From: Flavobacteriales bacterium
Lineage (GTDB): Bacteria > Bacteroidota > Bacteroidia > Flavobacteriales_D > Sanyastnellaceae
Length of the DNA: 50,096 nt
Assembly (NCBI GenBank): GCA_027491215.1
Contig: JAIXWP010000114.1
Span: 1-50,096 of the forward strand
Direction: 5' to 3'
Numbering within the stretch: the first letter of the stretch is position 1; the number at the start of each line of letters is the position of its first letter. The notes below the pieces were generated by a model. It made no database searches, was not told the DNA's origin, and was given only the letters and a program-made list of their open reading frames with translations. This document shows, one piece after another, positions 1 to 50,096 of this stretch. A program made the translations under genes and the position numbers.

Positions 1-147
1 AGATAAGCGCTGAAAGCATCTAAGCGCGAAACTCGCCTCAAGATGAGGCTTCATTGAGAGTCGTCATAGATGATGACGTTGATAGGTTGCAGATGTAAAG
101 TCAGCAATGACAAAGTCAAGCAATACTAATTACTCGAAAGCTTATTA
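1..147 (+). rRNA. 23S ribosomal RNA, 3' end (partial)
   Basis: The first ~147 bases match the conserved 3' end of bacterial 23S rRNA: the GCTGAAAGCATCTAAGCGCGA block, the GACGTTGATAGG block and the terminal AATACTAATTACTCGAAAGC stretch appear in the expected order. The 5' part of the gene lies outside the window. The exact 3' end is estimated from the E. coli molecule. A 5S gene follows about 30 bases later on the same strand, as in a standard 16S-23S-5S operon. Confidence 0.95.
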
Positions 148-177
148 ATACAAACTCTATCAATATATCACAATTTT

Positions 178-287
<110 letters not shown>

Positions 288-290
288 TTT

Positions 291-323
291 AAAGCCCCAG
301 CAAATTGTTGGGGCTTTTTTTTT
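291..323 (+). terminator. rRNA operon terminator
   Basis: AAAGCCCCA at 291-299 pairs with TGGGGCTTT at 309-317 around a short loop and is followed by a run of nine T. This is a classical intrinsic terminator just after 5S rRNA. The der promoter element begins 16 bases further on. Confidence 0.93.
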
Positions 324-338
324 AATCCAACTTCAGCT

Positions 339-346
339 TATTTTTG
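339..346 (+). promoter_or_regulatory. Bacteroidota -7 element for der (TATTTTTG)
   Basis: TATTTTTG fits the Bacteroidota -7 consensus TAnnTTTG and lies only 5 bases before the der ATG. Transcription would then begin at or within a few bases of the start codon, giving a leaderless or nearly leaderless mRNA. Inferred from the motif only. Confidence 0.6.
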
Positions 347-351
347 CACCC

Positions 352-1659
352 ATGAACTACACAGTAGCAATCGTCGGAAGACCAAACGTCGGAAAATCAA
401 CTCTCTTCAATAGACTCACCGAAACTTCGGAAGCTATCGTCGAACCTACAGCAGGCGTGACCCGCGATAGAAAATATGGTGAAGCTTTCTGGGGCAAAAA
501 AAACTTTATCGTTATCGATACTGGCGGTGTTCAAACCGACTCTGATGACGAATTCGAAGGAGAAATCAACCTACAAGTTAACCTCGCTGTCGAAGAAGCA
601 GACGTAGTTCTCTTCCTCGTAGATGTTCGCGACGGACTCACTGACTGGGACAGAAGCGCTGCCCGTCTTTTTAGAAAAGCTAACAAGAAGATTATCCTTG
701 TAGTCAATAAAGTTGATACAAGCGATAAAGAAGCTCTTGCTTCTGAATTCTATGAACTCGGTATCGGAAATGATATGATCTGTATCTCAGCCAACAATGG
801 CTATGGAACAGGTGAACTCCTTGATGAAATAATCAAGGATATACCAGATGCAGGAGATGAAGAAAAGATTGAACTTCCGCGTATCGCGATCGTTGGACGA
901 CCAAACGTTGGAAAGTCATCTCTCCTGAATACATTACTTGGACAAGACAGAAGCATTGTTTCAGATGTAGCTGGAACTACTAGAGATTCTGTAGATACAC
1001 TTTTCAATGCGTTCGGAAAAGAACTGATTCTTGTCGACACTGCTGGTCTTCGCAGAAGAAAAGCTATTGAAAGTGATATTGAATTTTATTCTACAATTAG
1101 AACTATCAAAGCAATTCGTCAATCTGATGTTTGCTTATTACTTATAGATGCCGTTGAAGGTGTCACAAAACAAGATCTTACCATCTTCGGCGAAATCACC
1201 GAAGCAAATAAGGGAATCGTTATTTTGGTCAATAAGTGGGACCTTTATGAAAAGGATCACAAGAGTGTTGATCAATACACAGCTCTAATCAAAGAGCGTA
1301 TTGCTCCTTTTACTGATGTGCCAATTTTTTACACATCTAATGTCACCAAACAACGTGTATTGAAAGCTGTGGAAAAGGCTATTGAAATCTATGAGAACAG
1401 ACAGTTGAGAATTCCAACGTCGAAGCTCAATGAAATAATGTTGCCTATCATCGAGAATTTCCCTCCGCCAATTGTGAAAGGAAAAGAGGTGAAAATTAAG
1501 TACGTTACACAACTTCCAACCAAATCTCCTGCGATTGCATTCTTCTGCAATACACCTCAAAATGTAAAAGAAGGATACCAACGTTTCTTGGAAAACAAGT
1601 TGAGAGAACATTTTAATTTCTCGGGAATACCTGTTCGTTTGTACTTTAGACAAAAGTAG
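352..1659 (+). CDS. der: Ribosome biogenesis GTPase Der (EngA)
   Basis: A 435-residue double-GTPase that helps mature the 50S ribosomal subunit. Two complete G domains are visible: the first has GRPNVGKST (~8-16), DTGG and NKVD; the second has GRPNVGKSS (~180-188), DTAG and NKWD. The last ~90 residues fit the KH-like domain that completes the family, and the length is typical. I chose the ATG at 352 because MNYTVAIVGRPNVGK starts exactly where homologues do; an in-frame upstream extension would run back through the terminator into 5S rRNA. The gene follows an rRNA operon, a fitting position for a ribosome-assembly factor, but the terminator between them implies its own promoter. Confidence 0.97.
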   Translation: MNYTVAIVGRPNVGKSTLFNRLTETSEAIVEPTAGVTRDRKYGEAFWGKKNFIVIDTGGVQTDSDDEFEGEINLQVNLAVEEADVVLFLVDVRDGLTDWDRSAARLFRKANKKIILVVNKVDTSDKEALASEFYELGIGNDMICISANNGYGTGELLDEIIKDIPDAGDEEKIELPRIAIVGRPNVGKSSLLNTLLGQDRSIVSDVAGTTRDSVDTLFNAFGKELILVDTAGLRRRKAIESDIEFYSTIRTIKAIRQSDVCLLLIDAVEGVTKQDLTIFGEITEANKGIVILVNKWDLYEKDHKSVDQYTALIKERIAPFTDVPIFYTSNVTKQRVLKAVEKAIEIYENRQLRIPTSKLNEIMLPIIENFPPPIVKGKEVKIKYVTQLPTKSPAIAFFCNTPQNVKEGYQRFLENKLREHFNFSGIPVRLYFRQK

Positions 1660-1685
1660 GATCATAGTCCTACTGCTATCAATGA

Positions 1686-3068
1686 ATGCGGAGGAGTTCA
1701 AAAGTCATATTTTTCTTATTGCTGGTCATTATCTGGATCTCTTGTAAAAAGGAAGATCAACAAACTGATACTGATCAAGAAGAACTCAATCCTGAATATT
1801 ATTCGGGCGGGAGTACTACGTCTTTTGACGCAAGCACTTCGGCATACCGACGTGCACTATGCAATCTCACCGCTGAAGGGATTTCTCTTCACACTCTTGG
1901 TGATGGTTTTTTTCATCAAAATTTTAATCCAATCGGGTCATCCGATGCACCAGGTCTTGGTCCATTGTTTATAGAATCAAGTTGTGCAAGTTGCCACATC
2001 CAGAATGGAAGAGGCAATCTGATTACTAATTCTCTTGAGGGCTTTCTTTTACGCGTGAGTATTCCTGGTTCTGGAATCTACGGTGAACCTCTCGGAATAT
2101 CAGGATATGGAGGACAACTGCAAACGAATGCTATAGCCGGAGCTTCACCCGAAGGTGAAGTAGCAATTATTTGGGATGATATTCCTATAACATTTCCTGA
2201 CGGCTACCAAGTCGTTCTTAAACAGCCTTATTTTTCTATCAATAATCCTTATACAAGTCTACCTCCATTTTATTTGAGAGGAGGGCGTACAGCGCCTCCA
2301 ATTTACGGTGCGGGGTTGCTGGATGCCATATCTGATGAAACCTTGTTAGCCATCGCCGATGAATTCGATAATGATGGCGATGGTATCAGCGGAAAAATTA
2401 ATCGTGTTTGGAACAAACAAGAGAACGCTCTCACGATTGGGCGCTTTGGTTGGAAGTCCAGTAATCCAAATGCACTTCAACAAACAGCAGAAGCGTTTAG
2501 TCAGGATATGGGCATCACCAATTTTCTTTTTCCAATAGAAAATTGTGAAGGTCAATCAAATTGTGTTGGCGGCACGCAAGAGGGCGGGGATATTTCAGCC
2601 GACGTATTAAACACTACCAATTATTATATTCTTACACTGGCGCCTCCCGCACCAAGAAATTTAGAAGACCCCAACGTGATGCGTGGGAAACAATTATTTT
2701 CCGAACTATCATGTGCTAAATGTCATTTACCTGAAATCACTACAGGCACGCACGCTCTAGCTGAGTTGAGCAATCAAGTGATTCGACCATATACAGATCT
2801 CTTGCTTCATGAACTTGGAGCTGGCTTAGGTGATGGACGTCCTGATTATGATGCAGGGGCGAATGAATGGCGCACTCCACCTCTTTGGGGCATCGGTCTC
2901 ACGAAAATAGTCAATCCCAATGCTGGTTTTTTACACGATGGAAGAGCCGCTACTTTAGAAGAAGCAATCTTATGGCATGAAGGGGAGGCGGAAGATTCCA
3001 AGGTAGGTTATATGAACTTGAGTGCCGCGGATCGAGCAGCAGTAATTGCTTTTCTCGAGGCTTTGTGA
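1686..3068 (+). CDS. Diheme c-type cytochrome / putative di-heme oxidoreductase lipoprotein (DUF1111 family)
   Basis: 460 residues. The N-terminus is a lipoprotein signal (hydrophobic stretch ~7-18, lipobox ending at Cys20, then KKEDQ), so the protein should be anchored on the periplasmic or outer-membrane side. Two CxxCH heme-attachment motifs are present: CASCH (~100) and CAKCH (~345). The layout and motifs such as PTPPLWG-like 'RTPPLWGIGL' and 'FLHDGRAATLEEAILWHEGEA' fit the DUF1111 'thiol oxidoreductase'/MauG-like diheme family; the substrate is unknown. It begins 26 bases after der and may share its transcript. In some relatives this family sits beside imelysin-type iron-uptake genes, but none is seen here, so the role remains open. 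Confidence 0.85.
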   Translation: MRRSSKVIFFLLLVIIWISCKKEDQQTDTDQEELNPEYYSGGSTTSFDASTSAYRRALCNLTAEGISLHTLGDGFFHQNFNPIGSSDAPGLGPLFIESSCASCHIQNGRGNLITNSLEGFLLRVSIPGSGIYGEPLGISGYGGQLQTNAIAGASPEGEVAIIWDDIPITFPDGYQVVLKQPYFSINNPYTSLPPFYLRGGRTAPPIYGAGLLDAISDETLLAIADEFDNDGDGISGKINRVWNKQENALTIGRFGWKSSNPNALQQTAEAFSQDMGITNFLFPIENCEGQSNCVGGTQEGGDISADVLNTTNYYILTLAPPAPRNLEDPNVMRGKQLFSELSCAKCHLPEITTGTHALAELSNQVIRPYTDLLLHELGAGLGDGRPDYDAGANEWRTPPLWGIGLTKIVNPNAGFLHDGRAATLEEAILWHEGEAEDSKVGYMNLSAADRAAVIAFLEAL

Positions 3069-3487
3069 GAAAAAGTTCATAATTAAAAAAACATTGCGGA
3101 ATTCCCTGTTCGATACTGAGTGAGCAAGTAAGCAACCTGCAGCATATTCATTTAGATTGCAACGGCACAAGTGATTTCATGAATGGTTATTAGTAGACAG
3201 TTATACTTCAAACGAAGGTTTAAGAATCTGGAAGTCACAGTCGATACATTTTAACATAAAGACTATTCTGTCTATATGAGTTCAATCAAACCAACATTGT
3301 TACAGTCCATTCTATTGTTGCAAATTTCTTGAGCAGTTTTTGAAACTGTACAAATGAGCACGCTAAGGGAAGTTTCGAAATTCCTCTATTTTGTTTTAAA
3401 TTCTTGAAGTTATGTTTTAACTCGGAATAAAAAGTTTTATAAAATAATCAAAGTGCTTACCCCTAATACGTCATCAGCTATGACTTT
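3069..3487. other. Gene-free interval between converging genes (419 bp)
   Basis: No convincing gene, RNA or repeat is visible. It separates the 3' ends of the diheme lipoprotein gene (plus) and the CHU_C-type protein gene (minus). A weak imperfect hairpin occurs near 3368-3386 (GGAA...TTTCGAAA...TTCC), without a clear T-run on either side. Short antisense open frames at its left edge look like chance products. Confidence 0.6.
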
Positions 3488-6400
3488 CTAGTCCCTTAAC
3501 AACATAACGTAACCCGATTTACTTTCGCCCTGCTGCCCATCACGCGGTTTTAGAATCCAGTAGTATGTTCCTGCGGGAGACTCTTCACCATTCCATCCTT
3601 TAGACAAATTCGAAGTAGTAAAAACTTCTGTGCCCCATCGGTTGAATATGGTAAGGTTCCATTTTCCAGGAAATGCTTCGAATGGAATGAAACTATCGTT
3701 GTCGCCATCGCCATTGGGGGTAAATATGTTGGGCAATGTGATAGTGCCATCGCTTTCAATGAGAATAAAAGAAGTCAAGGAATCTGCACAGCCGTTAATA
3801 TTTTCAACGATTAATGAAATGCTATAATTACCAGGAATAGGAGGGAAGTTGACCACGGGATTTTCTTCGGCAGATGCTTCAGGTGTGCCGTTTTGAAAAC
3901 TCCACGTGTAGCTGAGAGGAGCGGCTGCGCTCGTTGATGTAAACGTAATCTCCGTATCGTTAATGGTTGTGGGTTGCGGATTGGCGCTAAAGCCTGCGCT
4001 TGGTGCATCATTCACGGTAACAATTACAGCATCGCTGAAGCTGCACCCAAATGAGTCGATAACATTCACGCTATAGGTTCCACTTTCATCCACGATGTAA
4101 TTCTCACTTGTGCTTCCATCTTGCCAAATGTAGGCTTCAAAACCACTAGCTGTCAGCGTGAGTGACTCGCCTTCACATAGAACGGCGTCATCGCCTAGAT
4201 TAAGCATGTTCCCGTTATTAATAACAACAGTTGCAATGTCAGTGCATATTGTTTCAGAGCCATTAGTGGGAAGGGCATATGTCAATGTAGTCACAAAGCC
4301 TAATGGTTCTTGGCAGAGCACTTCTTCAAGAACATCACCAGAGTTGGTATCGATATGATAAAGGGTTCCATTGGCACTTATTCCCCACAATTCATTTTCA
4401 TTGTAGTCGTATGCAAGGCCGCGTAAATCCCCTACCGTGATCCCAATGCTGATTACTTCAGCGGTGTTAGGATTAATTTCGATCAATTCACCATTTGCAG
4501 TTGTTGCCCACAAGACATTGAGTGAAGGATCATAGGCAAGTCCGTTTATACCATCCCCTCCCGCAAAAAAGAAATTGTCAATGGCGAACAAATTTAAATC
4601 ACCAATGGTGTTAAGAGTTCCCGTATTGACATCAATGGTGTAAAGCGTTTGAACCAAGGGCTCGCCACTATTTATTTCGGGGATTCCAATGACGTAAAAT
4701 TGGTCATTCATATTATCGAAGTCACCAGCATAGAATTGGTGATTGGTATATGTAAATATTGGAGTGACAGTTCCTGTGTTAATGTCCACAGACGATAGTG
4801 CGGGCGCAGTAACTATGTTAGAGATTCCATACAATGTATTTGTTGCAGTGCGGAAGCCCATGGCTGTCCAGTCATTCCCGGTGTTGCTCTGAATGACATT
4901 TACACTACCGTCCGTTGTGTTCGTATAGAAAATAATATCATCACCGCTATGGTCGTAGGCAAGGAAGTTACCGCCAGTTGTATTGACTTCCTGCAAAAAA
5001 ACTTGCAACGTCAAATTGGCGAAGCCTGCTGCTATTTCTTGTGCAGAGGGAATATACAAAGGCTGAGCAACTGAGCTGGAGGGAATGAAAGTGCCTCCGC
5101 CCAACCATTGCAAGCTTGAGTAGGAGGTGAATTGACTTAAATCCGCTTCTAGTTGTAAGGTATCACCGGCGCAGACTTGCAGCGTATCGGGAAGATTGAG
5201 CAAGTCACATGCGGGTTCATCCACCGGGCACGGAAGTACGGTAATCTGATCAGAGGAATCGCAGCCATCTGCTCCGCTGCCGTTTGAGCAAGGACCATTA
5301 ACGCAAGCAACGTAGGTGCCCGGTTGTGTTACCGTGAAGTACCGCGTGCTGTTATCGGGCCATGTGCTTTCTGGACCACTGTAGCAATCGCCACCCCATT
5401 CCCAGTAATCGCCTACACCCGCATCGAGAATGATGGAATCACCTTGGCACAGATAAACAGTGTCTGGACCGAATTCAATAAAATCGGAATAGGGGTCATA
5501 AAAAATCCAAGAAGGAAAATTGGGAAGCGAAAAGAATAGCTCTTCAGAGTTGCCGCTGTAACTGAACGCTTCAGATGTAACCGTTGGCGAGTCACTGTTC
5601 GCGCAGTTGATAGCCCCAATCTGTGTTTCAGCACTACTGTTTAACCAGGTGAAATAGATGTTCATATCGGGAGCCATTTGCATATAGTATGCTGTAATGT
5701 CTGGGGCAATCACTTCCTGAGTTGCCGCAACCCCAATCCCTTGTTCAAATGCATTGATCAAATTGTAACGAACCAGTTGCTGTGTGCCGGTTCCAAGACC
5801 CGTCGATGTAGCGTAGAGGTATTGCGAGTTGTGCGAAAACTCAAAAGCTTCAGAACCGACGAAGGGTAATTGTTCCGGTTCAGACAATATACCAGTGTTT
5901 AAATCGAAATCCAATATGAGACCGCTTGAAATGACAACTTTGCTGTAAACAGCGTAAAAAAGCGGTTCCGGATTACCGCTAATGGGCGAGGCTTTAATGA
6001 TGCCCGTCTGTGGTGAATCGGTTTCAAACACAGATGAGAGTGCAACGCCTTCCGATGTAACACTGTAAACACCGATGCCAATATCGCCTTGATTAATCAG
6101 TATCCAATAGTCCGTTTCATTGGCGTGTCGAATGGCGCATAAGCCTTCCAGGGAATAATCATACACAGGAACATCCGCTTCCACCACGCCGCCAAGTCCA
6201 TTGTTCAATGACATATCTACTTTGAAGTAACGAAATCCTCTGCCGTTGGGCTGCAATGCCAATATCTCGGGAGTCGCATCTACGTAATGCTCTATTTCAT
6301 CAACGGCAAATAGGTAGTACATATTCGGTTCACCGGGGGCGGGAATGATGACAGACGATTGGGCAGCGCTGAAGCCTCCGCCTTCTAGACCCTGCATATT

Positions 6401-6679
6401 ATACATCACTTCATGGTTTCTGTTCCAGATGTGTCCGGGATCCTGACCGCTCGCGGGAATGCGACCACCACCGTTGGAGTAGAATAGGAGAGTACCTGCC
6501 GAATCACAATAGGCTGTACAACCCTCATTCGTTGACATGGCGCCGGTTATTTGAACGGCCTCGCCCGAGTTGAAGTCAAAACCGTAACCGTTCCCAAAAT
6601 GCCAAACATTCGCTTCTTTTTGGGCAATGGGTTCTATTGATAGAAACACAAAGTTGACGATTATGATGAAATACTTCAT
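3488..6679 (-). CDS. Large secreted protein with PKD domain and gliding-motility-type (CHU_C) T9SS sorting domain
   Basis: 1063 residues. A signal peptide (~1-19, ending IAQ) is followed by a region of the 'NVWHFGNGYGFDF ... YCDSAGTLLFYSNGG' type common in Bacteroidota surface proteins and probably beta-propeller-like. Later come propeller-like 'YTIDVNTGTLNTIGDLNLF' stretches (~600-790), an Ig-like segment with CEGESLTLTA (~825-890), a PKD domain (~890-975), and a C-terminal ~85-residue domain with LPNIFTPNGDGDND and FNRWGTEVF. That last domain is the CHU_C/type B sorting signal recognised by the type IX secretion system. The protein is therefore expected outside the cell or on its surface; the binding target is unknown. 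The gene seems to be its own unit, 54 bp downstream of the SGNH gene. Confidence 0.88.
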   Translation of the reverse strand: MKYFIIIVNFVFLSIEPIAQKEANVWHFGNGYGFDFNSGEAVQITGAMSTNEGCTAYCDSAGTLLFYSNGGGRIPASGQDPGHIWNRNHEVMYNMQGLEGGGFSAAQSSVIIPAPGEPNMYYLFAVDEIEHYVDATPEILALQPNGRGFRYFKVDMSLNNGLGGVVEADVPVYDYSLEGLCAIRHANETDYWILINQGDIGIGVYSVTSEGVALSSVFETDSPQTGIIKASPISGNPEPLFYAVYSKVVISSGLILDFDLNTGILSEPEQLPFVGSEAFEFSHNSQYLYATSTGLGTGTQQLVRYNLINAFEQGIGVAATQEVIAPDITAYYMQMAPDMNIYFTWLNSSAETQIGAINCANSDSPTVTSEAFSYSGNSEELFFSLPNFPSWIFYDPYSDFIEFGPDTVYLCQGDSIILDAGVGDYWEWGGDCYSGPESTWPDNSTRYFTVTQPGTYVACVNGPCSNGSGADGCDSSDQITVLPCPVDEPACDLLNLPDTLQVCAGDTLQLEADLSQFTSYSSLQWLGGGTFIPSSSVAQPLYIPSAQEIAAGFANLTLQVFLQEVNTTGGNFLAYDHSGDDIIFYTNTTDGSVNVIQSNTGNDWTAMGFRTATNTLYGISNIVTAPALSSVDINTGTVTPIFTYTNHQFYAGDFDNMNDQFYVIGIPEINSGEPLVQTLYTIDVNTGTLNTIGDLNLFAIDNFFFAGGDGINGLAYDPSLNVLWATTANGELIEINPNTAEVISIGITVGDLRGLAYDYNENELWGISANGTLYHIDTNSGDVLEEVLCQEPLGFVTTLTYALPTNGSETICTDIATVVINNGNMLNLGDDAVLCEGESLTLTASGFEAYIWQDGSTSENYIVDESGTYSVNVIDSFGCSFSDAVIVTVNDAPSAGFSANPQPTTINDTEITFTSTSAAAPLSYTWSFQNGTPEASAEENPVVNFPPIPGNYSISLIVENINGCADSLTSFILIESDGTITLPNIFTPNGDGDNDSFIPFEAFPGKWNLTIFNRWGTEVFTTSNLSKGWNGEESPAGTYYWILKPRDGQQGESKSGYVMLLRD

Positions 6680-6733
6680 AAATTGATTTTTTAGCGAATG
6701 AGTAAAATGAAAAACTCATCTTTAATTTCTCAA

Positions 6734-7645
6734 CTAATTCATAAGAATTCGATCAGCAAGCTCTTTGGTGAATTGCATGGAAGACGGTGCATATAAGTGA
6801 TTGCCATCGGTGTATTGATACTTACTGGAGCCGTCGGTCATATCTAAATATTTCAATTTGTTTTCAGAACAAAAAGATTGTATTCGAGTCGTAAAATTCG
6901 AAAAATACACTTGTTCTAGTTCGAGCATTTCCTTTCCAGTTGGCATTCTTACAATCACAACATCACCATATTTATCGAGGTATTCAATGGTTTTTTTGAA
7001 ATAACCCCATCTGTTTTCTGAAATGACACTGTTCGGCGGGCATTGCTTTTTGTAGTCTACAATTTTCTCTTTTGTTCTTGATTGAACAGCAGCTGAATCC
7101 ATAGTAATTGAAACTTCCAGCCAACCATCATTATGCAAGTAAAGGGGAAGTTTTGTCTTCGTTTTATCAAATATGATTTGAGCGTACTGATTGTCGTAAT
7201 GCTCGAGTAGATAAAATAGATTTGGATTCAGATCAACAAATGGAGTATTGAGCGCCCGTTCTTGTTCACTGAATTCAGATTCTTTATTAATCGTCTCTGC
7301 TTTAGAACACAAACTCCAGGGATCAACACTAACGATGAAGATACCATTGCTAGAAGTTGAGTCTACTTTCTTTTTTATGCTCTCAAAATATGTGGGACCA
7401 AATGGGCTATGTCCTAAGGTGAAGGCATAGTTATAAATGTCATCTCTGTTCAAAGAACGATTGAGTTCGCTTGCCACAATACCTTGCGCTGCGCGAGAGG
7501 TTCCAATGATTAGTGAGGACTGCTTTGGCGTGGTGAATCGTGCATACAATGCATCGGTTGTTCCGTCGGCTAGCGAGAATACGAACCAGCCAATAACCGC
7601 TAGAGGCAAAAGAAAAACAAGTGTGCGGAGGACGAATTTTTTCAT
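6734..7645 (-). CDS. SGNH-hydrolase-like membrane-anchored protein, partner of MBOAT acyltransferase
   Basis: 303 residues from the ATG at 7645. One N-terminal membrane segment (~6-26) anchors a periplasmic domain. GTSRAAQG (Ser50) resembles the block I nucleophile motif of SGNH esterases, and DGNHL near the C-terminus (Asp280, His283) resembles the DxxH block V. This matches the AlgJ/AlgX/DltD-type partners that pass or place acetyl groups delivered by an MBOAT enzyme. Its start lies one base after the MBOAT stop, so the two are surely co-transcribed. I rejected a longer frame starting at 7708 because it would overlap the MBOAT gene and put 21 residues before the signal anchor. The acylated polymer is not identifiable here. 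Confidence 0.8.
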   Translation of the reverse strand: MKKFVLRTLVFLLPLAVIGWFVFSLADGTTDALYARFTTPKQSSLIIGTSRAAQGIVASELNRSLNRDDIYNYAFTLGHSPFGPTYFESIKKKVDSTSSNGIFIVSVDPWSLCSKAETINKESEFSEQERALNTPFVDLNPNLFYLLEHYDNQYAQIIFDKTKTKLPLYLHNDGWLEVSITMDSAAVQSRTKEKIVDYKKQCPPNSVISENRWGYFKKTIEYLDKYGDVVIVRMPTGKEMLELEQVYFSNFTTRIQSFCSENKLKYLDMTDGSSKYQYTDGNHLYAPSSMQFTKELADRILMN

Positions 7646-7646
7646 T

Positions 7647-9113
7647 CTAAAATTGGAAATAAATGAATTGTTGTTCTCTTCCAGCAAACAAGAATATAGT
7701 GATTGCAATGGTGTAGTAAATCATCCATCTGACCATCACATTTGAAACGCTGTTCTTTATATTTTCTAATGCAAATTGACCTCTTCTTCCAAACCATTCA
7801 GCAACAAAAAATAGGGTAACCAAAACGGTTAGGACGATGCCCATTTTTCCAAAAACAAAAACGTAAATATCGGACAATACATGCTTTTGACTGAATGAGC
7901 TGAATATGCCCGAAATAAATCCCCATGCATGATTAAGGTTTTCTGCTCTAAAGAATATCCATGCAAAAACAGTCAAACAGAAAGTTACTGCCATTCCAAC
8001 AAATTCGCGTGGTGTAGGAAAGATGGAATGCTCTGCAATGATTCCAAGATTGGTTCTATTCTTTTGGAGTAATAGAAGTGGTAAGAAATAGACTGCATTT
8101 AGAAGTCCCCAGAAGATGAAAGTCCAGTTCGCGCCGTGCCAAAAACCACTTACAATAAATATTATAAAAGTGTTTCGCACCTTTTTAAACGTGCTGACTT
8201 TACTTCCTCCAAGTGGAATGTAGATGTAATCTCTAAACCATGTGCTCAAAGAAATATGCCAACGACGCCAAAACTCAGCGATATCTCTCGAGAAATAGGG
8301 GAAGGCAAAATTTCGCATGAGATGAAAGCCAAAGAGTTTTGCAGTGCCAATAGCAATGTCAGAGTATCCTGAAAAATCGCAATAGATCTGAATAGTAAAT
8401 AGCAATGCGCCAAGCGCTAAAACCCCGCCAGTATGATCTTCATAATTATTGAAAATCATGTTCGCATATTCTGCACAGTTATCTGCGATAACAATCTTCT
8501 TAAATAGTCCCCAAAGCATTTGTCTTAAGCCATCTTTGGCGTGATCATAATTGAATACTCTTTGGGTGTAGAATTGCGGGAGAAGATTGGTTGCTCGCTC
8601 GATTGGTCCTGCGACGAGCTGGGGAAAGAATCCTACAAATGCAAAGAATGCAATTGGATCTTTGGTTGGCTCTAGCTCTTTTCTATAAACATCAATCGTG
8701 TAACTCAGTGTTTGAAAAGTATAGAAGCTAATACCGACCGGAAGAATAATATTGAGTGTATTGGGTTGGATAGAATGCCCGAAAAACTTGAAAGCCTCAA
8801 TAAAATTTTCAATAAAAAAATTATAGTACTTGAAAAAAACAAGCATTCCAAGATTGAGAAGTAAGCTCAAGTAGAGCATATACTTTCTGCGCTGATCTGT
8901 TTTTTGTTGGTTAATGAATAGACCCAAGGTGAAGTCCATTCCAGAGCTCAACAACAGAAGAGAGAGGAATTTCCAATCCCACCAACCATAAAAGATGAAG
9001 CTAGAAATGACAATGACTAAGTTTTGATAAACAAGTCCTTTTTTTCCAGCCAGCCAAAACAATGCAAAAACTATTGGCAAAAAAATCGCGAAATCAATAG
9101 AATTGAAAAGCAT
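7647..9113 (-). CDS. MBOAT family membrane-bound O-acyltransferase (AlgI-like)
   Basis: 488 residues with about ten hydrophobic segments. Hallmarks of the AlgI/DltB group are FFPQLVAGPIER (~160), 'FCDFSGYSDIAIG' (~245), 'FWRRWHISLSTWFRDY' (~285) and GFWHGANW (~325), whose histidine is the proposed catalytic residue. Such enzymes move acyl, usually acetyl, groups across the inner membrane onto extracytoplasmic glycans. The downstream SGNH-like gene, one base away, is the expected acetyl-transfer partner. No alginate or other polysaccharide biosynthesis genes are nearby, so the acceptor is unknown. A TATTTTCG promoter element lies 17 bp upstream of the start. Confidence 0.93.
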   Translation of the reverse strand: MLFNSIDFAIFLPIVFALFWLAGKKGLVYQNLVIVISSFIFYGWWDWKFLSLLLLSSGMDFTLGLFINQQKTDQRRKYMLYLSLLLNLGMLVFFKYYNFFIENFIEAFKFFGHSIQPNTLNIILPVGISFYTFQTLSYTIDVYRKELEPTKDPIAFFAFVGFFPQLVAGPIERATNLLPQFYTQRVFNYDHAKDGLRQMLWGLFKKIVIADNCAEYANMIFNNYEDHTGGVLALGALLFTIQIYCDFSGYSDIAIGTAKLFGFHLMRNFAFPYFSRDIAEFWRRWHISLSTWFRDYIYIPLGGSKVSTFKKVRNTFIIFIVSGFWHGANWTFIFWGLLNAVYFLPLLLLQKNRTNLGIIAEHSIFPTPREFVGMAVTFCLTVFAWIFFRAENLNHAWGFISGIFSSFSQKHVLSDIYVFVFGKMGIVLTVLVTLFFVAEWFGRRGQFALENIKNSVSNVMVRWMIYYTIAITIFLFAGREQQFIYFQF

Positions 9114-9130
9114 GGCTTTGGTTTAGGAAG

Positions 9131-9138
9131 CGAAAATA
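9131..9138 (-). promoter_or_regulatory. -7 element (TATTTTCG) for the MBOAT-SGNH operon
   Basis: On the minus strand TATTTTCG matches TAnnTTyG, a variant found before several genes in this window. It ends 17 bases before the MBOAT start codon. No clear -33 TTTG is seen. Confidence 0.5.
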
Positions 9139-9190
9139 AGAAAACTATGTTTTTTAATGACAAGAAACCCTTAAAGGATTTTCAGTCCAT

Positions 9191-10144
9191 TTAAAACACA
9201 GCTTTCGCAATTTCTGCTGTGCTTTTAGCTTTGCCCATTGTATAATAGTGAAGTACTGGTACACCAGCGGCCTTCAATTCTTTTGATTGTTGAATGCACC
9301 ACTGAACGCCTATTTCACGTACCTCAGCATCAGACTTTGCACGCTCAACGAGGTCCACAAGTTCGTCTGGCATATCGATGTGGAAGTGATGTGGAATCAC
9401 ACTTAACTGTGATTTCGATGTAAGTGGTTTTAATCCCGGAATGATGGGTACATTAATTCCAATAGCCTTACATTTTTCTACGTACTCAAAGAATTTCGAA
9501 TTGTCGTAAAACATTTGAGTCACAATATATTCTGCACCAGCATCGACTTTTGCTTTGAGATATTTTAAATCACTATTCAGATTTGGAGCTTCAAAATGTT
9601 TTTCTGGATAGCCCGCAACTCCGATACAAAAATTTGTTTTTTGTACATCCTTCAAATCAGGATCGAGATAGTTACCAGTGTTCATTTTTACCACTTGTTC
9701 CACAAGTTCATTCGCAAAGTGGTGGCCCTCAGCTTCAGGTTTGAATCTACCCTCACTCTTGATAGGATCACCTCGCAACACAAGCACGTTGTCGATCCCA
9801 ACAAAGTTGAGGTCTATCAATGCGTCTTCTGTGTCTTGTTTGCTGAAACCTCCGCATATAATATGAGGCACAGTATCTACGCGGTATCGATTGGTTACCG
9901 CTGCGCAAATACCAACGGTGCCGGGTCGCTTTTTTACAACATGTTTTTCTAGCAAACCATTGCCGGCATCTCTGAAAACATATTCTTCACGATGATATGT
10001 TACGTCCACAAAAGCTGGTTGAAATTCCATCAATTTGTCCATCGTTTCGAAGATGGATGAAATGTTTTGTCCTTTTAGTGGAGGCAGAATTTCAATACTG
10101 AAAAGCGTGTCTTTCGCGCCTGAGATATGATCTATAACTTTCAT
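9191..10144 (-). CDS. metF: Methylenetetrahydrofolate reductase
   Basis: 317 residues, the usual length for bacterial MetF. The FAD enzyme reduces 5,10-methylene-THF to 5-methyl-THF, the methyl donor for methionine synthase. Recognisable family blocks are 'FSIEILPPLKG' with the early catalytic Glu (~18), 'PAFVDVTYHREEY', 'NVLVLRGDP' (~118-126), 'IGVAGYPEKH' and 'TQMFYDN', 'PIIPGLKPL' (~235). It starts one base after the stop of the C-terminal methionine synthase gene, so it is the last gene of a three-gene metH1-metH2-metF operon. That operon is headed by a SAM-I riboswitch, tying methyl supply and methyl use to SAM level. Confidence 0.96.
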   Translation of the reverse strand: MKVIDHISGAKDTLFSIEILPPLKGQNISSIFETMDKLMEFQPAFVDVTYHREEYVFRDAGNGLLEKHVVKKRPGTVGICAAVTNRYRVDTVPHIICGGFSKQDTEDALIDLNFVGIDNVLVLRGDPIKSEGRFKPEAEGHHFANELVEQVVKMNTGNYLDPDLKDVQKTNFCIGVAGYPEKHFEAPNLNSDLKYLKAKVDAGAEYIVTQMFYDNSKFFEYVEKCKAIGINVPIIPGLKPLTSKSQLSVIPHHFHIDMPDELVDLVERAKSDAEVREIGVQWCIQQSKELKAAGVPVLHYYTMGKAKSTAEIAKAVF

Positions 10145-10145
10145 A

Positions 10146-12824
10146 TTATAAAATATTTGGAGAGAGCCAACGTGTAGCTTCTTCGAAGCTTATTCCTTTT
10201 CTGTTGGCGTAATCTTTAACTTGTTCTTCTGTAATTTTTCCTAAACCAAAATACTTTGCATCCGGGTGAGCGAAGTAGTATCCACTGACACTAGCAGCAG
10301 GGTACATTGCAAGTGATGATGTCAACTGCATTCCAATATTGCTTTCCACATCTAGCAGCTCCCAAATGGTTTGTTTTTCCAGGTGATCAGGGCACGCAGG
10401 ATAACCCGGTGCAGGTCTGATTCCACAATATTCTTCTGAGATCAATTGCTCGTTTGAAAGACTTTCATCCTTCTGATAACCCCAGTAGTATGTTCTTACT
10501 TCTTTGTGTAAAAACTCAGCAGCGGCCTCAGCCAAGCGATCAGCTAGTGCCTTTGCAAGAATGCTGTTGTAGTCATCATTGTTTTTTTCAAACGGCTCAA
10601 TGATAGATTCCAAACCAAAACCAGAACTCACTGCAAAACAACCAACATAGTCTTTGATTGTTCCTTGTGGTGCAACAAAATCTGATAAAGCTAAATTCGG
10701 TTGTGAACTTGTTTTAGCAGTTTGTTGACGGAGTGTTCTGAAAGTTTTGCCTTCAGTAGGTAAAACAATATCATCAGCATCATTGCTGTAGGCTTCAAAA
10801 AGTCCAAGTACAGCGCGTACTTCTAATTTTTGATTCTCAATAATATCGCCAAGCATTTGTTTTGCATCCAAGAAAAGATTTGTTGCTTGCTCACCAACTA
10901 CCTTATCTTCTAGTATTGCAGGAAATTTTCCATGCAACTCCCATGTTTGAAAAAATGGTGTCCAATCGATGTAGCTTGCAACTGTTTTCAAATCCATTTT
11001 TTTCAAAACCGTAACCCCTTTGTGAGCAGGGTTGAATACCGTTGACTCATCAAATAGAAGTGAAGCCTTATTTTTTCTCGCATCATCAATTGACTTGAGT
11101 GCTTTTTGATTGTAGTGCTTTTCGTAATTGACTCGCACTTGCTCATATTCTGCTTTTACTTCTTTTTCGAAAGCAATTTTTTCTATTTCGTTTTCACTTA
11201 CCAACTGGGTAATCACGGGCACAGCGCGTGATGCGTCGAGCACGTGAATTACATTTCCAGTATATGAAGGTGCAATTTTCACTGCTGTATGCACACGACT
11301 CGTGGTAGCTCCACCAATGAGCAGAGGTATGTTTAGATTGCGACGTTCCATTTCTTTTGCCACGTAGATCATCTCATCAAGTGATGGGGTAATGAGTCCA
11401 CTTAAGCCAATTGCATCAACCTTTTCCTTGATTGCAGTTTCGATTATTTGCTCTGCTGGTACCATCACACCGAGATCAATGATCTTGTAGTTGTTGCAAC
11501 CCAGAACAACACCAACAATATTTTTTCCAATATCGTGAACGTCGCCTTTAACGGTTGCCAAAAGAATTTTCCCTGCTCCGTTGTTATTTTCAGCTTCACC
11601 GAGCGCTTCGCTTTCTGCAAGCAAGAAAGGTTCAAGAACTGCAACAGCTTTCTTCATTACTCGAGCAGATTTTACAACCTGTGGTAAGAACATTTTCCCT
11701 GCACCGAAAAGGTCACCTACAATATTCATTCCTGCCATGAGTGGACCTTCAATCACATGGATTGGACGGCCATATTTGACTCTAGCTTCCTCAGTGTCCA
11801 CTTCAATGTAGTCAAGCATGCCTTTAACCAATGCATGTTCTAATCGCTTTTCAATGGTCCAATTGCGCCATTCTAAATCTTCAACTTTTTCTTTTGACTT
11901 CGTTGATTTGTTGTTATCAGCAAAACCGAGCAAACGTTCGGTAGCATCATCTCTTCTATTTAGCAGCACATCTTCAACTAGTGTGAGAAGTTCCTTTGGG
12001 ATTTCGTCATACACTTCCAGTTGCGAAGGATTGACAATTCCCATATCCATTCCATGCTGTATACCATGGTAGAGGAATGCACTGTGCATAGCTTCACGAA
12101 CATTGTTATTTCCTCTAAATGAAAACGAAACATTGGAAACACCTCCACTGATTAAGGCTCCTGGTAAGTTTTCTTTGATCCATTTCGTTGCTCTGAAAAA
12201 GTCTAGTGCGTTGTTGCGATGCTCTTCCATACCGGTACCCACTGGAAAAATATTCGGGTCAAAAATGATATCAGTAGGAGGGAAGCCAACTTGATTGACA
12301 AGAATTTTGTATGCTCTTTCACAAATTTCAATTCTTCTTTCATAGCTGTCTGCTTGGCCTTTTTCATCAAAAGCCATCACAATTACGGCCGCGCCATATC
12401 GTCTAACTTTTTTTGCTTTAGCAATAAAATCTTCTTCACCTTCTTTTAAAGAGATAGAGTTGACGATCGATTTTCCTTGTACGCATTTTAGTCCCGCTTC
12501 AATGATTTCCCACTTCGAAGAGTCGATCATGATTGGAACTCGCGCGATATCTGGCTCGGAAGCGATGAGATGCAAGAAACGTGTCATTGCTGCCGCGCCA
12601 TCGATCATTGCTTCATCCATGTTAATGTCGATGATTTGTGCACCACCTTCAACTTGTTCGCGAGCTACGTTCAACGCCTCATCAAAATTTTGATCCTTGA
12701 TAAGGTTTAAAAATTTCTTTGAACCAGTGACATTCGTTCGCTCACCTACGTTTATAAAATTCGAATCAGAAGTCGCGATAAGCCCTTCCAATCCGCTGAG
12801 TTTTATTTTAATATTATTAGTCAT
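10146..12824 (-). CDS. metH: Methionine synthase, pterin/B12/activation part (split MetH)
   Basis: 892 residues corresponding to E. coli MetH without its first domain. In order: methyl-THF (pterin)-binding domain (~15-285, [11 protein letters not shown] near 25); B12-binding helical cap (~320-415, beginning [18 protein letters not shown]); Rossmann B12 domain with the cobalt-ligand motif DVHDIGKN (~428); and SAM-binding activation domain (~640-892, with [16 protein letters not shown]). The homocysteine-binding domain is encoded separately just upstream, 5 bp away. Such two-gene MetH is known in Flavobacteriia, so this is not a recent frameshift: each half has a proper start and stop. The enzyme transfers methyl groups from methyl-THF via cobalamin to homocysteine; the two chains must associate or dock. 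Confidence 0.96.
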
Positions 12825-12829
12825 GACAA

Positions 12830-13846
12830 TTAAGCAAGAGTTGTTGAAGCAAGAGCGATTCGTGGTGAATATGTTTTCGCCACATTTGCAATAGCCTTAA
12901 TGTGATCTGGAGTAGTGCCGCAGCACCCACCAACGATGTTGACCACGCTTCTTTCCAAATATTCTTTTATCAATTCGGCCATTTCCTCTGGCGATTGGTC
13001 GTAGTGTCCCATAGCATTAGGTAGACCAGCATTCGGATAAGCGCTCACTAAGCAAGGAGATTCATCAGACAGGATTTGCACGTAAGGCTTCAGCTGTGAT
13101 GCACCTAGAGCGCAATTAAAGCCGATACTTAGAAGCGGAACGTGTGATAATGAAATATTGAAGGCCGATGCGGTTTGTCCTGAAAGAGTGCGGCCGCTGG
13201 CATCGGTAATGGTTCCACTCGCCATGATTGGGAGTTGTACATTTTTTTCATCCATTAATTCTTGAATGGCAAAAAATGCAGCCTTTGCATTCAAAGTATC
13301 AAAAATAGTTTCTACCAAGAATGCGTCGACTCCACCTTCCAATAGACCAGCAGCTTGTTCTTTATATGCGATAACAAGTTCATCAAATGTGATCCCTCTG
13401 AATCCGGGATCATTGACATCTGGAGAAAGTGAAGCTGTTTTATTAGTGGGGCCAATGGCACCTGCGATAAACTTTTGCTTATCGCGGCCATATTTAGCGT
13501 AATATCTCTCTCTTGCTTTTGCAGCACAATGCACAGCTTCGACGTTGATTTCATAAGCTAATTCGCTCATGTCATAGTCAGCAAGTGAAATAAGTTGAGC
13601 ATTGAAAGTGTTGGTTTCAACGATATCAGCCCCTGCTTCAAAATATTGAAAGTGTATATCTTCGATGATATCAGGGCGAGTCAAGCAGAGAAGGTCATTA
13701 TTGCCTTTTACAAGACTAGTGTGATTTTTGAATCGCTCTCCTCTGAAATCCGCTTCTTCAAGAGTATGACGCTGTATCATGGTACCCATTGCACCATCCA
13801 GAACCAAGATTTTTTCTTTTGCGATTTCCTGAATACTTTTTTGCAT
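12830..13846 (-). CDS. metH: Methionine synthase, homocysteine-binding part (split MetH)
   Basis: 338 residues forming a homocysteine S-methyltransferase barrel, equivalent to the first domain of MetH. Start region '[13 protein letters not shown]' (~13-25) is diagnostic. The zinc-binding cysteines are present: Cys in GFNCALGA (~245) and the pair in [10 protein letters not shown] (~309-310), so it should bind zinc and activate homocysteine. It lacks pterin and B12 domains, which lie on the next gene. A stand-alone betaine/SMM-type methyltransferase would be an alternative, but the adjacency to the remainder of MetH and joint riboswitch control favour the split-MetH reading. AGGAG lies 9 bases before the ATG, unusual for this genome, and may be part of the riboswitch control. 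Confidence 0.95.
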
Positions 13847-13855
13847 GTTATAAAG

Positions 13856-13919
13856 CTCCTTTAAAGGGTGTTTGCTTTAGCAAAAAATCAGGAGGGGTGG
13901 ATTCAAAGAATTTTGAATC
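13856..13919 (-). promoter_or_regulatory. Riboswitch expression platform (hairpins and SD-like AGGAG)
   Basis: Minus-strand leader between the aptamer and metH. A perfect 8-bp hairpin (GATTCAAA/TTTGAATC, 13900-13919) abuts the aptamer. It is followed by CCCCTCCT (13890-13897), a T6 run (13882-13887), a small TTTGC/GCAAA hairpin (13871-13884) and AGGAG (13856-13860). CTCCT (13890-13894) is complementary to AGGAG. CCTC (13892-13895) is complementary to GAGG (13921-13924) in the aptamer's closing helix. Control of translation or of termination is possible; this is read by eye, not folded. Confidence 0.55.
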
Positions 13920-14032
13920 GCCTCATCTCTTCCCAATTACTTGGGTTGGAGTTGGCACCATTGCATCCTTTGTGAGGAGCCGGTTGCCAAGACATCATCG
14001 GGCCATTTCCCTCCGTCTTTCTTGATAAAGCG
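13919..14032 (-). ncRNA. SAM-I riboswitch (S-box) aptamer upstream of metH-metF
   Basis: On the minus strand the conserved S-box blocks appear in order: CTTTATCAAGA, GACGGAGGGA, TGGCCCGATGATG, TTGGCAACC, TGGTGCCAA, then GGGAAGAGATGAGG. The closing helix P1 pairs CGCTTTATC (14024-14032) with GATGAGGCG (13919-13927) over nine base pairs, three of them G-U. The aptamer binds S-adenosylmethionine and lowers expression of downstream methionine genes. A -7 element TACATTTG ends 4 bases before it, so the RNA begins almost exactly at P1. Confidence 0.95.
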
Positions 14033-14035
14033 ATG

Positions 14036-14043
14036 CAAATGTA
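14036..14043 (-). promoter_or_regulatory. -7 element (TACATTTG) for the SAM-I/metH operon
   Basis: TACATTTG on the minus strand is an exact TAnnTTTG match just upstream of the riboswitch. The predicted transcription start falls at the first bases of helix P1. Confidence 0.65.
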
Positions 14044-14082
14044 ATAAATTTTTACCATTTTTGACATCTAATAAAATAACCA

Positions 14083-15078
14083 ATGAAAAAACTCTACACT
14101 CTGTTTTTAGCTTCAATCTTATGTGGCGGAGCTTTCGCACAGGATCCATACTTTGAGCTTTTTGTCTTGTCAAGTGACTATGTGGCACTATCGAATTCAA
14201 CTTCTTTAACGCAAGGTATTCCTTATGATGATCCAGAGTATGAGGTAAATATTGGATTTGAGTTTGACTATCTCGGAAACACTTTTTCTAATATCATTTT
14301 TGGTGGATATGACAGTTATGGATGTGAACTCCTTTTTTATAGCGAAGGATTCACCCCTCCTTTTCACCAAATTTCGCCATATATGATGGACATTATTGAT
14401 GGACAATTAGATAACAATGGAAAGGCTGATACTGACATTCGATATATCACAGAGGGTGAGCCCGGCGCAAGAATTTTTAAGCTTGAATGGTCGAATGTTG
14501 CGTTTTACAACGAGGGTAGTCCGTATGCAATGCGCATGAACCTTCAGGTTTGGCTCTATGAGCAAGATAATGCAATAGAATTTCACTATGGTCCAAGAAC
14601 TACACTTGATCACTCAGTCATTACTGATTATGTAGGTGTTCCAGTAACTTTTATGAGAAACTTCAATCTTGATACCTTCACTTGGGAAGACGGTTTTATG
14701 TTGACAGGTGATCCTGCGAATCCATCATGGATGAATATGAACGATGGAGCGGCTTTGGGAACTAACCAACATTTGACAGAAACGCCGCCAAATGGCATGG
14801 TTTATAGATTTTTTCCATTGCTTGTCGGTGTTGAAGAAACCTCAGAGAAAACGGTTTCGATCTATCCAAATCCGGCCACTGATTTTCTTCAAATGAATAG
14901 AAACACGGAGGAGGCTGCTTTAGTGACTATTCATAATAGCCTTGGCCAAATTGTTTGGTCGAATTCAATGACAGGGTCGGTTAATAAAATCGACTTGAAT
15001 GGGTTTTCTGCAGGTGCTTATATTCTTCAGGTTGAGAATAAAAACTCGTTTGTAACAGAACGCTTTATCGTGAGATAA
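14083..15078 (+). CDS. Secreted protein with type A T9SS C-terminal sorting domain
   Basis: 331 residues. The signal peptide (MKKLYTLFLASILCGGAFAQ) is clear. The middle (~25-255) has 'SNTSLTQGIPYDDPEYEVNIGFEF'-like and 'NIIFGGYDSYG' segments of a kind common in Bacteroidota extracellular beta-proteins; no catalytic motif is recognised. The C-terminal ~70 residues (from VSIYPNPATDFLQ to ERFIVR, ~265-331) form the type A sorting domain: the NPA box, 'GQIV' and 'LSAGxYILQV'-type blocks. The protein should therefore cross the outer membrane by the type IX system and be attached or released. It is divergent from the metH operon and 52 bp ahead of metK, with no evident functional link to either. 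Confidence 0.87.
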   Translation: MKKLYTLFLASILCGGAFAQDPYFELFVLSSDYVALSNSTSLTQGIPYDDPEYEVNIGFEFDYLGNTFSNIIFGGYDSYGCELLFYSEGFTPPFHQISPYMMDIIDGQLDNNGKADTDIRYITEGEPGARIFKLEWSNVAFYNEGSPYAMRMNLQVWLYEQDNAIEFHYGPRTTLDHSVITDYVGVPVTFMRNFNLDTFTWEDGFMLTGDPANPSWMNMNDGAALGTNQHLTETPPNGMVYRFFPLLVGVEETSEKTVSIYPNPATDFLQMNRNTEEAALVTIHNSLGQIVWSNSMTGSVNKIDLNGFSAGAYILQVENKNSFVTERFIVR

Positions 15079-15090
15079 ACATTTACCTAT

Positions 15091-15098
15091 TACATTTG
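15091..15098 (+). promoter_or_regulatory. -7 element (TACATTTG) for metK
   Basis: Exact TAnnTTTG match, 32 bases before the metK ATG. No SAM-I or SAM-II aptamer is seen in this short leader, unlike that of metH. Confidence 0.6.
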
Positions 15099-15130
15099 CC
15101 ACCCGAATTAATACATAATTAAACAATAAT

Positions 15131-16390
15131 ATGTCTTATCTATTTACGTCAGAATCTGTTTCTGAAGGGCATCCAGACAAGGTTGCGGATCAGATTTCAG
15201 ATGCACTTATTGATCACTTCTTAGCATTCGATGCGGATAGTAAAGTAGCGTGTGAAACGCTCGTTACTACTGGTCAAGTAGTGTTGGCTGGTGAGGTAAA
15301 ATCTAAAGCTTACTTGGATGTACAAGAAATTACTCGTGGAGTAATTCGCCGCATCGGATACACTAAAAGCGAATACATGTTTGAAGCAAACTCTTGTGGT
15401 GTGCTTTCAGCAATTCACGAGCAATCACCAGATATCAATCAAGGTGTTGAACGTAAAAAGAAAGAAGACCAAGGTGCAGGTGACCAAGGTATGATGTTCG
15501 GATATGCATCGCGCGAAACAGATAGCTACATGCCACTTCCTTTGGAATTGTCGCACTTGCTATTGAGAGAACTTGCTGCTATTCGCAAGGCTGGTAAGCA
15601 AATGAAATATTTGCGTCCAGATGCTAAGAGCCAAGTAACTATCGAGTATAGCGATGATCACCAACCAATCGCCATCTCTGCTATTGTTATCAGCACTCAG
15701 CATGATGACTTTGATAAGAGCGATAAGAAAATGTTGGATCAAATCAAGAAGGATGTTCAAGACATCTTGATTCCTCGCGTTATGAAGGGCCTTCCTGCTC
15801 GTGTTCAGAAATTATTCAAGACAAAATATGTGCTTCACGTAAATCCAACTGGAAAGTTTGTGATTGGCGGACCACACGGAGATACTGGTCTTACAGGTCG
15901 TAAGATTATCGTTGATACCTATGGTGGAAAAGGAGCTCACGGTGGTGGTGCTTTCTCTGGAAAGGATCCTAGCAAGGTAGACCGCTCTGCGGCATATGCT
16001 ACACGTCACATCGCGAAAAATCTTGTAGCATCAGGTGTTTGTGATGAGGCCTTAGTTCAAGTTGCTTATGCTATCGGTGTTGCTCAACCAGTAGGTTTCT
16101 ATGTGAATACTTATGGCACAGCAAAAGTGAAAGCATCAGATGGAGAAATTGCAAATAAGCTTGCAAAGATTTTTGATATGCGTCCATACGCTATTGAAGA
16201 GCGTTTCAAACTTCGTACTCCAATCTATGAAGAAACTGCAGCATACGGCCACATGGGACGTAAGCCTGAAGTAAAAGAGAAATCATTCATCAAGGCTGAC
16301 AAAACAGTTCTTAAAGTAAAAGTGAAGTTGTTCCCTTGGGAAGAACTTGACTACGTTGAGAAAATCAAGAAAGCTTTCAATGTGAAATAA
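15131..16390 (+). CDS. metK: S-adenosylmethionine synthetase
   Basis: 419 residues. It makes SAM from methionine and ATP in the cytoplasm as a tetramer. Signature 1 [12 protein letters not shown] (~117) and signature 2 [16 protein letters not shown] (~277-292) are intact. So is the N-terminal '[13 protein letters not shown]' block with the ATP-binding His. Length is slightly above the E. coli enzyme (384) but usual for Bacteroidota. The gene has its own promoter element and a strong terminator. It lies about 1.3 kb from the SAM-responsive metH operon, so synthesis of methionine and its conversion to SAM are neighbours but controlled separately. Confidence 0.98.
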
Positions 16391-16410
16391 TTTCAATTGA
16401 TAATATTCTA

Positions 16411-16443
16411 AATGCCGACTCCAAAAGAGTCGGCATTTTTTTT
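16411..16443 (+). terminator. metK terminator
   Basis: AATGCCGACTC (16411-16421) pairs with GAGTCGGCATT (16427-16437) around CAAAA, followed by a run of eight T. An ATG within the stem is in frame with the next gene but is part of this hairpin, so it is not taken as a start. Confidence 0.93.
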
Positions 16444-16456
16444 ATCTTGCCTCGTC

Positions 16457-18727
16457 ATGAATCAGAACTGTAGTGGGATGAATTGGAAGTGGGTTAAAGT
16501 AATCGTGTTCTATGTTTTTTTAATGGTGCTTTCTATAGCATCATTAGCTCAAACATCAGATTCCATTAGTGTTTCTGATATCCCGTCGTTGAAGTTTACC
16601 AAGGAGATTGCTACCTCACGTTTATCACATCTTCCTTTTAGAGAAGAGATCGCAAAGACACTTGCATGGAATTGGACCAACCTCGGTCCGAATATCCAAC
16701 CGATTGAAAATAGACCTGGGGGCAAGGCATTGCCAACCTATGCAATCAATCGCGGTAACGGCACTGGTCGAATCAACTACCTCTGCCAACATCCCAAGTT
16801 TCATGATATTTTGTTTGCTTGCTCGCCCACTGGTGGGGCATGGGTTTCTTTTGATCAAGGAAATAATTGGACCATTGCAGGAACTGATCGACTCAATATC
16901 TCAGGTGTTTCCTCTATTTCTCCAGATGCAAAAAAGAAAGATAGATGGTGGCTTGCAACAGGAGATGGTGATGATGTTTTTCAATTCACAGATGGAGTTT
17001 GGATGACCAATGATGGTGGAATAAGCTATCAAAATATTAATGGTAAAATTCCAGGGAAACAACTTCCTTTTGGCGATCCACAAGATTTTTATGGTCAAAT
17101 TTCTGATGTAAAATCAAACCCTAAATACCCCAATCAACTTTTCGTTGCATCTAATCGTGGTCTCTATGTTACTACGGATGCAAGGTTTCCAGAGATCTTA
17201 GAATGGGAAAAGATTTATGATGGGCATTTTTATGACATCAAAATTTTCAATGGAAAAAGAAGAGTCAAGGATTTTATTATCGCATCTGGTAGTCATTTAG
17301 CGTGGAGTAAAAATGGAGGTATGACATGGGAATTAGCGGAAGCTCCAAGCTATAGCAATAAGGAAAAACTTCCATTTGTAAGGATGGTCGTGCTTTGGCA
17401 CAAAGCGTATAATGATGAGCTGATGGTGGCAGTGACCAATGCAAAAGAGCTCACTCAAAGCCTTACAGGTGAGGGCAGTCTTTATTCCTTCAATATTCGA
17501 ACGAAGCAATGGACATTTATTCGCTCCTTGAAAAAAGATTTAAATAATATGATCACGACGCGTGCTAGAGCGATAGCACTCGACCCACAAAATCCTGAGA
17601 AAATTATTCTTGGAAATGTTCAACCATTATTCATTTCGAAAGATAAAGGCAACACATTTTCACGAATTGAAAAAAATCAGATGCATGATGATTGTCACCA
17701 TATTCTGTTTTCTTATGATGGTAAAAAAGTCTGGGCTTCGCATGATGGCGGGGTAAGCGTTAGTAAAGATGGAGGAAACACTTGGCGGGTATCTGATAAC
17801 GGAATAGGTGCTGCAAACATTTTTGGAGTAAGCAGTGCTCAAACTTCCTCACCGCAAGTTTTATATGGTGGATATGATGTTGGTGGCAATTTGTTGCGAG
17901 ATAGTATTTGGTCACATGTGAGTTGGGGAGACGGATTCGAAACGATCATTCATCCAACAGATCCCAATATTATGTTTACCACGATGCAGAATGGAAATAT
18001 TCAGAAGACTACGGATGGAAGTAATTTCGATGAGGGTAAAGATCCTGCTTCGGCAAAAACCGAATGGCATACATGGATTGATATGCATCCTACGAATCAT
18101 CAAATGGTATTTTGCGCAGGAGCCAAACTTTCTCGTTCGGTAGATTTAGGAAGCACTTGGCAAACGATTTTTGAGCCGGCAAAGAAAGACAAAGGGCTTT
18201 ATAATGCTTATCGTTTTTTCTTCAGCAATGATCACCCAGGAGCTGCGTATGTTTATGTGCTTGATACCACAAGATTAGCACCTCAAATCTGGCGAACATT
18301 TAACGTAACTGTAACTGATCCAAATGATATTATTTGGGAAAAAGTTGCTGATCTTCCTGTTAAAGGATGGATCATGAGTATTCAAGTAGATCCATTCGAT
18401 CCGAAACAATTTTGGGTGCTTTATGCGGGACAAGAAAGAACAGGAAAATTATGGCGTTTTGATGGCACTGATTATAATGATGAAACATCAAATCTTGGTT
18501 GGTCAAAATGCGAGTCAATGATTCTTCAAAAAGGAACTGAAAGAAGACTTTATATCGGCAGCAATTATGGCGTCTTTACTAGGCGATGGAATGAGTCGCA
18601 ATGGACATTATTGACAGGATTGCCAGGCACACAGATCAAATCACTAGACATTAATTACGTTGCGAATAAATTGGTCGTTGGCACCTATGGGCGTGGCGTT
18701 TGGTGGGGCGATCTGCTGCAGAGATAA
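16457..18727 (+). CDS. Secreted BNR/sortilin-like beta-propeller protein
   Basis: 756 residues from the ATG at 16457; an alternative ATG at 16478 gives 749 residues and puts the basic N-region directly before the hydrophobic signal (MNWKWVKVIVFYVFLMVLS... ending at LAQ). The mature part carries repeated Asp-box-like motifs such as SFDQGNNW, TNDGGISY, SKNGGMTW, SKDKGNTF, SKDGGNTW and SVDLGSTW. These are typical of sortilin/VPS10- and sialidase-like propellers (two propellers would fit the length). No T9SS sorting domain is visible: the protein ends GVWWGDLLQR. Glycosidase activity cannot be claimed because catalytic residues of xyloglucanases or sialidases were not identified. It stands between the metK terminator and a converging lipoprotein gene 4 bp away. 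Confidence 0.82.
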   Translation: MNQNCSGMNWKWVKVIVFYVFLMVLSIASLAQTSDSISVSDIPSLKFTKEIATSRLSHLPFREEIAKTLAWNWTNLGPNIQPIENRPGGKALPTYAINRGNGTGRINYLCQHPKFHDILFACSPTGGAWVSFDQGNNWTIAGTDRLNISGVSSISPDAKKKDRWWLATGDGDDVFQFTDGVWMTNDGGISYQNINGKIPGKQLPFGDPQDFYGQISDVKSNPKYPNQLFVASNRGLYVTTDARFPEILEWEKIYDGHFYDIKIFNGKRRVKDFIIASGSHLAWSKNGGMTWELAEAPSYSNKEKLPFVRMVVLWHKAYNDELMVAVTNAKELTQSLTGEGSLYSFNIRTKQWTFIRSLKKDLNNMITTRARAIALDPQNPEKIILGNVQPLFISKDKGNTFSRIEKNQMHDDCHHILFSYDGKKVWASHDGGVSVSKDGGNTWRVSDNGIGAANIFGVSSAQTSSPQVLYGGYDVGGNLLRDSIWSHVSWGDGFETIIHPTDPNIMFTTMQNGNIQKTTDGSNFDEGKDPASAKTEWHTWIDMHPTNHQMVFCAGAKLSRSVDLGSTWQTIFEPAKKDKGLYNAYRFFFSNDHPGAAYVYVLDTTRLAPQIWRTFNVTVTDPNDIIWEKVADLPVKGWIMSIQVDPFDPKQFWVLYAGQERTGKLWRFDGTDYNDETSNLGWSKCESMILQKGTERRLYIGSNYGVFTRRWNESQWTLLTGLPGTQIKSLDINYVANKLVVGTYGRGVWWGDLLQR

Positions 18728-18731
18728 CTCG

Positions 18732-20003
18732 TCATTTATTGAAACGCAGTACGATTCGATCTACGCCAGGTAATGTGCTCGATTCCTGAAGAGTTTGTGC
18801 ATTTAATATTCTCACATCATTTTCCTGAATGACATACAACTGATTATTGACGTTGTCATAAGTTATTTGTGAAGGAACGTATGCAGATCCTGAAGCCACA
18901 ATATTTCCATTCAAACTATAACGACGTAGACCATCCGTATGCTGAATGAAAAGTACGCCGTCTTGTAAGTGAGCGTAGGTTACTTCACTGCTTGGTGCAA
19001 ACCTAAAGTTGGTCCATTCATCAATATAATTTCCGGATACTTTATAGATGTTCTGCTTGTATTCTTCTGCCGATTGATAAATCCAAATATTATCTTCACT
19101 TAGAGCATTCATCCATTGTATTTCTGAAGAAAGTGGAGTAGAGTGAATCAATATTCCAGAAGACTTTTGATATACCTCAATTCGGAATTGTGAGTTTGTT
19201 TGATTACTAGTAGCAACGATTACTTTCGAATCGGTCACAGCAATTTTTTTCGGAAAAAAATTTCCGATGATATTGAATTGGCTGACACCAGATCCAGTGC
19301 CGCTGAATGCACGAACGCTACCATCCTTGCATGCCAGCCAGTATGTGCGTGAGGCAGCATGCCAGGTCGCATCATTCCAAAGAATATCACTCAAAGGAAA
19401 TGGAGCTGGTGTTGAAGAAATATTGACGCCATCATCCATTCGTAGTGCGTTTAGTCCATCACTAGTATTTCCTGCAATGAGAACACTTTGAGCGTAATAG
19501 TCTGGCTGTATAAATACAAGTTGCAAGGGTAAAATAAAACTAGGCTGCCACTGATTGTTCTGAAGTTTTTGAGCCTCTAACATGTTTGAACCTTGCTGAT
19601 TAAAACCAATAACTTCGATTAGTTCGCGCGGTGCTTCGAAGATTTTAAACTCCCGGATGGCGAGGCTTTCATTTGTCCCATCAGACACTCTAAATTGTAA
19701 ATAATAGTCTCCTGTTGGAAGGTAGATGTCATCAATAATTATACTGCCATCAATTTCAAAATAGGTATTGAAGAGTCCAAACGATTTTGTGGCAAGAACT
19801 TGTTGATTAGCACTATTAAAAACCGCCACCACCGCCGATTCGAGCTGTGTTTCATCAGAAAGGTTTGCACTAAACTGAATTTGTTGTCCAAAGTTATAGC
19901 TCGATTGAAAAGGAGCAGTCACCTCAATCAGCGGAGGATTGCCATCTTCTTTTTTACATGAAAAAAGTAATAGCACAACTAATATGTATAATAGACGCTT
20001 CAT
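18732..20003 (-). CDS. Lipoprotein of unknown function with Ig-like and propeller-like regions
   Basis: 423 residues. The N-terminus MKRLLYILVVLLLFSCKKEDG is a lipoprotein signal with Cys16. Residues ~25-125 look like an Ig-like/cadherin-type domain (PPLIEVTAPFQSSYNFGQQI... to FRVSDGTNESLAIREFKIFE). The remainder has repeating beta-strand blocks (e.g. 'YTYWLACKDGSVRAFSG', 'GNIVASGSAYVPSQITYDNVNNQLYVI') suggestive of a propeller. I do not recognise a characterised family. It converges with the propeller-protein gene (4 bp between stops) and diverges from dnaB. Confidence 0.75.
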   Translation of the reverse strand: MKRLLYILVVLLLFSCKKEDGNPPLIEVTAPFQSSYNFGQQIQFSANLSDETQLESAVVAVFNSANQQVLATKSFGLFNTYFEIDGSIIIDDIYLPTGDYYLQFRVSDGTNESLAIREFKIFEAPRELIEVIGFNQQGSNMLEAQKLQNNQWQPSFILPLQLVFIQPDYYAQSVLIAGNTSDGLNALRMDDGVNISSTPAPFPLSDILWNDATWHAASRTYWLACKDGSVRAFSGTGSGVSQFNIIGNFFPKKIAVTDSKVIVATSNQTNSQFRIEVYQKSSGILIHSTPLSSEIQWMNALSEDNIWIYQSAEEYKQNIYKVSGNYIDEWTNFRFAPSSEVTYAHLQDGVLFIQHTDGLRRYSLNGNIVASGSAYVPSQITYDNVNNQLYVIQENDVRILNAQTLQESSTLPGVDRIVLRFNK

Positions 20004-20155
20004 TTCGTTAATAAGTCATACAAAGTGAACCTGTAGAACCCTAGTCTTTTGTGTCTAAATTGGTAGTTTTCAAGGCTATAATATTTTGAACAATCCACGT
20101 TCATTAAAATGCGGATAAAGTCAAGTCACGACATCGAATATAAGTCAACAACTTC

Positions 20156-20163
20156 TAAATTTG
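20156..20163 (+). promoter_or_regulatory. -7 element (TAAATTTG) for dnaB
   Basis: Exact TAnnTTTG match ending 12 bases before the dnaB ATG. Its final TTG would serve as an in-frame alternative start codon, but being part of the promoter it is unlikely to be translated. Confidence 0.65.
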
Positions 20164-20175
20164 GCATCCCTCAAA

Positions 20176-21771
20176 ATGGACGGACAAGATAACAGACAAA
20201 AACGAAGAGATCGTATGCAGGGCATACGAGATGCCATGAACTCTGCTATGGGTGTGGAAATGGGAAAGCTCCCACCACAAGCAGTAGATCTGGAGGAGGC
20301 TGTATTGGGTGCAATGATGTTGGAGCAAGGCTCGTTGAATGCAGTCATAGACATCCTCAAGCCTTCAAGCTTTTACAAAGAAGCACACGCAAAAATTTAC
20401 GAAGCAATTATGCTTCTTTTCTCAAAGGGTGAGCCTGTAGATATTCTTACAGTGACACATGCTTTGAGAAAAGCTGCATCACTCGAAATTGTTGGAGGGC
20501 CTCTTTACATATCGCAACTTACTAATCGCGTTGCTTCTTCTGCAAATATTGAGACACACGCTAGAATCATTGCACAGAAGCATATTCAGCGTGAGTTGAT
20601 TCGTATTTCAAGTGAAATCATTCGCGATGCGTATGATGAAACCTCAGACGTTTTTGATTTGTTAGACAAAGCTGAAAGTAATCTTTTCCAAGTTGCTGAA
20701 GGAAACATCCGAAAGAACTACGACAAGATGAGTATGTTGATCAAGACGGCGTTAGACCAGATTGAAACTGCTCGACAAAATACTAGTGGTGTCAGTGGTG
20801 TACCTACAGGCTTCACTGCTCTAGACCGTGTTACAAGCGGTTGGCAGAATTCGGATATGATCGTTGTTGCTGCACGTCCAGGTATGGGTAAAACAGCATT
20901 CGTTCTTTCGATGGCCCGTAACATGGCCGTGGAGTTCCAAAGACCGGTGGCTTTGTTCTCTCTGGAGATGTCTAGTGTGCAGCTCGTTCAACGTTTGATT
21001 GCGAGCGAAACGGAAATTGATGCAGAGAAACTTCGTAAAGGAAATCTTGCTGATCATGAATTCCACCAACTGCACCAACGTATTTCTCGTATTGCTGAAG
21101 CGCCTATTTACATTGACGATACTCCTGCGTTGTCTGTTTTTGAATTACGTGCAAAATGCCGTCGTTTGAAAGCACAGCACGGTATACAAATGATCATCAT
21201 CGACTACTTGCAATTAATGACTGCCGGAGGAGATAATAAGGGCGGAAATCGTGAACAAGAAATCTCGACTATATCTCGTTCGATCAAGCAAATCGCAAAG
21301 GAATTGGATGTGCCTGTTATTGCACTTTCTCAGTTGTCACGTCAGGTGGAAACGAGAGGTGGAGATAAGCGACCACTATTGAGTGACCTTCGTGAATCGG
21401 GTGCGATTGAGCAGGATGCCGATATCGTAGCATTCATCTATCGTGCGGAATACTATGGCATCAACGAAGATGCGGATGGTAATCCAACGCAAGGAAAAGC
21501 AGAAATCATTATCGCAAAACATAGAAATGGATCGTTAGAGGACGTGCCACTTCGATTTATTGGACGACTCGCGAAGTTTGCCAACTTGGATGGTTTTGAC
21601 TATGACAATCCAGATTATAGTAAAACAATTCAAGCAAATACATCATTTACTTCTGGTGGGCAGGCTGGCGCATCAGGAGGCGCAACTACCATCACAGTAG
21701 CATCGAAATTGAATACGATGTTAGATGATGATGAACCGTTTGATTACGGTGGTGAGCCTGCTCCTTTTTAA
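20176..21771 (+). CDS. dnaB: Replicative DNA helicase DnaB
   Basis: 531 residues. Hexameric helicase that unwinds DNA at the replication fork. The N-terminal domain (~35-140, 'PPQAVDLEEAVLGAMML') is followed by the RecA-like motor with Walker A ARPGMGKTAF (~236), 'SLEMSS', the Walker B-like IIIDYLQLM (~345) and 'ALSQLSRQVETRGGDKRP' (~395). No intein interrupts it. I chose the ATG at 20176 over the in-frame TTG at 20161, because that TTG lies in the -7 promoter element. The C-terminus has a Gly/Ala-rich stretch then an acidic tail (DDDEPFDYGGEPAPF). The next gene is a partner commonly found beside dnaB in Flavobacteriia. Confidence 0.97.
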   Translation: MDGQDNRQKRRDRMQGIRDAMNSAMGVEMGKLPPQAVDLEEAVLGAMMLEQGSLNAVIDILKPSSFYKEAHAKIYEAIMLLFSKGEPVDILTVTHALRKAASLEIVGGPLYISQLTNRVASSANIETHARIIAQKHIQRELIRISSEIIRDAYDETSDVFDLLDKAESNLFQVAEGNIRKNYDKMSMLIKTALDQIETARQNTSGVSGVPTGFTALDRVTSGWQNSDMIVVAARPGMGKTAFVLSMARNMAVEFQRPVALFSLEMSSVQLVQRLIASETEIDAEKLRKGNLADHEFHQLHQRISRIAEAPIYIDDTPALSVFELRAKCRRLKAQHGIQMIIIDYLQLMTAGGDNKGGNREQEISTISRSIKQIAKELDVPVIALSQLSRQVETRGGDKRPLLSDLRESGAIEQDADIVAFIYRAEYYGINEDADGNPTQGKAEIIIAKHRNGSLEDVPLRFIGRLAKFANLDGFDYDNPDYSKTIQANTSFTSGGQAGASGGATTITVASKLNTMLDDDEPFDYGGEPAPF

Positions 21772-21772
21772 T

Positions 21773-21780
21773 TATATTTG
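21773..21780 (+). promoter_or_regulatory. -7 element (TATATTTG) and SD-like site ahead of the 21812 gene
   Basis: TATATTTG begins one base after the dnaB stop codon. AAGGAGG at about 21800-21807 lies before the ATG at 21812 and looks like a Shine-Dalgarno sequence, uncommon in this genome. The gene may thus be expressed apart from dnaB. Confidence 0.5.
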
Positions 21781-21811
21781 ACATGGCGCGAAGGTTGCCA
21801 AGGAGGAAGCA

Positions 21812-23071
21812 ATGAAAAAGTGGATCGTCATCTTATTCTGTAGTTTTATTACTATTACCTCGACAGCGGGAAAGATTCTTATTCCGATGGACGAGAGCCA
21901 AACCAATCACTTGAAGGCGTATGGAATGGCTTATTGGATTCTCGAAAACAAAATCAATATCGAATGGCTTTTGAATTATCGCGGAGGAAGTTTTCTTGTC
22001 GATAATTATCCTGATATTACCAAGGAATGCCAAATTCGTGGAGTCGGATTTCAAGTCATTGCAGATGTTCAGGCACAACAAATTTACAATGAGATCAATG
22101 ATCCAGAAGTAAATATGGAGCGCGTGAAATTAGAAGTCGCTCCGAAAATAGCTGTGTATTCTCCTCAAGGTAAACAACCTTGGGATGATGCTGTAACACT
22201 CGTTCTCACTTATGCCGAAATTCCTTACACCATCATTTATGATAGAGAAATTGTAAAAGGAGAGCTTGTAAAATATGATTGGCTTCACTTACATCATGAA
22301 GACTTTACCGGACAGTATGGTAAGTTTTATGCAAACTATAAGAATGCAGCTTGGTATCAAGATGAAGTGAAAAGTCAAGAAGCATTGGCTTCTGAATTAG
22401 GCTTCTCAAAAGTTTCTCTAATGAAACGTCAAGTAGCGGTGAATATCCAAGAGTTCGTAGTGGGTGGAGGCTTTCTATTTACGATGTGCAGTGGAACGGA
22501 CAGCTACGATATTGCGCTTGCCGCAGTGAATGTCGATATTGTTGAAAGTGTATTTGATGGCGATCCTAGTGATCCGCAAGCGCAGAATAAATTGAACTTT
22601 GACAATGCGTTCGCATTCAAGGATTATCGCATCGAAAAAAATCCAATGATCTATGAATTCTCTTCTATAGATGGATCTGAGGATCACGGAAAAATAGGGG
22701 AGATGAACGACTTTTTTACCCTATTTGATTTCAGTGCTAAGTGGGATATTATTCCAACCATCCTAACGCAAAATCACACACAAGTGATCAAGGGATTTAT
22801 GGGGCAGACAACATCGTTTCGCGAGCAATACATGAAGAGTAATGTCACTATCATGGGTGAGACTAAAAGAACGAATACTGCAAAATATATTCATGGAGAA
22901 TTAGGACAAGGACAGTGGACTTACTATGGCGGCCATGACCCAGAAGATTATCGTCACTTGGTTGGAGATCCGCCGACAGACCTCAATTTACATCCCAATT
23001 CTCCCGGCTACCGCCTTATCTTAAATAACATTCTATTCCCCGCAGCAAAAAGGGAAAAGCAGAAAACATGA
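21812..23071 (+). CDS. Exported protein often named 'asparagine synthetase B' in relatives (ThuA/amidotransferase-like fold suspected)
   Basis: 419 residues with an N-terminal signal peptide (MKKWIVILFCSFITITSTAG). Homologues beside dnaB in Flavobacteriia are commonly labelled asparagine synthetase B, but no glutaminase (N-terminal Cys) or ATP-pyrophosphatase SGGxDS motif is present, so that name is not supported. What is visible: 'KIAVYSPQGKQPWDDAVTLVLTYAEIPYT' (~130), 'YDWLHLHHEDFTGQYGKFY' (~165), 'FVVGGGFLFTMCSGTDSYDIALAAVNVDIV' (~225) and 'TYYGGHDPEDYRHLVGDP' (~370), reminiscent of class I amidotransferase/ThuA-like folds with a Cys in FTMCSGTDS. Function unknown; probably periplasmic. 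Its last residues (AAKREKQKT) run up to a heptamer repeat region. Confidence 0.75.
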   Translation: MKKWIVILFCSFITITSTAGKILIPMDESQTNHLKAYGMAYWILENKINIEWLLNYRGGSFLVDNYPDITKECQIRGVGFQVIADVQAQQIYNEINDPEVNMERVKLEVAPKIAVYSPQGKQPWDDAVTLVLTYAEIPYTIIYDREIVKGELVKYDWLHLHHEDFTGQYGKFYANYKNAAWYQDEVKSQEALASELGFSKVSLMKRQVAVNIQEFVVGGGFLFTMCSGTDSYDIALAAVNVDIVESVFDGDPSDPQAQNKLNFDNAFAFKDYRIEKNPMIYEFSSIDGSEDHGKIGEMNDFFTLFDFSAKWDIIPTILTQNHTQVIKGFMGQTTSFREQYMKSNVTIMGETKRTNTAKYIHGELGQGQWTYYGGHDPEDYRHLVGDPPTDLNLHPNSPGYRLILNNILFPAAKREKQKT

Positions 23072-23096
23072 GAAATTCGAAATTCGCGCTTCGCTA

Positions 23097-23131
23097 ATTC
23101 TCAATTCTCAATTCTCAATTCTCAATTCTTA
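23097..23131 (+). repeat. Tandem heptanucleotide array (ATTCTCA)n
   Basis: Four perfect copies of ATTCTCA and one degenerate copy (ATTCTTA) in tandem, 25 bp after the stop of the exported protein gene. The same unit recurs at 48710-48737. It is the first half of a composite element whose second half lies at 23185-23247. Confidence 0.9.
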
Positions 23132-23168
23132 CTTATCAGTAATTGGTTATTGGCTCTTGGAATTTGTT

Positions 23169-23183
23169 CTCGGCAAAGCCGAG
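23169..23183. repeat. Short perfect hairpin between the two heptamer arrays
   Basis: CTCGGC-AAA-GCCGAG, a 6-bp inverted repeat with a 3-base loop, in the spacer of the composite repeat element. No T-run follows on either strand, so it is not a convincing terminator. Confidence 0.6.
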
Positions 23184-23184
23184 A

Positions 23185-23247
23185 TCATTTGTCCCTTGTC
23201 ATTTGTCCCTTGTCATTTGTCCCTTGTCATTTGTCATTTGTCTCTTG
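23185..23247 (+). repeat. Tandem heptanucleotide array (TCATTTG / TCCCTTG)n
   Basis: Nine successive 7-base units of consensus TCNNTTG: TCATTTG and TCCCTTG alternate three times, then come TCATTTG, TCATTTG and TCTCTTG. The array overlaps the 3' end of the minus-strand cyclophilin lipoprotein gene and supplies its stop codon and last ~16 residues. A shorter relative lies at 48806-48826. Confidence 0.9.
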
Positions 23248-25214
23248 TCAATGGAAGTGATTCGATCCCCGATGGTGAGTTGATCTACAACTTCCATTCC
23301 TTCGATGACTTTGCCGATAATGGTATAGCGGCCGTCTAGTGAGGGCATGAGGCTGTGGGTGATGAAGAATTGACAACTCTCGGTATCCTTACCAGCACTT
23401 GCCAATCCGATAGATCCTCGCTCATAACGCAGCGTTGTAAATTCACTTCGCATAGGTTGGTCTAGACCGCCCATACCGTTTCCTATAGGACAACCTCCTT
23501 GTGAAACGAAGTTGGCTACTATGCGATGAAAATACTTGTCATTATAAAAATCATCTTCTACTAATTTGGTAATGAGTCCTACAGATGTGGGTGCTTCGTT
23601 AACATAGAATTCTGTGGTGAATTTTCCTTTCGTTGTTGTCCATTTCATCGTTACAATATTCGGTAGTGAAGCGATGAAGTCCCAGTTAGGTTGATAAGTG
23701 CTTGTTGGTTTTGCTTCATCTATTTTGTTTGGAAGCATTGCATTGTGCGCTCTAACTAATGCGTTGTATGATTCTATATCCCTTGGCAGGGTTAGCCCTT
23801 TTAATGCAGCGCTAATTGCCCCGTCGAGCTTGAGCATTTCCTCATCATGAAACTTCTTTTCAGTAGCGTCTGAAAGATATACTCCAAATGTTTCCATCAC
23901 TCCCGTATTACCCAAGGAAAGGGCGGATGCAATTACTTCAGAAAACTGCACGGTGCCTTTCCATTGATCTTTGCTGTGAATGCTCACGAGGGCTTGCGCC
24001 GCGGCATAAGTGATGACCTGCGATTTTTCTTTCAATAGAATATCGATCAATTGATCTGTCCTATCAGGGGCTTGACCGAGTGCAAGTAAAAAAAATGATT
24101 TATCGTATTCATTCGTTGCAGCGTAATAGTTAGCCAAACATTCTTCTCCCGATGCATCCGCACCGTTTGTTATATTGAGCTTCGAAACGATTGCCTTGAT
24201 TTGCGCAGAGCGAGATACTGTAGCAGCTGCAATACTTTCTAATTCACTGGCAGAAATTTTACCTAGACTCTCTAAAGCCTCGAGTACTACCAAATCATTG
24301 GAATGTGATAGCGTTTCGATGGCTAAGGATGATTTATATTTTCCATTCTTCGCGAGCAATCGAATGGCTTGCACATTTAATCTGTAATCGGAGTTGTTTG
24401 CCTTTGAAATGGCCGCTAATAGGTCATTTCCTTCATTATTATTTAATTTAGAAATGATGGTGATCAAGGATATACGAACGTCGGGATCGCGTTCGGTTTT
24501 GATCCATTGCATGAAGTAAGCTCCATGACTTGCAAACCAATCTCCGTTGAACGATGCGATCCCATTTGCCAAAGCAATTTTAGCAGCTCTCGAAGCGGTT
24601 TGTAATGCAAACTGTGCTCTGCGCGGGAGTTCTGGTGCGTATATTTTATTTCTATGCAGATATGTCATCGCATAACCGAGTCCAATCTGCACTTCTTCTG
24701 AATTGATTTCTACGTTGGATAAAAACTCAACAAATTCATTTTCGCTTTCGTCATAAATGAAAGCACCCACTGTTTTTTCTTTAGAAGTGATATTGATTTT
24801 TGGATCGAAAAGTTTAGCAGCCGCGATGATTAGTTCTTTCAGTACTGCTGGAGCTTTTTCTTTTCTACCCCACGAAATCAAGTATGCAACGTCATTAGAA
24901 GTTCCTGTTTGGCCGATTGAAAAAGCGGCGTTGGCGCGAACTCCATCATCTTCATCCTGTAGCAAAAGATAGAGATCGGGTAGTAGGGTAGAGTCTTGTA
25001 GTGAGCCGCAGAGCAATGCCGCCGCCGCTCTCAATTCTTTTTTTTCACTGGTAAAAAAACTCTTCACCTTTTTGCTATCACGAGCATCTGCTGCTTTGTA
25101 AAGTTCTTGTTTTTGGGGATCGCCAAATGAGTTGAACTCTTTCGTTTCTGAAGAGCAACTTGTGATGCTGAGAAGTAAGAGTGAAAAAAGATTGAGAATT
25201 GTCCATTTAATCAT
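23199..25214 (-). CDS. Lipoprotein with HEAT repeats and cyclophilin-type peptidyl-prolyl isomerase domain
   Basis: 671 residues. Lipoprotein signal with Cys20 (MIKWTILNLF...SITSC). Residues ~40-510 are helical, with HEAT-like repeats such as 'LYLLLQDEDDGVRANAAFSIGQTG' split over several blocks. The C-terminal ~130 residues (~520-655) are a cyclophilin domain: FHRIV, FVSQGG, SCQFFIT and LDGRYTIIGKV. It likely assists folding of envelope proteins; the HEAT part may hold clients or partners. Relative to human cyclophilin A, Trp121 and His126 are replaced (Ser and Tyr), as in other bacterial members. The last residues (DKRQMTNDKGQMTRDK) are encoded by heptamer repeats, so the natural C-terminus has probably been replaced or extended. 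Confidence 0.87.
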   Translation of the reverse strand: MIKWTILNLFSLLLLSITSCSSETKEFNSFGDPQKQELYKAADARDSKKVKSFFTSEKKELRAAAALLCGSLQDSTLLPDLYLLLQDEDDGVRANAAFSIGQTGTSNDVAYLISWGRKEKAPAVLKELIIAAAKLFDPKINITSKEKTVGAFIYDESENEFVEFLSNVEINSEEVQIGLGYAMTYLHRNKIYAPELPRRAQFALQTASRAAKIALANGIASFNGDWFASHGAYFMQWIKTERDPDVRISLITIISKLNNNEGNDLLAAISKANNSDYRLNVQAIRLLAKNGKYKSSLAIETLSHSNDLVVLEALESLGKISASELESIAAATVSRSAQIKAIVSKLNITNGADASGEECLANYYAATNEYDKSFFLLALGQAPDRTDQLIDILLKEKSQVITYAAAQALVSIHSKDQWKGTVQFSEVIASALSLGNTGVMETFGVYLSDATEKKFHDEEMLKLDGAISAALKGLTLPRDIESYNALVRAHNAMLPNKIDEAKPTSTYQPNWDFIASLPNIVTMKWTTTKGKFTTEFYVNEAPTSVGLITKLVEDDFYNDKYFHRIVANFVSQGGCPIGNGMGGLDQPMRSEFTTLRYERGSIGLASAGKDTESCQFFITHSLMPSLDGRYTIIGKVIEGMEVVDQLTIGDRITSIDKRQMTNDKGQMTRDK

Positions 25215-25231
25215 GGACTCAATATACTAGA

Positions 25232-25813
25232 TTATTCTTTATCCATCATAATTTCCATTTGGAAATAGCCGAAGTGGTCGTTGATAGAATGAATCTGGTA
25301 TTTTATATCGTCAATAGATCTTTTTGCAATAGTAAGAAGTCCAAGACCTGCTCCTCCTTTGTAGGTGAAGTCTTCATTGCAAAGTGTTTCGATATATAAT
25401 TTGCGAAGCGCATTTTTATCTAGAGAAACAACGTCATTCATTTTTTTCTCTAGGCGAGGTTGATCAGACTTGAGAAGCAGATTGCCTGTAAAAACATGGT
25501 AGCCTGCCTTGCTGCGAGAAAGAATGAGATAAGCATGCATTCTACCGTTTGAGTCTTTTGCACCATGAAGCGAAGTATTTTGTAGGATCTCGATGAGAAC
25601 GCTACAAATTCTGCGCATGGTTTGTCTCTTATCTCCGGCTTCCATTATAGAGCTTTCGATGAGCTTGATGGTAGAATCTACTTTTGTTTGAGAAAAGTCG
25701 CCGAAGTGGCTGAAAACAAGGGTTTCCTTCATAGGAGAGTTCAAAGTTTCCATCACCAAATGGTGGTAGATGCTTTGAATTTCTTCTAATGATTTGCCTG
25801 CTATTGCTGTCAT
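25232..25813 (-). CDS. SiaB-like GHKL (histidine-kinase-type ATPase fold) protein, DUF6272
   Basis: 193 residues. EILQNTSLHG (~93-102) resembles the N box and GGAGLGLLTIAKRS (~155-168) the G box of GHKL ATPases, and the protein has no transmembrane or phospho-acceptor domain. This matches the SiaB/DUF6272 group, whose founder is a Ser kinase acting on an anti-anti-sigma-like partner in the SiaABCD pathway that controls aggregation. Proteins of this type occur in many Bacteroidota. A SiaC-like partner is not found in this window, so the target is unknown. Its promoter is the best match to the Bacteroidota consensus in the window. The stop lies 17 bp before the lipoprotein start, so the two may be co-transcribed. 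Confidence 0.78.
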   Translation of the reverse strand: MTAIAGKSLEEIQSIYHHLVMETLNSPMKETLVFSHFGDFSQTKVDSTIKLIESSIMEAGDKRQTMRRICSVLIEILQNTSLHGAKDSNGRMHAYLILSRSKAGYHVFTGNLLLKSDQPRLEKKMNDVVSLDKNALRKLYIETLCNEDFTYKGGAGLGLLTIAKRSIDDIKYQIHSINDHFGYFQMEIMMDKE

Positions 25814-25844
25814 TCTGTGGCTATCGGTTCCTTGTTTCGTTGTG

Positions 25845-25875
25845 CAAATATACTTAAATTTCGACGAAACCCAAA
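25845..25875 (-). promoter_or_regulatory. Consensus Bacteroidota promoter (TTTG-N19-TATATTTG)
   Basis: On the minus strand TTTG (25872-25875) is separated by 19 bases from TATATTTG (25845-25852), matching both halves of the Bacteroidota -33/-7 promoter. It drives the SiaB-like gene, with a 5' leader of about 25-30 bases. Confidence 0.75.
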
Positions 25876-25997
25876 AAAATATTGACGAATCGCTATTTTT
25901 AATAGCTGAGTCTCAGTATTAGAGAGTTTAATCGAAATCAAATGTATAGGATGAATCGGATATTCCTACAGCTGAAAAACGGAATTTATAAACAATA

Positions 25998-26036
25998 CCC
26001 CTGCTAACTTCTACACGCTTAGAAGTTGAGCAGGGG
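25998..26036 (-). terminator. Strong stem-loop downstream of the 81-residue gene
   Basis: CCCCTGCT-AACTTCT pairs with AGAAGTT-(G)-AGCAGGGG around an 8-base loop: 15 base pairs with one bulged G. It lies 31 bp after the small gene's stop and before the SiaB-like promoter. On the minus strand it is followed by TATTGTTTAT, not a clean T-run, so it may be a terminator of weaker type or an mRNA 3'-end stabiliser. Bases 25876-25997 hold nothing else I can recognise. Confidence 0.65.
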
Positions 26037-26067
26037 ATTGACTAGGGTTAATTAAGAAAGACGCATA

Positions 26068-26313
26068 TCAACCGTTACTCAACATGCGGAAAGAATTTTT
26101 AGGAAGAATAAACTCACCATCCTCTGGTCTGCGAATCATTTGATAGAATTCTTGACACAAATAATTCACTGGCCTACGAAAAGGTCTGTTTTGAAGATAG
26201 CTTTCCCAAACTTCCAACGCCAACTTCTTCGTTACATTCCATGCATATGGATTGTAGCCATTTGGTCTTGCAAAACTGTCAATGTGCATTTTTACTTCTT
26301 GTAGGGTTGTCAT
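26068..26313 (-). CDS. Small protein of unknown function (81 aa)
   Basis: 81 residues, no signal peptide, no membrane segment, rich in aromatic and basic residues (e.g. 'RPNGYNPYAWNVTKKLALEVWESYLQ' region, ~16-41, and 'RRPVNYLCQEFYQMI', ~45-60). I do not recognise the family. It is taken as real because it fills its interval, has a clear ATG, is followed by a strong stem-loop, and has protein-like composition. It lies 93 bp downstream of a WYL-domain regulator on the same strand and may be co-transcribed with it. Predicted mostly helical; cytoplasmic. Confidence 0.6.
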   Translation of the reverse strand: MTTLQEVKMHIDSFARPNGYNPYAWNVTKKLALEVWESYLQNRPFRRPVNYLCQEFYQMIRRPEDGEFILPKNSFRMLSNG

Positions 26314-26406
26314 AATATATCGTTGTTTGAATTTGACGATACAAATGACCTACTGTTGATTGTAACGTATTTACAACCAAAAAAAAACTTCTATTTTTTT
26401 CTGAAA

Positions 26407-27426
26407 TTATTGATAGCGCTCGAAAACCCGAGCGATTCTTGACTGAATCTCTTTCTTCAAAACTTCTGGTGCCAGGACCTCTACGCGAGGCCCCTGACTC
26501 AAAATAAAGGCGTATAACTCTTCTGTTAATGACACCTCCAACTCAATCTCTATTTGATCTGCGGATTCATTTATGACACGCTGACTTGTGTGAATGGGTT
26601 GACTCATTACAAAGCGACCTGAATAACCATCAAACTTCAATCTTACCTTCTCGGGCTGCGATTGACTTTCTGTGATACCAATGCTATACTTAAAGATTAT
26701 ATCTGGGTTAAAGCTTTTAGCTATTTCAAAAACCTCAGTGGTCACCTCCAACTTTTCAATTCTCTCTAAACCAAAAGTGGCAACAGCCTTGCGCTCTGGA
26801 TTCCATGAAATCAAATACCAACGGTTTACATACTCTTTCAGCAGATATGGATGCAGCACGTAATCCTTCACTTGATTGTCCTGAAATTTTCTATAACTTA
26901 ATCGAATGCATTGTTTTTCCTTGATCGCATTCAATAAAGATCCTAGATAGGCTCTGCCTTTAATTACAGTGCTTTTTTCAAACTGAATGATATTCTCAAG
27001 TCCTTGCTCATCGGGGCGTGGACTGATGTTTACACGACTGATAATTTTTTCAATAGCACTTTCATATTGCTGAAAAATGGGAACCTCTTTGAATTGATCC
27101 AATGTAGCTACTGCAAAACGAAGCGCTTGAAGATCCTCATCACCGAGGCTCATATCGGATATCGAATACTCTGGATCAGTGTAGAAGTAGCCACCATGTT
27201 GTCTGCTGTAGGCAATTGGGGCATAGTAGCCGAGTTCGCCTTCATTTTTCATGGCCCAAATATCCTTGTCGATAGTGCTCAATGAAATGGCATCGCCACC
27301 GCTACCATACAACGCTTCCTCACATGCCGCGCGCAAATCTTCTCTCGATGGATAAGGCTTACCAGGATTGGTAAGGCATCTATCGATGATACGAAATCTA
27401 AGAAGCGCGTATTTGTTAGCAGGCAT
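26407..27426 (-). CDS. WYL-domain transcriptional regulator (YafY/PafC type)
   Basis: 339 residues. The N-terminus (~1-75, 'KYALLRFRIIDRCLTNPGKPY' with 'LSTIDKDIWAMKNE') is a winged-helix DNA-binding domain. The middle (~165-240) is a WYL domain, with 'RLSYRKFQDNQVKDYVLHPYLL', then RWYLISWN. The C-terminal ~80 residues fit the WCX extension. WYL regulators sense ligands such as nucleic acids or nucleotides and control stress, DNA-damage or defence genes, but no defence genes are next to this one. The small unknown gene directly downstream is the nearest candidate partner. Confidence 0.88.
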   Translation of the reverse strand: MPANKYALLRFRIIDRCLTNPGKPYPSREDLRAACEEALYGSGGDAISLSTIDKDIWAMKNEGELGYYAPIAYSRQHGGYFYTDPEYSISDMSLGDEDLQALRFAVATLDQFKEVPIFQQYESAIEKIISRVNISPRPDEQGLENIIQFEKSTVIKGRAYLGSLLNAIKEKQCIRLSYRKFQDNQVKDYVLHPYLLKEYVNRWYLISWNPERKAVATFGLERIEKLEVTTEVFEIAKSFNPDIIFKYSIGITESQSQPEKVRLKFDGYSGRFVMSQPIHTSQRVINESADQIEIELEVSLTEELYAFILSQGPRVEVLAPEVLKKEIQSRIARVFERYQ

Positions 27427-27510
27427 GCTTTAATTTTTCTCTGCTCAAAATAACAACAGAACTCATCATTTTTTACAGAAAACTTTTGCACTTGCTTTAT
27501 TTTTATACCG

Positions 27511-28206
27511 ATGAAAAGAAAGGTTGTACAACGACTTTCCATAATTGGAATATTATTCATTGTCGGCTATGTCGGTTATCTCTACCGGTATGAAATCATG
27601 GGGTCATACCGTGATAAATTTGGTTGGGACCTGCCTGAAAATCCTCGTCCTGAGGGAATGTCAACTATCGACTGGGCGGAGCTGAATTACTCTAAACAAA
27701 TGAAAGAGTTGGCGAAGGAATATGATGTTCCCTATTCCTATTTGATGGCGCTGGTAATTCTTGAATGCGGCGGCGACAAGCCAGCAGGGCGTCGATTTGA
27801 GAAACACATCAAAAAGAAATTAGAGAAGGTGAAAAAGGGAACTGTTAATCGCTTGGAGAATGTAAAAGCGTCTCATCTTAATAATTGCGATGATGGTTGT
27901 TTAGAAAATCTTGCCACAAGTTGGGGACCTTTTCAATTGATGGGATACAAGGCTGTTGCATTAGACGCCACTGTAGCGGAGCTTCGCCATGAAGATAAGG
28001 CAGCCGAAATAGGAGTGAAGTGGATCGCAAAAGAGTATGGCCATTTTCTTAGAAAAAAGAAATTCAAAGACGCTTTTCACTACCACAACACTGGTCAGCG
28101 TTTTCCATTATCAGGCAGACCAAAAACACACAGCCCATACTATGTTTCAGATGGGCTGCGGTATATGAAAGAATTTGATAAACGAGAAAAAAACAATCGT
28201 CCTTAG
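27511..28206 (+). CDS. Membrane-anchored lysozyme-like muramidase/transglycosylase
   Basis: 231 residues. One N-terminal membrane segment (~9-24) then a periplasmic domain. 'YSYLMALVILECGGDKPAGRRFE' contains a Glu (~78) placed like the catalytic Glu of lysozyme-fold enzymes. 'SWGPFQLMGYKAVAL' (~137-151) and the C-terminal 'FHYHNTGQRFPL...YVSDGLRYMKEF' fit N-acetylmuramidase/SLT-like folds. It probably cuts peptidoglycan; the specific bond is not deducible. Divergent from the WYL regulator (84 bp). Its TAG stop overlaps the TAA stop of the converging DUF3127 gene. Confidence 0.72.
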   Translation: MKRKVVQRLSIIGILFIVGYVGYLYRYEIMGSYRDKFGWDLPENPRPEGMSTIDWAELNYSKQMKELAKEYDVPYSYLMALVILECGGDKPAGRRFEKHIKKKLEKVKKGTVNRLENVKASHLNNCDDGCLENLATSWGPFQLMGYKAVALDATVAELRHEDKAAEIGVKWIAKEYGHFLRKKKFKDAFHYHNTGQRFPLSGRPKTHSPYYVSDGLRYMKEFDKREKNNRP

Positions 28207-28559
28207 AATGGAAGATCGTCTTCGATTGGATCAGTGATCGTATCAATCGGAGATGGAGGAGGAGGCATATCATTGCCACCCATCGGTGCATTTGCTGAAG
28301 CTCCTAGGTTTTCTATTTTCCAAGCCACAAGACTGTTGAAGTATTTATCTTGCCATTCTCTACCACGAATGTCGAATAACACCTTTACTTTATCACCACT
28401 CTTGAAACCATTCACAAGTGTTGTTTTGTCTTTCAATAATTCGAACATGATATGCTGCGGATATTGATCTTCTGTGCTCAAAACAAATTCTCTTTTTGTG
28501 AAGCCTCCCTTCAATTCTTTTTCATCAAAGATTACTTTGATTTTTCCTGTAATTTCCAT
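28203..28559 (-). CDS. DUF3127 (OB-fold-like) protein with SSB-type acidic C-terminal tip
   Basis: 118 residues. The core (~1-85: 'GKIKVIFDEKELKGGFTKREFVL...GDKVKVLFDIRGREW...YFNSLVAWKIE') is the DUF3127 domain seen in many Bacteroidota and resembling single-stranded-DNA-binding OB folds. It is followed by a Gly/Pro-rich linker and ends DPIEDDLPF, very like the SSB C-terminal tip (DDDIPF in E. coli) that recruits DNA repair and replication proteins. It therefore probably binds nucleic acid and shares SSB partners. It is the last gene of a minus-strand run with the flavin reductase 13 bp upstream. Confidence 0.85.
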   Translation of the reverse strand: MEITGKIKVIFDEKELKGGFTKREFVLSTEDQYPQHIMFELLKDKTTLVNGFKSGDKVKVLFDIRGREWQDKYFNSLVAWKIENLGASANAPMGGNDMPPPPSPIDTITDPIEDDLPF

Positions 28560-28572
28560 TTCTATCGTGATG

Positions 28573-29463
28573 TTAATTGTTGAACGCTAATAGTGTGAGC
28601 CAAGCCTCATGCACGTTTCCTGCATTGAGTAATTCTACCGCTCGGTGGTGTAAAGCCTGCTCTAGTGCCGTCGCATCGTCTTCTAATTCTATAAAAATCT
28701 CCGCGAGTTCTGTAAGTTTATATTCATTCACTGAGGTCTCATCAGGAAGCACTTCTACATTTCCTAATTGGCCCAAATGATTTCCGGAAAGAATTGAAGA
28801 CAGACGAATGTCACTTGGTATTTGATCTACGCCGATTCCCATTTTTTGATTTGGTTTTGCTACTTCAAATAATCCTTGTGAGGCACGCGTGTACCAATCT
28901 CCTCCTAGTCTTGCAACTTGATCAATTTTAAATGGGTCAATTAAGCCATTTTCTCCGATTACTTTTTCATCGATATGCATGCGAAGTACTTCGCAAATAA
29001 CTAAGTTTCCCGCACCACCTTCGGTGCCGAGTTCGATGATTTGATTAACGCGACACTCAAACTGCACTGGTGATTCCGCTACTCGAGGTGGCTTCACCAT
29101 TTCTGAAGGTAATTCTGTAAATCCTGCTTTGACAAATTCATTAATTCCTTCAGGATATTCAACACTTGCCAAAGAGGTCTGCTGTACCATATCGTAGTTA
29201 ACGATATTAATAACGCACTCGCTTACTTTTTTCACATTTTCAAACGTGTGCTTTGTCGTATTGTCGCGTCCTCTCCGCGCTGGAGAGAAGATCAGAATGG
29301 GAGGATTGGCGCTGAATATATTGAAAAAGCTAAACGGCGAAAGATTAACTCTTCCTTGTTCGTCGATGGTGCTTGCGAAGGCAACAGGACGAGGCGCTAC
29401 CGCTCCTTGCAACATCAGTTGCAACTTCATCACCGGAAGTTCTTTCGGATTAATCGTTATCAT
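28573..29463 (-). CDS. Flavin reductase family protein (flavoredoxin-like, FMN-binding split barrel)
   Basis: 296 residues from the ATG at 29463 (MITINPKELPVMKLQ), chosen because the longer frame would overlap purE and adds residues not found in the family. 'GAVAPRPVAFASTIDEQGRVNLSPFSFFN' (~20-48) and 'IVNYDMVQQ' are typical of the DIM6/NTAB flavin reductase family, which binds FMN and passes electrons to partner enzymes. The core is ~205 residues; the remaining ~90, helical and acidic (e.g. 'AEIFIELEDDATALEQALHHRAVELLNAG'), form an extra C-terminal region. It lies 22 bp after purE and 13 bp before the DUF3127 gene, consistent with one transcript, but substrate is unknown. Confidence 0.85.
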   Translation of the reverse strand: MITINPKELPVMKLQLMLQGAVAPRPVAFASTIDEQGRVNLSPFSFFNIFSANPPILIFSPARRGRDNTTKHTFENVKKVSECVINIVNYDMVQQTSLASVEYPEGINEFVKAGFTELPSEMVKPPRVAESPVQFECRVNQIIELGTEGGAGNLVICEVLRMHIDEKVIGENGLIDPFKIDQVARLGGDWYTRASQGLFEVAKPNQKMGIGVDQIPSDIRLSSILSGNHLGQLGNVEVLPDETSVNEYKLTELAEIFIELEDDATALEQALHHRAVELLNAGNVHEAWLTLLAFNN

Positions 29464-29485
29464 TTTTTTTATAAAAGAGAAAAGC

Positions 29486-29980
29486 TTAAGGACGAATGTT
29501 TCCATTCTCGTCAAGACTTTCCATTACTTTTTTCTTTAAGTCTTCTTTGAAGTCTACAATGCGCTGGAGCAAAAGATCATCTCCACTTGCAAGGATCTGC
29601 GCGGCGAGAATGCCTGCATTTCTTGCACCATTTAATGCGACTGTTGCCACAGGAACACCTGCAGGCATTTGAAGAATAGATAATACGCTATCCCATCCGT
29701 CGATAGAGTTGGATGAATGAATAGGAACTCCGATAACAGGAAGTGGCGACATTGATGCTGCCATTCCTGGTAAATGCGCTGCTCCACCGGCACCTGCAAT
29801 AATTACACGCAATCCACGTTGGTGCGCATTTTTTGCATAGTCAAACAATCGTTCTGGAGTGCGGTGTGCACTTACTACCGTCATTTCATAGGGCACATTC
29901 AAAGAATCAAGCACATCCGCAGCTTGTTGCATGATGTTCAAGTCACTTTTGCTCCCCATGATAATTCCAACTTTGGCCAT
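29486..29980 (-). CDS. purE: 5-(carboxyamino)imidazole ribonucleotide mutase
   Basis: 164 residues, the usual size of class I PurE. It converts N5-CAIR to CAIR in purine synthesis and forms an octamer. Diagnostic motifs are GSKSDLNIMQQA (~9-20), SAHRTPERLFDYA (~40-52) and IAGAGGAAHLPGMAAS (~66-81). purK is not next to it. Its start is 10 bp after the stop of a nucleoside transporter gene, so purine synthesis and nucleoside uptake may be co-transcribed. Confidence 0.97.
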   Translation of the reverse strand: MAKVGIIMGSKSDLNIMQQAADVLDSLNVPYEMTVVSAHRTPERLFDYAKNAHQRGLRVIIAGAGGAAHLPGMAASMSPLPVIGVPIHSSNSIDGWDSVLSILQMPAGVPVATVALNGARNAGILAAQILASGDDLLLQRIVDFKEDLKKKVMESLDENGNIRP

Positions 29981-29990
29981 ATTTTATGTA

Positions 29991-31217
29991 TTAGTGGATG
30001 ATTCCCGCTAAGGTGGCCGAAAGATACGATGCAAGCGTTCCGCATAGCAATGCACGCATACCCAATTTTGCTAAATCACCTCTTCGTGATGGAGCAATTT
30101 CTCCAATACCGCCGATTTGCATACCAACGCTAGAGAAGTTTGCAAATCCGCAAATCGCGATACTTACAATCAATAGTCCTTTCTCACTCATTATTGGAAG
30201 TGTTCCAGAGGTCAAGTTGCTAAATGCGACAAATTCGTTGATGGTTAATTTTTGACCGAGAAGTGCTGCAGCGTTAGACACATCTTCCATAGGTATTCCC
30301 ATTGACCAAGCAATTGGGTAGAATAATTTACCGAAAACAAAATCCAATGAAAGCATTGGGTGAATCGCGCCAAGTCCATAGTTGATCAATGCTACAAGAG
30401 CAATGAATCCAATCAACATTGCGATCACATTCAATGAAATTTTCATTCCATCTGAAGCACCATGACTGATTGCATCAATGAGGTTTTTGTATTGGCTTTT
30501 TACTTCGAGTTTTACCTTTCCCATTGTTTCGCTTTCCTCTGTTTCAGGATAAACGATCTTCGAGATGACTAGCGCACCAGGAGCAGCCATCAAGCTCGCT
30601 GCGATAAGGTATTCAGCCTTTGCTCCCATGTTAGCGTAAACAATCAAAATACCACCAGCTATGCAGGCAAGGCTTCCCGACATTGAAGCTAGCAATTCAC
30701 TTTTAGTCATACCTGGCAAATAAGGACGAATCATTACTTGCGCTTCAACTTGACCAACAAATGCACTCGCTACGTTGCTGAGGGCTTCGGCGCCGCTCAC
30801 ACGCATCACGAAATTCATGGCCTTTGCGATGATAGCAACTAGTTTTTGCATGAATCCTATGTGATAGAGTAAAGCCACAAGAACACATACAAGAATGATC
30901 GTGGCCATTACACTAAAAGCAAATACAAATCCTCCTACACGATAGTCCATTACCCCATCAGGAGTATTGACCATTACCCCTCCAAAAACGAAGCCTGCGC
31001 CTTGTTTTGCGAAGAGTTCAATCTTTTCCATCCCTTTTCCCAGTTGTTGGAAAAACCACGTTACAGGCTGCACTTTTAAGATGAGTACTGCTATAATGGT
31101 TTGGAGTAAAATACCAGAAATGACAAGGCGGTAATTGATGCGCTTGCGATTATTTGAAAATGCAAATGCAATACCCAGGATGAGAAGAATCCCTAGGATC
31201 CCATGAAATCTTTCCAT
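29991..31217 (-). CDS. Concentrative nucleoside transporter (NupC/CNT family)
   Basis: 408 residues with around ten hydrophobic segments. The CNT signature region 'SGSLACIAGGILIVYANMGA' and 'GFANFSSVGMQIGGIGEIAPSRRGDLAKLGMRALLCGTLASYLSATLAG' (split over two motifs, ~350-400) is clear. It imports nucleosides across the inner membrane using an ion gradient (H+ or Na+). It precedes purE by 10 bp. The bifunctional nuclease gene ends 49 bp upstream and may belong to the same run. Confidence 0.93.
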   Translation of the reverse strand: MERFHGILGILLILGIAFAFSNNRKRINYRLVISGILLQTIIAVLILKVQPVTWFFQQLGKGMEKIELFAKQGAGFVFGGVMVNTPDGVMDYRVGGFVFAFSVMATIILVCVLVALLYHIGFMQKLVAIIAKAMNFVMRVSGAEALSNVASAFVGQVEAQVMIRPYLPGMTKSELLASMSGSLACIAGGILIVYANMGAKAEYLIAASLMAAPGALVISKIVYPETEESETMGKVKLEVKSQYKNLIDAISHGASDGMKISLNVIAMLIGFIALVALINYGLGAIHPMLSLDFVFGKLFYPIAWSMGIPMEDVSNAAALLGQKLTINEFVAFSNLTSGTLPIMSEKGLLIVSIAICGFANFSSVGMQIGGIGEIAPSRRGDLAKLGMRALLCGTLASYLSATLAGIIH

Positions 31218-31266
31218 TGTATGTTTTGGTTAAAAGGATTGGCAAGGTAATAAGGAAAGGGAGAAA

Positions 31267-31863
31267 TTATTCTCCTTTTCTCTTGTTGATTTCGTCGCGA
31301 ATGCGACTAGCTTTCTCATATTCCTCTTGTTCAAGAGCGATATTCAATTGCTTTTGTAGCTCATCAATACTCAATGAAGTAGGTTCTTCTTCTTTGAGCA
31401 TTTCTTCTACTTGTTCGTCGATATCAGCGATATCATCTCCTTGAGCGGCTTCTTCTGCATTTACTCCAGCTTGCTCGAGAATAAATTCTTCACAAAAAAC
31501 AGGGCAATTGAATCGAACAGCAATTGCTACAGCATCGCTAGTTCTAGCATCAATTTCAGCCGTGCGTCCGCCCATGCGAGCAATCAATTTCGCAAAGAAA
31601 ATTCCTTCTACAAGATTGTAGATTAATACTTCCTCGATATCGATATCAAATCCGTGCGCTAGGCTTCGGAAAAGGTCATGGGTGAGGGGACGACTTGGAG
31701 TCATCTTTTCCAACTCAATCGCAATGGCCTGTGCTTCTACACCTCCTATTACAATTGGTAGACGACGATTGCCATCTACTTCAGCCAAAATCATTGCATA
31801 TGCTCCACTGGTGCTTCCGCTTGGTGCAATATCTGCGATTTGAAGTTCTATTTTATTACCCAT
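31267..31863 (-). CDS. Bifunctional nuclease family protein with C-terminal UVR motif
   Basis: 198 residues. Residues ~1-135 are a DUF151/bifunctional nuclease domain ('LPIVIGGVEAQAIAIELEK', 'ARTSDAVAIAVRFNCPVF'). Then come an acidic linker ('EEAAQGDDIADIDEQVEEMLKEEE' region) and a UVR (UvrB/UvrC) helical hairpin (~165-195, LQKQLNIALEQEEYEKASRIRDEI). The combination is common in Bacteroidota. Plant and Thermotoga relatives cut RNA and DNA; the role in bacteria is not settled. A TATTTTCG element and a leader hairpin lie ahead of the start, downstream of the etfA terminator. Confidence 0.9.
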   Translation of the reverse strand: MGNKIELQIADIAPSGSTSGAYAMILAEVDGNRRLPIVIGGVEAQAIAIELEKMTPSRPLTHDLFRSLAHGFDIDIEEVLIYNLVEGIFFAKLIARMGGRTAEIDARTSDAVAIAVRFNCPVFCEEFILEQAGVNAEEAAQGDDIADIDEQVEEMLKEEEPTSLSIDELQKQLNIALEQEEYEKASRIRDEINKRKGE

Positions 31864-31871
31864 AATATTTC

Positions 31872-31890
31872 AGGAAGCAAACGGCTTCCT
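31872..31890 (-). other. Leader hairpin before the bifunctional nuclease gene
   Basis: AGGAAGC (31872-31878) and GCTTCCT (31884-31890) form a perfect 7-bp stem with a 5-base loop, 8 bases before the start codon at 31863 and after the predicted transcription start. It could affect translation initiation. No known family recognised. Confidence 0.5.
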
Positions 31891-31903
31891 AGTGCTTTCA
31901 ATA

Positions 31904-31911
31904 CGAAAATA
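31904..31911 (-). promoter_or_regulatory. -7 element (TATTTTCG) for the bifunctional nuclease gene
   Basis: TAnnTTyG match on the minus strand, 40 bases before the start codon and just past the etfA terminator, giving this gene (and possibly nupC-purE onward) its own promoter. Confidence 0.5.
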
Positions 31912-31930
31912 CTACCGAAAAAATGAAAAA

Positions 31931-31967
31931 CAAAAAAGGAGGTGATTCGAGTTCACGAATCACCTCC
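31931..31967 (-). terminator. etfBA operon terminator
   Basis: GGAGGTGATTCG (31938-31949) pairs perfectly with CGAATCACCTCC (31956-31967) around a 6-base loop; on the minus strand the stem is followed by TTTTTTG and further T-rich sequence. It lies 8 bp after the etfA stop. Confidence 0.93.
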
Positions 31968-31975
31968 AGAGAAAA

Positions 31976-32938
31976 TTATTTAGACGCGTTGAATTGACGC
32001 GCTGCTTCAATCAATTTTGGAACTACTTCGAAAGCATCACCAACGATTCCATAGTCAGCGGCCTTGAAGAATGGCGCTTCTGGATCTTTATTAACTACTA
32101 CGATGGTCTTACTTCCATTTACACCTGCTAAGTGCTGGATTGCTCCGCTAATTCCTACTGCGATGTAAAGGTTAGGGCGAATGGTGATACCCGTTTGTCC
32201 CACGTGTTCGTGGTGAGGGCGCCATCCTATATCCGATACTGGGCGTGAGCAGGCTGTTGCTGCCTTGAGTTCTTTTGCAAGCTCCTCAATGATTCCCCAA
32301 TGCTCTGGGCCTTTCAAACCGCGACCAGCAGACACTACTAGTTCAGCTTCTGGAAGTGGAATACCACCTTCTGCTTCTTCTTTCTTTACTTCTTTTACTT
32401 TGATACCTGCATTTCCAAGATCAGCGCTGAATGCTTCAACAGCTGCGCTATTACCTGAATTACTTACAGGATAAGAGTTTGGAAGAAGTGCAATAACTTT
32501 CTTCGCTGAGTTCACTGTGATATCAGCAATTGCCTTTCCTGAGAATACGTTTTTGCGAACAACAAATCCTCCTGAAGTTTCAGGAAGTGCTGTAGCACCG
32601 GGGATAAGACCAGCATCTAAACGAGCAGCCACGCGAGGTGCCACTAGCTTTCCAGTGATATCATGTGAGAAAATAACTACATCAGCTGATTCTTTTTGAG
32701 CTGCAGCAATGATGAGTCGTGTCAATTGTTGTGAGTCAGAAGTCCCTACAGAAGCTGCATGCAACACTTTCGAAGCGCCTGCAGAACCGAGTCCGCCGTC
32801 GCCATCTATATGGCCTACGGCTAAAGCAACTGCTGATGTACCAAGATTTTCAGCCAATTTAGCACCGTAACTTACGGCTTCAAGGCTGCTCTTTGGGAAT
32901 TTGCCATTGTGGCTATCTACAAATATTAATACTGACAT
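31976..32938 (-). CDS. etfA: Electron transfer flavoprotein, alpha subunit
   Basis: 320 residues. EtfA carries FAD and with EtfB passes electrons from acyl-CoA dehydrogenases to the quinone pool. The C-terminal FAD domain is recognisable: '[16 protein letters not shown]' (~205), [10 protein letters not shown] (~235-244), '[28 protein letters not shown]' region (~250-278) and '[21 protein letters not shown]' region (~285-303). The beta subunit gene lies 18 bp upstream and a terminator follows, so the two make a simple operon. Confidence 0.96.
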
Positions 32939-32956
32939 TTTCTTAGATTTAAAGGA

Positions 32957-33697
32957 TTAGATCACTTTTGCTTCTTGGTGTAGGAGACGAATTAATTCAC
33001 CAGCATTTTCAGCATCGATGAATTTGCAAGCGCTCTTAGCAGGAGGAAGGCTGTACGCCTTAACTGTAGTAGAGGCTTCTGCACCGAAGGCTGGAACTAC
33101 TTCCAAAGGCTTTGTGCGAGCAGCCATGATACCGCGCATGTTTGGAATACGTTGTTCCGCCATTCCTTTCGCAGCGCTTAGTACAAATGATCCTGAAACT
33201 TCAAGGACTTCCGTTCCACCTGGGATCTCACGCTCTACTGTAGCTACACCGCCTGCTACATCTAATTTTGTAGCTAGAGCGACATATGGCAAGTCTAGTA
33301 ATTCAGCGATCATTCCAGGAACTACAGAGCCATTGTAATTGATGGTTTCTTTTCCACACATAATGATATCGAAACCCTTGCCCTTCGCGTACTCTGCGAT
33401 TTGTTTTGCAACATATAAAGAGTCGCTTTCTTGAGCATCGATGCGCACTGCATTGTCTGCTCCGATAGCCAACGCCTTACGGATGATGGGTTCATAATCA
33501 GCAGCACCGACAGAAACGATAGTCACATCGCCGCCTTGTGCTTCTTTGATTTCCAAAGCCCTAACAAGTGCATACCACTCATCATAGGGGTTCACAATAA
33601 ATTGTACGCCGTTCTCATCAAACTTGGAATTACCGTCTGAAAAGGCGATTTTTGAAGTGGTATCAGGTGCTTTGCTGATACATACGAGTATTTTCAT
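32957..33697 (-). CDS. etfB: Electron transfer flavoprotein, beta subunit
   Basis: 246 residues, typical. 'KILVCISKAPDTTSKI' at the N-terminus, 'NPYDEWYALVRALEIKE' (~37-53) and 'CGKETINYNGSVVPGMIAELL' region (~113-133) are characteristic. It binds AMP and pairs with EtfA; the electron donors are probably fatty-acid or amino-acid acyl-CoA dehydrogenases encoded elsewhere. First gene of the etfBA operon; a TACTTTCG element lies 27 bp before its ATG. It diverges from pdhB. Confidence 0.96.
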   Translation of the reverse strand: MKILVCISKAPDTTSKIAFSDGNSKFDENGVQFIVNPYDEWYALVRALEIKEAQGGDVTIVSVGAADYEPIIRKALAIGADNAVRIDAQESDSLYVAKQIAEYAKGKGFDIIMCGKETINYNGSVVPGMIAELLDLPYVALATKLDVAGGVATVEREIPGGTEVLEVSGSFVLSAAKGMAEQRIPNMRGIMAARTKPLEVVPAFGAEASTTVKAYSLPPAKSACKFIDAENAGELIRLLHQEAKVI

Positions 33698-33724
33698 TGA
33701 AATCCTTTTTATGTATTCGGGATG

Positions 33725-33732
33725 CGAAAGTA
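33725..33732 (-). promoter_or_regulatory. -7 element (TACTTTCG) for etfBA
   Basis: TAnnTTyG match on the minus strand, 27 bases upstream of the etfB start, in the divergent etfB-pdhB interval. Confidence 0.45.
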
Positions 33733-33767
33733 ATTACGAATACCATTTTATTGAACGAACCTTTGCT

Positions 33768-33775
33768 TATTTTCG
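33768..33775 (+). promoter_or_regulatory. -7 element (TATTTTCG) for pdhB
   Basis: TAnnTTyG match 19 bases before the pdhB ATG. It and the etfB element are 35 bp apart and point away from each other. Confidence 0.5.
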
Positions 33776-33794
33776 CAGCCACATTTTAAACAAC

Positions 33795-34772
33795 ATGAGA
33801 GAAATTCAGTTCAGAGAGGCAATTTGTGAAGCGATGACCGAAGAGATGCGTCGCGATGAAAACGTTCTCCTTCTAGGGGAAGAGGTTGCAGAATACAACG
33901 GTGCATACAAGGCTTCCAAGGGAATGTTGGATGAATTTGGCGCTAAGCGTGTAATCGATACTCCTATTGCAGAATTAGGATTTTCCGGTATCGCTGTTGG
34001 TGCGGCAATGAACGGACTTCGTCCGATCGTTGAATTTATGACTTGGAACTTCGCAATTCTTGCGGCAGACCAAATCATCAACTCTGCTGCGAAAATGCTT
34101 CAGATGTCGGGTGGTCAATACAATGTTCCAATTGTATTTAGAGGCCCAAATGGTCAAGCTGGTCAATTGGCCGCGACTCACAGTCAAAGCTTTGAATCAT
34201 TTTACGCACATGTTCCTGGTTTGAAAGTAATCACTCCTTCTAATCCATACGATGCAAAAGGTTTGTTGAAAGCTGCCATTCGTGATAACGATCCTGTGGT
34301 TTTCATGGAATCTGAAAAAATGTATGGTGACAAAGGCATGGTGCCAGATGGAGAGTACATTATTCCAATCGGGGTAGCTGATATCAAGCGCGAAGGAACA
34401 GACGTTACGATTGTTTCTTTTGGTAAAATAATGAAGACTGCCCTTGCAGGTGCAGAAGAGTTGGCTAAAGAAGGAATCAGCGCAGAAGTAATCGATCTTC
34501 GTACTATTCGTCCTTTGGATATCGATACGATCGTAAATTCTGTAAAGAAGACAAACCGATTGATCATTCTGGAGGAAAGCTGGCCAGTGGCGAGCATTTC
34601 AAGCGAAATTGCATATCGTGTTCAACGTCATGCTTTCGATTACTTGGATGCACCTATTCGCCGATTGACTCAAACAGATACACCTTTCGCATTCGCACAA
34701 ACATTGATCGACGCGGCTTTGCCGCAAGTATCAGATGTTGTGAAAACAGCGAAAGAATTGCTTTACGTATAA
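33795..34772 (+). CDS. pdhB: Pyruvate dehydrogenase E1 component, beta subunit
   Basis: 325 residues, a normal E1-beta length. 'REIQFREAICEAMTEEMRRD', 'LLLGEEVAEYNGAYKASKGM' (~27-46), 'TPIAELGFSGIAVGAAMNGLRP' region (~58-80), 'RGPNGQAGQLAATHSQSFE' and 'FMESEKMYG' fit PDH E1-beta, with 'ILEESWPVASISSEIA' in the C-terminal domain. With E1-alpha it decarboxylates pyruvate using thiamine diphosphate. The alpha subunit is not adjacent; in many Bacteroidota pdhA and pdhB are separated. A branched-chain 2-oxo acid E1-beta is a lesser alternative. The start at 33795 is chosen because it begins MREIQFREA; the longer frame would extend into etfB. Confidence 0.93.
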   Translation: MREIQFREAICEAMTEEMRRDENVLLLGEEVAEYNGAYKASKGMLDEFGAKRVIDTPIAELGFSGIAVGAAMNGLRPIVEFMTWNFAILAADQIINSAAKMLQMSGGQYNVPIVFRGPNGQAGQLAATHSQSFESFYAHVPGLKVITPSNPYDAKGLLKAAIRDNDPVVFMESEKMYGDKGMVPDGEYIIPIGVADIKREGTDVTIVSFGKIMKTALAGAEELAKEGISAEVIDLRTIRPLDIDTIVNSVKKTNRLIILEESWPVASISSEIAYRVQRHAFDYLDAPIRRLTQTDTPFAFAQTLIDAALPQVSDVVKTAKELLYV

Positions 34773-34790
34773 GCTTTCAAAGACATACCG

Positions 34791-34823
34791 AAACCCCTTT
34801 CAATTCAAGAAAGGGGTTTTTTT
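34791..34823 (+). terminator. pdhB terminator
   Basis: AAACCCCTTTC (34791-34801) pairs with GAAAGGGGTTT (34809-34819), followed by a T-run to 34823. Confidence 0.93.
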
Positions 34824-34887
34824 ATGTATAGGAAGATTGTGCTACATTTTAGTGATTAAGAAGTTATGACAGAAGGGCAATGCACAC

Positions 34888-34895
34888 TATATTCG
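34888..34895 (+). promoter_or_regulatory. -7 element (TATATTCG) for the membrane pyrophosphatase gene
   Basis: TAnnTTyG match 42 bases before the start codon at 34938, after the pdhB terminator. Confidence 0.5.
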
Positions 34896-34937
34896 CGCCC
34901 GCATTTAAAATGAACCAATAACCAACATCATTTTTCA

Positions 34938-37319
34938 ATGAATAATTTAATTTATGTGCCAATTGGTTTGGCAATCGTAGGACTTATTTTCATGTTAGTG
35001 AAAATGGCCTGGGTAAAGAAACAAAACCCAGGTAATGAAAAGATGCAAGGCATCTCTAAAAGCATTAAAGAAGGAGCTATGGCCTTCTTGAGCGCAGAAT
35101 ATCGTTTGCTTGCCATCTTCGTGGTATTGGCATCTGGTGCTCTTTTCGCTATTTCAACTCAAGTAGAAACTACAAGCTGGATGATCGTTCCAGCATTCAT
35201 CGTGGGAGCAGTTTTCTCTGCTGTCGCTGGTAATATCGGTATGCGCATCGCTACTGACGCTAACTCAAGAACAACTGAGGCAGCTCGTACTTCTCTTCCA
35301 AACGCACTTAAAGTGTCTTTCGGTGGTGGTACTGTAATGGGCCTTGGAGTTGCTGGTCTTGCAGTATTAGGTCTTAGCCTTTTCTTCATGGTATTCGTTT
35401 CCTCTTTCATGAACAAGGGCGGCGAATTCTACAATGAAATGACAATGGTACTTGAAGCCCTTGCAGGTTTCTCTCTTGGTGCTGAGTCAATCGCATTGTT
35501 TGCTCGTGTTGGTGGTGGTATCTATACCAAGGCTGCTGACGTTGGAGCTGACCTCGTAGGTAAAGTTGAAGCTGGTATCCCAGAGGATGATCCACGTAAC
35601 CCAGCGACTATCGCGGATAACGTAGGTGATAACGTAGGTGACGTTGCTGGTATGGGTGCTGACTTGTTCGGTTCTTATGTTGCTACAGTTCTTGCATCAA
35701 TGGTGCTAGGTAACTACATCATCAAGGATATGACGGATGCTGCAGGTACTCAATTCACTGACGCTTTCAACGGAATGGGACCAATCCTTCTGCCAATCAT
35801 GATTGCAGGTGTAGGTATCATCGCTTCTATCATCGGTACTTTCTTGGTTCGTGTAAAAGACAATACTGCTAGAGAAGCACAAGTTCAAAAGGCTCTTAAC
35901 CTTGGTAACATTACTTCAATCATCCTTTCTGCTGCTGCAGGTTGGTTCTTGGTTGATTGGATGCTTCCAAAGGAAATCAATATGGAGTTCTTCGGTGAAG
36001 GAATTAAAATGGTTCCAAGCCGTCACGTATTCTACGCAACACTTGTAGGTCTTGCTGTTGGATATTTGATCTCTGCATTCACTGAATATTATACTGCGCT
36101 TGGTAAAAAGCCAGTACTTGATATCGTTAAAAATTCATCAACTGGTGCTGCGACTAACATCATCGCTGGTCTTGCAACTGGTATGATTTCTACTTTCTCA
36201 TCAGTTCTTCTTTTCGCAGGTGCGATCTGGGGTTCTTATGAATTAGCTGGTTTCTATGGTGTAGCTATCGCTGCTTCTGCGATGATGGCAACTACTGCAA
36301 TGCAGCTTGCAATCGATGCATTCGGTCCTATCGCGGATAACGCTGGTGGTGTTGCTGAAATGAGCGAGCTTCCAAAAGAAGTTCGTGAGCGTACTGATAT
36401 TCTTGACTCTGTAGGTAATACTACAGCGGCAGTTGGTAAAGGATTCGCTATCGCTTCTGCAGCATTGACTGCACTTGCACTTTTCGCTGCTTACGTTACA
36501 TTCACAGGTATTAATGGTATCAATATCTTCAAAGCGGATGTATTGTCTGCATTGTTCATCGGTGGTATGATTCCAGTTGTTTTCTCTGCACTTGCAATGA
36601 AGTCAGTTGGTAAAGCCGCAATGGATATGGTAATGGAAGTACGTCGCCAATTCAGAGAAATTCCAGGTATCATGGAAGGTACTGGTAAGCCTGAGTATGG
36701 TAAGTGTGTAGAAATTTCTACAAAAGCTGCTCTTCGCGAAATGATGCTTCCTGGTGCTATCACTATTATCTCTCCAATCATCATCGGTGTGGTAATGGGG
36801 GCTGAAGCTCTAGGTGCTTACATGGCTGGTGTTGCTGTATCTGGTGTTCTTTGGGCTATTTTCCAAAATAACGCAGGTGGTGCATGGGACAATGCTAAGA
36901 AGTCTTTCGAAGCAGGTGTTATGATCAATGGTGAAATGACGTTCAAAGGTTCTGATGCTCACAAAGCAGCAGTAACTGGTGATACAGTGGGTGATCCATT
37001 CAAAGATACTTCTGGTCCTTCTATGAACATCTTGATCAAGTTGACTTGCCTAGTAGGTTTGACTATTGCTCCAATGTTGGGCAACCACGATGAGAAGAAA
37101 GAAATTGAGATTACAGTAACGGAAGAAGCTGTAGCTCCACAAAACATCGAAAAAACAAAGACTGTTCAATACATGACGCAGGCTGATGGCAATGTGAAAG
37201 TAATCACTACCACTACCGAAAGTATCAACGGTCAAGCGACAAGCAATACTTCGACAGAGGTACGTCCGCTAACTGAAGCTGAGAAAGCTCAAATGAACGC
37301 AGCTCCTGCAACAAACTAA
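34938..37319 (+). CDS. hppA: Membrane-bound ion-pumping pyrophosphatase (K+-dependent, probably H+-translocating)
   Basis: 793 residues with about 16 membrane helices. It couples pyrophosphate hydrolysis to ion export. Substrate-site motifs are intact: DVGADLVGKVEAGIPEDDPR (~201-220), NVGDNVGDVAGMGADLFGSY (~230-249), and a second set near 'DAFGPIADNAGGVAEMS'. GNTTAA (~493-498) has Ala where K+-independent enzymes have Lys, predicting K+ dependence. Helix 6 reads DLFGSYVATV and lacks the Glu used by Na+ or plant-type H+ pumps. Instead Glu183 is present in helix 5 (GAESIALFARVGGG), as in Flavobacterium-type H+-PPases. After the last helix a hydrophilic tail of ~79 residues, rich in T, E and N, is unusual. 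A YceI lipoprotein gene follows 9 bp later. Confidence 0.95.
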   Translation: MNNLIYVPIGLAIVGLIFMLVKMAWVKKQNPGNEKMQGISKSIKEGAMAFLSAEYRLLAIFVVLASGALFAISTQVETTSWMIVPAFIVGAVFSAVAGNIGMRIATDANSRTTEAARTSLPNALKVSFGGGTVMGLGVAGLAVLGLSLFFMVFVSSFMNKGGEFYNEMTMVLEALAGFSLGAESIALFARVGGGIYTKAADVGADLVGKVEAGIPEDDPRNPATIADNVGDNVGDVAGMGADLFGSYVATVLASMVLGNYIIKDMTDAAGTQFTDAFNGMGPILLPIMIAGVGIIASIIGTFLVRVKDNTAREAQVQKALNLGNITSIILSAAAGWFLVDWMLPKEINMEFFGEGIKMVPSRHVFYATLVGLAVGYLISAFTEYYTALGKKPVLDIVKNSSTGAATNIIAGLATGMISTFSSVLLFAGAIWGSYELAGFYGVAIAASAMMATTAMQLAIDAFGPIADNAGGVAEMSELPKEVRERTDILDSVGNTTAAVGKGFAIASAALTALALFAAYVTFTGINGINIFKADVLSALFIGGMIPVVFSALAMKSVGKAAMDMVMEVRRQFREIPGIMEGTGKPEYGKCVEISTKAALREMMLPGAITIISPIIIGVVMGAEALGAYMAGVAVSGVLWAIFQNNAGGAWDNAKKSFEAGVMINGEMTFKGSDAHKAAVTGDTVGDPFKDTSGPSMNILIKLTCLVGLTIAPMLGNHDEKKEIEITVTEEAVAPQNIEKTKTVQYMTQADGNVKVITTTTESINGQATSNTSTEVRPLTEAEKAQMNAAPATN

Positions 37320-37328
37320 TTTTTTGAA

Positions 37329-38147
37329 ATGAAAAAGAACTTCCTATTTATTCTTTTCGCTGCTGCAGTATTCGCTGCTTGCCAAAGCGGAAATACAAAC
37401 AATGCTCAAGTACTTGATGCATGCGGCTGTGCGAAAGAAGAATTAAGCGCTGAGAAGAATGCTGACACTATGAAAAAGTGTGACGAGTCTCGTAAAGCTG
37501 ATGCGAAGTTTGAAGCTGATTTTCAAAAATGCCTTGTAGCTGCACGCGCTGGTCTAGATACTAGCAAAGTGAAAGTAGGAGAGATGGACCCTACAAAAGG
37601 TCTTGATATCCCAGCTGCTGGAGACGGTGTTTACAATGTCGTTCCTGCAACTTCATCTGTAAAGTGGCTTGCGAAGAAAGTAACAGGTCAACACAATGGC
37701 TCTGTTATGGTAAAATCAGGTTCAGTTGAAATGGCTGGTGGAAACATCCGCTCAGGACAACTAGTAATTGATATGACTTCTATTAAAGTGGAAGACCTTT
37801 CTGGTGATACAAAGAATGATTTGGAAGGTCACTTGAAAAGCGAAGACTTCTTCTCAATTGATAAGAATAAAGAAGCAATCTTCACGATGAAGTCTTCAAC
37901 CATGACAAACAAACACCAGTTTGAAGTAACAGGTGATTTGACTGTTAAAGGTATCAAGAAGGAAGCGAAAATGACAGTACTTGCAATTCCAAGTGGTGAT
38001 AGAAATCTAAGCTTAAACGGCGGCTTTGCCATCGATAGAACTGCTTATGACATTAAGTACCGCTCTGCAAAGTTCTTTAGCGACCTTGGCGATAAAATGA
38101 TCGAAGACACATTCGTTCTTACATTCGATTTGAAAGCTTCGAAGTAA
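37329..38147 (+). CDS. YceI-family lipoprotein
   Basis: 272 residues. Lipoprotein signal (MKKNFLFILFAAAVFAAC, Cys18). Residues ~27-85 form a Cys/Lys/Glu-rich helical segment (ACGCAKEELSAEKN... CDESRK...FQKCL). Residues ~100-270 are a YceI domain ('SSVKWLAKKVTGQHNGSV', 'GHLKSEDFFSI', 'VTGDLTVKGIKKEAKMTV', 'SAKFFSDLGDKMIEDTFVLTFDL'), a lipocalin-like barrel that binds isoprenoid-type lipids in solved members. The ligand here is unknown. The gene starts 9 bp after the membrane pyrophosphatase stop and ends before a strong terminator, so the two genes form an operon. Confidence 0.9.
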   Translation: MKKNFLFILFAAAVFAACQSGNTNNAQVLDACGCAKEELSAEKNADTMKKCDESRKADAKFEADFQKCLVAARAGLDTSKVKVGEMDPTKGLDIPAAGDGVYNVVPATSSVKWLAKKVTGQHNGSVMVKSGSVEMAGGNIRSGQLVIDMTSIKVEDLSGDTKNDLEGHLKSEDFFSIDKNKEAIFTMKSSTMTNKHQFEVTGDLTVKGIKKEAKMTVLAIPSGDRNLSLNGGFAIDRTAYDIKYRSAKFFSDLGDKMIEDTFVLTFDLKASK

Positions 38148-38170
38148 GCAGACAAAAAATACTAGATAAT

Positions 38171-38206
38171 AAAAATCCCCTTGTCGTGACAAGGGGATTT
38201 TTTTTT
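38171..38206. terminator. Bidirectional-capable terminator between YceI lipoprotein and deoxynucleoside kinase genes
   Basis: AAAAATCCCCTTGTC (38171-38185) and GACAAGGGGATTTTT (38188-38202) form a long stem. Nine T follow on the plus strand and five on the minus strand, so it can end the pyrophosphatase-YceI transcript and perhaps that of the converging kinase gene. Confidence 0.9.
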
Positions 38207-38244
38207 GAGCGTGGTTAATTTGCGAGGTTATGCAAGCGCAAATA

Positions 38245-38862
38245 TTATTTGAATAGACCGTGCAATTGAGCATCAATTCCTGAAATGATTCTTCCAAGAT
38301 CTTCAGCCTTTTCATGAAAACGGTTATCGTCGATATCAATGACTAGTAGTTTGCCTTTGTTGTAAGTGCTAATCCAAGCTTCATAACGCTCGTTAAGACG
38401 CGTTAAATAATCCAAGCGAATAGCTTCTTCATATTCTCTTCCGCGCTTTTGAATGTTCTCTACTAATGCAGGAACAGAAGCACGCAAATAGATCAACAAA
38501 TCGGGAGGAGTAATAAACTCATCCATCACACTAAACAAGTCCGCATAGTTTTCGAAATCACGCGTGGTCATCAATCCCATCGCATGCAAGTTCGGAGCGA
38601 AAATAAAAGCATCCTCGTAGATGGTTCTGTCTTGAACAATCTTCTTCGAGTTCTTTTTCATTTCAATCAATTGTCTGAAACGACTCTTCAAGAAGAATAC
38701 TTGAAGATTGAAAGACCAACGTTGCATGTCTTTGTAGAAATCAATCAAATATGGATTATCATCCACTTCTTCAAAGTGTGGTTGGTATTTATAATGTTTG
38801 GCTAATAGGGTCGTCAAAGTAGTCTTCCCGGAACCAATGTTTCCCGCGATGGCAATATGCAT
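38245..38862 (-). CDS. Deoxynucleoside kinase
   Basis: 205 residues. P-loop GNIGSGKTTL (~7-16), EEVDDNPYL (~31-39), QDRTIYEDAFIF (~76-87, equivalent to the DRS/DRT motif) and a lid region with 'KRGREYEEAIRLDYLTRLNERYEAW' (split, ~130-155) identify the dNK/dGK family. It phosphorylates deoxynucleosides for salvage; which one cannot be read from sequence. It is on the same strand as the GH3 pair upstream, with a 75-bp gap. Confidence 0.92.
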   Translation of the reverse strand: MHIAIAGNIGSGKTTLTTLLAKHYKYQPHFEEVDDNPYLIDFYKDMQRWSFNLQVFFLKSRFRQLIEMKKNSKKIVQDRTIYEDAFIFAPNLHAMGLMTTRDFENYADLFSVMDEFITPPDLLIYLRASVPALVENIQKRGREYEEAIRLDYLTRLNERYEAWISTYNKGKLLVIDIDDNRFHEKAEDLGRIISGIDAQLHGLFK

Positions 38863-38937
38863 AACTTATCTAGGTCAATTTAGAAGAGCGCAAAGTAAAA
38901 AAGAATCCGCGAGTTACAAGGAGATGTTAGTAATTAA

Positions 38938-39702
38938 CTACTCTGATAATCTATAAAAATGTAACTGCCCATCGGAGATATATTCTAGAGTGCGATTTCT
39001 GAAGTCCCAATCTCCTTTGAAACCTACTGGCAGAGCGATACTGAGTGATTCTAGATTCAGATATTGAATGATGTTGAGCTGGCCATTACTGATGTAATAA
39101 ATACGATCGTCCCGAACCACAATTTTACCTTCATAGGTTACAGGAAGTAAACTCTTATAATTGCCATAAATGTCAAATACAAAAATGCCATGAGCTGGAT
39201 CTGCAGCATAAATGAAATTTCCACTTTCTTGTATTTGAGAAAAATGTAATTCTTTATTTAAAAGCATCGAGAGATTTCCCGTAGTCAGTTGAATATTAAA
39301 CTGTCTATCTACTTTTTTTAATTCGGATTGATTGATGTCCCACAGCCAAAATGCATCACCTCGTGCACCACCCATGCACTCGATGTTTCCAAGCCCTTTC
39401 TCAAATAGATCGATAGGCGCGCCTTGTTGACTCAAAGTATTGTCAAGGATAATTACCTTGCCTTGTTCTTGATAAAAAACGAAAGGTTGGAATGGATTCG
39501 TGAGATCGAGATGTGTGATGTTTCCATAGTCAAGATTGGAATTTTTGAATAGAAAATTTCCTTTCGTATCAATTTTCTCGATGCTTCTTTCTTGAATCAA
39601 ATAGATGTTACCAATTTCATCCGTCTCGAAGGTACTTGCTTGACAAGGTATCGAATGATCGAATAAAAAAGAAAGAAGATATAAGAGTTGGACTAGGATC
39701 AT
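38938..39702 (-). CDS. Exported propeller-like protein of unknown function
   Basis: 254 residues with a hydrophobic N-terminus (MILVQLLYLLSFLFDHSIPC) that may be a signal peptide. The rest consists of repeated short beta-strand units ('DEIGNIYLIQERSIEKIDTKGNFLFKN'-like, 'NFIYAADPAHGIFVFDIYGNYK', split), suggesting a small beta-propeller. I do not recognise a characterised family. Its ATG overlaps the TGA of the GH3 gene (ATGA, 39699-39702), so translation is probably coupled to it, a sign that the two proteins are needed together. Confidence 0.7.
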   Translation of the reverse strand: MILVQLLYLLSFLFDHSIPCQASTFETDEIGNIYLIQERSIEKIDTKGNFLFKNSNLDYGNITHLDLTNPFQPFVFYQEQGKVIILDNTLSQQGAPIDLFEKGLGNIECMGGARGDAFWLWDINQSELKKVDRQFNIQLTTGNLSMLLNKELHFSQIQESGNFIYAADPAHGIFVFDIYGNYKSLLPVTYEGKIVVRDDRIYYISNGQLNIIQYLNLESLSIALPVGFKGDWDFRNRTLEYISDGQLHFYRLSE

Positions 39703-41213
39703 ATCGATGCCACACTCAAATTTAATACCTGTTCTAAAATGTGGCGCTCATTGGAGAGACGTGGAACTTTATGTTGGCCGCCTAACTTACCATTATGCTT
39801 AAGCCAATTGTAAAACGTACCCTTCGGAACCTCACGAATTACTGGAGCTTTCAGATTTAAGTCAAATGATCTCTTCGCTTCGTAATCGGTGTTGACACGT
39901 TTCAAAGCAGCATCCAATTCTTTTTTAAATGCCTCCATATCATTGGGGCATTTCTCGAATTCAATGAGCCATTCATGCGCACCACGAGCGTCATCTCCCA
40001 TAAAGATTGGAGCCGCGGTGTATTCTAAAACATGCGCCCCAGTGGCCATAGAGGCCATCTCAATAGCGTAGTCAGAATTCTCTACCATCAGCTCTTCTCC
40101 GAAGGCATTGATGTAATGCTTGGTGCGACCAGATACTTGAACTCGGAATGGAAACTTCGATGTGAAGCGCACTGTATCGCCAACCATATAACGCCATAAA
40201 CCACCATTGGTAGAAATGATGATGGCATAATTCTGTCCAATTTCCACTTCTTCCAATCCTATCGTCTTAGGATTTTTAGAGTGTAATTCTTCTATTGGCA
40301 AGAACTCATAGTAGATGCCATAATCAAGCATCAACAACAAATCATCTGCATCTAATCGATCTTGTATTGCAAAGAAACCTTCACTCGCATTATAGGTTTC
40401 GACATAACTCATTTCTCCACCGATGATCTTTTTGAACTGCTCGCGATAAGGTTTGAAACTCACACCTCCGTGCATGTACAATTCTAAATTGGGCCACACG
40501 TCGCGAATATTATCAGTGCCGCGTAGTTCCATAACTCGTTTCAATAGAACCAGCGTCCAGCTAGGGACTCCAGCAATGATACTCACATCTTCCTCCACGG
40601 CTACAGCAGCCATCGCTTCAATCTTCTCATCCCAATTATCCATCAAGGCGATGTCACGAGATGGAATGCGTTTTAATTCTACCCAAATCGGTAAATTTTG
40701 AATGATGATTGCAGATAAATCTCCCGTATATCCTTCTTCGTTGAAAGAATTGATTTTCGAGGAACCACCCATCACGAGCGTTTTTCCAGTGTACAATTTC
40801 GCATTGGGACGTTGGTGATAATACATCGCCAACAAATCTTTGCCGCCTTTGTAATGACACTCTTCTAAAGCTTCTTTGGAAACAGGAATGAACTTACTAC
40901 GTGCATCAGTCGTTCCACTTGATTTAGCAAACCACTTTAATCGCGAAGGCCAAAGAATATTTTGCTCACCTTCACGCAAAGCGTCGATGTAAGGCTTGTA
41001 GTCTTCATAGCTACGAATCGGTACGGCACTTTTGAAATCCTTGAGCGTTCGAATATTCGAGAAGTTGTGCTCTAAGCCAAAACGGGTAAGAGCTGCTTCA
41101 TCGACTAATTTGGGGAATAGCTCTCCTTGTACCTCTACGGGGTATTTTTTGAAAAGCTCAATCTGGTGAATGCGCTTTTTAATAAACCATGAGAACAAGG
41201 TGTTAAAGGCCAT
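39699..41213 (-). CDS. GH3 family acyl-adenylate-forming enzyme
   Basis: 504 residues. The protein matches the GH3 auxin-responsive family: 'LFPKLVDEAALTRFGLEHNF' and 'FKSAVPIRSYEDYKPYIDALREGEQNILW' (split, ~30-90), the ATP-loop SSGTTDARSKFIPVS (~107-121), 'YNASEGFFAIQD' (~285) and 'GLWRYMVGDTVRF' (~340). Plant GH3 enzymes adenylate a carboxylic acid and join it to an amino acid. Bacterial homologues are frequent in Bacteroidota but without an assigned substrate. The coupled propeller-like gene follows. I see no hormone-related genes nearby. Confidence 0.9.
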   Translation of the reverse strand: MAFNTLFSWFIKKRIHQIELFKKYPVEVQGELFPKLVDEAALTRFGLEHNFSNIRTLKDFKSAVPIRSYEDYKPYIDALREGEQNILWPSRLKWFAKSSGTTDARSKFIPVSKEALEECHYKGGKDLLAMYYHQRPNAKLYTGKTLVMGGSSKINSFNEEGYTGDLSAIIIQNLPIWVELKRIPSRDIALMDNWDEKIEAMAAVAVEEDVSIIAGVPSWTLVLLKRVMELRGTDNIRDVWPNLELYMHGGVSFKPYREQFKKIIGGEMSYVETYNASEGFFAIQDRLDADDLLLMLDYGIYYEFLPIEELHSKNPKTIGLEEVEIGQNYAIIISTNGGLWRYMVGDTVRFTSKFPFRVQVSGRTKHYINAFGEELMVENSDYAIEMASMATGAHVLEYTAAPIFMGDDARGAHEWLIEFEKCPNDMEAFKKELDAALKRVNTDYEAKRSFDLNLKAPVIREVPKGTFYNWLKHNGKLGGQHKVPRLSNERHILEQVLNLSVASI

Positions 41214-41277
41214 GCTAGTCTTGTGTTGACTCGTGCAAGATAAAAAAATAGTCGAATGGACGACTTGATTTTTATCA

Positions 41278-43686
41278 CTACGAAGTGAATTCGCTGATGG
41301 GCCTTGTGCTGTAATTCAACAAAGCAAAACGAATGCTCTTTTCCGTGCGTTCAAGAATTGTCTCAAAATCCTTGATATCAGAGGTGTGGCAGAGCAGGTC
41401 TTCCAATAACTGGAGCTCTTGTTCGGACCACTTCATACCTGTTCTTCTCGGAGTGGATTCGCTTCCAGACATGCGATCTTTGTCAGGCAAGGGGAGTGCT
41501 TTCGCTTTTTCTTGGAAAAAAAGAAGATCTTTCTCACTCAATTTACGATCGCCTAATTTTCTGAGAAACGTATCTGTTGTTGTCACTACTTGCTGTTGCT
41601 TCTCGTCCTGAATTTGATTTGTAACCGGCTCTACATAATTGCGCAGTTTTTCAAAAAGCTCTTTCACTTTGAATTCATCTCTGAGGATGCCGTAAAAAGA
41701 AACTTTTGTTGCAAACGGTTCAAATTTCTCATCCTGACTTCCTAATAATAATTTCGTGAGGGCAGTTGTGCTCAAAGGAATTTGTAGCGCCTTCATTTCA
41801 TCAATATAGGCTTGTATTGCAGCAGGAGCGAGGGCCTTTTCAACATTTACTTTGGGCTTGTAGGGAACAGGGCTATTCTTTACAATCAAATCCAAAAAGT
41901 TGTATCCGTACTTGTTGAATTTGTGTTCACTCATTCCTGATATCTCTAGCATTTCATCCATCGTCAATGGCAGTCTTTCAACCATTGCGTGCAATGTGCT
42001 ATCATGGAAAATTACGTAAGGAGGAACATCCTCAATGGAGGCCAAACGCTTGCGGTGTGCGCGTAATTCTTCAAACAGCGTAGAAGACTTATCGGATAGC
42101 ACAGCAGTCGTTTTTTTCTCAGCTGTTTTTTTCTTCTCAGGTGCTACATACTCTTGTGGTTTGATGAGATCAACTGTGAATTGATTCTTCAAAATCATAT
42201 CTCCGAAAGGTGTTATTTCAAGCGCATTTCCTGTTTCATAAAGAAGATGCATGGCACCCACCTGAATCATTTGAAGCACATAATAATTCCATTCTTGATA
42301 GCTCAAATCTTTTCCCGCACCGTATGTTTTGATGGTCTGTAAATTCTTCTCAATAATCTCATGCTGCTGTGATCCACGAAGCACATTAATCAAAAGCGGC
42401 ACCGTTAGTTTTTGTTGAATTGTTTCTGCTCTTCGAATCGCGGAAAGCGCTTTTTGTGTGAGTATCGTTCCATCAAAGTGGGAGGGTGGATTCTTACAAA
42501 CGTCGCAGTTACCACAGTTTTCACGCAAGTTTTCGCCAAAATAATTCAGCAATACTTTTCTTCTGCAAATGCGCGACTCCGCAAATTCTTGCATGCGGTT
42601 GAGTTTCTCCACATTCACTTGCTGAGCACCGCTTTCATCAGCGAACTGTCGAAGCAATATCAAGTCACCAAAAGACCAGTAGAGTCGCGTAAAGCAAGGC
42701 ATGCCGTCTCGTCCGCCGCGTCCAATTTCTTGGTAGTAGCTTTCGATTGTTTTTGGCAAATTATAATGTAAAACAAAACGAACATTGCTCTTGTCGATCC
42801 CCATGCCGAAGGCGATAGTGGCACAGACCACTTGAATTTCATCGCGAATAAAATCCTCTTGAATCTTGCTTCGTTGCTCGCTATTCATTCCCGCGTGATA
42901 GTATGCAGCCTTCACTCCCGCATGCTGAAGTTCTCCTGCCAGTGCTTCTGTATTTTTCTTAGAAGTGCAATAAATAATTCCAGAGCTGTTGGGGTGTTGC
43001 TCTAATACATCGAGAATATCCTTGAATTTTTCCTTCGCCTTCAAACCAAACTTCACAGATAGCTGGAGATTGGGACGGTCGAAAGAAGAGATGAAAACTT
43101 CAGGAGTATTGAGTCCGAGGAATTCGAGAATATCTTTTTGAGTGAGGCGATCCGCAGTGGCCGTGAGCGCCATCATCGTTGCATTTGGATGATGGTTTCT
43201 CAATTGATGCAGCTGTTTGTATTCCGGTCTAAAATCGTGTCCCCACGAAGAAATACAGTGCGCTTCGTCGATAGCGATGAGATCGACAGGCAATGATTTC
43301 AAAAACCAATCAGCAGAAGCAATTGCTTTTTCTGGAGAGATATAGAGGATTTTAATTTCCCCCATTCTGCAGAGTTTCGAAATATTATCCGCTTGTGAGT
43401 TGGTGAGCGAACTGTTGAGGAACGCCGCTTTGATGCCGTTGGCCACGAGCGTATCCACCTGATCTTTCATCAAAGAAATGAGAGGAGAAATGACCAGCGT
43501 AATTCCAGGCAATAGGAGGGCAGGAACTTGATAGCATAAGCTTTTTCCGCCGCCCGTGGGCATGAGAACAAAGGCGTCTCTTTTGGAGAGCACCGTGTTA
43601 ATGATGTCTTCTTGTTGCGGACGAAACGTCTCGTAACCGAAATGTTTTTTTAGTACTTCTTGCGCTTTTGTCATCTGATCCTCCAT
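41278..43686 (-). CDS. recQ: ATP-dependent DNA helicase RecQ
   Basis: 802 residues from the ATG at 43686 (MEDQMTKAQEV); the in-frame TTG at 43710 is not used, because a TACTTTG promoter-like sequence lies between. Order of parts: DEAH helicase core with MPTGGGKSLCYQVP (~46) and DEAHCISSWGHDFRPEY; helicase C domain with 'AFGMGIDKSNVRFVLHY' and 'YYQEIGRGGRDG'; zinc site CRRKVLLNYFGE...CGNCDVC; RQC winged helix; HRDC (~590-650); then a C-terminal extension with an HTH-like region (~680-740) and a last helical block (~755-800). The enzyme unwinds DNA in recombination and repair. The length, above E. coli RecQ (~610), is usual for Bacteroidota. Confidence 0.94.
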   Translation of the reverse strand: MEDQMTKAQEVLKKHFGYETFRPQQEDIINTVLSKRDAFVLMPTGGGKSLCYQVPALLLPGITLVISPLISLMKDQVDTLVANGIKAAFLNSSLTNSQADNISKLCRMGEIKILYISPEKAIASADWFLKSLPVDLIAIDEAHCISSWGHDFRPEYKQLHQLRNHHPNATMMALTATADRLTQKDILEFLGLNTPEVFISSFDRPNLQLSVKFGLKAKEKFKDILDVLEQHPNSSGIIYCTSKKNTEALAGELQHAGVKAAYYHAGMNSEQRSKIQEDFIRDEIQVVCATIAFGMGIDKSNVRFVLHYNLPKTIESYYQEIGRGGRDGMPCFTRLYWSFGDLILLRQFADESGAQQVNVEKLNRMQEFAESRICRRKVLLNYFGENLRENCGNCDVCKNPPSHFDGTILTQKALSAIRRAETIQQKLTVPLLINVLRGSQQHEIIEKNLQTIKTYGAGKDLSYQEWNYYVLQMIQVGAMHLLYETGNALEITPFGDMILKNQFTVDLIKPQEYVAPEKKKTAEKKTTAVLSDKSSTLFEELRAHRKRLASIEDVPPYVIFHDSTLHAMVERLPLTMDEMLEISGMSEHKFNKYGYNFLDLIVKNSPVPYKPKVNVEKALAPAAIQAYIDEMKALQIPLSTTALTKLLLGSQDEKFEPFATKVSFYGILRDEFKVKELFEKLRNYVEPVTNQIQDEKQQQVVTTTDTFLRKLGDRKLSEKDLLFFQEKAKALPLPDKDRMSGSESTPRRTGMKWSEQELQLLEDLLCHTSDIKDFETILERTEKSIRFALLNYSTRPISEFTS

Positions 43687-43772
43687 TGCGATGCAAAGTA
43701 CAATCAACAACTTGGAATATCCTATTCCAGTTTAACAACCGAATATTCACAGAATAACAACAAGATATGATG

Positions 43773-43844
43773 TGACCTCGAAGGGAATCGAACCCCTACC
43801 TAGAGAACCGGAATCTCTCGTTCTATCCATTAAACTACGAGGCC
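43773..43844 (-). tRNA. tRNA-Arg (anticodon CCG)
   Basis: 72 nt without encoded CCA. The acceptor stem GGCCTCG pairs with CGAGGTC (one G-U), the anticodon stem is AGAGA/TCTCT with loop TTCCGGT, giving anticodon CCG (Arg, codon CGG). The T arm has TTCGATT. It is 3' of the fMet tRNA and separated from it by a terminator. Confidence 0.95.
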
Positions 43845-43899
43845 AAAGACTGCGGCGAAGTTAGCGCCTCTAACACCCTCACACAAATCAATAGGACAC

Positions 43900-43927
43900 A
43901 AAAAAAGGTGTCTTTTCAGACACCTTT
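43900..43927 (-). terminator. Terminator between tRNA-fMet and tRNA-Arg
   Basis: On the minus strand AAAGGTGTCT and AGACACCTTT form a 10-bp stem around GAAA, followed by a T-run of seven. It ends the initiator tRNA transcript 8 bases after the tRNA, so the two tRNA genes are separate units or tRNA-Arg is reached only by read-through. Confidence 0.9.
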
Positions 43928-43934
43928 TACTTAG

Positions 43935-44007
43935 TAGCGGGGACAGGACTCGAACCTGTGGCCTTCGGGTTATGAGCCCGACGAGCTACCAACTGCTCCA
44001 CCCCGCA
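43935..44007 (-). tRNA. Initiator tRNA-Met (anticodon CAT)
   Basis: 73 nt without CCA. The anticodon loop CTCATAA gives CAT. Two initiator hallmarks are visible: three consecutive G-C pairs in the anticodon stem (GGG/CCC) and no Watson-Crick pair at 1-72 (T opposite T). D and T arms match the classical fMet sequence (GTGGAGCAG..GGTAGCTCGTC, GGTTCGAGTCC). Confidence 0.95.
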
Positions 44008-44056
44008 ATCTCAAATAATTCCCTCAAACCTAAAAGAACTTATTTCTTCTATTCCG

Positions 44057-44086
44057 TTTGGGGGGTGCAAATATACACTAATTTTG
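44057..44086 (+). promoter_or_regulatory. Consensus promoter for era (TTTG-N18-TAATTTTG)
   Basis: TTTG at 44057-44060 and TAATTTTG at 44079-44086, 18 bases apart, match the Bacteroidota -33/-7 pattern. The predicted mRNA begins near 44092, so an era start upstream of this point is excluded. Confidence 0.7.
44068..44075 (-). promoter_or_regulatory. -7 element (TATATTTG) for tRNA-fMet
   Basis: Exact TAnnTTTG match on the minus strand, about 60 bases ahead of the initiator tRNA. It lies inside the spacer of the era promoter, so the two divergent promoters overlap. Confidence 0.55.
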
Positions 44087-44115
44087 TTTCCGCAATACAA
44101 ATAATATATTTTATC

Positions 44116-45006
44116 TTGGAAAATAACCACAAAGCAGGTTTCGTTAATATCATAGGTAATCCAAACGCTGGTAAATCAACGCTGATGAACGCTCTGCTCG
44201 GAGAAAAACTCAGCATCGTAACACCAAAAGCGCAAACTACTAGACACCGTATCATGGGTATCCTCAATGGCGATGACTACCAAATTGTCTATTCTGATAC
44301 TCCAGGTGTACTTGATCCAAAGTACAAACTGCACGAAGGAATGATGAAAACGGTAGGAACAGCTCTTATCGACGCTGACCTCATCATGCTGGTAGTAGAT
44401 GCTTCTGACAAAGCTCCATTGCACAAAGCAACTTTGGAGAAGATTCAAAAAACAGAAGTGCCTGTATTTGTAGTGCTCAATAAATTCGACCTCGTCGGCA
44501 ACGACGGTTCTAACGCGGTGTTTGAAGTCTACAAAGAACTTCTTCCCAATGCACGCATTTTCCCTGTCTCTGCACTCGAAAAAATATACGTGAAGGAATT
44601 ACTTGCTGAAATCATCGCAATACTTCCTGCATCACCTCCTTACTTCCCAAAGGATGAATTGAGCGATCGCACACAGCGTTTCTTCGTTGCTGAAATCGTT
44701 CGTGAAAAAATCTTCATGAACTACGATCGCGAAATCCCATACTCATGCGAGGTGATGGTAGAAGAATATATCGACGAACCAGAAATCGCACGCATAAGAG
44801 TGCTCATCATTACTGAACGCGAATCACAAAAGCGAATCCTCATCGGACACCAAGGCGGAAGCCTCAAGCGCGTAGGAACACAAGCACGAAAGGACATGGA
44901 ATCTTTTGTAGGAAAAAAAGTATTCCTTCAAATGTTTGTCAAGGTGGATGAGAATTGGAGAAATGATTTGGGCCGCTTAAAAAGCTTCGGATACTGGGAG
45001 TCATGA
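44116..45006 (+). CDS. era: GTPase Era (30S subunit assembly)
   Basis: 296 residues, normal for Era. It binds 16S rRNA 3' end during 30S maturation. G1 GNPNAGKST (~15), 'SDTPGVLD' (~62), NKFD (~125) and the C-terminal KH RNA-binding domain with GHQGGSLKRVG (~255) are present. There is no ATG at the conserved N-terminus. The only in-frame codon fitting homologues (ENNHKAGFVNIIGN) and lying after the promoter is TTG at 44116, so a TTG start is inferred. An in-frame ATG at 43972 lies inside tRNA-fMet. The stop overlaps the ispE start (ATGA). Confidence 0.95.
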   Translation: MENNHKAGFVNIIGNPNAGKSTLMNALLGEKLSIVTPKAQTTRHRIMGILNGDDYQIVYSDTPGVLDPKYKLHEGMMKTVGTALIDADLIMLVVDASDKAPLHKATLEKIQKTEVPVFVVLNKFDLVGNDGSNAVFEVYKELLPNARIFPVSALEKIYVKELLAEIIAILPASPPYFPKDELSDRTQRFFVAEIVREKIFMNYDREIPYSCEVMVEEYIDEPEIARIRVLIITERESQKRILIGHQGGSLKRVGTQARKDMESFVGKKVFLQMFVKVDENWRNDLGRLKSFGYWES

Positions 45007-45833
45007 TTGTTTTTCCTAATTGCAAAATCAATATTGGTTTGTCTATCACGGGCAAGCGCAGCGATGGCTTTCATACGCTTGAAAGCGTATTCGCCCCTGT
45101 TAATTGGTGCGATGTTTTAGAGGTGGTTCACAACGATCAAGGCAATTGTCATATCGAAGTATTCGGCGAACAAGTCACCATGCTTCCCGAAGAGAATATT
45201 GTTTTCAAAGCGCATGCTTTACTTCAAAAGGATTTTAATATCGGTGGTGTAAATGTTCAATTGATGAAACATTTGCCCAGCGGTGCTGGATTGGGCGGTG
45301 GCTCTAGCGATGGCTCGTTTATGCTTCGCGCATTGAATGATCTTTTTGAACTTAAATTAACGAGTCTGCAATTGCAAACTTACGCTGCTCAACTCGGGAG
45401 CGATTGTCCATTTTTCATAGAAAATAAATCTTGTTTTGTAACAGGAAGAGGGGAAGTCTTCGAACCAATTTCGATGGATTTATCATCTTTCTATGTCACG
45501 ATCATTCATCCTGGAATCCACGTCAATACAGGAAAAGCATTTAGTTGGATTACTCCAAAACCTGCCGCGTTTGATCTGCGTGACTTGAATGCAGGTGATA
45601 TTTTTTCTTGGAAAAAATATGTGATCAATGATTTTGAAGCGCCGGTCCTCGAACATTTTCCCGCGATCGCATCGATAAAAACTGCGATGTACGAAGCGGG
45701 TGCGATCTATGCAAGCATGAGCGGAAGTGGCAGTGCTGTCTATGGAATTTTTTCGGAAAAAATGGAAGCGAGCGACATCATGAAGTCTGCGCAAATTACT
45801 TCTGGGCGCGGGTATACAGGTAAATTCCTATAA
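45003..45833 (+). CDS. ispE: 4-diphosphocytidyl-2-C-methyl-D-erythritol kinase
   Basis: 276 residues. GHMP-kinase family enzyme of the MEP route to isoprenoids. 'FPNCKINIGLSITGKRSDGFH' (split, ~3-23) and the ATP loop LPSGAGLGGGSSDG (~89-102), plus 'SGSGSAVYGIF' (~240-250), are diagnostic. Its ATG overlaps the era stop by four bases, so the two are translationally coupled. Its 3' end overlaps the converging LptF/G gene by 38 bp. Confidence 0.95.
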   Translation: MIVFPNCKINIGLSITGKRSDGFHTLESVFAPVNWCDVLEVVHNDQGNCHIEVFGEQVTMLPEENIVFKAHALLQKDFNIGGVNVQLMKHLPSGAGLGGGSSDGSFMLRALNDLFELKLTSLQLQTYAAQLGSDCPFFIENKSCFVTGRGEVFEPISMDLSSFYVTIIHPGIHVNTGKAFSWITPKPAAFDLRDLNAGDIFSWKKYVINDFEAPVLEHFPAIASIKTAMYEAGAIYASMSGSGSAVYGIFSEKMEASDIMKSAQITSGRGYTGKFL

Positions 45834-46878
45834 CCAAGAATATAGCATTCGGCACCCATACAGCAAGCGATGCGGGTAATCCTATCGTCATTGCACTCAC
45901 TGCGGTCATTCTCGAAATAAAGATGAATACAAATCCGATCACTACTGCTAAAAGCAAGTGAAGTCCCGTGCCTCCGCGTGATTTGCGTGATGCAATCGTT
46001 ACACCAATCAATGTGAGAATGAAGATGGAAAATGCACTCGCGGTTCGATTATATTTTTCAATTTCAAATTCCGCAATTCTTCCACTGCCTGCTTTTCGTT
46101 GCGCTTCGATGAAGTCGTTCAATTCGCTCCAATTCATAGTGCCAATCGTCTCGGGACGCAAACCAAACGTATCCATATTCATAGGAAGAATGGTGTCGAT
46201 GCGTGCGCGATAGGTGACAGACTCAACGCCATTTGCATCCCATTTTCTGACTTGCGCTCCATTGATGGTCCACATGTTTTTTTGCAAATCATAATTGGCA
46301 CCCGATGAAAGCAGCTTGAATGTCAATTTTCCATTTTCCCATTTTTCTAAAGAAAAACTAGAACCACCCATGTTTGCTGGAGAGAACTGATAGAAGTGAG
46401 CAATTACGCCCGGTTCAATCTCTCGGTGTAGGTTTTTATCATCTACGATAATCGCTTCTTTGAGGTATTCTAATTCGAAATCGAGTTTGCGCTTATTCGC
46501 AAGTGGCACCACATAATGACTCAAGGTGAGTGAAATGCAAACGAGAATACTTGATGCGATGAAGTAGGGGCGAAGGATGCGGCTGTAACCCACGCCGCCG
46601 CTGAGTATGGCAATGATCTCGCTCTTTTGTGCGAGCTTGCTTGTAAACCAAATGATGGTCAAAAAAATGATAAACGAACTAAGAAGATTTCCGAAGTACA
46701 AACAGAAATTTAAATAGTAATCTCTGAGAATGCGGTAGAATGGCGCTTTTGATTTAATTAAGTCATCAATGTTTTCACTGACATCGAATACCACAGCAAT
46801 AATTACAAAGGCCCCAATCATGAAGAAGAAGGTGCCTAAGAATTTTTTTATGATATAGAGGTCGAGTTTTTTTATCAC
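45796..46878 (-). CDS. LptF/LptG (YjgP/YjgQ) family permease
   Basis: 360 residues. It has three N-terminal membrane helices (~10-35, 55-80, 100-120), a large periplasmic beta-domain (~125-265) and three C-terminal helices (~270-358). This is the layout of LptF/LptG, the membrane parts of the ABC exporter that moves lipopolysaccharide to the outer membrane. Which of the two it is cannot be told from this region. The start codon is GTG (46878), overlapping the tgt stop as GTGA, so expression is coupled to tgt. The tgt-permease pair is common in Bacteroidota. Confidence 0.93.
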   Translation of the reverse strand: MIKKLDLYIIKKFLGTFFFMIGAFVIIAVVFDVSENIDDLIKSKAPFYRILRDYYLNFCLYFGNLLSSFIIFLTIIWFTSKLAQKSEIIAILSGGVGYSRILRPYFIASSILVCISLTLSHYVVPLANKRKLDFELEYLKEAIIVDDKNLHREIEPGVIAHFYQFSPANMGGSSFSLEKWENGKLTFKLLSSGANYDLQKNMWTINGAQVRKWDANGVESVTYRARIDTILPMNMDTFGLRPETIGTMNWSELNDFIEAQRKAGSGRIAEFEIEKYNRTASAFSIFILTLIGVTIASRKSRGGTGLHLLLAVVIGFVFIFISRMTAVSAMTIGLPASLAVWVPNAIFLVIGIYLYTRAQK

Positions 46879-48014
46879 AATCTGCGCGAGAGTTTTTCTA
46901 CCATTTCATTTTTCCACGAAGCAAAAGTACCTTCAATGATCTTTTCTCTTGCTACTCTTACGAGGCGAAGATAAAAGTTTAGATTGTGTGCCGTCGCAAT
47001 TTGTAATCCTAATAATTCATCGGCAACAAAAAGGTGGCGCACGTAGGCTTTGGTGTAGAAGCTATCCACGTAGCTATCTCCGGCCTCATCCAAAGGAGAG
47101 AAGTCGTTTTCCCACTTTTTATTGCGCATGTTCATTGTTCCATTCCATGTAAACAACATTCCATTGCGCGCATTTCTAGTAGGCATTACGCAGTCGAACA
47201 TATCTACGCCCAGTGCAATGCACTCAAGAATATTCGCTGGGGTTCCTACTCCCATCAGGTATCTAGGCTTGTCTTTTGGAAGTATGCCGCAAACAAGCTC
47301 TGTAGTTTCATACATTTTATCATGTGGTTCACCCACACTCAATCCACCGATAGCATTGCCCGTTGCGCCTTTTGAAGCAACGTACTCTGCACTTTGTTGA
47401 CGTAGATCTTTGTAAGTACTGCCTTGAACAATCGGGAAGAGATTTTGCGTATGGCCGTAATGAGGTTCGGTTTCAGCAAGTCGCTTGAAACAGCGGTCTA
47501 GCCAGCGATTGGTGACTTCCAATGAGTTTTTTGCATAGGCGTAGTCGCACGGATAAGGTGGACATTCATCGAATGCCATAATGATGTCCGCACCGATGGT
47601 ACGTTGAATATCCATCACATTTTCTGGGGTAAAAACGTGTTTGCTTCCGTCGATGTGTGATTTGAAAGTAACGCCTTCTTCTTTGATCTTACGATTGCCA
47701 GAGAGGGAATACACTTGATATCCGCCGCTATCGGTGAGAATAGGACGATCCCATCCATTGAATTTATGCAGTCCACCGGCTTGGCTCATGATGTCCATTC
47801 CTGGGCGGAGATAGAGGTGATAGGTGTTTCCCAAAATGATTTGGGCTTGCACATCATTTTTTAGATCCTGTTGGGTAATACCTTTTACGGTGCCGACTGT
47901 TCCAACGGGCATAAAAATAGGGGTTTCAATAACCCCATGATCTGTAGTAATCTTACCTGCACGCGCACCCGATTTTGGATCGGTGTGCTGCAGCTCAAAT
48001 GTCAATTCTTGCAT
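46875..48014 (-). CDS. tgt: Queuine/preQ1 tRNA-ribosyltransferase
   Basis: 379 residues from the ATG at 48014 (MQELTFELQHTDP). Swaps guanine for preQ1 at wobble position 34 of GUN-anticodon tRNAs. 'TPIFMPVGTVGTVKG' (~24), 'LTDSGGYQVYSL' (~85, with the catalytic-region Asp) and 'AFDECPPYPCDYAYA' (~140) are intact, and 'GVGTPANILECIALGVDMFDCVMPTRNARNG' (split, ~245-275) holds the nucleophile Asp. The usual zinc ligands CxCxxC are absent: the aligned segment reads EAGDSYVDSFYTKAYVRHL (~311-329), with Gly, Ser and Asp in place of Cys, although the HNL histidine remains. First gene of tgt-permease operon. Confidence 0.95.
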   Translation of the reverse strand: MQELTFELQHTDPKSGARAGKITTDHGVIETPIFMPVGTVGTVKGITQQDLKNDVQAQIILGNTYHLYLRPGMDIMSQAGGLHKFNGWDRPILTDSGGYQVYSLSGNRKIKEEGVTFKSHIDGSKHVFTPENVMDIQRTIGADIIMAFDECPPYPCDYAYAKNSLEVTNRWLDRCFKRLAETEPHYGHTQNLFPIVQGSTYKDLRQQSAEYVASKGATGNAIGGLSVGEPHDKMYETTELVCGILPKDKPRYLMGVGTPANILECIALGVDMFDCVMPTRNARNGMLFTWNGTMNMRNKKWENDFSPLDEAGDSYVDSFYTKAYVRHLFVADELLGLQIATAHNLNFYLRLVRVAREKIIEGTFASWKNEMVEKLSRRL

Positions 48015-48021
48015 GCGGCCG

Positions 48022-48029
48022 CGAAGATA
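48022..48029 (-). promoter_or_regulatory. -7 element (TATCTTCG) for tgt
   Basis: TAnnTTyG match on the minus strand ending 7 bases before the tgt ATG; the mRNA would have almost no leader. Confidence 0.55.
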
Positions 48030-48104
48030 CAACTTTCAGTTGGCACTAGAAATGGGCGTGTTGATATGCTTTCAGGACAGTTTTGCGGTTTGAAAAGCAC
48101 TAAG

Positions 48105-48121
48105 AATGTCAAAATGACATT
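48105..48121. promoter_or_regulatory. Perfect inverted repeat upstream of hsp20 (candidate operator)
   Basis: AATGTCA-AAA-TGACATT, 7-bp arms with a 3-base spacer, about 90 bp before the hsp20 ATG in the tgt-hsp20 interval. Its symmetry suggests a binding site for a dimeric heat-shock regulator. No protein is assigned; it is not the CIRCE element. Confidence 0.45.
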
Positions 48122-48211
48122 TAAAAAATGCGTTTAATGACTTTTTGGCTTATTGTTCGGTTTGGTCTGGACCTTGACAACAGCGGATCAAACAATAAAA
48201 TTTTAAATAAC

Positions 48212-48634
48212 ATGTACACAACAAGTAACAAAGTTTTTCGTCCAGCGCTTCATTCATTTTTTGATGATGCTTTTGTAAAAGATTTCTTTCATGGTCATTC
48301 CGCTGTTCCAGCGACGAACATCAAAGAGACTCCTGAAAAATTCGTCATTGAGCTTTTAGCTCCTGGTCGTAAGAAAGAAGATTTCCATTTGGAATTAAAA
48401 GAGCGCAACTTGATTATCTCAGCGGTGCAAAAAGAAGAGGTCAGTGTTGAAGGAGAAAAGTACACCAAGAGAGAATTCAAGACAAACGCTTTCCGTCGTG
48501 AGTTCAGATTGCCAAACACATTGAATGTGGATGCGATTTCTGCGCAATATGAAGGTGGAGTATTGTTTGTGAATCTTCCAAAATTGGATGAGACAAAACA
48601 AGCGGAGTTGGTAAAAAAGATCCAAGTTGGATAA
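48212..48634 (+). CDS. Small heat-shock protein (Hsp20/alpha-crystallin)
   Basis: 140 residues from the ATG at 48212 (MYTTSNKVFRP). The alpha-crystallin domain (~38-130) shows 'PATNIKETPEKFVIELLAPGRKKEDF', 'LKERNLIISA' and 'AQYEGGVLFVNLP'-type strands, and the C-terminal IQV matches the IxI/V oligomer anchor. It binds unfolding proteins under stress. A longer frame from 48128 adds residues unlike the family and is rejected. A strong terminator follows. Confidence 0.94.
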   Translation: MYTTSNKVFRPALHSFFDDAFVKDFFHGHSAVPATNIKETPEKFVIELLAPGRKKEDFHLELKERNLIISAVQKEEVSVEGEKYTKREFKTNAFRREFRLPNTLNVDAISAQYEGGVLFVNLPKLDETKQAELVKKIQVG

Positions 48635-48676
48635 TGGTTTAGTGTTTTAAAGGTTTAGTTAGGTTTTGGTTTAAAG

Positions 48677-48708
48677 AAAAGGGCTGTCAAATGTGACAGC
48701 CCTTTTTT
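48677..48708 (+). terminator. hsp20 terminator
   Basis: GGGCTGTCA (48681-48689) pairs with TGACAGCCC (48694-48702), flanked by AAAA and TTTTTT. Confidence 0.93.
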
Positions 48709-48709
48709 A

Positions 48710-48737
48710 ATTCTCGATTCTCGATTCTCAATTCTCA
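48710..48737 (+). repeat. Tandem heptanucleotide array (ATTCTCG/A)n
   Basis: ATTCTCG twice then ATTCTCA twice in tandem, directly after the hsp20 terminator. Same unit as at 23097-23131. Confidence 0.88.
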
Positions 48738-48805
48738 ACTCGAAACTCATTTGTCTCCCTTCGCTATACTACGCTAACACTTCATAACGCTCTGGGCGGC
48801 GCTTG

Positions 48806-48826
48806 TCATTTGTAATTTGTCATTGA
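48806..48826 (+). repeat. Short TCATTTG-type heptamer array
   Basis: TCATTTG, TAATTTG and TCATTGA in tandem; another single TCATTTG lies at 48747-48753. Together with the ATTCTCA array, and with CTTCGCTA in the spacer, this repeats the order seen at 23091-23247. It ends 1 bp before the stop codon of the next gene. Confidence 0.8.
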
Positions 48827-48827
48827 A

Positions 48828-50096
48828 CTAGCTATTTCTAGCGGTTATTTTTTCCAATCGAGCTGCTACTTCGGCTGGGGTAAGGACTTCGACTTTATCA
48901 ATTTTTACTTCGACTTCTCCTGGTTGAATTGACACGAGAGCGAAGTCAATTTTGTTGTCAGGTCTAATTTTTTTGTAGACCAGAATTTTCTCGCGGTCTG
49001 TCGGAATGTTGATGAATGTGAATTTGTTTGCGCTGTAATTCACCGGGGGCATCATTGAATAGATATCCTTAAAAAGAAGCGTAGCTTGCAAACTTCGTTC
49101 ATTGAAGTAAATAAACTCTTCTTCGCCTGTATCTACAGTGACTTCTACGTTTCGAAGTGGCAAATTGCTCCTCACGAAACGATCACAGTTAATCCAGCCT
49201 AGTCCTTGCATTTGAAGCGGGTTATTCATTATTCTTGACAAAGAATCTTTGCGTTCCCATTCTCTTCTTTCTTTTTCGTATTCGGCTGTGAGCCTTGTCA
49301 TTTCATTGTTGTATTTCTTTGCCTCTTTTAAATCTTTTTGTCTCTGCTCTTCCAACAGTTTCATTTGTCTTGCATACTCCGCTTGAATTTCTTTGAGGTC
49401 ATTTGCAATTTTTGTGTTGAGTCTGCGCTGGCTTTCTCTGGCGATGGTTTTGAGTTCATTTTGCTCCGCCTTCGTTAGTCTTTCATAAGGCTGATTTAGC
49501 AAGGCTTTTACACGTTTTTGATTTTTTTCATCGATGTAGAGCATCGCACTTTCGAAGCCTAGTCCTGGTAGCGTCACGATGTTTCCAACTTTGTAAAATG
49601 CATTTTGCTCCATCGGAACCAGTCCACTCATTTGAGTATTTTCTGCTTGATTTTGCTTGCGTCTTTCATTGAATGTTTTTTCATCATCCCAAGTCATCAC
49701 GCCGTTTTCTACGCGTCCATAGAAAACCTCCATGCCGGGTTGCTGTTGTGCGTTCTTATTAAAAGCAATGTTGATGGATTGTCCTGGAGCGAGCGATAGT
49801 TCTTTGTTTCCGTCGAATGCACGCACTTCAATCATACCTCCCGATTCAAGAAGTTGATCGCCACACTTGGTGCTAATGTTTCCTTCTAAACAATCTTTTA
49901 TCGTGTAGAATTCGCGAACCTCTAGTGTGGCATTTTGCACTTGATTTCCTTCAGCATCCATGAATGCAAATGGTGGAACTTCGATGATAGTACCCTGATC
50001 AAATTGCAACACATTTTGTCGATCGCATTTGATTTCTTGAATTTCTGGTTTGGGCAGATTGGCTTGGTCTTGCCAGAGTTCATAAGGCGAATCAAG
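48828..50096 (-). CDS. Unknown Bacteroidota protein with central coiled coil (N-terminus outside window)
   Basis: 422 residues are visible; the reading frame is open to the window edge, so the protein starts beyond position 50096. The first part contains 'GTIIEVPPFAFMDAEGNQV' and 'LEVREFYTIKDCL', a pattern found in a widespread group of Bacteroidota extracytoplasmic proteins of unknown role, followed by 'SGGMIEVRAFDGNKELSLAPG'. The middle (about 49270-49500) is a charged coiled coil ('EYARQMKLLEEQRQKDLKEA' and neighbours). The C-terminal part has a beta-rich domain ('LGWINCDRFV...PLRNVEVTVD') and ends just past a heptamer array. I do not recognise a function. Confidence 0.7.
   Translation of the reverse strand, partial: LDSPYELWQDQANLPKPEIQEIKCDRQNVLQFDQGTIIEVPPFAFMDAEGNQVQNATLEVREFYTIKDCLEGNISTKCGDQLLESGGMIEVRAFDGNKELSLAPGQSINIAFNKNAQQQPGMEVFYGRVENGVMTWDDEKTFNERRKQNQAENTQMSGLVPMEQNAFYKVGNIVTLPGLGFESAMLYIDEKNQKRVKALLNQPYERLTKAEQNELKTIARESQRRLNTKIANDLKEIQAEYARQMKLLEEQRQKDLKEAKKYNNEMTRLTAEYEKERREWERKDSLSRIMNNPLQMQGLGWINCDRFVRSNLPLRNVEVTVDTGEEEFIYFNERSLQATLLFKDIYSMMPPVNYSANKFTFINIPTDREKILVYKKIRPDNKIDFALVSIQPGEVEVKIDKVEVLTPAEVAARLEKITARNS

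What the first reader, a model, noticed from the sequence alone, without database searches (positions are those of the whole stretch)
28203..28559. DUF3127 protein ending in an SSB-like C-terminal tip
The small OB-fold-like protein ends with a flexible Gly/Pro linker and EDDLPF, nearly the same as the SSB tip (DDDIPF) which recruits RecQ, PriA, RecO, exonuclease I and others. This suggests a second protein in these bacteria that can dock SSB partners, or compete for them; this window even encodes RecQ, a classical SSB-tip client. It could be a specialised ssDNA- or RNA-binding protein.
Basis: partly seen in the sequence, partly recalled or inferred. Interest (0 to 1): 0.6.

Follow-up and report, generated by a model that had tools for sequence, protein, structure and literature searches.

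The report
Second SSB-like protein of Bacteroidota

Summary
Window 28203-28559 (-) encodes a 118-aa DUF3127 protein (PF11325, 1e-30) ending EDDLPF. All 140 chromosomal homologues read from sampled genomes end in Pro-Phe, while the linker before the tip is close to random. Of 716 neighbouring genes with their own stop, 2 end in PF. The genome's own SSB ends DDDLPF, and all 51 Bacteroidota SSBs read end DDLPF.

With 87 homologues the core is predicted as an OB fold (pLDDT 94-98 over residues 1-80). The 50 PDB matches shown by Foldseek are all SSB-type proteins or PriB.

DUF3127 is present in 96 of 98 genomes of the class (hand count), beside canonical SSB (392 of 395 in the phylum). Bacteriophages carry it near RecT, exonuclease, primase-helicase and NinG/NinB genes. 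None of 42 such phage records searched has a canonical SSB over cut-off. PHROGs already names the phage family 'single strand DNA binding protein'.

Best reading: a second SSB-like ssDNA-binding protein that docks SSB clients through the shared tip. Binding to ssDNA and to clients is inferred, not shown.

The parts
28203..28559 (-). DUF3127 gene, 118 aa plus stop
   Evidence: PF11325 1.1e-30, 106 bits, cut-off 27; phrog_4932 'single strand DNA binding protein' 5e-31 over residues 1-118
28302..28559 (-). OB-fold core, residues 1-86; conserved aromatics Y33, W69, Y73, F74, W80
   Evidence: AlphaFold with 87 homologues: block means of pLDDT 94-98 for residues 1-80 and 77 for 81-90; strands 2-10, 21-28, 36-42, helix 43-49, strands 57-69, 72-86; Foldseek and VIA-align matches to SSB and PriB; aromatic conservation
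28224..28301 (-). Gly/Pro-rich disordered linker, residues 87-112
   Evidence: block means of pLDDT 51-60, under 50 at 88-96; about 3.0-3.7 bits entropy per position across 120 homologues
28206..28223 (-). SSB-type acidic tip EDDLPF, residues 113-118
   Evidence: P and F invariant in 120 of 120 and a further 20 of 20 chromosomal homologues; the genome's own SSB ends DDDLPF
28573..29514 (-). Flavin-reductase-domain gene directly upstream, same strand, probably one operon
   Evidence: PF01613 4.7e-19; same neighbour in 118 of 200 chromosomal loci, nearly always as the first upstream gene, median gap 31 bp

Best explanation
[quoted passage not shown] Its OB-fold core binds ssDNA through a set of conserved aromatic residues. 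Its flexible linker presents a C-terminal tip that is the same as the tip of the host's own SSB, so that it can dock the same client proteins (RecO, PriA, RecQ, exonucleases and the like) onto the DNA it covers. In the host it works beside SSB, probably on a subset of ssDNA such as recombination or repair intermediates. Phages of these bacteria use the gene, probably taken more than once, as their own SSB in the recombination and replication module. Shown here: fold (by prediction), anatomy, tip conservation, co-existence with SSB, phage context. Inferred: ssDNA binding, client docking, division of labour.
For: Tip: P and F invariant in 140 of 140 chromosomal homologues of the sampled genomes against 2 of 716 neighbouring genes ending in PF. 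In E. coli these two residues matter for client binding (PMC10164576, passages read: loss of the last Phe removes binding to clients, Pro to Ser weakens it). Same tip in host SSB: 51 of 51 SSBs read end DDLPF (one per genome, best-scoring or listed ones).

Fold: core pLDDT 94-98 over residues 1-80, OB topology. Foldseek: 135 PDB chains at E <= 0.001, and the 50 rows shown are all SSB-type proteins or PriB. VIA-align Z 12.0 to mitochondrial SSB Rim1, 11.4 to PriB, 11.2 to Salinibacter SSB.

Sequence: the canonical SSB model PF00436 gives sub-cut-off matches in 9 of 42 phage records, and all 9 lie inside the DUF3127 gene. hhalign of cores alone, with alignment A3, gives P 9e-4 against SSB, the best score of 26 families compared.

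Aromatics: position 69, aligned with a Trp of SSB, is W, Y or F in 120 of 120, 80 of 80 and 79 of 80 rows.

Phages: within four genes on either side of 80 viral loci (572 ORFs) the commonest clusters are, by one representative each, primosomal or replication-initiation protein (20 loci), RecT (17), an unknown family (16), primase-helicase (15), DNA methyltransferase (15), exonuclease (12, and a second cluster of 7), NinG (12), helicase (7), NinB/Orf (6). 0 of 42 phage records have PF00436 over cut-off. The PHROGs family and RefSeq phage records already carry the SSB name.

Core gene: 96 of 98 class genomes (hand count), and its tree follows host families (29 changes, least possible 24, shuffled mean 93).
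Against: No binding assay exists in what I could read. The protein does not match PF00436 at E 0.001. Core-only sequence similarity to SSB is weak: hhalign probability 23% with A3; with the more diverse A1 it is 4%, score 18.7, which is below the best of the 25 control families scored with A3 (20.9). With tails the probability is 94-95%, so the tip carries much of it. The profile match to D. radiodurans SSB (E 0.0057) rests on several weak pieces, the tip among them; its best core piece alone has i-Evalue 4. In six genomes without a DUF3127 match the DUF3127 profile picked the SSB gene in two, but these are of one genus and the match includes the tip; the other four gave nothing or a chance match.

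The tip varies more than that of SSB: 6 of 120 have a residue other than L, I, V or M before PF, and the 20 further g60 loci have Cys there. Four genomes whose DUF3127 ends HDVPF keep DDLPF on SSB. Four of 80 phage forms have no tail.

The conserved chromosomal neighbour is a flavin-reductase gene, not a DNA-repair gene; in two loci (L154, L156) a DEAD-box RNA-helicase gene follows on the same strand, which would fit an RNA role. Lack of SSB is certain only for the four complete phage records; the 38 virus contigs (of 80) may be fragments.
Confidence: 0.75

Rival explanations
1. A PriB-like helper: an OB-fold protein derived from SSB that works in the primosome at replication restart, contacting PriA and ssDNA, rather than a general ssDNA coat.
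For: PriB structures are among the best matches (Z 11.4; 1woc). Phage copies often sit near primosomal or replication-initiation genes (20 of 80 loci).
Against: PriB, as I recall it, has no acidic tail with a PF tip; here that is the most conserved part of the protein. Z values for SSB and PriB are tied.
Confidence: 0.12
2. A tip-bearing decoy or regulator: it does not cover ssDNA in the cell (or binds RNA) and acts by occupying SSB clients, lowering SSB-dependent recruitment.
For: Same tip as SSB in the same cell; the commonest chromosomal neighbours are not DNA-repair genes; a DEAD-box RNA-helicase gene follows in two loci.
Against: Aromatic positions of the OB core are conserved. Phages keep it in recombination modules and the 42 records searched show no canonical SSB over cut-off, which fits an active SSB. 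phrog_4932 is classed as SSB.
Confidence: 0.08
3. The acidic tail serves only the protein itself (it shields the DNA-binding face or aids solubility) and docks no client.
For: Acidic tips of SSB are known to compete for the protein's own DNA-binding face (PMC7145534, passages read).
Against: Self-shielding should need acid rather than an invariant C-terminal Pro-Phe; the acidic positions vary while P and F do not.
Confidence: 0.05

Closest known systems
Bacterial SSB (PF00436), e.g. E. coli SSB and this genome's own SSB (G000:C55)
   Same: OB-fold core, disordered Gly/Pro linker, acidic tip ending in Pro-Phe; tip nearly identical to the host SSB's
   Different: Not recognised by PF00436 over cut-off; present beside SSB, not in place of it in the host
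phrog_4932 phage SSB family / DUF3127 phage proteins (Cellulophaga phi18:3, Flavobacterium Fpv5, Tenacibaculum Gundel_1)
   Same: Same family, full-length match including the tip
   Different: Phage gene in a recombination module; here a chromosomal gene found in nearly all genomes of the class
SsbB of Streptococcus pneumoniae and Bacillus subtilis (alternative SSB)
   Same: A second SSB beside the main one; in the pneumococcus the acidic tail was studied by truncation (PMC3128108, abstract read)
   Different: SsbB is expressed only in competence (same abstract) and, as I recall, is a canonical PF00436 paralogue; DUF3127 is another family, its expression unknown to me
PriB
   Same: OB fold of SSB type, structural match Z 11.4
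   Different: No PF tip (recalled)

Membership tests
DUF3127 (PF11325) | Match over the curated cut-off of 27 bits | tested here: met
   106.1 bits, 1.1e-30, residues 2-83
phrog_4932, phage single strand DNA binding protein | Full-length profile match | tested here: met
   5e-31, residues 1-118 to profile 1-117; function of that family not tested
Canonical SSB (PF00436) | Match to PF00436 over its cut-off | tested here: not met
   Not among matches at E 0.001 for this protein; related phage proteins match only below cut-off
Canonical SSB (PF00436) | OB-fold DNA-binding domain | tested here: met
   AlphaFold model with Foldseek E 6e-6 and VIA-align Z 11-12 to SSBs; predicted, not solved
Canonical SSB (PF00436) | Disordered linker and acidic tip ending Pro-Phe | tested here: met
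   PF end in 120 of 120 and 20 of 20 further chromosomal homologues; at least one acid in the three residues before xPF in 120 of 120
Canonical SSB (PF00436) | ssDNA binding, oligomerisation, client docking | not testable with these tools
   Needs purified protein
Canonical SSB (PF00436) | Being the cell's only SSB-type gene | tested here: not met
   Own genome has a separate PF00436 gene; 392 of 395 phylum genomes have PF00436
PriB | SSB-type OB fold | tested here: met
   Z 11.4 to 1woc, tied with SSBs
PriB | No acidic PF tail (recalled) | tested here: not met
   Tail and tip present

The most novel reading that the evidence does not exclude
Bacteroidia run two SSB hubs with the same docking tip: SSB and the DUF3127 protein share one set of clients and divide ssDNA between them. 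Phages of this phylum have captured the second hub, more than once, as their SSB, so that the invading DNA recruits the host's RecO, PriA, RecQ and the like through a tip the host cannot change without breaking its own.
Probability: 0.35. Interest if true: 0.75.

Novelty: new variant of a known kind. Interest (0 to 1): 0.55.

Why it matters
SSB is a hub of bacterial DNA maintenance, and its tip recruits at least 17 partners in E. coli (PMC7145534, abstract and passages seen). A near-universal second protein with the same tip in a whole class would mean that tip-based recruitment in these bacteria cannot be read from SSB alone. The Pfam name says 'unknown function' while the phage family is already called SSB; joining the two gives a directly testable function to a widely kept gene. 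One paper in the held library names DUF3127 (further searches found no study of the bacterial protein), and it is about a Pantoea phage whose SSB carries the domain.

Tried and rejected
Folding the protein without homologues gave a useless model (mean pLDDT 45.8); the alignment of 87 gave 85.7. phmmer of the protein alone against the PDB found nothing meaningful.

DUF3127 as a replacement for SSB in the host: rejected, as SSB is present in 392 of 395 genomes. Two of the three without a match (G024, G220) have DUF3127, but other members of their families have SSB, so assembly gaps are likelier.

A phage remnant in the window: rejected for the host gene, which is near-universal in the class, tracks host families and has a conserved flavin-reductase neighbour.

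RecQ: distance in this window is no evidence.

Control recounted: the 817 neighbouring ORFs include 101 cut by the end of a locus, which have no true C-terminus; the count is now on 716.

DUF3127 and a second SSB copy excluding each other: a hand tally by family outside the class (10 of 12 families with DUF3127 have one SSB, 14 of 27 without; families with both kinds of genome left out) gave Fisher p 0.083. It is post hoc and confounded by descent, so not used.

The host-and-phage tree needs 21 label changes, but well-supported branches force only 3 (93 columns, 179 rows left of 284 after thinning at 85% identity), so the number of captures is not known.

Full report
What is there. The interval holds one gene on the minus strand, 118 codons and a stop. 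The protein matches DUF3127 (PF11325) at 1.1e-30 and the phage family phrog_4932, named 'single strand DNA binding protein', at 5e-31 over its whole length, tip included. NCBIfam gives only weak matches, to replication factor A models (best 5e-4). The genome has one copy and one canonical SSB gene (PF00436), whose product ends DDDLPF.

Is the tip more than chance? I read 120 chromosomal homologues: all 58 matches in a sample of 60 genomes of the order, 56 of which had a match, and 62 from a sample of 395 genomes of the phylum in which 222 had a match. The 62 are the 30 best by score and 32 picked for spread; the weakest matches were not read. All 120 end in PF, 108 in LPF, 87 in DDLPF; the linker before the tip has about 3.0-3.7 bits of entropy per position. 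Twenty further loci of genus g60 all end in PF too, with Cys before it. In 80 loci with organism names (best 80 of 583; by their titles mostly Flavobacteriia, six under Verrucomicrobiota names) 79 end in PF, and in 80 phage loci (best 80 of 575) 72 do. Over these sets DDLPF is written by 85 different DNA words in 198 genes. Of 716 neighbouring ORFs with their own stop 2 end in PF and none in [LIVM]PF. Canonical SSBs of the phylum end DDLPF in 51 of 51 read. The two proteins thus carry the same tip in the same cells. DUF3127 varies somewhat more: four genomes whose DUF3127 ends HDVPF have SSB ending DDLPF.

What fold? With 87 homologues AlphaFold gives an OB fold, pLDDT block means 94-98 for residues 1-80, and a tail of low confidence. 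Foldseek finds 135 PDB chains at E 0.001 or better; the 50 shown are SSB, SsbA, SsbB, Rim1 and PriB. VIA-align gives Z 12.0 (Rim1), 11.4 (PriB), 11.2 (Salinibacter SSB), ties within 1. BFVD gives DUF3127 phage proteins, phage SSBs and many unnamed proteins. Sequence support for kinship with SSB is weaker but points the same way: PF00436 touches 9 of 42 phage records below cut-off, each time inside the DUF3127 gene; the DUF3127 profile, run on six genomes that had no DUF3127 match, picks the SSB gene in two of one genus, nothing in three, and a chance-level match in one; hhalign without the tails gives P 9e-4 against SSB, best of 26 families, but a probability of only 23%, and 4% with the more diverse alignment. 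With the tails the probability is 94-95%, so the tip carries much of that score. The profile match to D. radiodurans SSB (E 0.0057) is of the same mixed kind. Five aromatic positions (33, 69, 73, 74, 80) are conserved across host and phage rows, with His at 73 in 4 of 120 and at 69 in 1 of 80 phage rows; position 69 aligns with a Trp of SSB that I recall as a DNA-contacting residue in E. coli SSB.

Where does it occur? By the kinship labels, 96 of 98 genomes of the class have it (my hand count; G292 and G391 lack it also with the profile A1), most of them once; outside the class it is patchy. SSB is in 392 of 395, so DUF3127 is an addition. The host tree follows families: 29 changes for 25 groups, least possible 24, shuffled mean 93 (few columns, many forks unresolved). 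It is therefore an old, mostly vertically inherited gene of the class.

Phages. 128 of 50,697 phage records have a homologue, mostly phages of Flavobacterium (79), Polaribacter (17) and Cellulophaga (13); several RefSeq copies are named single strand DNA binding protein. In phi18:3 it lies within 5 kb of RecT, DnaA-like and DnaD-like genes, in Fpv5 within 6 kb of RusA, replication-initiation and DNA-polymerase genes, in Gundel_1 two genes from NinG, in tooticki6-1 within 4 kb of primase-helicase and NinG. In 80 virus contigs the commonest neighbour clusters within four genes are primosomal or replication-initiation protein (20 loci), RecT (17), an unknown family (16), primase-helicase (15), DNA methyltransferase (15), exonuclease (12 and 7), NinG (12), helicase (7), NinB/Orf (6) (names from one representative each; two clusters of 9 and 8 loci had no match). 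None of 42 records (4 complete phages and 38 of the 80 virus contigs, which may be fragments) has PF00436 over cut-off; a local SSB profile found only DUF3127 genes in the held parts of the 80 contigs (3 hits at E 0.01). This is the place and the gap that a phage SSB would fill. Host and phage rows are mixed in the tree: at least 3 well-supported changes, 21 on the best tree.

How it most likely works. The OB core coats or grips ssDNA; the linker (median 25 residues, range 4-42; the E. coli SSB minimum was put at 11-20 residues in PMC10164576, passage) holds the tip free; the tip docks clients. In E. coli the binding pocket takes the last Phe, the alpha-carboxyl and the Asp side chains; losing Phe removes and Pro to Ser weakens binding (PMC10164576, passages). 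Those two residues are the two invariant ones here. Steps shown: anatomy, conservation, predicted fold, genomic context. Steps inferred: ssDNA binding, client docking, division of labour with SSB.

The RecQ point. The window's RecQ (41278-43710, minus) is a normal RecQ by its domains. In the alignment with E. coli RecQ residue R425 is kept, R503 is Lys and R499 is Asp; that these three form the SSB pocket is recalled, not looked up. Its distance of 13 kb is no argument. In other genomes recQ does lie next to DUF3127: directly upstream, same strand, in 6 of 24 loci of genus g60, and two genes away, divergent, in 3 loci of family f66. These are few and related, so I count them as a hint only. 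Two further loci (L154, L156) have a DEAD-box RNA-helicase gene directly downstream.

What is known. PHROGs and RefSeq call the phage proteins SSB; Pfam calls the domain unknown. In the library, DUF3127 occurs in one paper (PMC8004638, passages read), where a Pantoea phage SSB matches both an SSB model and DUF3127. Searches found no study of the bacterial protein; most subscription-journal papers are not held. I therefore rate this a new variant of a known kind: SSB-like in anatomy, outside the SSB family by the model's cut-off, and kept by nearly a whole bacterial class.

Noticed in passing
28573-29514 (-) and loci: A flavin-reductase-domain gene (PF01613) lies upstream on the same strand in 118 of 200 chromosomal loci, nearly always as the first gene, median gap 31 bp. 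Why a DNA-binding protein should share an operon with it is unexplained.
   Followed up: partly
L353, L354, L355, L359, L362, L070: In 6 of 24 loci of genus g60 a recQ gene lies directly upstream of DUF3127 on the same strand: a possible natural pair for testing tip docking.
   Followed up: partly
L154:5366-6595 and L156:3809-5026: A DEAD-box RNA-helicase gene directly downstream of DUF3127 on the same strand in two loci.
   Followed up: no
L192:5442-6140 and 74 other loci: Leucyl/phenylalanyl-tRNA-protein transferase gene (PF03588) within three genes downstream of DUF3127 on the same strand in 75 of 200 loci, by titles mostly Flavobacteriaceae.
   Followed up: no
27511-28206 (+): Convergent gene whose end overlaps the DUF3127 stop by 4 bases; only a weak match to N-acetylmuramidase (PF11860, E 0.12).
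   Followed up: no
L259, L265, L270, L285: Four of 80 phage DUF3127 proteins stop at the end of the OB core and show no tail in any frame after the stop; possible tipless phage variants.
   Followed up: partly
L107 (G045:C12): A second, shorter DUF3127 copy with almost no linker and ending DQPF on a 13.7-kb contig; perhaps a mobile copy.
   Followed up: no
G024, G136, G220: Three of 395 phylum genomes show no PF00436 SSB; two of them have DUF3127. Probably assembly gaps, as other members of their families have SSB.
   Followed up: no
phylum sample, outside the class: Families without DUF3127 tend to have two SSB copies more often (hand tally, Fisher p 0.083); a post hoc trend only.
   Followed up: partly
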